Assembly: GCF_040183065.1 (NCBI RefSeq)
Contig: NC_091122.1
Span: 80,477,455 to 80,541,454, forward strand
Length of the DNA: 64,000 bases
From: Periplaneta americana
Lineage: Eukaryota > Arthropoda > Insecta > Blattodea > Blattidae
Reading direction: 5' to 3'
Position 1 is the stretch's first letter. Each line of letters begins with the position of its first letter. Under the pieces are notes generated by a model, which saw nothing but the letters and a program-made list of their open reading frames with translations, was not told the DNA's origin and ran no database searches. Both the position numbers and the translations under genes were made by a program. Shown here piece by piece: positions 1 to 64,000 of this stretch.

Positions 1-779
1 ATCACGCCCAATCCAGCGACCGGGAAATTGTGTGTCGAGAAATTCTCGAACGATCAGGCTCCAATGTGGTGGGGCGCCGTCCTGTTGAAAGATGACGTTC
101 GGCTGCAAATGCATTAACTGAGGCACAACAAATTGATCCAACATGTCGAGGTAGGTATTGCGCGTAACTGTTTCTTCTGCAAAGAAAAAGGGGCCGATGA
201 CCATTGTGCATTTAATTTCGGGCTGTCACGAATGTGTTCCACAATGCAGCGTGGGTTTTCTGACCCCCAAATACGCGCATTATGTGTGTTGACTTTGCCC
301 GATAAATGAAAAGTGGACTCATCAGAAAAAGCAATGCGAGTTAAAAATGTTGGGTCTTCATCAGTGTGCTGTAACATGTCGATAGCAAATGCCTGCCTCT
401 TATTACCGTCATCTGGTTTCAGTTCATGAACCAACTGCAGTTTGTATGCATGAAACCCAAGAGAGCGATGCAGTATCTTATGTACCGTGGACTTCGGCAT
501 CTGCAGTTCTCGTCCCGCTTGTCGAACTGACTTCCGTGGACTTCGTTCATACGCCTCTCTCACTGCTGCTACACGCTCCTCTGATACGCGCACATTACCG
601 CCACCATGCAATTTCACCACACTTCCCGTTGTCAAAAAGTGCTGTTTCCATGTCTTAATGGTGTTCCGTGATGGTGGGTCCTTCTGGAACACGCGCCGAA
701 AGTTGTGTTGCACTTGAATCACCGAATTTGTTTCAGCATACCACCAGATCGCTTGTGCTCGCTCTTGCGCTGTCGCCAT
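1..779 (-). pseudogene. Tc/mariner-like transposase with DUF4817-type N-terminal HTH, frameshifted and cut by the window edge
   Basis: The minus strand starts at an ATG at 777-779 and encodes an N-terminal helix-turn-helix region (MATAQERAQAIWWYAE, PPSRNTIKTW), then a second HTH (RKSVRQAGRELQMPKSTVHK) and the start of the catalytic fold (IAFSDESTFH, first Asp). This order is typical of a very common arthropod transposase family that would move its own element in the nucleus. After residues DSPKLN, near 215-225, the frame breaks. The continuation in another frame has GPFFFAEETVT and FQQDGAPPHW (second Asp), running to base 1. Compared with the usual family sequence, roughly 17-20 bp seem lost at the break. 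The third catalytic acidic residue would lie outside the window. It is almost certainly inactive. Confidence 0.85.
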
Positions 780-958
780 TTTGACTTAAGCTACCGCAGC
801 GCCACGTACAACCTCTCGCGCGGGTTTTTAAAAATAGCCAACGAAATTTCCACAGTTTCTCTGCATATTGCAATGCATGTTACCAACTTATTTCCATTCA
901 TTGATTTTTGGCAGCCAAATGAAATGTGTCAGGTTCATGGTGGACACACTGTATATAT
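780..958 (-). mobile_element. 5' untranslated part and probable outer end of the Tc/mariner-like element
   Basis: Between the transposase start and about base 957 there is no further coding. The segment ends at CAGGTTCATGGTGGACACAC (930-949) followed by TGTATATATAG. The GTCCACC-type end followed by TA-rich sequence suits the outer end of a Tc/mariner element with a TA target. The partner end is outside the window, so the boundary is an inference. Confidence 0.4.
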
Positions 959-2667
959 AGATGTGGAAATACAATGAGCAGCAATCGAATCATTATATTT
1001 AACAGTTAATCACTAACTAATTAACAATGAAATATACTCATGCGGAAATACCGGCAATGTTCATCAGTGCTTCACTGTTACCTTCCCCATCATCATCATC
1101 ATCATCATCATTATCATCATCATCATCCATGTGAATGATGGGGCGGCCTTCTTCTCTGTATTTATTTATTTTCCTCAAATACTGCAAACTTTTGGCCCTA
1201 ATGCTGTGATGCTCCATCACAATTTGGCGATTATTTTGTGTGTGTGTTTTTTTCCCCCTCAATGAAATCCTAATTTGAAAATAACTTTCCTTAAAGTCGA
1301 GATACATCCCTGAAAGTCGATAGTCTTTCAATTTCAATAATATATACATATATTTTTTTTTTAAGTTTGGGCCGCTATTTCTGTGAAATATAGAACTCGT
1401 GCTTTGGTTCGTCTTATGACAGCTTCATTAAAGTTGTCCACAGTTGATTTCGGCGCCGATTATCAATGTCTTTACTCTCCCTTATTATTTAGCTAACACA
1501 GCTCTCAGACAACGGTAAACTCTGTTACAAGTTTTCCAACATTTGTTAGTTTTTTGTTCTTCATAAAGCGCTACACGTTGCTCACGACTTCTCGCGACTG
1601 CGAATGCAATACCCGACCTTTCAGTTTGCTTCTAACAGGCAGCATTTTCACAAACAGAACATAGCAGTGAATCTAGACAATAAATACTACATACTAAACA
1701 ATACAAAACAGAAGCACTACAACTATTTAAGTAACTAAATGTAATGTACGTAACAAACACACTAAATTGCAATACACAAGGCAGTGGTGGTGTAGTACGT
1801 CCTTAGCGCGACTGTATGCCCACACTAACGCTCCCGAGATGTGGCCGCTAAGACAGCCAGGGGAAGACTAAAACTACAATGAACACCCCTTCGAACAAAC
1901 AGTGAACTCGCCCAAACCACTACTTCGCCAGGCCAGATCTGTCACCATAAAGTAACTGGCCTGTACGCACCTTTACTCGCCGAAGTTGCGAAGCACCTAC
2001 CGTTCGCTGTCCAGATAGGAACGCAGCGCGGTTGACTTGCAACCGAATATCGCAATGTTCGGTTGCAAGTCCGGACGCGGCTTAAGCTGACTTCCACTTT
2101 TATGTGACTGAATTTAACACGTGTTTATAGTGGTAGTTTCTTCATTCTGTGAAGGAAACCAGTTTCACTAGTTGTATTTGAGTGAACAATAAATATATAT
2201 AATTCCAATAATGTGAACTAAAGTGATATTATTACATAAGTACAGGGAGTAATATTTTACAAAAAGAAAATGTCTGTCATCTTTTTCCATAGAAAAATAT
2301 AAAATCATAATTATATCGGACATTTTAATTGTTCCTTACTCAAATACTCGTATTTTTAAACACGATTTCATGTAGAAAAGAAAAAAAAACATTAACTCTT
2401 AGAATAAAGCAATTTCGTTAAAATAGACAAAATAAAAAAAACTCATAAAACACTGAGAACGACATGGAAAAAATTTTTCCTTTAAGAAAAGCTCAGTACA
2501 TGCAACCAAGTAAGTAGGTTACATAGGAACACCTAGGAGACCCTTATGCTATGGTATTATTTGCTTGATACTGTTGTGATACTTGTCCGAAATCATCAGC
2601 TCTTAGTTTGTACAAAACAGTTTAATTATGAAATTGTAGCTATCGCTTTGTGTAAGAAATAATTATG
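959..2667. other. Non-coding stretch with a CAT-repeat microsatellite
   Basis: I see no gene here. A (CAT/ATC)n microsatellite at 1084-1133 creates an artificial poly-Asp open frame on the minus strand. A poly-T run lies near 1352-1362. From about 1750 to 2100 base composition is less AT-rich, without a long open frame. Nothing else is supportable. Confidence 0.5.
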
Positions 2668-2800
2668 AGATATCGAGCAAGGTGACTAAGTGGGAGTAAC
2701 TGGACTTGCATTCGGAAGGATCTGAGTTCAAATCCTGGTGTTTGCCAATTTATTCAAGGTTTTCAGTCGTTTCTTTGATTTTGAGATGACTATAAATCTA
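2668..2800 (+). repeat. tRNA-derived SINE, degenerate
   Basis: GGACTTGCATTCGGAAGGAT is followed by a box-B-like GAGTTCAAATCCTGG near 2729-2743. This is the usual tRNA-related head of one insect SINE family, and the tail (CAAGGTTTTCAGTCG) resembles its body. Box A is poorly preserved, so it is a SINE relic and not a functional tRNA gene. Confidence 0.6.
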
Positions 2801-3419
2801 CTTAAAAAGATAAATGTCGAATTGATTGTCATTTAAATATTTTTTCGACGGTGAACATGTCCGTAGATATGGGCACTTGAGGGAAAATATTATTGTACTC
2901 TCTTTTTATGAAAAAAAATTGTAGGCCTACAAGACACGATGCCTGATATTCATCCGTATTCGTACTATAATGCTTTTCACGCGACTTAGCTCATACGGCT
3001 CAACTTCTTCGTGGCTACAATATTTCGTCTGGGCGCATGTAATATTTAAACTACCATAACTAGCAGTGACTGAGTCTTAACATTACAACTAGGCAACGTT
3101 ATTTAACTCTTAAATTGTCAATGTATCCTATAGGATACAACAGGTTAATAGGTTAAATACTATAAATTTAATAGAACAATATAAAAAAATTGGTAGGAAA
3201 ATTAAAATTTCACAATAATATAATATTGTACAACACATAAAAATATGGACATTGTGATAGTTGTTTTCTTTACGGTCCAACAAGGTTTAATAAATTAGTG
3301 TGAGAAGTGAAGCTTTGCCAAGTTAAGGGTTAAGCGCGAATGGCTGGTGTTTTTCTGGGAGGCCAAAAAGTCGCGATCTCCATGAACTAAGTCGTATGGA
3401 AAGGGATATAACGCACAAC

Positions 3420-3905
3420 CACTAGAAGAGTGTTACATCTATGAAATTGTCGATTTTGAGACAACACCATTTTCGTACGCAGAAAAACATATTTTACAAT
3501 CTGAATTAACGTTGTAACTCTAGTTCGTCAAATAGGCGCTAGAATGCGCATGTAACGCTCTTCGGTCTTGTGTTGGGGACTTGACGGAAGAGCGACTAGT
3601 GTTACATTTCGGAATAACTCTGTGCTGTTCTAGTTTTCATGGTTGTGACGTGGTTAATAGCGTTACATGTAGAGTTACAACGGTCTTCGGTTTTGGATAA
3701 GTTGCTTTTTTTATATTTCTTATCCCAGATGACTGTTACATGAAGAAATACAACTCTCTTCCGCTGTAAAAGTCTATTCATCTCGCATTGATTGTTTAAA
3801 AACAGTGTTACATGTTAAGATGTAACAGTCTTCGAGTAATTAAATCTCACTTTGCCTTCATTGTAGTCTTCTTAAATTTGGTTATAAATAAACATGTAAC
3901 TGTCA
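3420..3905. repeat. Left cluster of element-D motif (TGTTACAT / ATGTAAC)
   Basis: At least seven variants occur in 480 bp and both orientations are present: GAGTGTTACATC, CATGTAACGCTCTTCGG, CTAGTGTTACATTTCGG, GCGTTACATGTAGAG, GACTGTTACATGAAG, AGATGTAACAGTCTTCG, CATGTAACTGTCATC. The companion string (C)TCTTCNG often follows the core. Such clusters near transposon ends usually serve as transposase binding sites; that role is inferred. Confidence 0.55.
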
Positions 3906-4217
3906 TCACTTATATACAGTAGTATGTACTGTTTCCCTGGAAAAGGATGAGACGATTGAATATTCCTAAGTCTCAGATGTGAGACACTGCGCATGATCGG
4001 AGACCAGAGCACTGATACACAAGATAACGAATATTGAGTTACTTAAATTCAGGCTATTTGGTTTGTTACTAGCATCGTTCCGAAATTCACTTCAAAAACT
4101 GCAAAAAATATGATAATATTACGTGAATAAAAGATTAATATATACATAAATCGTGTAGTTAAATCGACAATGGACCTTCATGACTAGATCGACACTCCGC
4201 ACAGAAAGGAACGCTTT

Positions 4218-4305
4218 CGTGTCGTTTCAATAGCTCAGACGGTAAGACTTCTGCGTGTTGTATAGAAGAGTGCGAGTTCGATTCTTAGTCTACACAACGA
4301 TTTTT
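4218..4305 (+). repeat. tRNA-like SINE relic
   Basis: Box A is well matched (AATAGCTCAGACGG, about 4228-4241) and box B is close to consensus (GAGTTCGATTCTTAG, about 4271-4285). Acceptor-stem pairing is poor and a T-run follows, so a SINE or tRNA pseudogene is more likely than a real tRNA. Confidence 0.5.
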
Positions 4306-6130
4306 TTTGTCTAAATAACGTTGAAATATAGTTTTACAAAGTCCTGAGATTAAGTGTTAATGATCGCAAACAATACAAAATTACAAGTTATAATATTATA
4401 AACGTTAATCTAATGAATGCATTTATACACATATACAATGTAAATGCATATATATTAAAAACTAACAATAAAAATGAAATAAAAAAATTATGTAATAATA
4501 GACAAACTTTTACAAAGGTTTAGAGTCCTTAGGCTAAGTCATTTGTCGAGTAATTATTACAATATTTTTATTAATAGGTTTCCCATATGTGTAAGAAATG
4601 CACTCGCACAAAACAATTTTTGTTAAAAGTATGGCTTGGGATTATTTCATTCTCACCCCTTCAATTAATTTTAACTATTTTATCTACGTGTTTGCAATAG
4701 TGTTTCATTTAATGTGTATTCAATTTTATTCATGTTATGATTGAATGAAGAAGCACTGCTGCAGTTATTGACTAATTACATATATTAATATAATTATTAA
4801 ATGCATCTGTTAAGTAACCAATTGCAGTATATTTTGCAAAATCTTGAATGTTTAAGTTGTCAATAATATTTCTGTACTATATACTATAATACGTTAAAAG
4901 AATTTGCAATAGATTTGGGATCCTCTACTTTATAATCATTGGTTTTAATGAAAAAATATTTTCTTTCTTAGGATATCTACAAGTTTAAATTTAACAATAT
5001 TTCGAATAGGTTTAATTGTATTATCTGAATTTTGTACTTTTCTATTCAAATATATTCTAATTCCCTCTTTCATAATTTTTTATAAATTACACTGTACTTC
5101 TTATAGTATTTAAGAACATGAGGATCATTACATTGCAACTCATTACATATAGATTCTTCTTTTTAATACATGAGATTTTGAAGTCCCTGCATTATCTACA
5201 TGTTTTTACTTTTGAATTTTTTCACAACATTGAGTGGAGAACATCCACTGAAGTGATTATGAAATTAAGTGAAAAATTCAATACATTTACTCTTAATATC
5301 AGTAGTACCAGTAACATATATGTTTTTCCAAGATTCATTTTATAGACATAAATGTAAATAATCACTAGATACAGCATTTACGATCCTTTCTTAGTTTTTA
5401 AATTAATATTTTGAAATTGTACAGTAACATTGGAAACACTTAGGATTTGTTTATCATGTTCAGACAAACCATTGATTATAGGTTCTGTCGAATAGGAATT
5501 CAGTCTAATTCTGTGTACAAAACATTTATCAATGGCTGTGCTACTTCAGTTTGTATGCTATGGGAAAATGACTCTACGACTTAGGTTCCAGTTTCAAGGA
5601 GTGAATTTAATTTACATTTACGGAAAAGTTCCGAGAGATAATCTATGTATATGTCACTACAGATCACAAATTCCATATGAGATTTCTAAAGTCTTTTCTT
5701 TACAAATTCAATGTTGGCTATAAATATTAATAAATAATGTAAGAAATATGAATGATTGTAGTTAGAAGTCTGATTTACATTATAAAAAGCAAGAAGTTAC
5801 ATTCCTCCGCAAGATTCGAACTTTCGATGATGGTTTTGTTGTCCAACGCACAGCCACGGACCTATTCAATGCTTATGTTAATAACCTACAATTTAGCTGT
5901 AGCAATATGGTGTCATAACTTGGAGTTTATCTACTAAATGTAATTAGATTTAATTTGATTAGTTTCGCAACAATTGGACTTCCTGTTATATCCTGTTATT
6001 TAGATATTTAATTTAGGGTTGATTTATTAACTCTTACTATGCAAGATGCCTCTTATTTCAATAATTCTATATCACGTTAAATAGTCATTGTCTACAATAA
6101 AGTATTATCGTCATCCCTCATTTCTCATCG
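4306..6130. other. AT-rich non-coding interior of element D
   Basis: No gene is seen. The longer open frames (for example 5118-5345 and 5532-5723) have no recognisable domain and arise in very AT-rich sequence. A box-B-like GATTCGAAC on the minus strand near 5812 may mark another SINE fragment. Confidence 0.4.
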
Positions 6131-6132
6131 TA

Positions 6133-7142
6133 ATGGCGAACCGACGTGACATGAGACAGCGAGTTATAGCTCTAGTTGAGGCTGGATATGGGGCTAGATC
6201 TGCTGGCCGTTTGGTCGATGTTCCTGGAAGTACAGCCGCGAGGTGGGTTCATAGTTACCAAAATTTTGGGGAGGTCGAAAATCGCCCTATTCCTGGGCGT
6301 TCGCGGATTTCTTCATTGGAAGAGGATGCTCTCTTATTCGAGACAGTTCGACAGGACCCCTTTCTGACTGCTAACGAAATAAGAGCAGCATCTAACTTTC
6401 CCGGCTCTTCACAGACTGTGATCAGCAGGTTGAGGAACCGCGGTATTAGGAGCCGGAGGGCTGCGCAAATGGAAATTTTGGGGAAAGCACAAACTGTCGA
6501 CCATCTTGCCTTCGCTACCAATCGAGTGGATTTCGATTGGAGAAATGTAATTTTCTCCGACGAAACAACCATCTCGAGTGATTACGAAGTTCCTGTCCGT
6601 GTCTATCGTGAGGAGGTCTCCGACATGACCAGCGCTATGTGCACCGACGTGAAAGATCGGGGCGCTTTAGCATATCGTGTTAGGGGTGGATGTCTTACGA
6701 TGGACCTGGCGTTATAGAACGCATCCATGGCCGGTTTAATGCGGGAACTTATGAGCACATTCTGGAAAATATATTCCTTCCCTCCGCCCGAGAACGTTTT
6801 CCCGAAGGAACATTGCTGTTCCAGCAGGATAACCATCCCGTGCACTATGCTGCAAGCATTCAAAGATGGTTTCAAAGGAGATCCGAGATCGAAATCATTA
6901 ATTTGCCTCCGAAGTCACCTGATTTGAATGTCATCGAAAATTTATGGGCGGAATTGAAAAAGAGAAGGATAGCCACCTATGCCCACCGACGCCCTCGAAA
7001 TCGAGACGAATTGTGGGATCAAGTTGTTGACACCTGGGAAGATCTCGCCGGGGATCAGAACTTATTCCACAATCTCGTGACATCCATGCCGGATCGACTT
7101 AGAGCTGTAATAGAAGCTGATGGCATGTGGACAAGATTTTAA
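6133..7142 (+). pseudogene. Tc1-like transposase with DD35E-type spacing, one frameshift and one stop
   Basis: Translation most plausibly starts at ATG 6133 (MANRRDMRQRVIAL), although the frame is open from about 6088. An N-terminal paired-like HTH (GYGARSAGRLVDVPGSTAAR) and a second HTH near residues 85-125 bind the element ends in this family. The catalytic region begins at VIFSDETTIS (first Asp). Between about 6611 and 6640 the frame shifts, and a TAG replaces an expected Trp codon (TGTTAGGGGTGG). The remainder, open to 7142, holds FQQDNHPVH (second Asp) and SPDLNVIENLW (Glu). By hand count 35 residues separate Asp and Glu, against 34 in classical Tc1. No clear TIR was found. It is inactive as it stands. 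Confidence 0.88.
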
Positions 7143-7324
7143 GTTAACAGGTCTCTTTTTGTTTCTTACGATTTTTGTTTGAGGAAGAACACTTTTAACT
7201 TACAAGTAAGATTTTTTTTTTTTTGACGAGGTTCAGCCCACTTGTAAGACCCAGAAATTGGGTATAAATTATTCCATATTGTTCGACAAATTATACAGTC
7301 GAGGAACTCTGAACAAATTAATTA

Positions 7325-7440
7325 CACCTCAATAAAACAAAAAAGTTTTACCCGGGATCGAACACGAGACGTTTCAGTTATACAGTGGAACCGACACGCT
7401 ACTATCTGAGCTAACGAGACAAGAAAGTTACAGCAGCAGT
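7325..7440 (-). repeat. tRNA-like SINE, minus strand
   Basis: Read on the minus strand there is a box-A-like TTAGCTCAGATAG and a box-B-like GTTCGATCCCGGG about 45 bp later, then a T-rich tail. Spacing and boxes resemble a tRNA, but acceptor-stem pairing is not convincing. A SINE head is the best reading. Confidence 0.5.
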
Positions 7441-8900
7441 CCAGAATGTAGATCCCTTAGCAGGCATTTGCCATTCGGTACAGTGAAGCAATGATATTTT
7501 GTGACTCGAGCTATGTAGTGAAATCCTGGCCTTAAAGAGCTATCTTCTTCGTGATCATTATTCTGGTCCTTGTCCTTGTTGTGGTCCTTGTAACAATTCT
7601 TGTACTATTTGTCATGTTATGTATCGTTACGTCGATATCGAGTGAACCGCGCTGTAGAACTTTAACTTCCGACGACCAAGAATCGTCTCATTATTTTTCA
7701 GGGTAACTGTACATTTTTTAGTTGTAACAGCTTATGATGTAACATATTTAATTACACATAAGCAATATTATAACCGTTTTGCCTCTTCATTTTACTTTCT
7801 AAAGATAAATATTTTTAGGCTTAATCCCATGTACGATACCGGTGATAAAAAGCTTCTGAAATTTCAATTTCATAACTTTGGAATGCCATATCCTTTTTAT
7901 TTAAATTTTTGTATTAATTAAATATCTACTCTAAAATCGTATTTCATACTAATTAATTACTCTAAACTCACATGTTCAGACAATGGAAACAGGTAAGCGG
8001 TTAGTAAAATGATCATCAATGGAACCACCAACAATCAGAATAGCGAAAACTTAGGTTATAAGCCTGTATGCAAAATGAATGATGAAAACAAAAATGAGGA
8101 GCCTAAAGTTTGTCGCAGAAGAATATTGGAATCCACTGCCTTTCGAATATGATTCTTATCTCCCATTTGTTGATAACCATATTTTGAAAGATATTGAATA
8201 ATTTTTCTTCTTTAGACTTCCTAGATAAAAAGAGCTATTCGGAGTCTCTTTCCAGCAATGAAAATCACCCCTGTAGAATCTTTCCGAAAGCTACTCAAAA
8301 TCAATCGTTCAATTTCATTTCTGTTCGAAAGAAGCAAGATTTGAGTCTCTTTTGAGCTGTGAAAGCATTTCACAGGTTTATTACAGTTTTTACGCCTCAT
8401 TGTAATGCAGCATCATATAGACTGAAATAATATTTGTTTCAATGTTTGTTTTATTTTCTTAATTTACGTTAATATAGTCAATTGTTCATGGATAAACATC
8501 AGTATTTATATAATTTGTACCGAATTGTATAAGAAAAAAGAGAAAATAATGAATTCACCATGGTATCTCAGGGACTATGAACATGAAGAATGGCATTAAG
8601 TTGATGATAAATAATCTGATGAAATAATTATTATTGTAATGAATGACTTTTATTATAGATAATTGCAATGCATACCTGTGATAAATGCCATTTCAGATGA
8701 TGGATAATTATAATAGATCCACCTATACAGTATAACTACACACACTTCAGTGCTTCCTTTTTCTGAGGAAATAACTCAAAGTTCATAGAAAAAGTTTGTT
8801 TTGCATTATTATTTACTTCAATAATTCCTTAAATCATTATAAACAAATGAATATTTTCAATAACGTAAATTTAAAATAATTATTTTAAAATATCATTAAT
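7441..8900. other. Non-coding stretch inside element D
   Basis: No gene is supportable. A short region of weak coding appearance at about 8090-8200 has no domain I can name and has stops in all frames around it. ATGTAAC-type cores at 7735-7741 may be stray motif copies. Confidence 0.4.
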
Positions 8901-9244
8901 GGTATTAACGTTACATCTCACTAAAATGCGAAAAAAGCCTCTCTCGCATATGGTTACATCGTCTGAAACTATATTTAAAAAAATGTTTAAAATCACAATT
9001 CCTTCAAAAAAGTCAATTACTGTTATGATTGAACTCCCTTGTTGTGAGAAAGTTACAAATCATTGTCCACAGTAGTCACTAGCACGATTCCAAAACTGAC
9101 AAAATTTCAATCTCCATTTCCCGAAAGTAAGATATTTTGAGATGTAACACTCTTCTAGTGGGGTGTGATAATTCCTGTTACTTGCCGTCTTTATAGGCCT
9201 ATTTTACCGAAGAGTACAAAAATTCTGCACTCTTTGTATTTTAC

Positions 9245-9246
<2 letters not shown>

Positions 9247-9322
<76 letters not shown>

Positions 9323-9440
9323 TAATATTTATTGCTAGAATAAAGATACATATTGTTTTTATATAAAAATCACTTTAGCAGCCCCAGAAAGAGTACATAC
9401 TCGTGCTCAGGGGGCATCCCTCAAAAGTTTAAAATAAGTA
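9247..9440 (-). repeat. (AAT)n microsatellite adjoining a probable retroelement 3' end
   Basis: An (AAT)n run covers 9247-9326. Read on the minus strand, the sequence at 9440-9327 (AGGGATGCCCCCTGAGCACG, TTCTGGGGCTGC) leads into AATAAA signals and then the microsatellite. That is how an insect non-LTR retroelement 3' end with a simple-repeat tail looks. No coding part is left, so the assignment is tentative. Confidence 0.4.
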
Positions 9441-9830
9441 CGAGTATTTAATTAATTAACAAAAGGTAAAAAGAGAAAAAGAAAAACACAGATATTACAG
9501 TAATTGAAACTTTATTTAATGTCTCTAAACGATTATTTTATTTGGCTTTTTTAAAATAAAGAGCATTAGCATTGACGGGATAGTTCTTTTCCGTGCAGAT
9601 ACATGAGTTCTGTCGTGTTACTGACGGTGGATATGGTTTGTGACGTACAGTAAATATAGAGCAACAAATAGAAACCAAACGAGTAATAGTTTTACATGTC
9701 AGCATAGCCAACTTGATTGTTTTTCAACTAAATGTAGTCTGACAGCATTGAGCTCTATACTAAAATGGAGGAAACACCGTATGTTAAAATATCGTGCCAC
9801 TAGGTTCGCGCATTGCCATGTTGGTGAGGG

Positions 9831-9832
<2 letters not shown>

Positions 9833-9897
<65 letters not shown>
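9833..9897. repeat. (CT)n microsatellite
   Basis: About 32 CT units run uninterrupted until a final TTTC. The repeat produces a poly Ser-Leu open frame that is not a gene. Confidence 0.95.
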
Positions 9898-9901
<4 letters not shown>

Positions 9902-10559
9902 AACACAGTTGCTACAATGATGTTACCGCCCAAGTCCGTGTATGTATATTGAAATTATTTATATTTTGGGTTATCTTGAACTATTTCTTTCAATTTAATA
10001 TGAGCTATGAATTTCCTAAACTTGTACGTAAACATCATAAATTAAATTAAGTATATAACGTGCTCTACATTACTTCTAACTTAAAAAAATACATACCGTA
10101 CCAATATAAAAAGATGAAAACCAAAGAAAAATGCAGTATATAAAAGAAATCTCTTTGCCTTATCTAGGCAAGTTGCTATCAATGGGCCGGTTCCTTCGAT
10201 GGGCCGGCTCGATTTCTCCATAGATATTGACAATAGGCATACACTGGTGGCTGTATAGTGTACTTCAGGTTGTCAAAGTGTCGCCATATTAGTTGTGAGC
10301 CTCGATGCAGACACAAAGGAGCAGTGAAAGAAGGTAAGGTTTTCACGTTTTTCTTCTAATTTACTAATGTAATGAGGGAAGAATTTCTGTCAAATATTAA
10401 TATCGTATAAATTTCTACAGACAGTGTCTGAAAGTACGATGAATTCTCGTTATTTAGTCATATTCACCAGTGGCTTATGCTGAACCTGGAGTATGGGTGT
10501 TCTGTAAAATAAATATATGTAATTGGCCTATAGTCTCACGAGTTTAGTAGAAATTTCAA
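9898..10559. other. Non-coding stretch, possible 5' exon-like patch
   Basis: No open frame is convincing. At about 10265-10335 a less AT-rich patch (TGTCGCCATATTAGTTGTGA) ends in GAAAGAAGGTAAGG, which looks like a splice donor. It could be a non-coding first exon, but there is no supporting downstream gene. Confidence 0.25.
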
Positions 10560-11765
10560 ATTCATTAACTACTCGTGCTACGTGAGTAAATAAACCATCT
10601 GCTGTTCTATCAGCACTAACATCTACAAAGCCCAAGAATCATTCATAGGCATAGCAGAGAACTGTACATAGTTGAGATTTGTTCTCAATATCAGAAGTTT
10701 CATCAAATATTATAGCTACAAATGAAACTGAGTTAATTTAATTTTTTATTTCTTCTTTTTCTACATCAGTAATAGCTTTTATGGTATCATTTTGAATCAA
10801 TGAAGAAGTTCCTGGAAACACTGTGGAAGAATTTAGATGTTTTCTAAAAGTAAACCATATTTTTTAACACATTCAAAAATTCTAAAAAATTTCCTTTGTT
10901 CAAAGAACTTTCTGATTCGTCACGTTCCCGTAGAGGGAGCTCCTGGTTAGCTAGAAGACAAGTAGCGTCAATGATTTGTATTAATACAGCTTTATTTTTC
11001 TTTACCCCTTCGTTGTATTTAGCCTATTGGTATCAGTTCTTCGTTGATCATCAAGTAAAGTATCAATTCACTTGAATAATTTCAAGGGAAAAATTGTTCC
11101 GGGGCCGGGTATCGATCTGGGGATACTTCGCTTAGTGCACGAATGGTCTACCGACTGAGCTACCCCAGAAAACCATACACGACACCGTCACAATGACATT
11201 TAAGTTGTGTGGATATAAAGGAAAGACTTGTGACGTTGTCGTGTATGGCTCCTGGGGTAGCTCAGTCGGTAGAGCATTCGTGCGCTAAGCGAAGGGTCCC
11301 AGGATCGATACCCGGCCCGGAACAATTTTTCCCTTGAAATTATTTAAGCCTGCTTCACAGGGAGCTTTTACCTGAAAGTCAGATTTGCATATCAATTCAC
11401 TGTTTTCCGAAAAGTTTTGATTTCAGGAAACATTGTACGTGAGTTTGAGATTTTGAATGTTTTTGCTGTGCACTACACAAGTGATTTAAGTCAGCAAACC
11501 CATACTTACTCCAAACCTCATTTTTTGTTAGAAAACAATACGCATGGCCAGCAAAATAACCTGTTTGAAATTTCACAACTTGCTAACCATTCTACATTTT
11601 CATATTGTGAAACAGAAAAATGTCTAGTGTATTGTCCGCTTTTTGTTTTATATTGTTGCACTAAATTCGGAAGTGGCTGGGTAGGTTTACCCTTATTCAC
11701 TATATGTAATTATTTCTCTTCTAGTGGGCGAGAAGAGAATGATTTTTGCAAAAGATACATTACAG
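10560..11765 (-). pseudogene. hAT-superfamily transposase of the ZMYM1/DUF4371 type, split by a SINE dimer
   Basis: The family encodes a TTF zinc-finger domain followed by an RNase H-like hAT core. On the minus strand, 11700-11518 gives KSGQYTRHFSV and SCEISNRLFCWPCVLF. After 11518 come FADLNHLCSAQQKHSKSQTH and LKSKLFGKQ, the end of the TTF domain. Beyond the SINE insert (11072-11389), other frames give KKNKAVLIQIIDATCLLANQ and LPLRERDESESSLNKGNF (about 11000-10880), then VSFVAIIFDETSDIENKSQL near 10720, the start of the catalytic core. It ends near 10560, so the C-terminal half with the dimerisation domain is missing. Many stops and frame changes make it a relic. Confidence 0.85.
11072..11389. 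mobile_element. Palindromic tRNA-SINE dimer with 11-bp target-site duplication
   Basis: Two copies of one tRNA-derived SINE face away from each other around a 36-bp spacer: left arm 11071-11192 (minus), right arm 11229-11348 (plus). The arms match nearly perfectly for about 120 bp. The right copy shows box A TAGCTCAGTCGG and box B GGATCGATACC, then GGAACAATTTTTCCCTTGAA. Only the right copy has a further tail (11349-11389). The whole block is bracketed by TATCAATTCAC at 11061-11071 and 11390-11400. The duplication around the entire palindrome means it entered the hAT copy as one unit, or formed during integration. Confidence 0.88.
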
Positions 11766-13678
11766 CATACATTTCCAAGTGCTATTGTCATTAAATAAGT
11801 AACTTAAATTGTTCACCTACGCTGGCACACAGCTATGAACCCTAATAAAACCTAAACACAGTAAATTCACTCATACAAGCAGTCAAACATAATATTTCAT
11901 AAGCAGAGACCGGAAGTTTAGGCATTATGAATCATTAAAATAGGCAGGCAAAAAGGCATAAATAGGTAAAATACGCAATAAAAGGCAATTACAAAAACCT
12001 TGCACTAGACCAACAACCTTGCACTTTCCACAAAGGGATTTTGGCTGCAAGGAAAGCTTTACGTAAGTCGAATGCAAATTGAGATTTTCGACTCTATGTT
12101 GCAGTTACTGTTGGAAGCAAAGAAATTTCTTCCCAGTAGCCTTGGAAAGTGCATTTTTGTGTTTGGTTGTACTGGTATGTAGCGATATAAAATATTTTGC
12201 TAGTTACAACAACGTCGCAATGAAAACTGAAAGAAAAATAACCGTTAAAAATATCGTTATACCCGCACTCATTGTTGCCTTGTCAAATAAACACAAGCGA
12301 TAATTAAAACGCTTACTGTTATACATTTTTGCACTGCAGCACCGTTGCCTACGATAGTATCACTTAGGCAACGGCAGCACTCACTGTTGCAAAGAGAATA
12401 TGAACTGACTGAAAGACAATGTACATTCCGGTGAAGTCACTTTCATTGTAGCGGTTATAGAAATAAATTAAAATATACCTGTAGGCAATTTTAATAATAT
12501 ATTAATAAATAATAGATAAATAATAAAATAAAATAAAAAAGCATTTATTTTGTAAATTAGGCATTTATATTTTTAAAAAAGGCAGAAAAGGGCAACATAA
12601 ATTTGTGACGTTTCAATCACAGAGGTATAATTCGAACAGATTTACTTTCAAAATGAAGATAGATTTAACACTTGAGAGAAGCGAGTATCCCCACCACTTC
12701 ACCGTGCGCGCGCAGAGAATCATAGCAGTAACTCTCAACCGAGAATATTCTTTTATACGGACAGGACAACCAGAACCAGACCAGACCTCATTCCACTTCA
12801 TCGGGCAGAGCGTAGCCTACCTTATAAAACGAAAGCCATCCTGGGGATGGTGTGCACGTTCAACCAGCAGGCATTTAAAATATTTAAATGGTAATAAATT
12901 AAAATTAGTTTTGCACTATATACGTCAACTTCCAATGAGATTACCACGCATTTAAATTGTGACAAATGAAAATTGTTGTTGCATTATATAAAATAACTTA
13001 AAAAATGAATTACCGAATTTACAGGGTGTCCAGCGCACGCCTTGAACACCCATAATATACGCCCCTGAATTTACATTATAAATTTAGTCACTGTGAACGG
13101 AGACAGGGTCATGTTAAACGATGCAGTGCACTCCGAGTTGCCATGAATGGGCTAGTGGCCCAATGATGGAAACCGTACCCGTGCACACTTTCATAACTAC
13201 TGTTTCGAATTTAGTTAACAAAGAGCCGTGTTAGCTGATTTAATACGTCTATAATGTAAATGAATGATTAGTTATACATGCATATATTATAAATAAGGTC
13301 CCTGAGACAAATAACTCCATGTATACCTTTAACGCCACCCTACTAATTTTTGTTAGCGACACAAGTTTTCGGTAGTGCACTATTGTAGCCTGCATTCGCT
13401 TGCAATCTAATGATGAAATGAGCTACTGCTGTCCGTTGACATTTACGAGTGACATGATATTCCACCATTTTGCTGTTGTGTGTTGATTGTGAAGGCTGTT
13501 CTTATATCAAAGTAAGAGGCAATATTTTATTTTGTATGTTGAGCAAATAATAACTATATTGAACTATATATGTTCGTGATCATTAAACATTCCTTTATGC
13601 AGAGAAAGTATTTGCTGTCTATAACGTTTGAAAATGTTAGAGAAATAGGCGTGTAACGTTATCAAGTACTCACTAGCG
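11766..13678. other. Non-coding stretch, possible small DNA element
   Basis: No gene is supported. At 11940-11995 and 12535-12600 an AAAGGCA/AGGCAT word recurs, which could mark the ends of a non-autonomous element, without a proven boundary. The longest open frame (12605-12955) has no domain and atypical residues. ACAGGGTGTCC at about 13021-13031 resembles a transposon end but has no visible partner. Confidence 0.35.
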
Positions 13679-14015
13679 CTTTAACGCGAAGGCTTCTAAA
13701 CTTCTCTTAGGTTGCATTAGTATCGAGCTCGTTGGCGAGGGATTGACGGGGAAAGGAGAGCGATTCTGACGTCACAAGATAGCTGAGAGCGCCAAAACTC
13801 AAATGCTTCAAAGCAGTATCTAGTGTTTTTTCTTGTTTATGTTGTTTTGAATGCATTATGCCAGGTCAAAGATGTGCTGTTGCGGTATGCAATAATTCTC
13901 ACGATAAAAATAAAGAGCTGTCTTTCTTTACCAATCCTAAAGATTTAGGAATTAGAAAAAAATGAGTAATTGCATGCAAAAGACAGGATAAATTCAATCT
14001 TGATACAAGCAGAGT

Positions 14016-14099
14016 TGTTGTTGTTTATTGACATTTCTGGCTTTGAGCCAGAGGCCGATTTAGAGTCTTATACGCGCAGGACGCCCTCTCCAGCCATTT
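14016..14099 (-). mobile_element. 84-bp LINE 3' end inserted in the THAP exon
   Basis: CAAGCAGAGT occurs at 14006-14015 and again at 14100-14109, and removing the 84 bp between restores the THAP frame (LDTSRVCSDHF). On the minus strand the insert ends in GTCAATAAACAACAACAACA, a non-LTR retrotransposon tail with a CAA repeat. It is extremely 5'-truncated, as LINEs often are. Confidence 0.85.
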
Positions 14100-14907
14100 C
14101 AAGCAGAGTATGCTCTGATCATTTTAAAGATTACGATTTTGTTTCTGATTTTCGAGCAGCATGAATGAAAATAAAGCCGAAACGACCGAGAATGTTAAAG
14201 CCTACAGGTAAGTTTAATAAATCACATAGGCCTATATAAGTAGCCTATGTTAATACCAGCTTTGTATAATTAGATTAGATTCATCTATGTTAACCTACAA
14301 ATTATTTTCTTTCTTTTGTAATCATGCTACTTATACTAACAGTTGCATACCAAAGGGGTGGAGGGTTAACGACTGATACCAATGATGTTTTTTCACTATA
14401 ATTCTCATTATATTGATTTTATATTAACGATTTATGAGATTTTGTCATTATGGCATAATCAGCGGGTTAATCATAATAGCCTCAAGTGACAATTCATTGT
14501 TGAGTTATAATTTTATTGTAAGTGAACGTGTTGTTGACATTTCATTACCGGTACATGCCCCTTTTTTCAAACTTTAAAATGAGATATTAAAGCAATCAAT
14601 GTTAGATGTTTTATAAACATACATTTAAAACAAAACCACTACCATCTTGGATCTCTTTAAATTTTAGTACATCATTCTTTCTTTTGAAGGTTTAACCATG
14701 TCATCACCGGCATGGCTAAGTAATTTCAATAATAATGAAAAATTCTACAATGAGTTTCATGGCAAGAACACGATTAAAAAGGGGCTGAATATTATAAAAA
14801 GAACCAAAGAATATGTGGCAATATTCGTACATAACGTTCCACGTGAAATTTTTATTGTTTATTGTACAGTCAAAACTAGGTTCTTTATACGACTCTAGTA
14901 TGTGAAC

Positions 14908-16497
14908 CGTTGCTTACGAGATTACACAAGCTGGCGCATAGCGCTTGAAAAACGAGTCTGAAGTGGTTCCCTCGTAATGCCAATTCCGCCGCTCGGAGCG
15001 CTGTTCTGCCCTAAATATTCATAGCAGAACACTTAAATGACATTGACATTTGGGACATTTAAAGGACTCACCATTGCTTATTAAATGCTTCGTACAATAT
15101 TTTATGGACAATAGACGTAATTTACAAACTTGTACTCCTCAATTATATTCATTCTTGATATTAAAACATATTACATATAAATTGAGGGACTGTCTGCTCT
15201 GTACTTCAGTTCATACACCAAACATTTCCGGAAATAAATTAACTTGACATCTTACATATACGCACTATAGCCTACCCTTTTCACCTAATATTATTAATAT
15301 TGTTATTAAATAAGATATTGCAACTAATTAAGGTACTGCATTATCTTTAATTTCCTTGAATTCATAATTAAGCATTTGCAAGAAGGCCTAACTTTTCCCG
15401 CTCTTTAAAAAAAATACGAACGTCACAATAACTGAGAAGTATAATTATTGCGCGATTTTTTCTTGCAGTGGTGAAAACATTTCTATAGGCCTACTGATTA
15501 ATCTATTGAGCATAGTAATAGTAAACGCTGTAGTATTTTAGGGCGTGTAAATATATTTTGAATTAGCATTTATCAAATTAGGAAGTTAGTCTGTAATTTG
15601 TGTGAATGAAATGGTTTACTGCTGTGTGCCATTGTGCAAATCGAACCAGAATAAAGAATGTGATTTTTCGTTTCGTTGTTTTCCACAAGATGAAGAACTA
15701 AGAAAGAAGTGGTGTGTAGCCATTTCTCGCGAAGGGGACAAACCAAGGACTCTTTGGACGCCAAACAAGAAATCGCGTGTCTGCAGCAGACATTTCAAAG
15801 AAGCTGATTTTAGCATTGGCACAACATTAAAACGTTTGCTTCCTAATGTGGTACCATCCGTCTTTGATGATTTTCCGAAACATAAACAAAATGTTTCAAA
15901 CATAAGTAGACGCAACTAAAGAAGGATAACAGAAGTGGTGAATAACATCCATCCTGCTAAGAAAAATAAACCCAATGTTGAATATAGTACATCAGCTTTC
16001 AATGAAGCAAATGTTTCAATTGAAGAAATCTATGAAGCACATAAAAAAACTATAGCCACACAGTGCTCAATTGAAAGTAAAAAAATTCCCAAAGCCATTA
16101 CATTACAACGTAAAAAAATTACTAGGACAATTCGGAAACAAAATCAGCTTATTGGAAAACTAAGACAGACAATATGTAATTTAAAAAGCAAGCTATAAAG
16201 ATACGACCTGTTGGTACTGAGTTCTTCACATAGCAAAACACAGACAATTTTCGAATATAACTTAGCTGAACAAACTTCAAATAACACTGTAATATGCTTG
16301 GCATATTTATAATATTCGTACTCAATCAGTAATGCACAATTAATCGAACTATTTTCACGATACACAATGCTTTGTAATGGTACTATTCATCATTTCTTAG
16401 GGCAGCGAGGCGAACCTAGCGGCAGAAATTGTCATGACTCACAGAGACCTACTCTCGATCGTGCTATGCGCCAGCTTGTGTAATCTCATAAGCAACG
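14908..16497 (+). mobile_element. P2: inner P-superfamily (THAP) transposon nested in P1
   Basis: TIRs of 37 bp begin CGTTGCTTACGAGATTACAC at 14908 and its reverse complement ends at 16497, with two or so mismatches. Weaker inverted similarity extends inward to about 110 bp on each side (for example GCCGCTCGG / GCCGCTAGG and CTGCCCTAA on both). ATGTGAAC flanks it at 14900-14907 and 16498-16505, an exact 8-bp duplication. It encodes only a THAP protein, about 200 codons, so it would need a transposase in trans. Its TIRs are unrelated to those of P1. Confidence 0.9.
15611..16198 (+). pseudogene. THAP zinc-finger protein of P2 with one in-frame stop
   Basis: ATG 15611 opens MVYCCVPLC, the canonical Cys-x4-Cys start of a THAP domain. 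Trp is present (KKWCVAIS) and the Cys-x2-His pair is SRVCSRHF, followed by a basic Leu-rich stretch (TTLKRLLPNVVPSVF). All four zinc ligands are visible. A TAA at 15917-15919 interrupts the frame, which stays open on the far side to 16198 and ends in a coiled-coil-like KQNQLIGKLRQTICNLKSKL. No RNase H region follows. THAP proteins bind DNA; in P elements this domain recognises subterminal sites. The single stop could be a nonsense mutation or lie in a short intron; the first is more likely. Confidence 0.85.
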
Positions 16498-16855
16498 ATG
16501 TGAACACAAGCTTGGAAACTAGCAGACGAAAACGGAGGCAGACACTGAGAGCAGACGAATTGTTAAGAAATACAGAAAAATAATGCAGTGACAAGTGTAA
16601 GTACAGCTTTTATATACACTGTATAAACACTTTCAACGTATTTATTTTATTCCATGATACTTAGGCCTACACACTTGGTTTATATTCCTTGTAATGTTTT
16701 ATTTGAGGCGATTATGTTTATAATGCACGCTTATCAATTTGAAAATAAAGGACCAATCAGCATGGACTCTTCGCGCGTCATCAGTCACCCAGCTATTTGA
16801 TTGGCTAATGAAAAACGAGATAACCTATTGAGAGTATAGAAGCCTTGCTTTAACG

Positions 16856-17213
16856 CCACGGTACTCATTTGTTCGATAGTGAGCTTGGGGCCGCGTCAAA
16901 GGGCCCCATAACTTGAATCACTTTAGCGCTCAAATGCCATGGTGCGCGGCGTACAATGTCGCATTCGCTAGGACGGAAATTCACGAAATGTTACGAAGTT
17001 ACCGTTACGAATATAATATGCTTCGTTGTGGACCATTCAAAGCTGGCCCGCAAGACCACAGTATGTTCTCTATACTGTGGCCAGACTGACGGAAGCAAAT
17101 TGTCGTAGATACTTGTTTTGTGAACAGCCGCACAGCTAACGGTCTGAGCGAGGTTCTAAAACAAAGTCTAAACCTTTCAATTTAGAAAATAAACTCATAG
17201 CTCAAGCATAGGT
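16856..17213. other. Non-coding spacer between P1 and the hAT remnants
   Basis: No open frame or repeat is recognised. The region is relatively GC-rich up to about 17000 (GGGGCCGCGTCAAAGGGCCC near 16887). Confidence 0.35.
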
Positions 17214-18492
17214 CGGTGGCGTAGCCAGTGGGTGGGCCAGGTGGGCCCAGGCCTATCCAAAAAATTGGAGAATTTTTTAGTTTTTTTTTAGGAAAAAACT
17301 CAACATTAATAATAAACCATGGATCCAGAGCAATAATTACAATCGATAGAATTAAGATAAGTCTAAAATGCGTTTATTTTTTCAAGAGCCAATTTAACTG
17401 TGTTAGGTTGGGCTGAAAAAAAAAACTATCTGGTAGCGATAAAAAGAAGGAAACTGTGGAGAATACTTAATTGTTACATCAGTTAGAAAAATTTGACACG
17501 TTATTTTATTTGGTATATTTAGACGTTCTTGTAAATTCATTATCGGAAGCACTTCAGTCTTCAAAAATGGATATTAGTAAATGTTCGTCCCTCATTAAGA
17601 CAATGACAGAAAACTTTTCAAATCTCCGAAACGAAGAAAAATTCAAAGAATTTTATTCCAGTGCTGTTTGTATGACAGAAGTTTTCGGAATCAGTGTCTC
17701 TGCACAAGAAAAAAGAAATCATCGACCACCTCAATCTCTGGTAACAGACCATTTCTTTACTGATGACGGCGGTGCTGCACTGAAGAGTTCCGATACAGAG
17801 CAATAAGATAAGGTTTTGCTGATAGCAAGTTTATATACTTGATAATGTCATATCAGAAATGAAAAAGACTATTTGAAGAAAATTCTGTTTTCTGTGAAGC
17901 AGTATCAGTTTGTGATCCAAAGTCTTCTGATTTCATGAACATCAAGACGTTGCGAGAACTAGCTGATTTGTATGGATCTTCAAATTTTGTGTTAAACGTA
18001 AACAAGGAACTTCAAGAGAAACATTGTTCCCTCGTGAAATCAATGAATTTAAATCAAAACATGTGTGTGACCCATATTCTAAACTACAGAACATAAGCAT
18101 GGGTTTGGCATTCCAGGAACTACTCCAAGTTTTACAAATTATAGGCCTACTGCTCTGTCCCTTAACAACTGCATTCGCATCATGACGAATAAAAACTTAC
18201 ACCAGAACAACCATATCAAGCACAAGGTTTTGTAATCTAGCAATTTTATCCATCGAGAGGAAGAAAAGTTGGAATTTGTTGAAGGACCCATCATCAGTGG
18301 TCAACAGATTCATTGCTAGGAAATCTCGACAGCTCCAGTTCAGCTTATGAAGCGTTTGTATAAGTATGACTTGCATGATTGTTTATCATAATTTTGCATG
18401 TTATCAAATAAGACTTCCGACGGCATTGTCAGGTACTTTATAAACTCTGCATATCTGGCTCACCCAAAATAATTAGTCTGGCTACGCCATTG
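17214..18492 (+). mobile_element. hAT copy A: internally deleted ZMYM1-type element with TIR-like ends
   Basis: The ends GGTGGCGTAGCCAG (17215) and, reversed, AATGGCGTAGCCAG (from 18491) are typical hAT termini. Inside, 17471-17803 on plus encodes QLEKFDTLFYLVYLDVL, KCSSLIKTMTENFSNLRNEE and KFKEFYSSAVCMTEVFGI, the region before the C-terminal dimerisation domain in ZMYM1-like hATs; further fragments (PKSSDFMNIKTLRELADLYG) follow near 17925-17990. Stops are frequent after 17806. Flanking octamers do not match, so the duplication is decayed or the ends are of different origin. Confidence 0.65.
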
Positions 18493-18597
18493 ATGATGGT
18501 GCTGCAGTAATGAGTGGAAACCAGGGTGGGGTCCAGACTTTGATGCAGAAAAATTTCCTTATGCAAAATTTGTTCACTGCTACGCCCACCAACTTAA

Positions 18598-19718
18598 TCT
18601 ATACTAATAATAAATCTGTAGCCGAAATTTTTCTAGTAATTTTCGATTTTCCAAAAATAATTGGTCCTAACATATATAATTAACCACCCTGAAACCGAAA
18701 ATCGCATTTTTTAAATTTTTGTTTTTCTGTCTGTCTGTATGTTTGTTACCTTTTCACGCGATAATGGCTGAACCGATTTATATGAAAATTAGAATATAAA
18801 TTAAGTTCGTTGTAACTTAGATTTCAGGCTATATGGCATTCAAAATACTTTATTTAAAAGGGGGGTTATAAGGGGGCCTGAATTAAATAAATCGAAATAT
18901 CTCGCTTATTATTGATTCTTGTGAAAAATGTTACATAACAAAAGTTTCTTTAAAAATGATTTCCGATAAGTTTTATTCTCTACAAAATTTTGATAGGACT
19001 GATATTTAATGAGATAAATGAGTTTTAAAATTAAAATAACGCCATCTAAGACGGTGCAATGAATTAAGAACAAATGACTTCGTCTATAAGGGGCCTTGGA
19101 CAACAACAATCGAAACAGGGGCCTTGGACATCAACAATCGAAAGCTATTAAACATGGCCTACAGAGAATCTTTCTGTGTTTGTATGAAGTAATATCAGAA
19201 GCTAAATTAACCGATTTGTATAATTAATTATTATTTCACCATTGGAAAGTGTAGTTTCTCTAGATGGACATAATGCTATAATGTTATTACAGTAACGTCT
19301 GAGTAATTCGAGGACAGGTAAGATTAAAATAGCTTCCTATGCACAGAAAATTTGATAGGCTATTTTGTACATTCGATTTCTGTATTTCTTAAAATAATAT
19401 TTATGTACACTCATTTTAATCTCAGAGAATTAACGAACAACGAGAGTGTATTGATTTAGTAATAGTAATAATAATAGTACGTTAGCTTTCAATCCATTAT
19501 TTTATAATTCAAATTTTAACTATGCTCAATTGAATCGTATTAAAATACATAAAATATATACGGAATAAATGCAATGCAAAAAAAATTGGGTAATGAGCGA
19601 AGCAGATTATCTTGCGTTGTTGTAAAAGTTGTTCCCTGGATCAAACGTCCTATTTTAATTATGTAATTACTTTATATTTATTTCTAACAGGTGCAGCGAA
19701 GCGCACGGGTACGGCTAG
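18598..19718 (+). mobile_element. Non-autonomous Helitron
   Basis: It starts TCTATACTAATAATAAATCT, the usual TC-start of an insect Helitron family, and contains the conserved CGCGATAATGGCTGAACCG (about 18760). The 3' end is GCAGCGAAGCGCACGGGTAC then GGCTAG, the expected CTAG end with a GC-rich short hairpin upstream. It sits between host A (18597) and T (19719) with no duplication, as rolling-circle elements do. The hAT frame rejoins exactly when it is removed (HQLN|LVIK). No Rep/helicase coding is present. Confidence 0.92.
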
Positions 19719-19935
19719 TTTAGTTATAAAAAATACATCGGAATATCTATGGTAAGACTTTCCTGTGTTAAATTTCAACGTACCTCGTTTACATGTTTCG
19801 ACCTATTTATGGGTCATCTTCAGAACTGGTCGTTGTTGGTCTTGGCGTCTCTTGTTCTGTTTCCTGTAAGGATGCGTTCGTGTGGTATAGTGTAGAGTCA
19901 AAGAGTGTGTGTGTTTTGAAGCTGAGTTGTGTGTA

Positions 19936-22862
19936 CATGGACAAAACCATAAGGAACAACATAAAATTCGAAAAACAAACAACAATAAGAAACAACATAG
20001 ACATAGTGAATAGAATAAAAGACAAACATATTCCACACAGTACAACATTAGCAACTTTCGACATAACTAACCGATACACAAACATACCCATAAAAGATAC
20101 ACTGCAGTTACTAGAACAAATGCTCAAAAACAACAACACACCACAAGAACACATTAAAGAAATAATCCACACTACAGACATCATCACAAAACAAATCTAC
20201 TTCACATCATCTTCATCATCATCATCATCATCTGTGGTCATACAGCCTTTTTAGTTTAGCCTTGACCTCCTTAAGAATTGCAGCCCAATCTTCCCTCTCT
20301 AGGGCTCTCCGTCTCCATCTCTTAATTCCTGCTTTAACTAGATCATCCTGAACATCATCCAACCATCGTAGTTTAGGTCTTCCTGCTCTTCTTTTACCAC
20401 TTAGCGTGGCATCTAGTAATCTTTTAGGAATATTATTATTGTCCATTCTGATAATGTGGCCCAGCCACTCCAGCCGTCTAATTTTTATATCAGTGACAAT
20501 ACTTGGATCTTTATATAGTTTTTGTAGTTCAGAATTGGTCCTAATTCTTCACTCTCCCTTATCATAAATAGGGCCATAAATTTTTCTTAAAATTTTCCTT
20601 TCCCACGTATTTAAGATGGTTATTGCTCGTTCAGGTAGAGTCCAGGTTTCGCTTCCAAAAGTCACCGTAGGTTTAATAATTATTTTATAAATCCTCACCT
20701 TCATTTTTTTTAAATATATCTGGTTCTTATAATTTTATCTAATGCTCTGAGGCGTCGATTACCAATGGCTATTTTATCCTTGATCTCAGTTAATATGTTG
20801 TTATCCTCAGTGACTATCGAGCCGAGATATCGGAACCTTGACACTTTCTTAAAAGTAACCTCATTTAAGACAACAGTTTTTACAGTATTGTCTCGCGTGG
20901 TTATGTTATTCATATACTTTGTCTTTGTTCTGTTAATATTTAAATTTGAAGCATTTGTCTCATTATGTATCTGTTTGAGGACATCATCTAAGGATGACAC
21001 ATTCCGTGCAAATACAGCTACATCATCAGCAAAAGCAAAGTATTGAAACATTCTATTAAATATGGTTCCCCCTGGATTAATGGCAATCTTTCTAATAACT
21101 CGCTCTAGACCAATATTAAATAAGAGTGTTGATAAGGAGTCACCCTGTCTAATTCCATTATGAGTTATGAACTTTTCTGATAATTTATTCTGTATTTTAA
21201 CTTCATTTTGTGTATTCATTAAGGTCATCTTGGTTAAGGCAATTAACTTTCTAGGGATTCCAAATTCTGCCATTGCATCAAATATATAATTCCTATTTAT
21301 TGTATCAAATGCTTGTTTAAAATCAATATACAACTGGTGTAACGGTAAGTTTCTTAATGCTCCAGTTCGGTATAAGCTTCTTACATTCCATGTAGCCAAA
21401 TTCATGTCCATTTTACGTTTGCCAGGTCGTTTCCGTAAATCCATCCGGCTGCATTCTTTAGGTTTCTCAACGGTAAAATTTTTTTTACAAAAGTGAGGTT
21501 GTCAGCCTCACGTTTCAGCCCCCAACCTGGAGGACCAGGTCATTTGATTTTGGGGTTTCCGTCCCCTAGACTGGTTGCCTTCACTACGGTTACAGAGTCC
21601 AGTCTACCCCTGATTTGATTTTGGGGTATCCTCCCCTAGATGAGCTGGTTTCTCTACACCTTTGAGCCTTATCTGCCCATTCCCAAGTAGGTACCGCTCA
21701 ATATCTACTTCACATACAATAACAAATATTACACACAAACCGAAGGCCTACCCATGGGATCACCCATTTCCAGCATACTAGCAGAAATATTCTAACACCA
21801 CATAGAACAGACATACATACTAAACAAAGACAACAACAAACACGCAGACATCATATATTGGCACAGATACGTAGATGGCATACTAATACTATACAAAGGA
21901 AACAAAAGACAGCTCCAAAACCTACATCAACACAAACAAAATACATCCAAAGCTACACTACACATTAGAAATTGAAAACAACAAATCCATAAATTTTCTA
22001 GACATCACAATAACAGAAGTAGACAACAAACACACATTCAAAGTATACAGGAAACCCACAACAACACACATATACAACACATCCAACCACCCCACACAAC
22101 ACAAACAAGCTGCATTCCGAACAATGGTACACAGACTATTCAACATACCAATGAACCAACAAGATTACAACGAAGAACTAAACACAATCAAATACATAGC
22201 ACAAGAAAACGGATACAACCCTAACATAATAGACAACATAATATGTAAGACAAAACAAAATCACAAAAACATAAGAATACAACACAAACACAAGAACACA
22301 AAAAATACATCACACTAACATACGAAAACAAAAGCACACATAAGATTGCAACCTCATCAAGAAATTAAATTACAACATCGCATACAGAACAAATAACACT
22401 CTACAAAAACATCTCAACACACAAACAAAAAAATACAACCACATAGGCGTATACAAACTCAAATGTAACATCTGCAACAACTTCTACATAGGACAGACAG
22501 GCAGATCGTTTGAAACACGTTACAAAGAACACATTACAGCCATAACAAAATTGCAAAACACCTCCACATATGCAGAACACATCACAAATGCTAACCACAC
22601 CCACAGAGACATCAACACAGACATGGAAATACTACACATCCAACCAAAAAGCCGGAAACTAAACACACTAGAACAATATGAAATATACAGACACACGAAA
22701 ACACACCCCAACGAAATTCTCAATACACAACTCAACTTCAAAACACACACACACACACACTCTTTGACTCTACACTATACCACACGAACACACCCTCACA
22801 GGAAACACAACAAGAGGCGCCAAGACCAACAACGACCAGTTCTGAAGATGACCCATAAATAG
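19936..22862 (+). pseudogene. PLE reverse transcriptase with GIY-YIG endonuclease, disrupted
   Basis: The RT begins near 19936 (MDKTIRNNIKF); STTLATFDITNRYTNIPI (20040-20090) is the Penelope-type motif with the first catalytic Asp. The LINE insert interrupts after KQIYFT. Beyond it the frame resumes with QTEGLPMGSPISSILAEIF (about 21737), then a stop, then WHRYVDGILILY (about 21860), where the second Asp of the YxDD box is Gly. After a frameshift come KSINFLDITITEVDN and RLFNIPMNQQDYNEELNTIK. The C-terminal endonuclease is HIGVYKLKC, FYIGQTGRSFETRYKEHI (about 22441-22545), matching GIY-YIG with the catalytic Arg region. Loss of the Asp, stops and the insertion mean no activity. Confidence 0.85.
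20208..21702 (-). mobile_element. RTE-type LINE, internally deleted, 13-bp target-site duplication
   Basis: ATCTACTTCACAT occurs at 20195-20207 and 21703-21715. On the minus strand the 5' leader (CTGGTCCTCCAGGTTGGGGG near 21530) precedes a frame with MNLATWNVRSLYRTGALRN, the start of the AP-type endonuclease, which passes directly into RT sequence LYIDFKQAFDTINRNYI: most of the endonuclease and the RT N-terminus are deleted. RT motifs NGIRQGDSLSTLLFN and FAFADDVAVFARN are intact. Downstream, 20446-20228 encodes the family tail GRPKLRWLDDVQDDLVKAGI. The 3' end is a (GAT)n run. Its 3' and 5' ends are complete, unlike most copies here. Confidence 0.88.
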
Positions 22863-24165
22863 GTCGAAACATAAACGAGGTGCGTTGAAATTTAACACAG
22901 GAAAGTCTTACCATACATATTCCGAAGTGATACAGTGTTAAAAGTTGTGTAATCAAGATGTATAAAAAAAAAAATACATGTTCATAACGCATTAAATCAG
23001 TGAAGTTGTTTTTTTTTTACACTTTTTCTAACGCAGTGACCTACTGCGATCTGTGTGCAGTAATAAGCGCATACCAACCATTTCAGCAATATGTTGGAAC
23101 TTTCAGTCCCGAGTTGTATCCTCCATTAAGGGAAATAAAGCGGAGCTATTGAAATGCTTCGAAAGGATTGAAGAGAGAGATGACTCAAATGAATGGATGA
23201 TATGACAGTGAGAGAAACTTTTGTCCTAAAAAAATGTTAAATAATAATGAATTTTTGTTTTTCTAAATTTCTTTTATGACTTGATGAAACATGTTGATAA
23301 TTATAGAGTCAGCTGTAATGGAAATAAGAGAGAACACTAACAGATATGAAATAAATGTCGATGATGAAGAAGAACATTCTTTTCCTCCAAGAAAAAAGAC
23401 TGAAACTCAGTAGGCAAGTAAACCTGTCAGCAGATGCCAAAGAAATATGCGATATCATTATCAACCAATTGAGTTGACGTTTCCTGCAATCACATAATAT
23501 ATTTGACAGCTTTAATACACTTGATCCAAAGGAATTTGCTTCATACAGAGATAAGTTCTCCACCGACCAAGCTAATGTTTTCATAAAAAAATACAGTCCT
23601 TTAATTTCGAAAGAAAAATGTATTAATGATCTAATTAGTGATCTATCGAAATGATACATTTAGAGACATTTCCTCTGTGTGTGATTTGATCGTTTTTTTA
23701 ATGAATTACTCCTTTGAAGATTCATTCTCTGAAGTGGGAAAAGCCCTTCGAATCGCACTAACAACACCTGTTTCAACAGCTGAGTTAGAACGGAGTTTCA
23801 GCACATTAAATAGGATAAAAAACCTTTCTCAGAAACACCATGGGTCAAGATAGGCTGAATTCGTTGGCTTTCTTTTTTATTCTTAAGGAGCATCTCCATC
23901 AAATCCCAAACATAAGAACAGGGTCATGTGACAAGTTTGCCAGAAAGGACAGGCGAGCACATCTTCTTTATAAATAATTATGCAAATTGATGACTTTAAT
24001 GTTGAATTTGTGTTATTATGTAGGTGGTAGTTTTAGTTGTATTATTTTAAGTAGAAACAATTAACTAAAATGAAATAAAAAATCTTGGTGCATTATTTAA
24101 CGCATATCGCAAAATTAGTGAAATATCTGGCCCCCACCAACAAAAATGATCACGAGCCGCCACTG

Positions 24166-24660
24166 CTGTATATAGCTATTATATTTAGTTAACAGTTGTT
24201 TGTATGTGATAAGTAGATGGTAGGTCTATAATAAAGATAGCATTGTTATAATTCGAGACTGCCACAGCACCAAGGATTATATTGAAGGATGAGTAGAAGA
24301 ACTATGCCTTATGTCGAAATTTATTTTGTTACTCTGACAGTGAAAAATTAGAGAAGGGAAAATGATTATGTATAAAAAAGTACTCAAATCTAAATATGTC
24401 TCCTTTTTTAAGCTCAAGGGGTGGGTTCAAACTCAGAAACCCCCTCTGGCATACGCCTCTGTCCTAAACAAACAGCTTTAATTTGTTTATATTAATTATT
24501 TTAATTATTATCGGTATTAAATGTTAAGTAAAGGCATTAACTAAAAAATGTTAATACTGTTATATGAAACATAGTGAAATTTAGTTTCCCATCGTTCTTT
24601 ATGTTTGATTTCGTGTCCAACAGTTTTATTGATTAATTCACCACTAACAGCATTAGAGAG
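24166..24660. other. Spacer with a stray hAT-like terminus
   Basis: No gene is seen. Reversed, 24465-24450 reads AGAGGCGTATGCCAGA, like a hAT end, and the CCC-rich stretch next to it (24435-24455) supports that. No partner end is visible. Confidence 0.35.
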
Positions 24661-24925
24661 CCACCTGCGTAGTTCAGTCGGCTAACCACTTGCCTCCCGA
24701 ACCGGAGGCACTTGGGCGTGGGTTCCATTCCCGCTAGGCGCTGATTACCTGGTTGGGTTTTTTCCGAAGTTTTCCCCAACCGTAAGATGAATGTCAGGTA
24801 ATCTATTGCGAATTCTCGGCCTCATCTCGTCAAATACCATTTCGCTATCACCAATGCCGTCGGCACTAAATAACCTAGTAGTTGATACAGCGTCGTTAAA
24901 TAACCAAGCAAAAAAAGACCGTAGT
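24661..24925 (+). repeat. tRNA-derived SINE, about 265 bp
   Basis: Box A is TAGTTCAGTCGG (24672) and box B GGGTTCCATTCCCG (about 24719). The body contains GATTACCTGGTTGGGTTTTT, TCAGGTAATCTATTGCGAAT and CTCGGCCTCATCTCG, ending with TGATACAGCGTCGTTAAATA and an A-rich tail. I recognise this arrangement as a very common blattodean SINE. A 45-bp section of its body type (AAATAACC, GCGTCGT) is shared with the SINEs near 44717 and 62505. Confidence 0.85.
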
Positions 24926-25006
24926 AGATGAAGGCAACAAATAGAGTTATGGTTCACAGATTTTCCTTTCACTAAAAGCCTGTTCGTCATTCAATCAACA
25001 GATAGG

Positions 25007-25096
<90 letters not shown>
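25007..25096. repeat. (CTAT)n microsatellite
   Basis: About 22 perfect tetranucleotide units. Confidence 0.97.
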
Positions 25097-25537
25097 GTGT
25101 ATTTCTAAACAAAAAAAGCCTTTGCTCTGGGATTTCGGTAGTCATAGCAAAATTGAAATATAACATCATACAAAATAGATTTTTTAGCTAAAGAAAAGTC
25201 TGAAATCTCCGTAAGTGGGGGACATTCTGGAATCCGGGGGGAGATTCCCCCTCCCGAACCGCCTGAATTCATCGCGGACTACAGTTTCAATTTTGCTGCT
25301 CCACTATCTCAAACTATGGTAGTCACCATGGGTGCACCAAGGGGCGGGGGGGGGGGGGGTCCATCGGGTCCGGACTCGTTATCTATAATTTCATCGAAAT
25401 GATTCACGTACATGTACCGTACATAACACTTTTTATGTCACATCCATCGTGATATCGCAGTTTCTCCGCAGATGTTCTTAACGAACTAAAGAAAAAGCCA
25501 AGAAGACTGGACTTTGTTTTGTAAAAAAAAAATAGAA

Positions 25538-25540
<3 letters not shown>

Positions 25541-25571
<31 letters not shown>
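25541..25571. repeat. (TG)n microsatellite
   Basis: A run of TG dinucleotides directly left of the hairpin at 25583. A G-run of about 14 also lies near 25347-25360. Confidence 0.9.
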
Positions 25572-25573
<2 letters not shown>

Positions 25574-25582
25574 ATTTGTGTA

Positions 25583-25676
25583 ACCACGGCCGACTTGATG
25601 TGCTCGCTACGCTTCTCCTTTACTATTGTCAAGGCCGTATACAAAAAAGCGAAGGTAACATCAAGTCGGCCGTGGT
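25583..25676. repeat. Compact hairpin (foldback) element
   Basis: ACCACGGCCGACTTGATGT at 25583-25601 is the exact reverse complement of 25658-25676. The loop holds a second, weaker complementary pair (TACGCTTCTCCT against GCGAAGGTA). No duplication was recognised at its edges. It may be a miniature inverted-repeat element. Confidence 0.8.
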
Positions 25677-26044
25677 GTAACTTAACATTCTTTCACAGTC
25701 TACTATTCTTTGTTGGACAACCCCCAAGAGAAATATCTGTGTGCGCCATTGGAAGTCACTGAAGTGATTTGCTAACCATTGATATTTATGAGGACTAAGA
25801 ACATATATTTAATTATGTAATACATAGTTTTAATAACATGACTGTATTGCTTTGGATGATAATTGCTGAAAAATTAATTGTAATTGTTTATCATATGATT
25901 TTAGTTGCTTTTGACTGCATTTTTAGTTGGAAAATTTTTGTACGATTGGCGACACTGGTAGTTATCAAGTGTTTTAAATATGGCGGTTGTTAGAGGTGCA
26001 GTGATGTAATGACAGTTGTGCTTTTAGTCTGATTTTTGTACAAA

Positions 26045-26378
26045 ATGATTGTAGGTTGGTGTATTGAACGGGGTAAATCCGCCAAAAGCTTAATATTTAA
26101 TGTCTCGTATTACGGTTGGGCTTCTAGAGACGAAATGAACAGAATTACATTTTTTACTATATTTCTTTCTGGTGTTATATTTGCTGTGGCAATTACATTT
26201 ATATCGGAATATTTAAAAGCACAACATGATATGAAAAAATATACAATACTCGGACAACACCAGAAAGCGTTTTCTCCTCTTCCAGACGACTGTCATATCA
26301 ATGTCGCAGATGAAGGAACTTTAGGTTTGGTAATACGCAGAACCGACGTTTCGAAAAATATACATAAAGAAAAAACAG
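26045..26378 (+). CDS. Possible first coding exon of an unidentified membrane protein
   Basis: I do not recognise this protein. ATG 26045 opens a frame of 111 codons up to a good donor, ACAG|GTGAGC (26378/26379). About 35 N-terminal residues are polar, with KGSAKSL-like basic character. They are followed by a membrane segment (ITFFTIFLSGVIFAVAITFI), then a charged stretch (SEYLKAQHDMKKYTILGQHQ) and an acidic-polar region (SPLPDDCHINVADEGTLG). The topology fits a type II or single-pass protein. Upstream, AAATATGGCGGTTGTTAGAG resembles an animal promoter or initiator context. Composition is less AT-rich than its surroundings and it lacks transposon motifs. No downstream exon could be found within the window, so it may be a gene edge or chance. 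Confidence 0.4.
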
Positions 26379-26448
26379 GTGAGCAGAATTGTTTTAGAAC
26401 GGACATTATTTTACTTAAAATAGCTATGTGTTTACTGATCTTTTTACT

Positions 26449-26710
26449 ATTTTAAGACATAATTTGGTAGGTGCAATCCGTGTTCTAAAATTTTACCCAG
26501 ATTTGTCTGCGTTTGTCGAATACGCATCATTATATTTACGAAAAGGCACTTTTCAGTGCCAATAATTTATTTTGTGTGCACAAGGTTGGAATTTTGAAGT
26601 AAGAGGGAAAGGGTGCAATCCATGTTCTGGTGTTTATCCCAAATCTGCTCTTTTTAGTATTTTAAGACATAATTTGGTAGGTGCAATCCGTGTTCTAAAA
26701 TTTTCCCCCA
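26449..26710 (+). repeat. Pair of 50-bp direct repeats about 208 bp apart
   Basis: TATTTTAAGACATAATTTGG followed by TAGGTGCAATCCGTGTTCTA and AAATTTT occurs at about 26449-26501 and again at about 26657-26709. A partial third version (GGTGCAATCCATGTTCTGG) lies near 26611. The copies are almost identical, so the duplication is recent. Confidence 0.75.
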
Positions 26711-26870
26711 AAGGTCTTTTTCCCTCCGGCCTTCCAACTAACATTTCTAGATTCGTCCATACACATGTGCTGCATGCCCTGCCCTTCTCAAACGTCTGGA
26801 TTTAATATTTCTAATTATGTTAGGTGACGAATACAATGCGTGCAGTTCTGTTTTGTAGGCTAACGTTTTA
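26711..26870 (-). mobile_element. LINE 3'-region fragment
   Basis: On the minus strand this encodes pieces of the same C-terminal region as the LINE at 41197-41695 (HACSTCMDESRNVSWKAGGK-like, mutated). It matches that copy over GGTCTTTTTCCCTCCGG, CATGCCCTGCCCTTCTCAAA and CGTCTGGATTTAATATT. Both ends are truncated. Confidence 0.7.
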
Positions 26871-27008
26871 AAATAAATATATCATTCGTAAATGATGGTA
26901 GGCCTATAACATTTTTCTGACATCTGTGTTAGTAAGTGGGACTAGATTCTGGACTTCGATCATAATTGCAAATGCCACCGGCATTTTCTAACCTGCTGAG
27001 TGCAAAAG

Positions 27009-27354
27009 CTGAGATTAGGCACAATTAAATCCAAGAATTTCACACACTTACACGAAAAAATAAAATAGACTCTAATTAGCAAGGGACTGCTGGTATTTTA
27101 CAATGTATGTGACAAGGTTAATGAATTAGTTGAGGGGATATCTAAGTGACGTGAGACCGAGGATCTTAAATCATTGAAATCTTTTCATATATTCCTCGGC
27201 CACACATCACTTAGATGTTCTCTCAACTAACCCACTAACCTTGTCACATACCTTGTAAAAGACTGGTGGTCCCTTGCTAAGTGCTAATCACCGGCTATTT
27301 TATTTTTTCGTATAAAGGTGTGAAATTCCTGGATTGAATTGTGCCTAATCTCAG
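27009..27354. mobile_element. Foldback/MITE-like inverted repeat, about 155-bp arms
   Basis: Left arm 27009-27163 and right arm 27193-27354 are complementary over almost their whole length: CTGAGATTAGGCACAATT starts one and, reversed, ends the other, and TATGTGACAAGGTTA and AACTAATT/AACTAAC blocks are also shared. Identity is perhaps 80-85 percent by eye, so the element is old. No coding capacity. A clear target duplication was not found. Confidence 0.8.
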
Positions 27355-27746
27355 TAGAAAATACCAAATTTGCAATATCAGTAATACTTGTCACTGGCAG
27401 GGGGACTGTTACTGGAAGTGGGTCGGGTCAACTGTCACTTATTTAAGATCTCATCATCTGTCACTGAAAGAGGAGGAGGGGTATGTTTCACTGACAGTAG
27501 ATCAATTTGACAAGTAATTGGTATCATGGTAATATGTAGTAAACATCTGCCAGGCCACCATCTTCCTGAAGTAGAGGTCTAGGGCACAGAAGACTTTCCC
27601 TTTAGAGCATAAAAAGGCTTACAGTATGTTAATCATAAGAAAACGTTGGGGTAATTATCTATAAGTGGGCTACAGGTTCTGGTAAGTGATCATAGTTTGC
27701 TATTTACTGAACTGTTTCGTCGTTGATATAAGGTTAGGTTACGTTA
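27355..27746. other. Non-coding spacer
   Basis: No gene or repeat is recognised. Confidence 0.35.
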
Positions 27747-27770
27747 GATTAGACCAGAGCAGTGTATATT

Positions 27771-28800
27771 ACCAAATTGGTAAATTTAACAAAAATAACC
27801 CTTTCCAAAACATATAATAAGGTAAAGATACAAACAAAACTATCTGATAAATTCTTAACAGTAAATGGGGTGAGGCAAGGAGACTCTTCATCTACAATTC
27901 TGTTTAATATCGGCCTTGAAAAAGTCATTAGGAACATTGACATCAATTTTAATGATACCATATTTAATAGGACCAGACAGTGCATGGCCTTATGCGGATG
28001 ATATTGTGGTCATGAGTAGATCTCTTGGAGTGCTAAATGAAATAGTAACCCAAATTCAAATAGAAGCAGAGCACATGGGGTTAAAAATTAATAAAGAGAA
28101 AACTAAATATATGAGAAACATAAGACCAAGTGGCGTTTGTAATAAAGATATTATAATAAATGGACAGAAATATGAGGAAGTAGATTCTTTTAAATATTTA
28201 GGAGTTCTAATTACCCAAGAAAACACTGCAGATGCGGATATGAGGCAAAAAATTGCTGGGGGAAATAGATGCCTGAGAGCCCTTAACAAAACTTTGAGAG
28301 CAAGATGCGTAAGTAAAAAAGCAAAACTTACATTATATAAAACAGTCGTAAGACCAATTGTGCTTTATGGCAGTGAAACTTGGACTCTGTCGAAGAAAAT
28401 GGAACAACAACTGATGACATGGGAAAGAAAATTTCTAAGGAAAATCTATGGTCCTAAATATGAGAATGGGCACTGGAGAATTAGATATAATACAGAACTG
28501 AAAACTCAATATAAATCTCCAGATATTGTTGCTGAAATCAAAGCCCGTAGGTTGGAATGGTTAGGACATGTAATCAGGATGAATGATCAGAGAATACCAA
28601 AAAAGATTCTAAACACAAAACCAGAAGGCAGGCGCAATATTGGCAGACAGAAACTAAGATGGTTGGATGGAGTGGAGGACAATTTAAGGACTCTAGGCGT
28701 GAGAAGATGGAGGCAGAAGGCTCTGGTTTGACAGGAATGGACCAAGATCCTAAGGGAGGCCAAGGCTAGACTACAAGGGCCGTAGTGCCAAAGAAGAAGA
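27771..28800 (+). mobile_element. 5'-truncated RTE-type LINE inserted in the left TIR of P3
   Basis: AGAGCAGTGTATATT at 27756-27770 and 28801-28815 is a 15-bp target duplication taken from the TIR itself. The insert encodes RT motifs NGVRQGDSSSTILFNIG and, after a frame change near 27980, YADDIVVMSRSL. Further on it encodes KYLGVLITQENT, VLYGSETWTLSKK, MTWERKFLRKIYG, and the conserved tail RRLEWLGHVIRM and KLRWLDGVEDNL. The frame stays open to 28731. The 3' end is a GAA-rich tail. The endonuclease is missing. Confidence 0.9.
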
Positions 28801-29363
28801 AGAGCAGTGTATATTTGAGAGTACCGCATTCTTTTGATCCGGCAAATGCCGACACGGCGGCCATATTTACTCCTGCGGAGACTCAATACAACGTAAGACT
28901 TGCATAGGAACACAGGTTTATAGTGTGATATTCCATTGCTATCTTGAAGAATGCCGTGTTGTTGTGCAATTAATCAATGTGTAATCAATTGTTGTTATAC
29001 AAAATAAGCATTAAGTCGCAAACAAGACGAATATACTTCAATGATTAATTTTCCCAACGACATAACATTTTCACTGCGGTCTAAAGCAAGGAGATGCACT
29101 GTCACATTTACTTCTTAACTTTGCTCTAGAATATGCCATTAGGAAAGTTCAGGATAACAGAGAGGGTTTGGAATTGAACGGGTTACAGCTTATTGTCTAT
29201 GCGGATGACATGAATATGCTAAGAGAATATCCACAAACTATTAGGGAAAACACGGGAATTTTACTTCAAGCAAGTAAAGCGAAAGATTTGGAAGTAAATC
29301 TCGAAATGACAAAGTATATGATTATGTCTCGTGACCAGAATATTATACGAACTAGAAATATAA

Positions 29364-29541
29364 AAATTGGAAATTTATCCTTCGAAGAGGTAGAAAAATT
29401 CATATATCTTGGAGCATCAGTAACAAATATAAATGACATTCGGGAGGAAATGAAATTGGAAATTTATCCTTCGAAGAGGTAGAAAAATTCATATATCTTG
29501 GAGCATCAGTAACAAATATAAATGATACTCATGAGGAAATG
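29364..29541 (+). repeat. 89-bp tandem duplication inside the LINE
   Basis: The block beginning AAATTGGAAATTTATCCTTC and ending GAGGAAATG occurs at 29364-29452 and 29453-29541, with only a few differences near the end (GACATTCGG against GATACTCAT). As 89 is not divisible by three it destroys the RT frame. Confidence 0.9.
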
Positions 29542-29703
29542 AAATGCAGAATAAATATGGGAAATGTTTGTTATTCGGTTGAGAAGATTTTGTCATCTAG
29601 TCTATCAAAAAATCTGAAAGTTAGAATTTATGAAACAGTTATATTATCTGATATGTATGGTTGTGAAACTTGGACTCTCACTTTGAGAGAGGAACAGGAT
29701 TAA

Positions 29704-29788
29704 CCCTTCGCTGGGCATGTGAGGTCTATTGAGACCCCATGACCCATTTGGCAATACACGTAACATTTTTAACGTGTCCAGCGGAGGA
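29704..29788. mobile_element. 85-bp piggyBac-type MITE at TTAA
   Basis: The LINE frame (EEQ ... RVYENKV) is interrupted by an insert that starts CCCTTCGCTGGGCATG after TTAA (29700-29703) and ends, reversed, TCCTCCGCTGGACACG before TTAA (29789-29792). TTAA duplication and a CCCTTYGCTGG-type end are piggyBac features. The ends match at about 11 of 16 positions. Confidence 0.6.
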
Positions 29789-31334
29789 TTAAGAGTGTAT
29801 GAGAATAAGGTAATTAGGAAAATATTTGGGACTAAGAGAGATGAAATCACAGGAGAATGGAGAAAGTTACACAACACAGAACTGCACGCATTGTATTCTT
29901 CTCCTGACATAATTAGGAACACTAAATCCAGATGTTTGAGATGGGCAGGACTTGTAGCACGTATGGGCGAATCCAGAAATGCATATAGAGTGTTAGTTGG
30001 GAAGCCAGAGGAAAAAAGACCTTTGGGAAGGCCGTAGATGGGAGGATAATATTAAAATGGATTTGAGGGAGGTGGGATATGATGAAAGAAACTGGATTAA
30101 TCTTGCACAGGAGAGGGATCGATGGCAGGCTTATGTGAGGGCGGCAATGAACGTACGGGTTCCTTAAAAGCCATAAGTAAGTAATGACAAAATATCTATA
30201 ATTGAAAACATCAAAATGGGCAAAAGGGGACGTTGGAAGCCATCGCAAACTGGTATAATATTGGTAACAAAAATAGTTCTTGATTTTCAAGAAAAATGTC
30301 TTAATAAAGCAAACTTGAAATATCTTATGCCAGATAGATGCATGCAGGATGCGTTAGAAAATTTATTTTCTACTGTCCGTTCCATAAATCCATTCCCGGA
30401 TGCAAAATAATTCAAAATTGCATTACGATTTGTCAGTTTTTCTCAAAAACGAAGCATGGAAATTACGCAGTTTGCGATTCTGAACAATTAATTGAATTTC
30501 TAGGTAGGCCTACAGATGTAAGTAAATCCGAAACAGAAAGGTCTAGTGAAGATGAATGTTAGTAAAAGGAAATTGATATAGGCTAAATTGTAATTTAACT
30601 GAAAATATAAAGTGGCTTGAGTGAACAACAAGCTCTTTACTATTTGTTGGGATCAGTTTTGTTCAAAATAAAACAAAATATGTTATATAATATTTGTGAA
30701 AACTGTCTTTCATGTCTAATAACTGATAACAGGGATGAATCTATAAATTTTATTAGCACATTAGTGACTCTCAAGTCGTATAAGGTAATGTCACTTGTAT
30801 ACCCTTGTAAATTCGTATTTGATATAATTCTATATGCAGAAAATGTAAAACGTTGGTAGAAAATTAGTTGAAATTAAAGGATTTGAAGTTTTTATTCATT
30901 AACACTTCAACTCATACGTTCCCAACATGTTATAATATTTTTGAAAACGTCTTATCACTGTATTTTAGGACTAGAATATATTTATTGTTAAGAAAATTGT
31001 CTGTTATAGCAAATGCACTACAACAATCTGTTAATGTTGCCAGTCGAAGTGTTGGTATGAGAATTGCAGCAGAAAATTGCTGATGTTATCCCTATTGAAA
31101 TGGACATAACATAAATAATAAAGTGTTATCTCTAATGAGTCATTTCACTATGACAATAATGTTTATTAATCCTTGTCTCCTGTATTCAATAAACCACAAC
31201 AACATGTATGATATCGCCTTTAATGACCTTCCTTCTAGCATTACTGCTAATGCTTCAGTGCCGAGCAAGGAGTAAATATGGCCGCCGCCGCCGAGAATGC
31301 GGTACTCTCTAATATACACTGCTCTGGGTTAGAC

Positions 31335-31677
31335 TATTAGCTTAGGAATGTTAAGTTGATCGTTATTATAAATTGAAATGTAACTTTGAAGGGGCGTGCT
31401 TCCGTACAGGGTCAGTGGCATTTCTCTAAGGTTAGAGACCATTTTAACTTAAGTGTTTGTGTATTAATCGAAAAAATGTCATATAAACATGCATCCTATT
31501 TTCAATATTTTCTAGCCCCTAATTTTCGATTAATACACACACACCTAAACTGGGCTCTAACCTTAAAGGAAATGCCACTGCCCCTGTATGAAAGCATGCT
31601 GCTTTGAAGTTATCTGTATTTAAAGTGTTTTGTTTTTGCGAATTTTTTTGTGTTTTGAAATTACTTGCGAAAGGTGG

Positions 31678-31711
<34 letters not shown>

Positions 31712-32232
31712 CAATGTTTTCCACTAATTTTTTCTTAGTATTTTCATTTGCGGAGCAAAAGTCGAGAGTTTTTGGTATGTATTTTTCTCGGAAGGACAGA
31801 TTCAGTGTACTTACATATATACATATATTTATCAGAGTTGCGTATCAGGAATAATAGAATAATATTTAGTTTTTTAAATTGTATCCCAAGAAGAGAAATT
31901 GCTACTTTGATAGATCTTGTAAAAGAGGGATATTTATTGATAGTCACCTTAGTAGGTTACATACTGAAAAATGGCTATATGATTTTTTATTTTGTGACAG
32001 TGTTTAAACCATGTTTGGTGATTTACACAAGGAATTGGAATTAAAGTAGGCTTAGTAGGCAGTGGGTTAGTTGTTGTGGAGGGTCCATTCGATAATAGCT
32101 ATGTAGGCCTGCACTTTGTTAGGGAAGGGACACACACTCAGAAGGGTTATTATACAGGAAATAATAGCTAAAAGAACAATATCTATAAATCATTTGGTAT
32201 AGTGTAACATTGTTACTAATAATACATAAAAA
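31335..32232. other. Non-coding stretch with poly-T and a short inverted pair
   Basis: No gene. A 31-bp poly-T lies at 31681-31711. GTGTTTGTGTATTAATCGAA (31451) and, inverted, TTTTCGATTAATACACACAC (31524) with flanking CATTTCTCTAAGGTTAGAG (31422) / CTCTAACCTTAAAGGAAATG (31554) make an inverted repeat spanning about 31385-31610, probably another small foldback element. Confidence 0.5.
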
Positions 32233-32560
32233 TGAATTTAAATATTATTATAGTCACAATCATGCCATGGTATGAAAGAAAAATTTCACAATCTCGAGTG
32301 GGAATCGAACCTGCGACTTCCTGTACTCCGGTCAGGCGCTCTACCACTGAGCTATCGAGTTTGTTTCATGCCAGAGGCTTGGAATTATTCTTTCATACTG
32401 GCAACTCTGTTATAGAGTACTGTCCATAGCGTCTGATCTAGTCAGCACTGCTTATGGGTTGAAAGAAACTTTACAAATGTAATCTTCATCTTACGATGTT
32501 TGATGACGTATATACGTCCGTTGATGTAACATATTATTAACATCGTAAGATGAAGATTAC
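32233..32560 (-). mobile_element. tRNA-SINE with 12-bp target-site duplication and a 23-bp hairpin
   Basis: AATACATAAAAA flanks the insert at 32221-32232 and 32561-32572. On minus, a tRNA-like head is clear: box A ATAGCTCAGTGG, box B GGTTCGATTCC, bounded by CTCGA / TCGAG that could pair as an acceptor stem. Ahead of it (in minus sense) lie complementary arms 32478-32500 and 32539-32561, TGTAATCTTCATCTTACGAT and its reverse. Confidence 0.8.
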
Positions 32561-32654
32561 AATACATAAAAAGTTCCAAAGTAGGCTCCTTTACCATGAG
32601 CCATTTCAAAGAAGCTCCAATCAGCAGGAAAACCGAAGTCTTCTTTGTGATGAA

Positions 32655-33474
32655 TAGAGTCCGGATTTTTGTGTACTTACATATTTTTTCCCTTGTATAA
32701 ATGTCTGTCTCAAAACGAAAAATGTTGGCGAATTAGGCCACTAAGATCATTATACTTAGTTTTAATACTACATATTTTTAGATATTTCGCACAATACTAG
32801 GCCAACATATTTTTACATGAAATTAATATCAATATCAAATGTCGTTTAATTAAATATTTTTCAAAGAAAATTAATATTTCTGTATAAATTAAAACGAAAT
32901 TATAAAAATATGCTATTTTAAACTCAATGTAGTCAGTACATAATGGGATACATATGTACAAATTTCAGCATTCAGGACAAAACAACTACTCCTGTAGTAG
33001 TGAAAAAATTAGAAGCAGTCCTTGAAAGAAATTGGGGTTATGCCAGTTTATTTACTGTTCTCCAGATCTTTGTCGGGAATACACGGGACCCTCCAAAAAC
33101 ATTTCTATCAGCCATATCTATTTGTTTAAATATGCACCAGTAACTTCATGCGATGTCGAGAGATCATTCTGTGTATAAGAACATACTATCCAATTATCGA
33201 CGGAAATTCAGTTTCTGGAAATATGGAGGAATATCTTGTAGCACATTGTGCGTCTTAACTTAAAATCACACCAAAACCTACATCGTAACATAATATATAA
33301 ATGCATAATTTGTATGAAATTAAGTTTAACTATTTTTTTTAAATAAATAATTTATTTTGAACTCCCTGTGTATTTTCGATATTACATATTTAGTATATAT
33401 TTTGAGATTTTTAGTTACATATTTATGTACATATTTTTAGGACCAATAAATATTACATGCAAATCCGGACTCTA
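32655..33474 (+). mobile_element. 820-bp hAT remnant with intact TIRs and 8-bp duplication
   Basis: The ends TAGAGTCCGGATTT (32655) and its reverse complement (to 33474) are matched, and GTGATGAA flanks exactly at 32647-32654 and 33475-33482. Inside, plus-strand pieces KTTTPVVVKKLE (in 32943-33143) and FKYAPVTSCDVERSF then LSNYRRKFSF (33128-33215) are the C-terminal hAT dimerisation motif. The catalytic core is deleted; it is non-autonomous. Confidence 0.88.
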
Positions 33475-33482
33475 GTGATGAA

Positions 33483-34031
33483 TTAGTTGCAGGAACATAG
33501 ATTTGTTTTTGAACTGGCTCCCAGCACCATATTTGATTTTACATTTCTCTAGTGATTCAAAACGAGAAATAATATTCATGTTGAAAGTACACGTCTAGGA
33601 ACTTTGTCATGGACAAGACAGTCAGAAATTAATGCAGACTGACACACATCATCATTTACAGGAGGATCACGATAGTAGTAACTTATGGGTGAAGCCACAG
33701 TATTTCTGTTCAAAAGAGACTAGACATAAAATGAGTGAAAGACAATTGTGTAAGACATCATTTTAAAGCTTAAAATCTCTTTTACTTAGATCCATGAATA
33801 AGTTTGCAAAAATGTACAGAATTTCGAAAGGGAGCTTGAAAATGTTTCCAGTGGTGTAATTTTGTGTTACGTATAGTACAAAGTTTAAAAAGGCTTAAAT
33901 TTTAAGTAATTTATTTGAAATATTTCTACCTATGTTTTCAAAGACATGTACTTAAAAAGTCTTTCATACCATATATTCACAAGATTTATTCAATTTAAAA
34001 GTTAGTGGTATTCTGTTAAAAATGAAGACGG
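33483..34031. other. Non-coding stretch left of element A
   Basis: No open frame or repeat is recognised. Confidence 0.35.
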
Positions 34032-34047
34032 TGTCCCATATGTAACA
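34032..34047 (+). repeat. Element-A motif TGTCCCATATGTAACA, copy 1
   Basis: First of five near-identical copies, 600 bp upstream of the coding start at 34661. The others are at 35849, 35884, 35907 and 36276, all on the plus strand. Confidence 0.75.
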
Positions 34048-34660
34048 AATTAATCGACATTTTTAAACTTTGTGCCTTGTTATCAATGCAGAAAAATTTT
34101 TAGTATTTATTTTTTAAAGTATGGTGTTATAATGTAACTGAAAATACTTTAACATAAAAAATGTGGGGTATGAAATAGCATTAAATTTTATTTTAAAATC
34201 TGTTACTAATGGGACTGTTTCCTTAGATATTAAGGAAATTCCATTTTAGGGAAATATATGTTCTGTAAAATTTGAGAATTTATCAGGTAGTCAGGTTGCC
34301 AGCATTATGGAGGAAAAGCCAACCCCCTATTATGGCTTTGGTATACATTATAGCAACATATAATTAGTAGCCCATACATAAAAAACTTAATAATTAAAAA
34401 GATAAGTTTCATTGCTTATACGGTTTTAGTAGGCCTGCTTGAACTAATGTGCTTTTGATCATTATAATAATTTAACTTGTGAATAAAGTTTTTGTTTCAC
34501 TTGTTTGGTTAGTTATTTTTTTATTCATAAATATTGGTTACATAATTTTGAGGTTAAGAAGGAAAAATATATAGGTACAAAATTTATTGTAAATGTTATA
34601 TAGGCATACAATATGATGTAATACTCTTCATGGTGTGCCATTATTATCCACTTGTAAGGT

Positions 34661-35690
34661 ATGGCTCCTATGACAGTTGCGGAAAGAGTGAGAAAACAGG
34701 CAAAAAAATTAATATTAAAATTAAGAAAATGCAGAGCTTCAGGAAAGTGAAAAAAAAAGAAAGAAGGAGAGAGATTGAGAGTATATAGAAATACTTAAGA
34801 GATGTAAATGAATAAGAAAAAGATTGATCAAGAAAGAATTTGGGAAAGAGAGAGGAAGAGAGTTCAAAGAAAGAGAAAAAAGTTACAAGGTGCTCAGTCT
34901 CAGATAACAGAGGCATCAACATCAAAGATTTTACCACAAGTAATAGGCAAGGCATTCAAGTGGGTTGAACGCAATCTTCCAACATGTCGGCCTCGGTAGC
35001 GTAGTTGGTATAGTGCTGGCCTTCTATGCCCGAGGTTGCGGGTTCGATACTGGCCCAGGTTGATGGCATTTAAGCATGTTTAAATGCGACAGGCTCATGT
35101 CAGTAGATTTACTGGCATGTAAAAGAACTCCTGCGGGACAAAATTCCAGCACACCGGCAACGCTGATATAACCTCTGCAGTTGCAAGCGTTGTTAAGAAA
35201 CTATAATTTAATTTTTTTTCAAACATCTCCAACAAAACAAGTTCATGTTCTTTCCAACACCATTCAAAATCTGTCACCTTCAAAGGTAAAAAATGCTTTC
35301 TGAAAACCTTAAATTCTATTTGATAAGTGATCTAAAGGAAAGAAAGAAACTGCACTAAGTGAAGAATAAAAGTGTGAAGTGATACAATTCTACAGAAGGA
35401 ATGACATAAGCAGAATAAGACCAGGAAAGAAGGAATATGTTTCTGTGAAAAATCGTGAATCATGAAAGCGGAAACAAATACAAAAGTATATTTTAATCGT
35501 GAAAATTCAAGAGGGATACAGTTTGTTAAAAAAAGACCATAATTTAAAAATAGGATTATCCATGTTTAAAACACTGAGAAGCATTTCCAACATCATGCAA
35601 AGTTCATAATGTATGCATGTGCTCATGAAAAGATAGAAATGCTTGTGGAAGGGCTGAATAAAATAAATGCCAATATTTGCACTTCCAGCT
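34661..35690 (+). pseudogene. Element A, plus-oriented transposase fragment
   Basis: ATG 34661 gives MAPMTVAERVRKQAKK, then after stops a highly basic region NKKKIDQERIWERERKRVQR (34808-34870) and ILPQVIGKAFKWVERNLPT. A SINE interrupts at 34985. Beyond it fragments of the conserved middle appear: GKKEYVSVKNRE (35426), KKDHNLKIGLSMFKTLRSIS (35530-35595) and CAHEKIEMLVEGLNKINANI (35620-35680). Basic N-terminus, 'KIG-S-F--LR' block and 'C--H' block occur in this order in a class of little-described insect and cnidarian transposon proteins. I cannot name the superfamily with certainty; Sola-like is one guess. It is heavily decayed. Confidence 0.6.
34985..35200 (+). repeat. tRNA-derived SINE inside element A
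   Basis: CGGCCTCGGTAGCGTAGTTG leads to box B GGTTGCGGGTTCGATACTGG, then the body GGCATTTAAGCATGTTTAAA, GACAGGCTCATGTCAGTAGA and CCTCTGCAGTTGCAAGCG, ending near TTAAGAAA. I recognise it as a common blattodean SINE. It splits the element-A coding remnant. Confidence 0.88.
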
Positions 35691-35830
35691 GATGAAATTA
35701 ATTTATATTATTTAATGTACCGAAGTACATATGATATTTCCATGCAGATATTCTGCGTCTTCATACGATTCCATTACTCTTTCATCGTATGATGAAACAA
35801 TCTTTTAGTTATTGTTGTTAAGTTGAATAG

Positions 35831-35922
35831 GATAACTTAATACTAGTGTGTCCCATATGTAACCAGATAACTTAATACTAGTGTGTCTCATATGTAACCA
35901 AACACTTGTCCCATACGTGACT
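35831..35922 (+). repeat. Tandem 35-bp repeats carrying the element-A motif
   Basis: GATAACTTAATACTAGTGTG followed by TCCCATATGTAACCA is repeated head to tail at 35831-35865 and 35866-35900 (second copy TCTCATATG), and a third variant (TGTCCCATACGTGACT) follows at 35907-35922. Another single copy lies at 36276-36291. Confidence 0.85.
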
Positions 35923-36309
35923 TACACTTCTCAGAAATTATATTTTTGTGATTGGAACATGTAAAGAAAAATCTTTGATCTGATAACACACGTTAAGTAT
36001 ATATTGTAAAGTAATGCTGAGCACCAAAAAGCATTTTTAACTATAAGTAATTTCAGAAAAAATGAAGTGGAAATAAACCAGTTAATAAGGCTGATTTTCT
36101 ACTGTCTCATTCATAACAGGTATTAATTTTTTGTTTTTGTTTTGCACTGAAATGAGATTTTGAATTTCTGACTTTGTTATATAATGTAAGGAAAAGCATT
36201 CTGTTGAATTATATGCGAGTCTATATTTTTAAAAATTGTAAATTATATTCCATTTCAGGAAACTGTATTGCAAAATGTCCCATATGTAACACACAAATAC
36301 TATAGCTTT

Positions 36310-37475
36310 ACCCCTATACAGCAGTGAAGACTGTAACTGCATTTGTGTTCCAGTGAGCCTGCATGATTTCCCTCAGATGTTTGATTGAGCATAAACTTAT
36401 TGAATGATGACATGTCCTTCAGGTAATGTCTCTTTCAGGTAGTATTGGAATTCACGAAGTTGTCGCTTAGAGTTGTACACATGCTGGGCAAATGGAGTTA
36501 GTTTTTGTAAAAGGATTTCCAATGTATCAGTTACACCTATTTCTTGTAACACTTTGCAGGAGTTCATGATGCTACTTGCACCATCTTGTTTATTCCATTG
36601 ATAAAAGTTGACATTGGTTTCTCCATCAGTCACAGATTCTATGAATTTGTCACAAAGAAGTTCTACACCACAATCTTTACATCTGTCATCACATACTTCA
36701 GAGGAATTGCAATACATATAGCTTCTACAATAGACTTAGTGTTATTTAAGCAAGATTCTGACTTCATTACTTTTTTCAGCCCATTCAAGAGGAGGTCAAT
36801 ATCTTCATGATACCGGCATAAGCAAACTTCATGGTCTCATGTAGTAGTTACAAAGACATCTACTGGACATAGGCTGTAAAATTTTGTCTCCATATTCCTG
36901 TTTGAATAGGGCATAAACTTCCTTGGTATTGCAATCCAAACATCTTTTTTGAAGGGTTTTCTTCTCATTGTTATCTTTTATTTTCACTACATCCTTCTTC
37001 CCTGGAAGTATTTGACTGACATGATCTCTGTGGTAGAAATCTTCTATCTTGTTTATTAGGTCTTCAAAAGAATCTTTGCGACTTGAATCTGATAATTTGT
37101 GTTCTTTGAGGGTAGATTGAGAAATTAGTTCACTCCGTTTCTTTCAAAACTTTAATTTCTTTCCTCTGGTGATCTTATACATACTGCACATCCTAGTGTC
37201 TGAGGTGTATAAGACTTGATAACTTAGCAGAATCTTCAATTGACTCTCTTTTGTGCCCTTTGCTTTCATTTTTCCTCCCTTTCTTTTTTTCTTTGGTTTT
37301 CAAGATCGGCAGCACTTGCATTTTTTTTTTCAATGTACATGTTTCTGATGTTTGTTTCCTTTCTTTGCTTTATAATTAGCATTCCTTTCTTCATCTTCTT
37401 TCAGCTTGTTATGCCATTTCTACCATCTTTCTGCTTAGTTTTTAGCTCCACATTGGTCAATCTGAAATAAATATT
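36310..37475 (-). pseudogene. Element A, minus-oriented transposase fragment
   Basis: Read from 37475 downwards: a Lys/Arg-rich start, then SSRKDSFEDLINKIEDFYHR, SQILPGKKDVVKIKDN and KEVYALFKQEYGDK (about 37090-36900). Next DVFVTTT and HEVCLCRYHEDIDLLLNGLK (36855-36790), CDDRCKDCGVELLCDKFIES with several Cys (36697-36630), QWNKQDGASSIMNSC, ILLQKLTPFAQHVYNSKRQL, LPEGHVIIQ (to 36397), and in another frame EIMQAHWNTNAVTVFTAV (to 36310). The AHW-x5-VT-FTA block is characteristic of this transposase class. Frameshifts are numerous. It lies tail-to-tail with the plus fragment, so A has been rearranged or two copies have met. Confidence 0.68.
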
Positions 37476-37667
37476 TCTAAATATAAATATATTCTAAAAT
37501 TATTTTTAAATTAAGTTAAAGAGCATAAACATTTTCACTTATTGATTTATAGACTGTATTGTGAAAAGAATTCAAGATTTGGAATATATAGGCCTATCCT
37601 ATGATTGCCAATTGTTGAAAAATTACTAATTCTTAACATAATTTAGCCCTTGAACTCTATACTGCAT

Positions 37668-38242
37668 TTAATATTGAAGGAGAAAAATTCGCTGTGGCGC
37701 CAGGATCAAACCTGGGTCCTTGGTTCTACGTACCAAGCGCTCTCACCATTGAGCTACGCCAAAGTCCAATCCACAGCACCAGATCGAACTCCCCTCCTCC
37801 AGTGTTTTTCCCTTTGTGGCCTAACTCCAAATTGGGCATGTATGTATGTTTTTATTAAGTCAACTGCCATTATACAAGGAGCACACTCAGTTGAGTGACT
37901 TGTTGGCCGGGATTCCACAGTAATCTGTACAGAAATATGCACTGCTCCTAGAAGAATTTTCTAAAGATTATTATTTTATTGGTCCTACAGAATATATCTG
38001 TTATGGTAACAATTAATAAAATGTCAACATACATGCCCAACTTGGAGTCAGGCCACAAAGGGAAAAACACTGGAGGAGGGGAGTTCGATCCGGTGCTGTG
38101 GATTGGACTTCAGCCTAGCGCTTGGTACGTAGAACTAAGGACCCGAGTTTGATCGCCGGAGCGAATTTTTCTCCTCCAATATTAATTGTTACCATAACAA
38201 ATATATTCTGTAGGACCAATAAAATAATAATCTTTAGAAAAT
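37668..38242. mobile_element. Second palindromic tRNA-SINE insertion, 12-bp target-site duplication
   Basis: TCTATACTGCAT flanks the block at 37656-37667 and 38243-38254. The left copy (37671-37845, minus) and the right copy (38025-38200, plus) of one SINE are complementary for about 170 bp. Reversed, the left copy has box A GTAGCTCAATGG, an anticodon-like arm and box B GGTTTGATCCTGG. The tail of the right copy (ACCATAACAAATATATTCTG, 38200-38242) also occurs inverted just before it (37960-38020), so the insert holds two nested palindromes. Confidence 0.85.
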
Positions 38243-38404
38243 TCTATACTGCATGTTGAAATTATCGTCCTGTCCTAAGAGAAAATGAATTTTGACTTTG
38301 AAAATTTAGGTTACCAGTACTGAAACTATTAGAAACAAAATGGTTTGCTGCAATAATTATAGCCTACTCTTTCAGTAAAATATATTTAAATATGGAATGG
38401 AATT

Positions 38405-38845
38405 GTAATGGAATTTATGGGCAGGGGCACTATGGCTCAGCACTGCGACCTGTTACGACCTATTGCGCTCACCCTCAAGCTAGGTGCATTCTCAAACTCG
38501 TACTGACTGATTACACTAAGGTTTGCTGCATTCCCAGGTTTTGAGCAGGCAACCCCCCCCCCCCCCCCTTGTCCCTAGGCCAGCACCCTCTGTGCGTCGT
38601 CAGCTGGCAATCGAGGAATGCTTTGGAATGATTACGAAATAGAGAAATGGTGTCAGAAATGATGTAGATGCCTAATATGGGGAAAAACGGGAAAACTCCG
38701 AGAAAAACCCAAACTGCGTTCTTGTCCGCCACAAGTGTCACTATGAATTTTTCAATGAAAATTCTCAGACTTGACAGGACTCGAACCCGGGCCACCTGCG
38801 TGACAGGCTGGAGGTCAGACCACTCAGCCACCGTAGGAGTCTATT
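38405..38845 (-). repeat. Long tRNA-derived SINE, minus strand
   Basis: On minus the head reads ACGGTGGCTGAGTGGTCTGA (box A) and GGCCCGGGTTCGAGTCCTG (box B), then TTTTTCTCGGAGTTTTCCCG, a C/G run (38553-38568) and GGTCGCAGTGCTGAGCCATA. The head is Ser/Leu-tRNA-like. Downstream length near 440 bp makes it one of the longer SINEs here. Confidence 0.75.
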
Positions 38846-38889
38846 TAAATATAATATATATCTAATTAATTATACATTTATTGACATAT

Positions 38890-40280
38890 TATATTATAGT
38901 ATGTACTGGTTTGTATAGTAGAAGATGGAATATTCTAGAGCAATGGTTCCAAGTGCAGGTAAATTGAGTCGTAAATCAGAGCGTGCATCAAGTCTATTTC
39001 TGTACTTTTGTTTCACTTGAACTAAAGAGGAAAATTGCTTTTCACAAAGAGATGATGTTGTGAACGGCATGAGCAACTTTAATGTCCCATTCGAAAGTTC
39101 AGGATATTCACGCCTTAATGATATCCAAAAAGTTGTTATTATATCTGAGTATAAAAATTTAGTTGTAATGTCAGAATCATAGCTAGTATCATACAACTGT
39201 TCTCTTAGTTTCACTGACAAGTTTGAACTTTCGAAATATAAAAATTGGTCTCGAATCTTTTTGAATTCCTGTAATTTTCTGGAAAATAACTTTCAATCTC
39301 ATTATTGAGAGCAGAGAGATGGGATACTACAGAATCACAAAAATCATAAGGTAAGGAAAAATAATTCTCACTTAGAAAATAATCTAAGGTTGAAAAGGCA
39401 GAAAAATTATTACTTTTGACGTACTCTAACCACAAATTGATCTGTTTCTGAAATGACTTGACGTTATCATAAGCTTTGAACACAGTGATGGTTGGGCCTT
39501 GAAGGGACAAATTGAGTTCATTTAGTTTGGAAAATATGTCTGCCATATAAGTCAATTTGGCAGCCAATTGTTATCTAAAAACAAAGCCATGTACTCATTC
39601 TTACAATCATTAAAACATAGTAAAACTTCTTGGCTAAGTTCGAAAAGTCTTACAAGGACTTTACTCATTGAAAGCCAGTGCACTTTGTGTGAAGCAGGAG
39701 ATGCTGTGTTCACTATCAATTTCTTCGCAAAGCACAGAAGAAAGTCTCGCATTCAATAGACGAACTTTTATGAAGTTTATCACTTTAACTGCAGTATCGA
39801 AAACTTTTCATATCACTTGGCATGGTCTTACGAACACGCACAAAAACACCACTGTGGCATCCACATCGCTTGACACCCATGCTGTGCTTAATCATATATG
39901 AATTAAGAACTTTGAAAATACATTCTGCTGTTGTATGTGTGAATAAGTTCTCACAGAAAAGAAAATTTCATTGATAGTACTCTGACATTCATATGTAATG
40001 AAATAAATGAGATGAGATGAATTAACTATGTCCATTGATTCATAAATTTGTAATGCAAAAAATCTACTATCTTTTGTTCTCATGATCAATTGATTTTCTA
40101 CATCACTAGTCATTTCATTGATATGGCGATGCACTGTATTGTTAAACATGGAAATTAAATCTAACTGCTTTTCTTCTTTTTCACTGAACATAACTTTAGC
40201 AATATCCTTAACCGCAGGAAGGATCAGTTCCCCAATTATATCAATTCCGCAATTATCTTGTCAACATCTAACAGCATTGT
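38890..40280 (-). pseudogene. ZBED5/SCAND3-type hAT transposase remnant
   Basis: From 40280 downwards: GELILPAVKDIAKVMFSEKE, NNTVHRHINEMTSDVENQL (catalytic region start) and RFFALQIYESMDIVNSSHLI (Asp of the family motif here Tyr-Glu-Ser). Then, through frame changes, KVINFIKVRLLNARLF, SKVLVRLFELSQEVLLCFND and KLTYMADIFSKLNELNLSLQ. The hAT C-terminus is REYPELSNGTLKLLMPFTTS, CEKQFSSLVQVKQKYRNRLD, ending near 38894. This is the order found in domesticated and mobile ZBED5-like hATs. Frameshifts near 39752, 39560 and 39215 show decay. TIRs were not located. Confidence 0.85.
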
Positions 40281-41182
40281 ATGCAGGGTAGAAGTGAAAT
40301 AGCCTTGCAAATTTTGAAACGCATTCCTGGGGGAGGGGGGAGTATACTTTTGCGGCTGCCGCATCAGATGTAGTTAGCACAGTGAAAGCGATTAAATAAC
40401 TACCAATTTTATAACAAGATAACAATATAAATGATGGAACAATAAATAACAGTATAGCCTACAAATTAATTAATGTATGGTAAGCAAGATACTCATGATA
40501 CAATGAAAAAGATATTAAAGTACAATAAGAATTCAATCTGCACGTAGTTGCTAGCTCTACTACCAACCATGTTCCTACAAAGTGATTCTATCCTCATTGT
40601 TCTCTTGCAATAAAGTGACATGTAATAAATATATAGAAACTAATCTTGCAACTAACTCCCATCCAATACAGTCATATATGTTAGCTTCACAATGTCTCAC
40701 CAATTGCAACTTTCCGGTGTAAATTAACGTCCATTCAGTTTCCTCGATAATTTACACAGTATCATGAGAATATATTTTCATAGAGAACAAACCTTTCCAT
40801 ACAATAACATAAAGTTCGTTATTACCACCAGATAGAATCATACAGTTCAACTATTTCGACTATGGTCATTCATATTACATACACACTCCTATACAATATT
40901 TCACAAAAATCAATAACTGACACAGAGAGAGGGAGTAGAATAATAGTAGACGTGTATTCTAAGCAATGTAACCCCATCTAACTGTAGTAAGACTAAGCAT
41001 ACTTCCGTAACAATTTACAGCTCTTGTATCCGATAACTAATATTCCAGAATATTCCAACAAATTCACCTGCAACGTAGAATTTCGTCTAAGAATTCGTAC
41101 AACATACACGCACGATGTAAAATAATGTGGACAGCAGAACCTTCTCAAATTGTCCCATAAATTAACTATTGCGACATACAAT
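40281..41182. other. Non-coding stretch
   Basis: No gene or clear repeat. A G-rich patch (GGGGGAGGGGGG) lies near 40329. Confidence 0.35.
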
Positions 41183-41196
41183 TCAGTCTCAATATA

Positions 41197-41695
41197 CTTA
41201 CTTACTTACAAATGGCTTTTAAGGAACCCGAAGGTTCATTGCCACCCTCACATAAGCCCGCCAGCAGTCCCTATCCTGTGCAAGATTAATCCAGTCTCTA
41301 TCATCATACCCCACCTCCCTCAAATCCATTTTAATATCCTCCCATCTACGTCTCGGGCTCCCTAAAGGTCTTTTTCCCTGCGGTCTCCCAACTAACACTC
41401 TATATGCATTTCTGGATTCGCCCATACGTGCTACATGCCCTGCCCATCTCAAACGTCTGGATTTAATGTTCCAATTATGTCAGGTGAACAATACAATGCG
41501 TACAGTTCTGTGTTGTGTAACTTTCTCCATTCTCCTGTAACTTCATCCCGCTTAGCCCCAAATATTTTCCTAACCACCTTATTCTCAAACACCCTTAACC
41601 TATGTTCCTCTCTCAAAGTGAGAGTCCAAGTTTCACAACCATACAGAACAACCGGTAATATAACTGTTTTATAAATCCTAACTTTCAGATTTTTG
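41197..41695 (-). mobile_element. 499-bp 5'-truncated LINE with 14-bp target-site duplication
   Basis: TCAGTCTCAATATA flanks it at 41183-41196 and 41696-41709. On minus it encodes the LINE C-terminus: MRWAGHVARMGESRNAYRVL, GRPQGKRPLG, RRWEDIKMDLREVGYDDRDW, stop at 41219-41221, then TTTGTAAGTAAGTAAGTA. This is the most abundant type of LINE end I know from cockroach sequence. The copy is well preserved and therefore relatively young. Confidence 0.92.
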
Positions 41696-41709
41696 TCAGT
41701 CTCAATATA

Positions 41710-43129
41710 GCTTCCAGATAATTCGACAACTAATAACCAGACTCATTATCCACTCTAATATCTCTGGTACTTATATAAAAATCGCAACACCAATTTAGCA
41801 TGCCACAGCTGTACAGAATTCCAAATCCCAGTAACAATCCCATCCTAAACGAAACACACTTAGAAAATCCAAAGAATCTATCAATTATCAAAGCTCGACT
41901 ATATGCTAAAACCCAGTAAGTGTATCAAATTAAAGTTACGTATACCAACAATTTTTATAAGTGTTCCAATCAGACGAGCTTGCCTATCCCGACGGAGTTT
42001 CCTGAGTAATCCCAAGAGATGACTGTTCCTTGAGAGTTTCCTGAGTGATCCAATAGACTACCTTGCCTGTCACGTGCGAGTTTCCTGAGTGATACATCTG
42101 TCTCACCATAGTTGTGAAGAAATTTGTATTCCCCCTCTCTGCACTACCCACAATTCATGCTGACGAATAGGGAATTTGCACATGGAAAAGATAGCGCTGA
42201 CTTCAAAATGGCGAATGGCGAAGAATCATGGTACTGTAGTAGGTTGTACTACTGAGTGAATAGCTCATGTTGTATGTAACAAAAAACTCTAATATCATAT
42301 TGGTGGAAAGTTAATAGTTTTTTTCAGAAAAAAGTTTTTTCCCAAATGTTTAACAACCTCTTAATCAGTAACTATTGCGAGTAGGATCATGATTTTTGTC
42401 CATATCGATAGGAAAACGAATAAAGAATAATTTATCCCGATAGTGTGGACAGTTTTTGTGTAAATTTAATTTTAAAAACCTCTAAATTCAAGCCACTGCA
42501 TGGTGCGATTTGATTGCAACACAGCATCAGAGAACAGCTCATCTAGCAAGAGACACCTTTTAAATCTGTATTACGGGAAGAGTGTGACAGCAGCAATGTT
42601 GCCTGACTGCTGAAACTTCAAACTTAATTTTTTAATTAACCATGCATTTAATCACAAAACGTAATGTAGGTTTTCTGTTCATTTCAGAGTACCCTATCGT
42701 CCCTTTCAATCTGCAAGGTTATTTCACTTCCACTCTGTATAATTATATGTTTTGAATCTGGTCACTTCAATTTTCCAGTTTCCCTCTCACAGTTTGATGC
42801 ATAAAATGTAGAGATTTCAATGTTCCATTCAAATATCGTGTTTGTTTTTGAATGCCATTGTGGAATATTAAATCTCTTCTACCAGGGCAGATGGAGGGGT
42901 TGCTATCATTTTCAAGAAACATGATAATCTTATTTTTCATGAATGCCACTTTGCCACTGCTTTTCCATTCATACAGTAGTTCTCCAGATCGTTTAAAACT
43001 GTATTTATATATAGATCTTGCGAAAAACGATTTAGTTTATTTGAGCATCCTATAGCATTTTATTGTTCTACCAGTCACACTTTTTGTGAACAGTTGTTTT
43101 TCTTTTTGTGATTCCTTCAAACTTTTTTA
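41710..43129. other. Non-coding stretch with three short spaced repeats
   Basis: GAGTTTCCTGAGT recurs at about 41995, 42034 and 42078, each followed by (G/A)AT. A GCGAATGGCGAAG patch near 42212 is GC-richer. Open frames (42767-43055) have no domains. Confidence 0.45.
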
Positions 43130-44716
43130 AATTTCTCTGTTAATTCCTTTGATACAACTTCTCCGATCACTGGGAATTTCATCTCCTTCTAATATTTGGT
43201 GTAGCATCTTTGTTATTACCCTTACCATTTGAGCATCACTGTATTTCCACAGTTACGCCTCCTGGCCCTGCTGCCTTACCATTTTTACATGTAGCAGTGC
43301 ATCTCTTACTTCACTTTCTAGTAAGGGATCTACCTTACTTATAGTGGTTGAATCATCATTTGTATCTTGCTTGTATCTTGCTTGTATTTTCAATTAACAA
43401 TTGCTGGAAATACTGCGCCCATTTTGATAAAGGAATTACTGTTGCATATGAGTTGCCTGTGGATGTTCTCATGTCTTATTGTTCGCCATGCTTGAGATCT
43501 ATTATATCCTAAAGTGTGATTAATATCTGCACATACTTTATTCCAGGATTCTTCCTTTCTTCTTCTAAGGATCTTTTTTGTTTCTTTTTTTAATTCCTTA
43601 TAATTTCTTGGGTTCTAGCCAGATTTTATAAGCCTCCTTTTTCCTTCTAATTATATCTTTGGCTTCTCCAGTCATCCATTGTACAGATTTTGTATTTAAT
43701 TTCCTTTCGAAGCCAAATGCTTCTTTAGCAGCTTCATGTACCACAATTTTTATGTGCTCATAAATATCCTTAGCTTCCCAATCTTCATTAACATCCAGTT
43801 TCTGATTTAACCTGTTTTCATATAATCTCCGAATACTATGTTTTTGGAAAAGGTTTACCATATATATCTTGGTTCTTCTATCTTGATTTCGTCTGTTATA
43901 TTTCATTTTTTGATTTTCGAGGAATAATAATTTGTGTACATACTAGATGATCCATGCCACATTCTGCACTCATAACTCTTACATCCTTTATTATACTAAC
44001 ACGTTTCCTTCTTGCTGTCACATAATCAATAATAGATTGCTCTCCTTTTGCGTGAATATCTTTGTGCTGAAAATAGGAATTTATTATTTGACACTCTTGT
44101 ACTTCTTATAATGATACTATCCTCCTACCACCATCATTCTCTATATCTTTGCCAAATGGACCTACTGTACAATCCCCATTTCTTCGGCCAGTTCTAACAT
44201 TTAAATCTCCAATCCACCACCATCTTAAATTTACAAGCCATGTTCATAGATGTGGCAACACAGCAGAGCTGTCAAGTGGTAGTCCTACAGCAGAACAAAT
44301 CAGAGGACAAAATATTTCCATATATAAATCACAACATTGCAATGAAGTAAAACTTTACCAAAAAAAAAAAAAACCAAATCTCAAATTCTTAATGATATAT
44401 TAATACATACAGTAATTCTAAACAAGATATTGCATACTATACCTTCTAATACCCTAGTGGCTGCAGTTTTCCTTTCTTGCTGCTTTGTCATCATCATCAT
44501 CCTTGCAGGTATTAGGCCTAGTGGCCTGTTACGGTTTCCATCCATTTTTTCAGGGGGCGTCCCAAAGATCATCTTCCATGTGGTATATAGCGGAGAATGT
44601 GTCTTGGGAGTCTGGAACGATCCATCCTATTGACATGGTTAAGCCATTTTTGTCTATAATGGTTGAGATGTTCATAAATAGGTGTAATTTTTAATTCTTT
44701 TGTAATTAGTTCACGT

Positions 44717-44975
44717 CCACACCTGTGGAGTAACGGTCAGCGCGTCTGGCCGCGAAACCAGGTGGCCCGGGTTCGATCCCCGGTCGGGGCAACTTACCTG
44801 GTTGAGGTTTTTTCCGGGGTTTTCCCTCAACCCAAGATGAGCAAATGCTGGATAACTTTCAGTGCTGGACCCCGGACTTATTTCACCGGCGTTATCACCT
44901 TCATCTCATTCAGACGCTAAATAACCTAAGCTGTTGATAAAGCGTCGTAAAATAACCTACTGAAATAAAATAATA
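44717..44975 (+). repeat. tRNA-derived SINE inside P4
   Basis: Box A is GAGTAACGGTCAGC-like and box B GGGTTCGATCCCCG (about 44769). The body has TTACCTGGTTGAGGTTTTTT, CCGGGGTTTTCCCTCAACCC and TCATCTCATTCAGACGCTAA and ends GCGTCGTAAAATAACC with an AATAAA-rich tail. Same family as the minus copy near 62505. Confidence 0.88.
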
Positions 44976-45814
44976 AATTATTCATTCCTTTTGTCGTCAA
45001 GCAAGCTGTAGCCGGCAGTCCTCCTCAGAAATCTCATTTCCGCAGTTTGCTTTGTTCAGTTTTATTATTTGCACACTTTGTATAATGGTTTAACACAATA
45101 TTCACAAACTTCATCACTGCTTTCGAAATTAAATCCCTCACTTTCTGACCACAGTTGCATTCATCTATGTCACTGTAAACAACATTGTTCTCCAAGCTCA
45201 GTTTTGATAGTTTAACAAGGATGTTTCTTTGCTGACCTACTTAAAAAAACTTGATGGCTAATTCTGGAGAGTTAATAATGTGCTGGAATATGGAGGCCAC
45301 GTGGAAAAAGATACAAGCAACCAAATCTGTTGGCACAGATAGCTCTCCCCTCTGTAAATGGTCAGAATATGTATCATTCACTTCAGTTCCCTTTTCCTCT
45401 CTCAGCAGATCTACACATAGCTCACAATTCAAAACCTTACAGACACTATGTGATACATAACCACATACGTACAACACCTCAGAGCTATTTGATATCTCAT
45501 AATTTTCTAAATAGCTACTTGACAAGATTGAGTAAAAATCATTAATTAATTCACTGTCTACACTATCATTCCAATCATATTTCATATTCTTAAAACTAAA
45601 GAAGCTTTTCCCCATCATTTTAAATATATGTTTTACCCTAATTTTCTTCTCAGATTCAAATATCTGCCTACATGATACATTATAATTACTGCCAGACATG
45701 ATGCGATATTTTCCAAACCGCATTTCTAAAAGATCAGTCTGTAATTTGTCAGTCAGTATTCAGCCCATTCAGAATTTCTCTTTGTCGAAATTTCCTCCAA
45801 CTTTAAAAAATGTC

Positions 45815-48800
45815 TCATCTGCGTTACATACCAAACACCGAAAATTGGCCATCTCGTTGATCTTGAAAATGCACTGTTGGATTTAATTCCCCCATTATGA
45901 ACATGCTATTGTTGCCGGTGATTTCAACACTAACCTTCTCTCTACTAATTCAGCAGATGGAATTAAGCTTAAATCAATGTTTAATTCCTGTAACATGACA
46001 ATACTACCCCTCCTACCAACACATCACACTGCTTCTACTGAGACGCTACTTGACCTAATTGTGACCACTCACCCCCAGAGAGTCCTAAGACACGGACAAC
46101 TACCAGTGCCCGGTATCTCAGCTCATGACTTAATTTACGTAGAATACTCGCTTCAGTGTCCTAAACGGATATCCAAGATAATATCTTACAGGAACATGAA
46201 TAACATTGACGAAACTAAACTTACAGCTGACGCTTTAGAAATGCCTTGGAATTATATTTGGAACTTACATACTGTTGACGAGAAAGTGGAGGCTTTCAAT
46301 GATATGATACTACGACTATACGACAAACACGCACCCGTAAAGACTAGACGAGTATCCAGACCTCCTGCCCCGTGGATGACAGACACAATAAGGGAACTAA
46401 TGGCGAGAAGGGATGCGGCTTTTCGTATTTATAAGCATCATTAAAACCGCTAATAACTGGCAGTGTTACAAAAGCTTGAGAAACAGAACGACGCAAATAA
46501 TACGTAATGCCAAAATCCAGCATAGCCACAGACTTATCGAACCTGACGCCACAGCAAAGAACTTATGGAAAAACTTACGAACAATGGGCCTAGGTAAACA
46601 AAAACCACAGACGAACTAAATGACCACTATACTTTGTCACCACCCATTTGTCCTGACAGAGTCACAAAACAACAAGTTATAGACGAACTCACATCCCGAC
46701 CTACGCCTATACGTGAGACATTTTTTCTGTGTGACGTATCTCCTACAGACATAATCAAATCTTTAAAACATATCAAAACAAAAGCACAAGGTACCGACAG
46801 TATTACCACAACAATGCTTAGTAAAATAATCGACATTATTCTTCCAACTCTTACACATATCTTCAACGCTTCTCTTATCACATCCTCCTACCCTGTGCAA
46901 TGGAAATATGCTCTTGTTCGACCCCTCCCTAAAGTCATCAGCCTACCACTCCTAGCGACTACAGACCAATAAGTATTCTTCCGACATTATCTAAAGTACT
47001 AGAACGTATAGTCCACAGGCAACTCACCGACTACCTGGACTCGTATGATCTCCTTGACCCACTCCAGTCCGGCTTCAGACCAAATCATAGCACCTCTACT
47101 GCCCTACTTAAGATCACTGAAGATGCTCGTGAAGCTATGGACAGACGCGAAGTGACCATACTATCACTACTGGACTTTTCTCGAGCATTTGAAACTATCG
47201 ACATTGATATTCTTATTGCAAAGCTGAAAATGTTGCATTTGTCAGACACGGCAATCATGTGGATGGAGTCTTACCTTCGCGATCGCCATCAATGTGTGTC
47301 TCACAATAATCGGTTTTCTTCTTGGCAAGACGTGAAGGCAGGAATCCCTCAAGGATCTGTACTAGGGCCTCTATTTTTCGCTATTTACATTAACGACATC
47401 TCTACTGCCCTTAAACATTGTCAGCATCATCTCTATGCAGATGATCTTCAGATATATATATATTCACGACCAAACTCACTTAATGATAGCCTATCAAAAT
47501 TAAATCATGATCTTATGTTAATCAGCAGCTGGGCTAGAAAATGCGGGCTAAACCTTAATCCCGGGAAAACGCAAGTAATTCTACTAGGACATCAAAGATT
47601 ACTATCTTCCATCAGCATTAATACAATTTTGCCAGTGACTTTAAATAATACTATAATACCATTCAGTACTACAGTTACAAACTTAGGTTTCCATTTCGAC
47701 TCGAATCTCAGCTGGAATGCACAGGTAAAATATGTCTGTAAGAAAACTTTCTCAATCTTGCATTCACTGAAAAGACTGAAAAATTTCTTTCCTTCTAAAC
47801 TGAAACAGATCGTGATACAGACCCTGATGATGCCTTACTTTGACTATTGCGACGTTTTGTATAGTGATCTTAGTGTTGAATTGTCATTGAGGCTTCAGCG
47901 TGTTCATAATGCTTGTGTTCGTTTCATTTTTAACAGCCGTCGCTATGATCATGTCTCCGAGTATTTCTTTCAATTATCTTGGCTTCGTTAATGGGAGAGA
48001 CGTTCAGTTCATTCACTCTGTTTGCTGTATCAGATTTTAAATAATTCCACACCTATTTACCTAGTTCCTTGCTTCACACTTTTAGCATCCCACCACAACC
48101 ATGATACACATTCACAGCATAACCATGTTCTATCAATTCCATTCCATCAAACATCTCTCTACTCTGCTTCCTTCACAATACACACAGCTCGTTCCTGGAA
48201 TTCCTTGTCACAGGAAATCAGGAGCAGTCGGATTCTAAAATCTTTTAAGTACACACTACTTAGAAATGTTTTTAATGACCAGAACTAGACTCTTGTGGAA
48301 GTTTCTAAGTATTAGTCTTAAATGACCAAGTTGTTATTTTTTTCTCCTCTCTCTTCTTCTTCTTTTTTTTCTCTTTTCTTTTTTTTTTTTTTATTATCTT
48401 GATATATTTCTTAATCATTTGTGTTTGTATGCCATTTAGTACGAATTTGCTAATCAACATTTTATGTCTTGTAACTCACATGTATTCTCCTATTAGTATA
48501 TTAACTGTATAATATATTCTCAAGTGAATTAATCGTCGTATTTATCTCGGGCATTTTAGGTCTTATAAATTTTGTGAGAGAGAGAGAGAGAGAGAGAGTG
48601 AGTGAGTGAGTGAGTGAGTGAGTGAGAGAGAGAGAGAGAGAGAGAGTGTGTGTGTGTGTGTGTGTGTGTGCGTGTGCGCGTGCGTGTGTGTTTTTTTTTT
48701 TTTCCCTTATGTTATGTAACTGATTTTGATTATGTGTAATTTTCTACTTTATTTTATATATTACATAACCGATCTTGACTATTTGTAATTTTATATTATG

Positions 48801-48990
48801 TAACTGATCTTTCCTATTGTAATTTTCTACTATATTTTATGTAATTTCTAAGGTATTTTCTTTTGTGTTGTTTTGTAATCAAATTTTGTATTTCATGCAT
48901 ATTATTGAAACCTGGTTGAGTGGAAGAGAAGGCCTCATGGCCTTAACTCTGCCAGGCAAAATAAACCTACTACTACTACGCCTGGCAGAA
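45815..48990 (+). mobile_element. Jockey/CR1-like LINE inserted in P4
   Basis: From about 45815 the frame reads KIGHLVDLENALLDLIP and AIVAGDFNTNLLSTNSADG, the endonuclease (Asp and Asn of DFN), then TLLDLIVTTHPQRV and DLIYVEYSLQCP. The linker contains PAPWMTDTIRELMARRDAAF. The RT core includes SLLDFSRAFETIDIDILIAK (first Asp region), AGIPQGSVLGPLFFAIYIND and LYADDLQIYIYSRP, with the frame open 47137-47991. A C-terminal piece (NNSTPIYLVPCF, 48022-48288) follows. The 3' UTR ends GAGAAGGCCTCATGGCCTTA, ACTCTGCCAGG, AATAAA and a short TAC repeat. Frame breaks occur near 46440, 46620 and 46970. The 5' end is truncated. Confidence 0.86.
48573..48702. repeat. Compound (GA)n-(GTGA)n-(GT)n microsatellite
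   Basis: GA, then GTGA, GA and GT/GCGT runs, followed by poly-T, lie in the 3' UTR of the LINE. Confidence 0.92.
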
Positions 48991-51900
48991 CATACTCAAT
49001 TGACAGCCTGTTTAGTGCATAGTGTACAATCAAAACAAGAACTTTTGTGTATCTTTCCAAAGCCTCGAAAGTATCTTTAGATAATCCTGCATGGTTATTT
49101 AAGTCTTTCCACTTTCTTAACCACAGCAAAAAATGATTGCGGTACTTCACTGTACTATCATTTACATTACATATAGAAGACATCCAAATATTGCGCTTAA
49201 AAATTCCTTTGATAGTACATTTTATGTTCACAATATCCCACTATCTTTTAACAATATTTAAAAACATAACTGTTTCCTTATATTCTGGCACAGTTTTGAG
49301 AGCAGCTATAGTTATTTCATGAAAAGCACTATCTACAAAACTCACATTTTATCTTTCAAATGTTGTTGGATACAATGCTTTAACATTGAGCTTGTATACC
49401 TTTTTAATGACACTGGCCATTTCGTTTTTATGAAATGACCTTAGATGTTCAAAAGATGCTTTTCTGATAATACCGTCACTATTAAAGTCTGGATACACAA
49501 AAGATTTTAGTTGATCTTTCAAATTTAGCCAGTTGTTCCTGATATTTTTAAAAACATGAACAAAATCATAAGTTAGAAAAATGGGAAAATTTAAAAACTT
49601 CGCATTTTTCATGCTTTCCATGTTAGAGAGAAAACTGAACATATTTTGATTAACTCTATTATTGTCAGTTACAATAGCGAGAACAGTAAAGCCAGTTTGT
49701 TGTACAAAATCAACTACCTCAAGTGTAACCTCCTTTAATTGCTTCCTGTCATTCTTTTCACTGACAGCAACTTTACCATGTGCTTGAAGTGTCCAAAGCA
49801 AAAACTAATCATGAAACTTTGCACACTTCTTGCTAATTCTTTTACATTATTTTCAGCAATGCCCTTAAACTCAAACCACTCTTCACATAGGCTATATCTC
49901 ATCTATCATCAAAGATACATATTTCTATCTCTCAGAAAGACCCAGAGAAACTTGTTGCAGATAATGTGCAGAGTTTGCTGAAACGTTCATACGAGAAGAA
50001 ATTTGTTGCACATATATTTTGTGTGGTAGTATTAGGTAATCTCTCAATAAATTATACCATGTGAGGGAAAGAGAAAACATCACAAAAGAAAAAATCCAAG
50101 TAACAGACGAATATTGTTTCTTGGTACCTGACATCAGTTTCACTTGGTCACTCATAGGTTGCAGTGTTGTCTTATTAGGAAAATCCTCAAGCTCGGCTAA
50201 TTCCACTGCTTTGCTTAAAGTGCAGTTTGCTTTTTTTTAAATAATTATCTATTGTCTGTACTTCTACAAAGTGTATACTAAGGTTATAATACTTCAAAAG
50301 TAACCTGCCTAGTCGTGTCCATTTACTTAGTATAAGAGCCCCTGGCAATATATCCTTTAAGTCATTTACTGGAACTTCATTATCTTTTAAAAATACCCTC
50401 AAATTCAAATTCTTATCTGTCATAATACTGTATACAAAACTAAGCTCGGAAGTGTCGTTCTTACATATGTCAATGTTCAATATGTAGAAACCATACACAC
50501 TGATCACCTTGTGTTGCCACTTACAAAGTTTTAACTTTTCAGTGAAATGGCTAACAAACGCACTGAAATCACCTACTATATCTTCTTTCTTCGATTCCAT
50601 CACTTTTTGTTCATTTCTTTTTCTAATATCTTCTCTCCGGGAATCAGGATCTCATCGTTCACTTGGTGTGCTACCACTCAAGTATGATGACAAATTCGGA
50701 AACTTGCAGGGCACCACATCGTCTGTTAATTTAGAGAATCTCAGTAATATTTTGTAATTGTGCCGTCTTCTTTTCTCCAGTTTTGAAATAGAATTATGTC
50801 TTTTTCATCGAAGCGATTGGCACAAACAGCTGATGATGACGTTGGTTGCCAATCTTTTTGTGTGGTAGCACGAAGCCAAGCTTGTTTTCGTCTCTCTTCT
50901 TTGGGGAAGAAAACATAGAAACAGTGCCATTTAATCTGACACTGGTGTCATAATTCGACTTGCACCCAGGAACACAACACTTTCTAGGCATCTGAAATTG
51001 ATAAAAATATACAGCAAGTTACAAAAGGAACAAAAATCGTATCAGCTGTAATTTTCAGTGAAGATTATATATTATTATTAGATCGAGAATACGTACTGTT
51101 ACAGATTTCTGAAAGTTCGATAACAAGTGTAAGTTATCACATTACAGAAGTATTAAGCAACCGCAAATTTATACCATGTCTTCTTGATCAGTGCTGTTAA
51201 ATTATGTAATTCGCAACGATAGACCAATGCGTGTTTACACTTCCATCAGCCTTTGCATAGCATTGCCAAATTTATCAACATCTATAATTTAAGATGACGG
51301 TGTCCAATCACAAATAGTTCTTGATTATCATTACACATGTCCATAGCTGAATTTAATTGTTCAAAATACTCATCTTTTATTTGAATTTTAGAATCATTTG
51401 TTGGAGCATATGTTCGTATAATTACCAAATGTGTTCCAAAAATATTAACTACTAATTTTATTATCTGTTCAATTATTTCTTCCCAACTTTTGATGAAAGT
51501 CCTCCATTTATTTTTAATTAGCAATGATACTCCTGCCTGAGCTCTAACTTATTTATTTACTCCACTGCATATATGTTCATAGTTTCCCAAATTTTCATAT
51601 CCTTTACCATTCCTTTTAGTTTCTGTTAAGACCACTAAGGTAACTGCACCTAAAGCTGACACTAACCCAAAGCCTGACACTTTCATTTTCAATGTGTCAT
51701 AATAAGATTACATGTAGTCAGAAACAGAATTTCTGAACATGTTTCAATGCCCTGTTATCTTGGCAACATTGCACAGTATTCTTCTCGCAATACACCTGAA
51801 TTTAGCAAGATGGATGCTGCAAACAGTAGACTGTTGTAACATTTTGCATGGAATACCCCTTTATTGTTAAGCATGTCAATTTTATGTGGAATTTTAAGTT

Positions 51901-52396
51901 GTTATTAACATTGAATATGTAAAATTGTATGCATAAGACAGTAAGAACATAATTTGTTTGTAAATGAAGTTAGAATAACCTGCCACAGGGGTGTCAGCCA
52001 TTGATACTCTTACTTTCACAGATGTTCCAATGTCTGACACAATGTGTCAGCTTTTGGTAAAATGAAGAAATTCACATTTAAATTAGTTTTTTTGTTTATA
52101 TTATTCCAGAAACGTTACAAGAACCTGGTATTTAAATCTATTGTCAATAGGAAGTTCTATACCAAAAGCTGACAGGGGGTGTCAACTACAAGAGCAGTTT
52201 CAAAACTTCTGTTCCTAAGGCTGACAGAATTTTTTGTCCCCCAAGTAACCATTTTAAATAGTCTATTTCAACTAATTCTTTTCTTGTATTGCTCTCTCTG
52301 AAGTCCATAAACTCTTATCATATTAATTTAATACTTTTCCTTAATGATGTTTTTATCTGTACTGGTGTTTGATATTAAAATTTTAATAATTCTGGT

Positions 52397-52750
52397 AATA
52401 TTATGACAGTGAAGAGAAGCGAATAGAAGCATTTGAAATGTGGATTGGAGAAGAATGGAGAGAGTGAAATGGACAGACAGAATAAGAAATGAAGCTGTGT
52501 TGGAAAGAGTGGGTGAAGAAAGAATGATGCTGAAACTGATCAGGAAGAGGAAAAGGAATTGGTTGGGTCACTAGCTGAGAAGAAATTGCCTATTGAAGGA
52601 TGCACTGGAAAGAGGATATCAGATGAAGGACGACATTAAGATGTATGGATCATATGCGGAGACAAAGAGGAAAGATTGGAGAAAGGTGGTTTTGCAATGA
52701 AAGACCTACCCTTGAGCAAAACACTGAATGAATGAATGAATGAATGAATG
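52397..52750 (+). mobile_element. LINE 3' fragment with (TGAA)n tail inside element B
   Basis: AATTCTGGT flanks it at 52388-52396 and 52751-52759. It encodes KRIEAFEMWI, RMERVKWTDRIRNEAVLERV and MLKLIRKRKRNWLGH, then RRNCLLKDALERGYQMKDDI, a LINE C-terminal region, then (TGAA)n. Family differs from the other LINEs here. Confidence 0.85.
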
Positions 52751-52949
52751 AATTCTGGTTTTAATTAATTTTGTTTCTGTCACAGAAATATTTTTGTCAC
52801 TGTGAAGTTCCTTGCTAGTAAAAAGTAATATTTTTTCGTTATTCATTATAAAAAATCTCTATTTTCACTGAAATCACTTCGTTTTATTATGGTAATTGCA
52901 AGGAATGTTTAATTAGAATACTTTGTTTTCCTTATAGGTTCCTAATTTA

Positions 52950-53806
52950 GCAAAGGGATGATTATGTCTCCACCATGTACTTCAAGGAAAAGATAGATAG
53001 TAATTATTGAAGATGAAGCTATAAGAATTGCAGGTGTTTCATGCCAGGACAGAGATGATAATGGCAGTCCTACCCGAGGTCCATGTAATACTTCAGATAA
53101 TCTGAATGAGCATTCAGGACACACTTCTGAAGTCCTATCCCAGGCTCAAATAATGCTTCATATGACCATTCAGAATACAAAGTCCAAGAAGGAAATACAG
53201 TAATTAGTTGTTGTCAAATGATTCCTTCTCCCTGGAGGAGAGGGGGGGGGGGGAGGAATTTTTGCCTCGGAGAACAAACACACCTAACAAAAGAATTAAG
53301 AGATGGTTCTATCAGTTGCGACATCTTATGAGTGGAAAAAATATAATGCAAAGAGTACAGAAGAAAAGGATCATATAGAAAAAGAAAAGGAAGAAAGACG
53401 AAAGAAAACAGAAGAAAACAAGGAGGCAAAGGAACAGAAAAAGGTGCTACCAAATGAAAGAGGAAAGAGATGCCTTCTGAAGAATCATCTGAATCTTCTA
53501 TTAATGTGTTGCTAGAATCCACAGGAGAAGGAGATGACAGGGGTGTAGAGAAGTCGGCTAGCTTTTGTAACATTGCTTCAATGAATGTTAAAGTAAATGA
53601 TTTTGTATTTGTACAATATGAAGAAGAATTTTTCCCGGGCCTTGTTTTAAACAGAAACGAAAGTACAGCTTATGTTAAAGTAATGTTAATGAATGGCAAT
53701 GGAGGAAAATGGCGACGAACAGGAACAATCTGTGGTATAACTCAAAGGTTGTCCTCGAGAAAATCAGTCCTTCAAAATACGACAATAAGAAGGAAATATA
53801 TCAAGT
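52950..53806 (+). pseudogene. Element B transposase remnant (basic linker and C-terminal domain)
   Basis: The frame around 52960-53200 (SPPCTSRKR, VIIEDEAIRIAGVSCQDRDD) leads, after stops and a G-run (53241-53254), to WKKYNAKSTEEKDHIEKEKE and a Lys/Glu-rich stretch. After a frame change come ESSESSINVLLES, then NVKVNDFVFVQYEEEFFPGL, VLNRNESTAYVKVMLMNGN and, in the third frame, WYNSKVVLEKISPSKYDNKK, stopping near 53806. The 'GDFV-V-Y----FPG' module with following W is the C-terminal end of the same transposase class as elements A and C (recalled). The catalytic middle is missing. Confidence 0.6.
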
Positions 53807-54872
53807 AAAATAAATTGAAAAACACCGTGTCACATTGACTTAAATTGACCTCAAAGTCTGATAATTTTGTAAGAACAATATTATGAATTTTGGACATTGT
53901 ATGATATATTTCAAAGACAAGTTTCCCTGCACTGTTTAATATAAATGTTTTATTTTTCAGTGATAAGTTAATCTAACTCATATAAAAAAAAGTTTTATAA
54001 GTGTCAACTTTTGGAGCACATAATGTCAGCCTTTGGGACAAAGCTATTTTTGATGTATCAGCTATTGGTGCAAGTAACATGTTTATTTGAAAAAAAAAAA
54101 TAAAAAAAAAATATTTGCTCTTCATATAGCTTCTGTTTTTGTGATTCTCCAATTCACAGAAATAAGTACCTTGTCTCTGATACCTGTACCAACTCGTATA
54201 AATAATTAACTTGCCTGTAATGAAGTAAAATTCATAATTTGCTTCTTGAAGTGTCAGCCTTTGGTACAATTACCTTATATCAAAATCTTTTTTCAGAAAT
54301 TTCCTTCTTAATTTCTTCTATATTAATGATGGTACAATGTCAATACAATGCACATCAGTATTTTAATACACTACTTGAGAACTTGACTTACAATTCACAC
54401 TTTTGTTATGGAATGTTTATGTATTTTGATTTTTGACACTTTGTTAAGAATTTCACTTACTTTAACTTTATGGGCATTAGATTTTCTTATACAAAGCATA
54501 CTCTTCAGAAGATTTTACAGTATCTAGATACTTCGACATTTTGCTACTTGTAATCAGTCATTAAATTTCACTACAACTAATGGTTGGTATATTGTATTGA
54601 ATATCATGAATTGCTCTTATTGATGCCAAACTCAGTCCACTTCTGTCTTCAGTCCAATGAGCATTTATTAAGGAGAATACCCTCTCTACATTAGCATTAT
54701 GCAAGGGGAGAGAAAAGTAAAACTGGACAATTTTTAAGAGCTCAGAATACTGTTCTTCTGAGACACAACTTTTGGAGAACATGTCCACTTCTTAGTACGT
54801 AATGAACTGGTAAATTCTGTATTTGTTTCTCTTTCGCTGGCAAAAGATTTTAATTTTAATCAAACAGACTAC

Positions 54873-54917
54873 ATTCATTCATTCATTCATTCATTCATTC
54901 ATTCATTCATTCATTCA
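54873..54917. repeat. (ATTC)n microsatellite
   Basis: About 11 tetranucleotide units. Confidence 0.95.
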
Positions 54918-55164
54918 ATTTGCAAGTACTCTTCTCACTCAACAATTTAAACTTTTTTTCAATATCAGCCCATTCAACTGGCTTCTGCAAAAGTATCCAC
55001 TCAAAATGGTTGAGTTCAGTGAGAGGCTCATTCCATTTCGATAGATATACAATGACAGAATCATAGAAAGACATGCATTCATTATGAAATTTTACATAGG
55101 TCTACTTTGATTCTGGAAATCTATCAATAAATCTGTAACCTTAGTATTAACAAAACAAGCATTC

Positions 55165-55168
55165 TTTT

Positions 55169-55220
<52 letters not shown>

Positions 55221-55222
55221 TC
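55165..55222. repeat. (CTTT)n microsatellite
   Basis: About 14 tetranucleotide units. Confidence 0.95.
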
Positions 55223-56559
55223 AATTACATCCACAGTATTACCTCAACCTCATTTACTGAAATCTCTTTCATCTCAATTCTTACAATGGACTTTTGAAAC
55301 AAGCTAATCTGTGCCATAATAAACCAGAAATAAGCCTACCCAACTTCAGTAGAAAAAAAGGACTTAAACAGAATAGAACATTTTGTTTTGTGACATGAAA
55401 TATGACTTTAATGGCTAAAACATATTATTGTAAAAATCTTTCAATTGCTGAGAAGAGACTTAGCCATAGCTAGTTTTCACATGATTTAGAAGATCTTCAT
55501 ATTATGTTACGTTTACAAATTCACAATATTCCATAAGTGATGCCACTCTGACAGTATATATTGAAAAGTAATTATACACTTTCACAATAATTATAGTCTG
55601 AACATCTATAAAGAGACTGTTAGCACCAACTTGCAAAGAATTGTGCAAAATATGGGCTGGGCAACCAACCTCTAGAATTGATCTACCCAGTTTACATTTC
55701 AGTTTGTTAAAAACATTATTTTTACCTCTTCTATCTAGATCCCCAAAATTTGTATTAGTGTTGTCCCCTCCAAAGGAAGATATTTTACCTTTAATGTTGT
55801 TCTGCTTTTTAATATTGTGAATAACACCAGAGACTGTATCAGAATTTTCATTTTGACATTCGACTATGTTTACCATTTTTGATTGAATGCCCTCAATTTT
55901 ATAAAAGAAACTGCATTATCCTAGGAAATACGATATTTGTGATTACTTGCATCTGTACTGAAGCCCACAAAGTCTGATTCTGAAAGATTCTCTTTCGGTT
56001 CTGCCTGTATAAGAGGAGAAATTACATTATTTACAATAGCTTCTGTTTTGAATTTTGCACTAGAAAATGTTTTAGCTATCTTTGAATCATTGAACATTTC
56101 TGAAAACAACTTCCATATACATGTGGTGGAGTTGTAAGAATGGTGGTGTCTGAGTGGAAAGCAAACATTGCATCTGCAGCAGCTATGTTCCTTTCTTCGC
56201 ACTTACTGGTGGTAAAATAAGTAGTTAGTTGCTTACTGGAGGATGCTGACTTTGAGACATCTCTGTGCTTAGCTGTAACAATATGATCTTTGATTTCACT
56301 TTTCCCTCCATGTGCAATTGAAAAGTAGCAACTGTGAACAAATATAGTTTTCTTTTAGAACGCTGCACTTGTGATATTTTTAAAAGAATAGAAATCTGTT
56401 CTTTTTGTAACATTAAAAATAATTTCAGTTAAACCTACCTGCAGAATTTACATGCTGCTTCATTCTCATTGCAACCTCTCTTCATTACAGGGAATTCTGC
56501 TGAATACTCGTCTTTAAATTTAGTTTTACACTTTGATGGCATAGTCACAGTATTAAATA

Positions 56560-57889
56560 ATAATAATCAATCAATGACAAGAGCCACTGTTAAAACAGCA
56601 AAACAATGAGATTCATACGATTCTTTCCTGCTACCTACAACCTGCTGAACGTTTATCCAAGTTATTTTAGTACAACGAAGCACATTTGATAGCTTGCCAA
56701 CACTAATCAATAAATTTAAACCAAAGCAATTGTAGTCAAGTTTCTAATCGATTAATAACAATCAAATTTTAATATGGCGGCTGAGGCGAAAATTTCAAAT
56801 ACATTTCATAGTAGAAATGACATAATATTATTGTAAAATATATATATTCTGTAAATCCGGGATTTTTTCCAAACCAGCCTCGAAACCAGAACAATTCCGG
56901 TTTTCCAGGACGTATGGCAACTCTACACTTAATTGAACACTTTGTTGCACTTGTCACACCCATAACAAAATTTATGTCACAGCCATAACAAACAAAAAAA
57001 TTCATGTCATAAAAAAATTATGATCCAAAAATAATTTCAGACTACGGAATAGATACCTCATTAACTGTACATTATTGAAAAAATAGTGATATTTTCTCCT
57101 CTCAACATAATTCACAGAGTTATTCATTAGAATGTTTAAGGTCACAAATCTGTGTCCGAAAAATGTCACACTTGTAATCAAGATTTAAAGTTAAATACTT
57201 AATTTGTTATAATGATTTTTATAAATCTATTTGTTGGAGGTGTTTGCTCTTGTTGAGAAGAAGACATTTAATAATTTTTGTGCTAAAATAAACATTGTAA
57301 CCTATATTAGATTAAACTTAATTTTAAAACAAAAAAATTGAGTTCAAATTTCGCACCCGTAACCATGTCCTTACAGTCCATACTAATGACAATTGAAACT
57401 GCCCATGCCTATATATATCTGTGGTTCATGCTAATGATAAAAATAGTGAGTGTAATAACTGTATGATAGATATTTTGTTACTTAGGTTTTCTATCGTGAT
57501 ATTATTCACTTAAGCTGATACAAAAAAGAATTTAAAAAATGTGTATCAATACTATTCATTAGGCCTATGTAAAATTGTCTATACTGATGACACCTAATTT
57601 TCATACTCAAGACTTTTATATCTTTACTTCACTTCACCTTATTTATCGACATTCTATCAGTCTTGTAAAGAACTGATGTTAAAGTCCTTGCTCTTGTTTA
57701 TCAATTGTAGTGCATTTAGTTTGTTATAGGGAGAATCTGTGGAAGTACCAACTTGAAAATTTGTTAAAGCTTCATTTTACAGTTACAGAGATGTCTGTTT
57801 AGTAGTCTGACTTTAGTTTTTGGATGTTGTAACAGAAGGGGATATGCAAGGCAAGGGCCATTACCAAAATGTTTCGTAATTTGTGTTAT
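56560..57889. other. Non-coding stretch with one hAT-like end
   Basis: Reversed, 56931-56905 reads TAGAGTTGCCATACGTCC, resembling a hAT terminus, and might be the 5' end of the hAT at 54541-56545. AATATGGCGGCTGAGGCG near 56771 is promoter-like in composition but leads to no gene. Confidence 0.35.
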
Positions 57890-57894
57890 GAATT

Positions 57895-60572
57895 GAGGAG
57901 CGTTTTCGCAAAAGTCGATAGATGCAGAAATCAAGATTTTACAGAAATTACATTTTTTAATTTAAACATACAAATATTTATTTTATAACAACAATTTTCA
58001 CACGAAGCATTCTTTGTTCTGAGACAATGAATGTAGGTTTGAAAAGTATAAGCACTTTTTTTTTATTGCTTGTCAGTTTTAGGCGCAAAAAAAAAAGAAT
58101 TTTTGCAAAAGTCGATAGATGCAATCTATCTTCATATGAATCTCATTACAACACAATAATATTGAAGAAAATTATTAGTATCAACACAAAATTACAATTT
58201 TATCACAAAAGTCTGATGGGACACATCTGCCAGAACTGTTGTGTACAAGTTCTTTGCCTCCCCTGTTACTTCGAAATACTACATGAGTTTCTTAACGTCA
58301 TTCTTTTTTACTTTTGATACCATGTTGACTTCTGGAAGAGCAGGGGAGTTTAACACACTACCACATCTTTTAATTCTTGATTTTAGCAACCACACTGCCA
58401 CTGGACACGCTGTATATGTGTTCTGCACTATAACAGAAATATTGCGATGTTTTACCAAAGTTTTACTGTAAGTGATCACTCGCTGCAGAGCCATCTTAAA
58501 TGTCAGTGTCAATCTTAACACCTTTTGAGCACTCGATTTTAAGTCCATGATTTTCCAGTCCTTGTTGAGATTCTTGACTGTGCTATGATTTTCTAGCATC
58601 TTGCGGTAGTCATTGGCGTCAATATGTCTTCCATTCTGCTATAGTCTTTTTTCTATTCTTCCGAAAGTACTATCTGGAGCCATATAGCTATGATGGCGTA
58701 TCGGAAAGAAAGAAGAATGCGAGTAAAAATATTGTTTTGCTCCAAAAAAGCCATGAGAGTTGCCATCAAAATGCTATTTTTGTTCTGACTGGCACAAGAA
58801 TAAGAAAACAGATGAATGGTGGAAGGGGCATTAGTTGCGGATTTTTTTTCTAGATTAAGTAAAAATTCTAGCAATGCAGATGCGACACAGTTACATCCCT
58901 TGATGACTGGGTCTCCAACCAAGTATAGAATGAACTATCCTTAATTTCTTGTGTTTTTGAATGTGTCACAACACAGAGGTTGTAGAGTCATACTTGTCTT
59001 GAATAGAACACTTCACCCACCGATAATTTCGGTAGGGGTTGATTTTGTTGTAAGACGAAACATATTATCTTTATTACTTCAGGATTATCATCTTTCATAA
59101 ATTTGTAAAACTTGTCTCCACGGAGTTTTTGTAATCTATATTGGGTCCTGATTTCATTTTTTTACCAAGTCTGTCTCTGCCTTTATTTGGAATAGGCCTA
59201 TCTTGCAGGTCAAGCAGGAATCAGTACGGAGAGTTTTAAATGACAGGTTGAAATAACTGTAAAATATATGTTTATACTTCGAGAGTGAGTAAGTCTCAAG
59301 TAGTCCCAAGTTTTTTTTTTTCTTTTTTTCACAGAAATTTGTCCACATTTTTTTAATAGAGAGATCTGGAGGCAGATATCTCCTACTAGATTTTCCCACA
59401 GTATAGTGGCTCTCTCTGGATTTATTCATCTTTATGTCATTTTAACTATTATTGTAAGATTCTCATGCTTCTTGGCTGCAGTATTTCCTCTATTTTCCCT
59501 TGGTCACTGTCCTGTAGAGTAGAATCTATTTTGCCAGAAGGGACAATTGGTCCTTCGAGAAACTAGTTATGCCTTGAAAACTTGACACACAAACAGAGAT
59601 TATCTGTCCATCTGTTTTCCTGATACTGTATTTAATTGACACACTTTGTTTTCTTTTCGAAGACTTGGTATTCACCACCCTACGCTTCGGTGATGTGATG
59701 GTCATGAACTTAACAAGTAATTTGTCTTGATTTATTTTGCATTAAATCTTAAATTTATTGTGAAATACACTAATGTCATCAAAGGTTAACTCTGCCACTT
59801 TACACTGCTTACTTCCTTTAGTTTTTGGATTGGAGGAAGAGTTTGCAAGTCCATGAGAGCATTTTATATTCGGTTCATGCTCCTTTGTTTTACGCTTCCC
59901 TGTACGAGGACTCTTTAGTTCTGGATTTCCTACCACCCACTACTTTTTGAATCATAATCATTTCATCTCCTGGATCCATTATACACACACAGAAACTATC
60001 TAGAATATCACAACATTGGAAAACGCTGTTACTTAAAGCTTGTCTGAAGTCACTCGTGAATGAATACTGTTTTGAAAAGTATTTCACTTCATATTCGCCA
60101 CTTCTCTGTCAAGTTAAGTGGGAGAAATAGATAAATAGCTTTCGCCTCAGTAATTTACAGTTATGCGAGAAATCCTGAACAGTGAAGCTTTAGTTTGGGG
60201 AGAAAGGGAGATCAAATAGCTTACGTCTTAACGATTTACTGCTAGGCGACAAAATAATAACATTCCAAATCTGCCGGCAAACCTAATAAAATTAAATTGT
60301 CTGAAATAGTATGCTGAAAACTATTTTATTTAACCCTGCACATATTTCAATTAAGGACTCGAGCATCCATCAAGTTTTGCTTTAACTAAGCGACAGCATC
60401 TATCGAGTTTTGAAAAACCTGGAAGCTTTGGTAGTCTCTACACATGGTATGAATCAAGTTTTGCTAAATCTGAGTTCATAGATCGATTCTGGAGCTAAAA
60501 AATATAGGATATCCATGTATAACTCGTTTTCGAAAATTTCTGCATATATCGACTTTTGCAAAAACGCTCCTC
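57895..60572 (-). mobile_element. Element C: TIR transposon with iterated AAAAGTCGATAGATGC motif
   Basis: GAATTGAGGAGCGTTTT at 57890 continues CGCAAAAGTCGATAGATGCA; the reverse complement of 60536-60577 is the same over 42 bp with two differences. If the element is GAGGAGCG...CGCTCCTC it is flanked by AATT on both sides (57891-57894, 60573-60576), a possible 4-bp duplication, although AATT is palindromic so this is not proof. More motif copies: near 58107 (same orientation as the left end) and 60364, 60402, 60443 (opposite). Coding is on the minus strand. Intact ends suggest the youngest member of this class in the window. Confidence 0.85.
58279..59979 (-). pseudogene. Element C transposase, frameshifted
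   Basis: ATG near 59979 opens MDPGDEMIMIQKVVGG. Changing frame, SPRTGKRKTKEHEPNIKCS and SKQCKVAELTFDDISVFHNK (59925-59745) form a Cys-bearing N-terminal block. The middle gives SHYTVGKSSRRYLPPDLSIK then KMW, and IFYSYFNLSFKTLRTDSCLT then CKIG (59410-59200). Next are CVASALLEFL and LFSYSCASQNKNSILMATLM (58880-58750), equivalent to a conserved 'C-GQNKN' block, and DYRKMLENHSTVKNLNKDWK then IMDLKSSAQKVL (58600-58500). The order and motifs place it with element A's class. I do not know an established name for it. At least four frame breaks make it inactive. Confidence 0.65.
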
Positions 60573-60579
60573 AATTCGT

Positions 60580-62086
60580 CTATTTTAACTTTATGAAAAT
60601 CATTTTTTGCACCATAAAACCTTGGTCTGCATTCCAGAAAAGGTTAAGAGGCGAGCCTGCTTCAAAATTATTGTAAGTGTCCCGAGTGTATAGTGCAATT
60701 ATGTCCCTTATTGGGTTGAAAAAAGAGGAAATTCGAGAGGCGGATGTTGCTCGTTTTGTCAGTTTGCTTTTTCATTTCCTGGGATATTGGCATGACCAGG
60801 GATCTACATAAATTGAACATTATTGTTATTTGTACTTATTTTCGATAGTAAATGTTTACAGTTTATTTCTAGCCGCCCGGTGAATAAGGAATTATGGATT
60901 TTACAGATATTATAGAGAGTCTGAAAAAATTATGTCATACTGGTATTGTCTGATAGCCAACACTTCTGTAGAGTAAATTGACCAGTTATCTTGTATTTTA
61001 AATTGTTCACCAATATTTAGTGTTTCATTGAAATAAGCTGCATCTGTTCCTTGCTCTGTTTTGGAACTGTATAAAACATAGATGGCATGATATTTTTATT
61101 TGTGTAATCGGATAAAAGTTGTTCAAATTGTGGGAGAATTGTATTGTCCATTCTGTTGAAAATATTTAAATTGACGGGTCAACTGGTAAATAAAGTTTCG
61201 TAATTAATACAATAAACTGAAGGATGGGAAAATTGTAAAAGATAATAAACATTTTGATAAGTTTGGAGATCTCAGATTGTTATCTGTTGAAATACTGAGA
61301 CTGTACTGAAGTTTCGGTATTAAGAACAATTTCCTGAAATTCCACTACTTACCTAAAAATTGTGTGTAGGCAATTTTCTGTCTTAATAGATATGGTTGAA
61401 ACTTGATTATTTTTGCAACTTCGGACATCGCTGGTTTACCTCATACACCTAAAATAATTTTACTAATTTGATAAAATATCCAGGACTGTAATTTCTTTAT
61501 CTAGAATTGGGGGAATGAACCTATTTCTATATTACCATAATCGAGCTTGGATTGTATAAGAGCAGAGTATAGTGAGGATCACATAAGAACAGTTCCCAAA
61601 CAGCAAATATTACCATCTTGTCAGTGTTGCCAACTGTTACCAGATATCACCACATGTCGTAAAATCACGATCCTATGTACTGAATGACGTATTTCCTCAC
61701 CATACTTTACCTTTATGTTGGAAGGTTATTCTAAATAGTTCAATAATAATTTATAATATATTTTCATAGGCAAAATATATGAGAACGGGGGGAAATTAAT
61801 CACATGAAAAGTGTATTGTTATGTTTTATTCTTTAATTCCTTTACATTATCATTAGCATTAATAGGTTAGTAAATGTCAACATAGAACACAGTACATATA
61901 ATATTCAAGAATCAAATCTGTTCCAAGACCAATTATATTATTGTCACTTCACTTCCTAAAGGTAGATAAAATAATAAAAAAATTGACTTTTGGTTGGAAT
62001 TCGAATGAATCCCTGATCATATTTTGAAATTAGTAAGGAAATGGATAATACATATAGGCTAAAACTGAAATAATAAATCAACTTAC
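60580..62086. other. Non-coding stretch
   Basis: No gene, SINE head or inverted repeat is recognised. Short open frames here have no domain. Confidence 0.35.
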
Positions 62087-62276
62087 AAAAAATAATTTTG
62101 CTCCTTAAAATCCACAAGTTCACTTGTAGACGCTCCTTTAAAGATTTCATTTGTAAATTGCTTACACAGGGGATTATGATAATACAACCCATTTGTAATA
62201 TTATTTCTGCAATTCCACATCTGTCATTGAAAAAATGTGACACACAACTTTGAAATCTCTTTTTGGCTCTTGTGTC
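62087..62276 (-). other. Possible splice-bounded exon or exon-like fragment
   Basis: On minus, an acceptor-like TTTAAATTCAG precedes 62276 and a donor-like GTAAGTT follows 62087. Between them one frame is open (DTRAKKRFQSCVSHFFNDRC then GIAEIILQMG) and another becomes protein-like later (NPLCKQFTNEIFKGASTSEL). I do not recognise either. It may be a decayed exon or chance. Confidence 0.2.
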
Positions 62277-62504
62277 CTGAATTTAAATAAGAAAAAACAA
62301 GAAATGTGAGGTGGAGAAAATTAAGTACTCAATTAAAAAAATAATTAATACCAAAAGAGTATTTTATTAATTCTGTACAAAAGATGGATTACACAGAACA
62401 GGTGGCCAGAAATCATAGATTTATACACAACATACAGCATAAAAACGATCATCCAAAAACACTTTTTGTACACAATAACATCTTTCAAACGAAGTATTAT
62501 TTTT

Positions 62505-62762
62505 TTTATTTTAGTAGGTTATTTTACGACACTTTATCAACAGCTCAGGTTATTTAGCGTCTGAATGAGATGAAGGTGATAATGCCAGTGAAATGAGTCC
62601 GGGGTCCAGCACCGAAAATTACCCAGCATTTGCTCATATTAGATTGAGGGAAAACCCCGGAAAAAACCTCAACCAGGTAACTTGTCCCAACCGGGAATCG
62701 AACCCGGGCCACTTGGTTTCGCGGCCAGACGCGCTAACCGTTACTCCACAGGTGTGGACTCG
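62505..62762 (-). repeat. tRNA-derived SINE, minus strand
   Basis: On minus the head has GGTTAGCGCGTCTGGCCGCG, box B GGGTTCGATTCCCGG, then TTACCTGGTTGAGGTTTTTT, GGTGCTGGACCCCGGACTCA, TCATCTCATTCAGACGCTAA and TAAAGTGTCGTAAAATAACC. It is the same family as 44717-44975, with moderate divergence. Confidence 0.9.
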
Positions 62763-62769
62763 AAGTAAA

Positions 62770-64000
62770 TTAGCCAATAAGTTCAATAAATATTACGCTA
62801 TTAAGTAATAATTATAATTTATTAATAATTATCTACAAGCTGTAACAGGGAACAAATTAGTGTATTGTTGAAATTAGGGGGTTATGGTTTATTACGTGTA
62901 TTTATAATTTTAATTACATTTTCTATACCCAATTATATTTTAATTTCTATTAGATTAGAGTCGACAGCAATTCGGAGGGTGGTAGTCTGCTAGTGTTTGT
63001 GTCGAGACAGATAGAGAGAGCAAGGCGGCGTACAACATTGCCACATCGTACTTCACGAACACGTGCAATACAAATAGTGCAGGAGAGAATTTAAATTATC
63101 AAAGGACAGTAATGAACTTAGCCGTTGATTACTGTAAGCATGACACCAAACAAAAACTCTTTCCTTCACTAACAATATTCTTTGCACGGCTCTCATTCCC
63201 ACACCACATGCTTCTGCAGTCATTTCTTGCACGTTGGCAACGTTGCCGGCAGCGTTCTACTCGTCAACATTTTTAAAATAAACACTTTTTCGCGCCTACC
63301 TGTGCAATACTTGTCATTTTATAGTCTCTTCTTCCATTTATTTATCTTACACACAGTAAATGTTAGTTTTACTTGTTCAATATATTGAAACACTCACACG
63401 TGAACAAACGAACTCGGGAAGTGCTTGTTACAGGGGTGGAAGCATGGGGAAAGAGTTTGTTGCCCCGAACACAAGGGCAGAGCGTTCAGTGCCGTTTCTG
63501 TGACGTTTGGCAAACACACTGAATACATATCTCTTCTCCCCCTATCCTACAATGATGCGAGAGTTGAAGGGAAAGGATGAATTACATGTTCTGGCTTGTG
63601 ACGTCTGCTACAATTGAAGTATGCCCCCGAACAACGCTGTATAGAACATTTTTCATTTTTTACAGTAGACACATAAAACAATATTATCATAAAAATAATC
63701 AATAATTTAATCCATATATCAAGGAAACAGGCACATTACAACATCATAATACATATGAACTCTTAATCAGCTGTCTACTACTGAATGTTTTAAAATTGAA
63801 GTAGTTTTATAAGGAATAACAGTGGAACAACGTTGTATGTTACTCAGTGGAACAATGCTGTATGTTTTCTATTGATGAACACTTACTAATAAGACATGGA
63901 TTTGTGATCTTATAAACATTAAGAACAAAGAAAAGCCACAAAAATAGCATAATGCATATAACACTTTAAGGTTCTGTAGCATGTAAATACCGTAATCACT
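62770..64000. other. Non-coding right edge
   Basis: No gene is supported. A less AT-rich patch at about 62995-63600 (GAGCAAGGCGGCGTACAACA, AACGTTGCCGGCAGCG) could be the edge of an element or a gene beyond the window, but shows no domain or repeat I know. Confidence 0.3.

Follow-up and report, generated by a model that had tools for sequence, protein, structure and literature searches.

THAP-coding transposons, one nested within the other, in a 64-kb stretch of the Periplaneta americana genome

Positions 13679-16856 of the 64,000-nucleotide stretch of Periplaneta americana DNA analysed here (the window) contain one transposon-like unit enclosed by another, with the inner element, P2, lying within the outer one, P1. 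A first-pass annotation had described a THAP-coding transposon nested in a second one, and this description is supported by the reading frame of P1, which resumes beyond the P2 site; the nesting is very likely real. The reading that we hold with considerable confidence is that two cut-and-paste transposons inserted successively, first P1, which is now decayed, and then P2, an internally deleted element of the P/THAP9 type. P1 is the older of the two, and also the less certain. The nesting itself is an ordinary, expected outcome in a repeat-rich insect genome. What it yields is an ordered set of layers, P1 before P2, and the addition of P/THAP9-type elements from a cockroach. All features of P1 and P2 described below are given on the + strand.

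P2 spans 14908-16497 (1590 bp) and is flanked by an exact 8-bp target duplication, ATGTGAAC, which is identical on the left (14900-14907) and right (16498-16505) sides, as had been reported. The inverted ends that had been assigned to P2 are also present, at 14908-14942 and 16463-16497, with 34 of 35 positions complementary, although their length is 35 bp and not 37. Even with up to three mismatches allowed, the window holds no copy of the end motif beyond these two, compared with a mean of 0 in 100 shuffled sequences. The window was also scanned for inverted 20-bp ends flanked by exact 8-bp duplications, low-complexity pairs and octamers with fewer than three different letters being dropped before counting; P2 scored 19/20, and none of 20 windows resampled under an order-1 Markov model reached 17/20. 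P2 also has a pair of subterminal inverted repeats, set 76 bp in from its left end (14984-15014) and 70 bp in from its right end (16397-16427); they are 31 nt long and match at 74%, a figure that carries no chance control for the pair alone. The exact end motif was not found in a collection of viral contigs, and a plasmid collection gave no match. A hAT origin for P2 would fit the 8-bp duplication but was rejected in view of the THAP domain and a P-type relative.

The reading frame of P2 begins with a THAP domain at 15611-15919, consisting of 102 codons followed by a TAA stop (15917-15919). The domain is recognised by Pfam with an E-value of 1.6e-17 and matches the THAP2 structure 2d8r with an E-value of 2e-9, and the residues that are invariant in the alignment, including C, H, W and P, are retained. 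The frame continues at 15920-16198 as a coiled-coil segment, with L, I, V or M at 8 of 13 core positions in the best of seven heptad registers, and ends with NLKSKL and a stop (16196-16198). In this copy of P2, the TAA separates the THAP domain from the coiled coil; lysine stands at the same position in the related proteins P0001, P0003 and P0004.

Evidence that P2 is a truncated element came from comparison with the database protein P0003 (489 aa). The P2 frame is identical to residues 2-195 of P0003 at 189 of 194 positions (97%), the five differences being four substitutions and the stop. The P2 frame ends exactly after KSKL, where P0003 runs on towards an RNase H domain. P0003 itself carries a THAP domain (E 1.7e-17) and a TNP-like RNase H N-terminal domain (E 2.9e-29), and it matches the solved P transposase 6p5a with an E-value of 4.9e-11. 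In the alignment to 6p5a, P0003 retains the acidic residues in DEM and IVTD/IVSD together with a D-x2-H motif, which are taken to belong to the signature of the P superfamily, as far as that signature is set out in the accessible text of its description (PMC8230255); P0003 seems to stop short of the third acidic residue. No relatives of P0003 were found in the viral contig collection or in a collection of prokaryote genomes. When P2 is set beside the THAP9-like transposases (P0003 and P0005-P0007), it differs from its closest match, P0003, in that P0003 goes on into RNase H; an RNase H core with D-D-E and D(2)H is absent from P2. Because of its high identity to a protein that runs on into an RNase H domain of the P/THAP9 type, P2 is an internally deleted, non-autonomous member of a P/THAP9 family and no autonomous element. 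The features of the P superfamily found in P2 are the 8-bp duplication, inverted ends of about 30 bp, subterminal repeats, and a THAP domain with a coiled coil. The element that encodes P0003 presumably has the same ends as P2.

The position of P2 within P1 is marked by the frame of the outer element. P2 plus one octamer amounts to 1598 bp, which is not a multiple of three, and taking it out restores a common P1 frame. That the P1 frame continues once P2 and the octamer are set aside supports the view that P2 inserted into an exon of P1 that was already in place. The restored frame had been given without the TAG at 14896-14898, just ahead of the P2 site; while the rejoining stands, the sequence across the junction reads RL-stop-YVNTSLETS. 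On the far side of P2, the second exon of P1 resumes at 16506-16583 with TSLETSRRKRRQTLRADELLRNTEK and a TAA; the frame runs on as YVNTSLETSRRKRRQTLRADELLRNTEK to the stop at 16581-16583.

The coding region of P1 is more damaged. Its first exon (13858-14207) encodes a THAP domain from MPGQRCAV and is followed by a GT donor at 14208-14209. A GT-AG intron at 14208-14689, with its AG acceptor at 14688-14689, would join this exon in frame to the second exon, which extends over 14690-14898 up to the TAG. The THAP domain said to be kept in P1 is recognisable, in two pieces with Pfam E-values of 7.9e-5, just under the cut-off, and 0.16, but it is broken in three places. A TGA at 13963-13965 sits where aligned THAP domains carry tryptophan, a 94-bp insertion lies at 14006-14109 with a 10-bp direct repeat, CAAGCAGAGT, at 14006-14015 and 14100-14109, and a second TGA follows at 14162-14164. 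The insertion, which is TTG-rich at one side, is possibly a retroposed fragment; only short partial matches to it occur elsewhere in the window. A search with the second exon gave 2 candidates, neither of them at E <= 0.01; the exon belongs to no Pfam or NCBIfam family, and has no relatives in the viral contig collection. No P-type core was recognised in P1, in keeping with the view that the catalytic core is missing from both elements. A search of Rfam with positions 13200-17300 gave 0 matches.

P1 extends from 13687 or 13688 to 16847 and measures 1562 bp once P2 and a single octamer are subtracted. It had been assigned inverted ends and an 8-bp duplication. The inverted ends are present, but an 8-bp duplication (13679-13686 on the left) leaves them one base out of register, with 10/26 matches ungapped and 20/26 when a one-base gap is allowed. 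With a 9-bp duplication, CTTTAACGC, at 13679-13687 and 16848-16856, the ends at 13688-13713 and 16822-16847 are in register and match at 19/26. The two flanks have 10 bp in common, so the duplication may be 8, 9 or 10 bp long, and the ungapped register fits 9. Given that 9-bp duplications with ends matching at 13/15 or better in register average only 0.025 per resampled window (1 in 40 windows), P1 is likely to be a real element. Interpretation of this value is limited by the 13/15 thresholds having been set after P1 had been seen; low-complexity pairs had been dropped, and the control was order-1 Markov resampling rather than exact shuffling. Moreover, the 13/20 match of the P1 ends is unremarkable in the 20-base scan, where 35 such pairs occur in the window and the resampled mean is 16.35. 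On both counts P1 is less certain than P2.

The original proposal had named octamers that belong to a longer repeat as a sign against it, and this is partly the case for P1. The sequence CTTTAACG begins a 23-bp near-repeat (20/23) found at 13327-13349 and 16848-16870, with one copy 352 bp upstream of the left P1 duplication and the other covering the right duplication. In one test the near-repeat looks to be beyond chance, with nothing comparable in any of 300 resampled windows or of 5000 resampled flanks of 400 bp (order-1 Markov). By local alignment the result is weaker: the near-repeat scores 31, compared with a resampled 95% value of 24 and a maximum of 33 in 300. Either P1 may have inserted into one copy of a local repeat, or part of its duplication may be illusory. 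This bears on the proposal that P1 does not form one transposon, its ends being a chance match and its octamer coming from the older 23-bp repeat, with P2 lying in a decayed THAP gene or some other repeat. While the recurrence of CTTTAACG at 13327 within that repeat and the ordinary quality of the 13/20 ends in a 20-base window are consistent with the proposal, the combination of a 10-bp flank repeat with 10-bp exact inverted ends, one base of offset being allowed, appeared in 0 of 40 resampled windows, and a two-exon THAP-coding frame lies between the P1 ends. We regard this proposal as very unlikely, and P1 is treated below as one element. A longer P1 starting from 13327 was rejected, as the inverted end sits at 13688 instead. 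A retroposed origin of the segment at 13350-13678, bounded by the 23-bp repeat, was tentatively rejected, no A-tail being seen by eye.

The class of P1 is harder to assign than that of P2. The claim that both elements are P-type is well supported for P2, by the 8-bp duplication, the long inverted ends and the RNase H domain of P0003. For P1 it is only plausible, because the length of the duplication is ambiguous and the second exon had no relative in one search. A different origin, in which P1 is a TTAA-targeting THAP transposon of the Kolobok type with P2 still a P-type insertion inside it, draws on the THAP domain, TTAA target and AG/RR termini that the accessible text on Kolobok transposases describes (PMC6004289). 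Such an origin is possible given that CTTTAACGC holds a TTAA and that Kolobok transposases carry THAP; the right P1 end, read from the TTAA, starts with AGCAAGG, and the ends in the TTAA register match at up to 19/26 with a one-base gap. It is disfavoured by the flank identity, which reaches 6 bases past the TTAA, as is the case for just 100 of 29873 TTAA pairs (0.3%) spaced 500-6000 bp apart in the window. In addition, the left end in this register starts with CG rather than AG, and about 5% of the octamers in the window contain TTAA anyway. A Kolobok origin of P1 is thus quite unlikely, and membership of the P superfamily is a plausible assignment. The two elements had also been called unrelated, which is too strong. 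Their ends differ, but the THAP pieces of P1 match the P2-family protein P0003 in a tblastn search, with 37% identity in a 38-aa piece and 61% in an 18-aa piece, at a joint E-value of 2.3e-6.

The suggestion that such elements are unusual in an insect outside flies finds no support. The P element superfamily occurs in all investigated arthropod species of one survey, whose set includes one blattodean and one isopteran, according to the accessible text (PMC6327564), so a cockroach would be expected to carry P-type elements. Protein relatives of P2 are annotated in Periplaneta americana itself (P0001 and P0004), and the window holds a third remnant of the same kind. P/THAP9-type families in cockroaches were not described in titles or the starts of abstracts among the matches listed, the subscription literature lying mostly outside that scope. 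In Anopheles gambiae, the ends of P elements measure 27-31 bp and contain 8 mismatches in one clade and 6 in another, the 8-bp duplications are perfect, and the subfamilies include THAP domains, non-autonomous relatives and P-MITEs, as the accessible text describes them (PMC1562414). P1 resembles these elements by description, with 7 mismatches in 26 positions of its ends, and differs in that a duplication of 9 bp fits it better than one of 8 bp. Kolobok elements share the THAP domain with the present ones in the accessible text (PMC6004289), and their TTAA duplication fits only P1, and weakly. The relative P0004 consists of a THAP domain and coiled coil 53% identical to the P2 frame, a linker repeated in tandem and a tail of unrelated sequence, with no RNase H domain at Pfam; its gene is a candidate for a host gene that arose from a P-type element.

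The fly KP protein keeps the THAP domain and the coiled coil and lacks the core, and flies and cockroaches diverged more than 300 million years ago. P2 shares with the P and KP elements of D. melanogaster an 8-bp duplication, ends of about 31-35 bp, subterminal repeats, a THAP domain with a coiled coil, and the absence of the core (the fly features as given in the accessible text of PMC7776569). It differs in its end sequence, in the long leader before its frame and in an extra stop codon in this copy. Under the favoured history, the older THAP-coding P1 would have landed first and then decayed through stops and a small insertion. P2 would later have entered the last exon of P1, producing the 8-bp target duplication. 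It would have been mobilised in trans, with the transposase of a full-length P0003-type relative acting on its 35-bp ends. The truncated frame of P2, with THAP and coiled coil and no RNase H core, may have encoded a KP-like DNA-binding protein that occupied transposase sites; the stop, which its relatives do not share, would confine the present copy to the THAP domain.

The truncated frame of P2 recalls the KP repressors of flies, and by that analogy a repressor function may be suggested. In a stronger version of this idea, P2 derives from a functional KP-like repressor family under selection, of which the present copy was recently broken. The frame stops after the coiled coil, it differs from P0003 at 5 of 194 positions and its invariant THAP residues are intact, all of which would be expected on this account, and in flies some small P elements are able to code for repressors, the 207-aa KP protein among them (PMC7776569, in its accessible text). 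While these observations are consistent with past selection, codon 102 is followed by a stop in P2 as it stands, no truncated copy with an unbroken frame was seen, and the high identity of P2 to P0003 may mean youth alone; selection of this kind is unlikely. An intact truncated frame, as a KP-type element would have, is not present in P2, where TAA 15917-15919 interrupts it. A broader proposal, which we consider a long shot, is that cockroach P/THAP9 families repeatedly yield core-less proteins with THAP and coiled coil that act as KP-like self-repressors or as new DNA-binding proteins. The routes would be internal deletion, for P2, and perhaps capture, for P0004. If this were true, the core-less proteins would parallel the P system of flies by convergence. 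Should many truncated copies prove to have kept THAP domain and coil intact in one frame, independent KP-style self-repression outside flies would become testable.

Several other elements share the window with P1 and P2. The third P/THAP9-like transposase remnant, which is larger and decayed, lies at 44990-51020 on the - strand. It has a weak THAP domain near 51.0-50.7 kb (Pfam E 0.0097; E 3.2e-4 to P0003), and pieces of its core at 49726-49007 and 45759-45052 match P0007 with E-values of 1e-12 and 8.5e-6. Its own ends were not found. It is interrupted by a reverse-transcriptase-like frame at 45887-47991 (+), recognised by eye, around which no direct repeat of at least 9 bases was found. Further transposase-like frames were seen by eye at 114-785 (mariner, -), 6085-7142 (Tc1, +) and 38894-39292 (hAT, -). 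A short element at 32647-33482 has an 8-bp duplication, GTGATGAA, and ends TAGAGTCCGGATTT that reach 17/20 in the 8-bp scan; from its motif, it looks like a miniature element of the hAT type.
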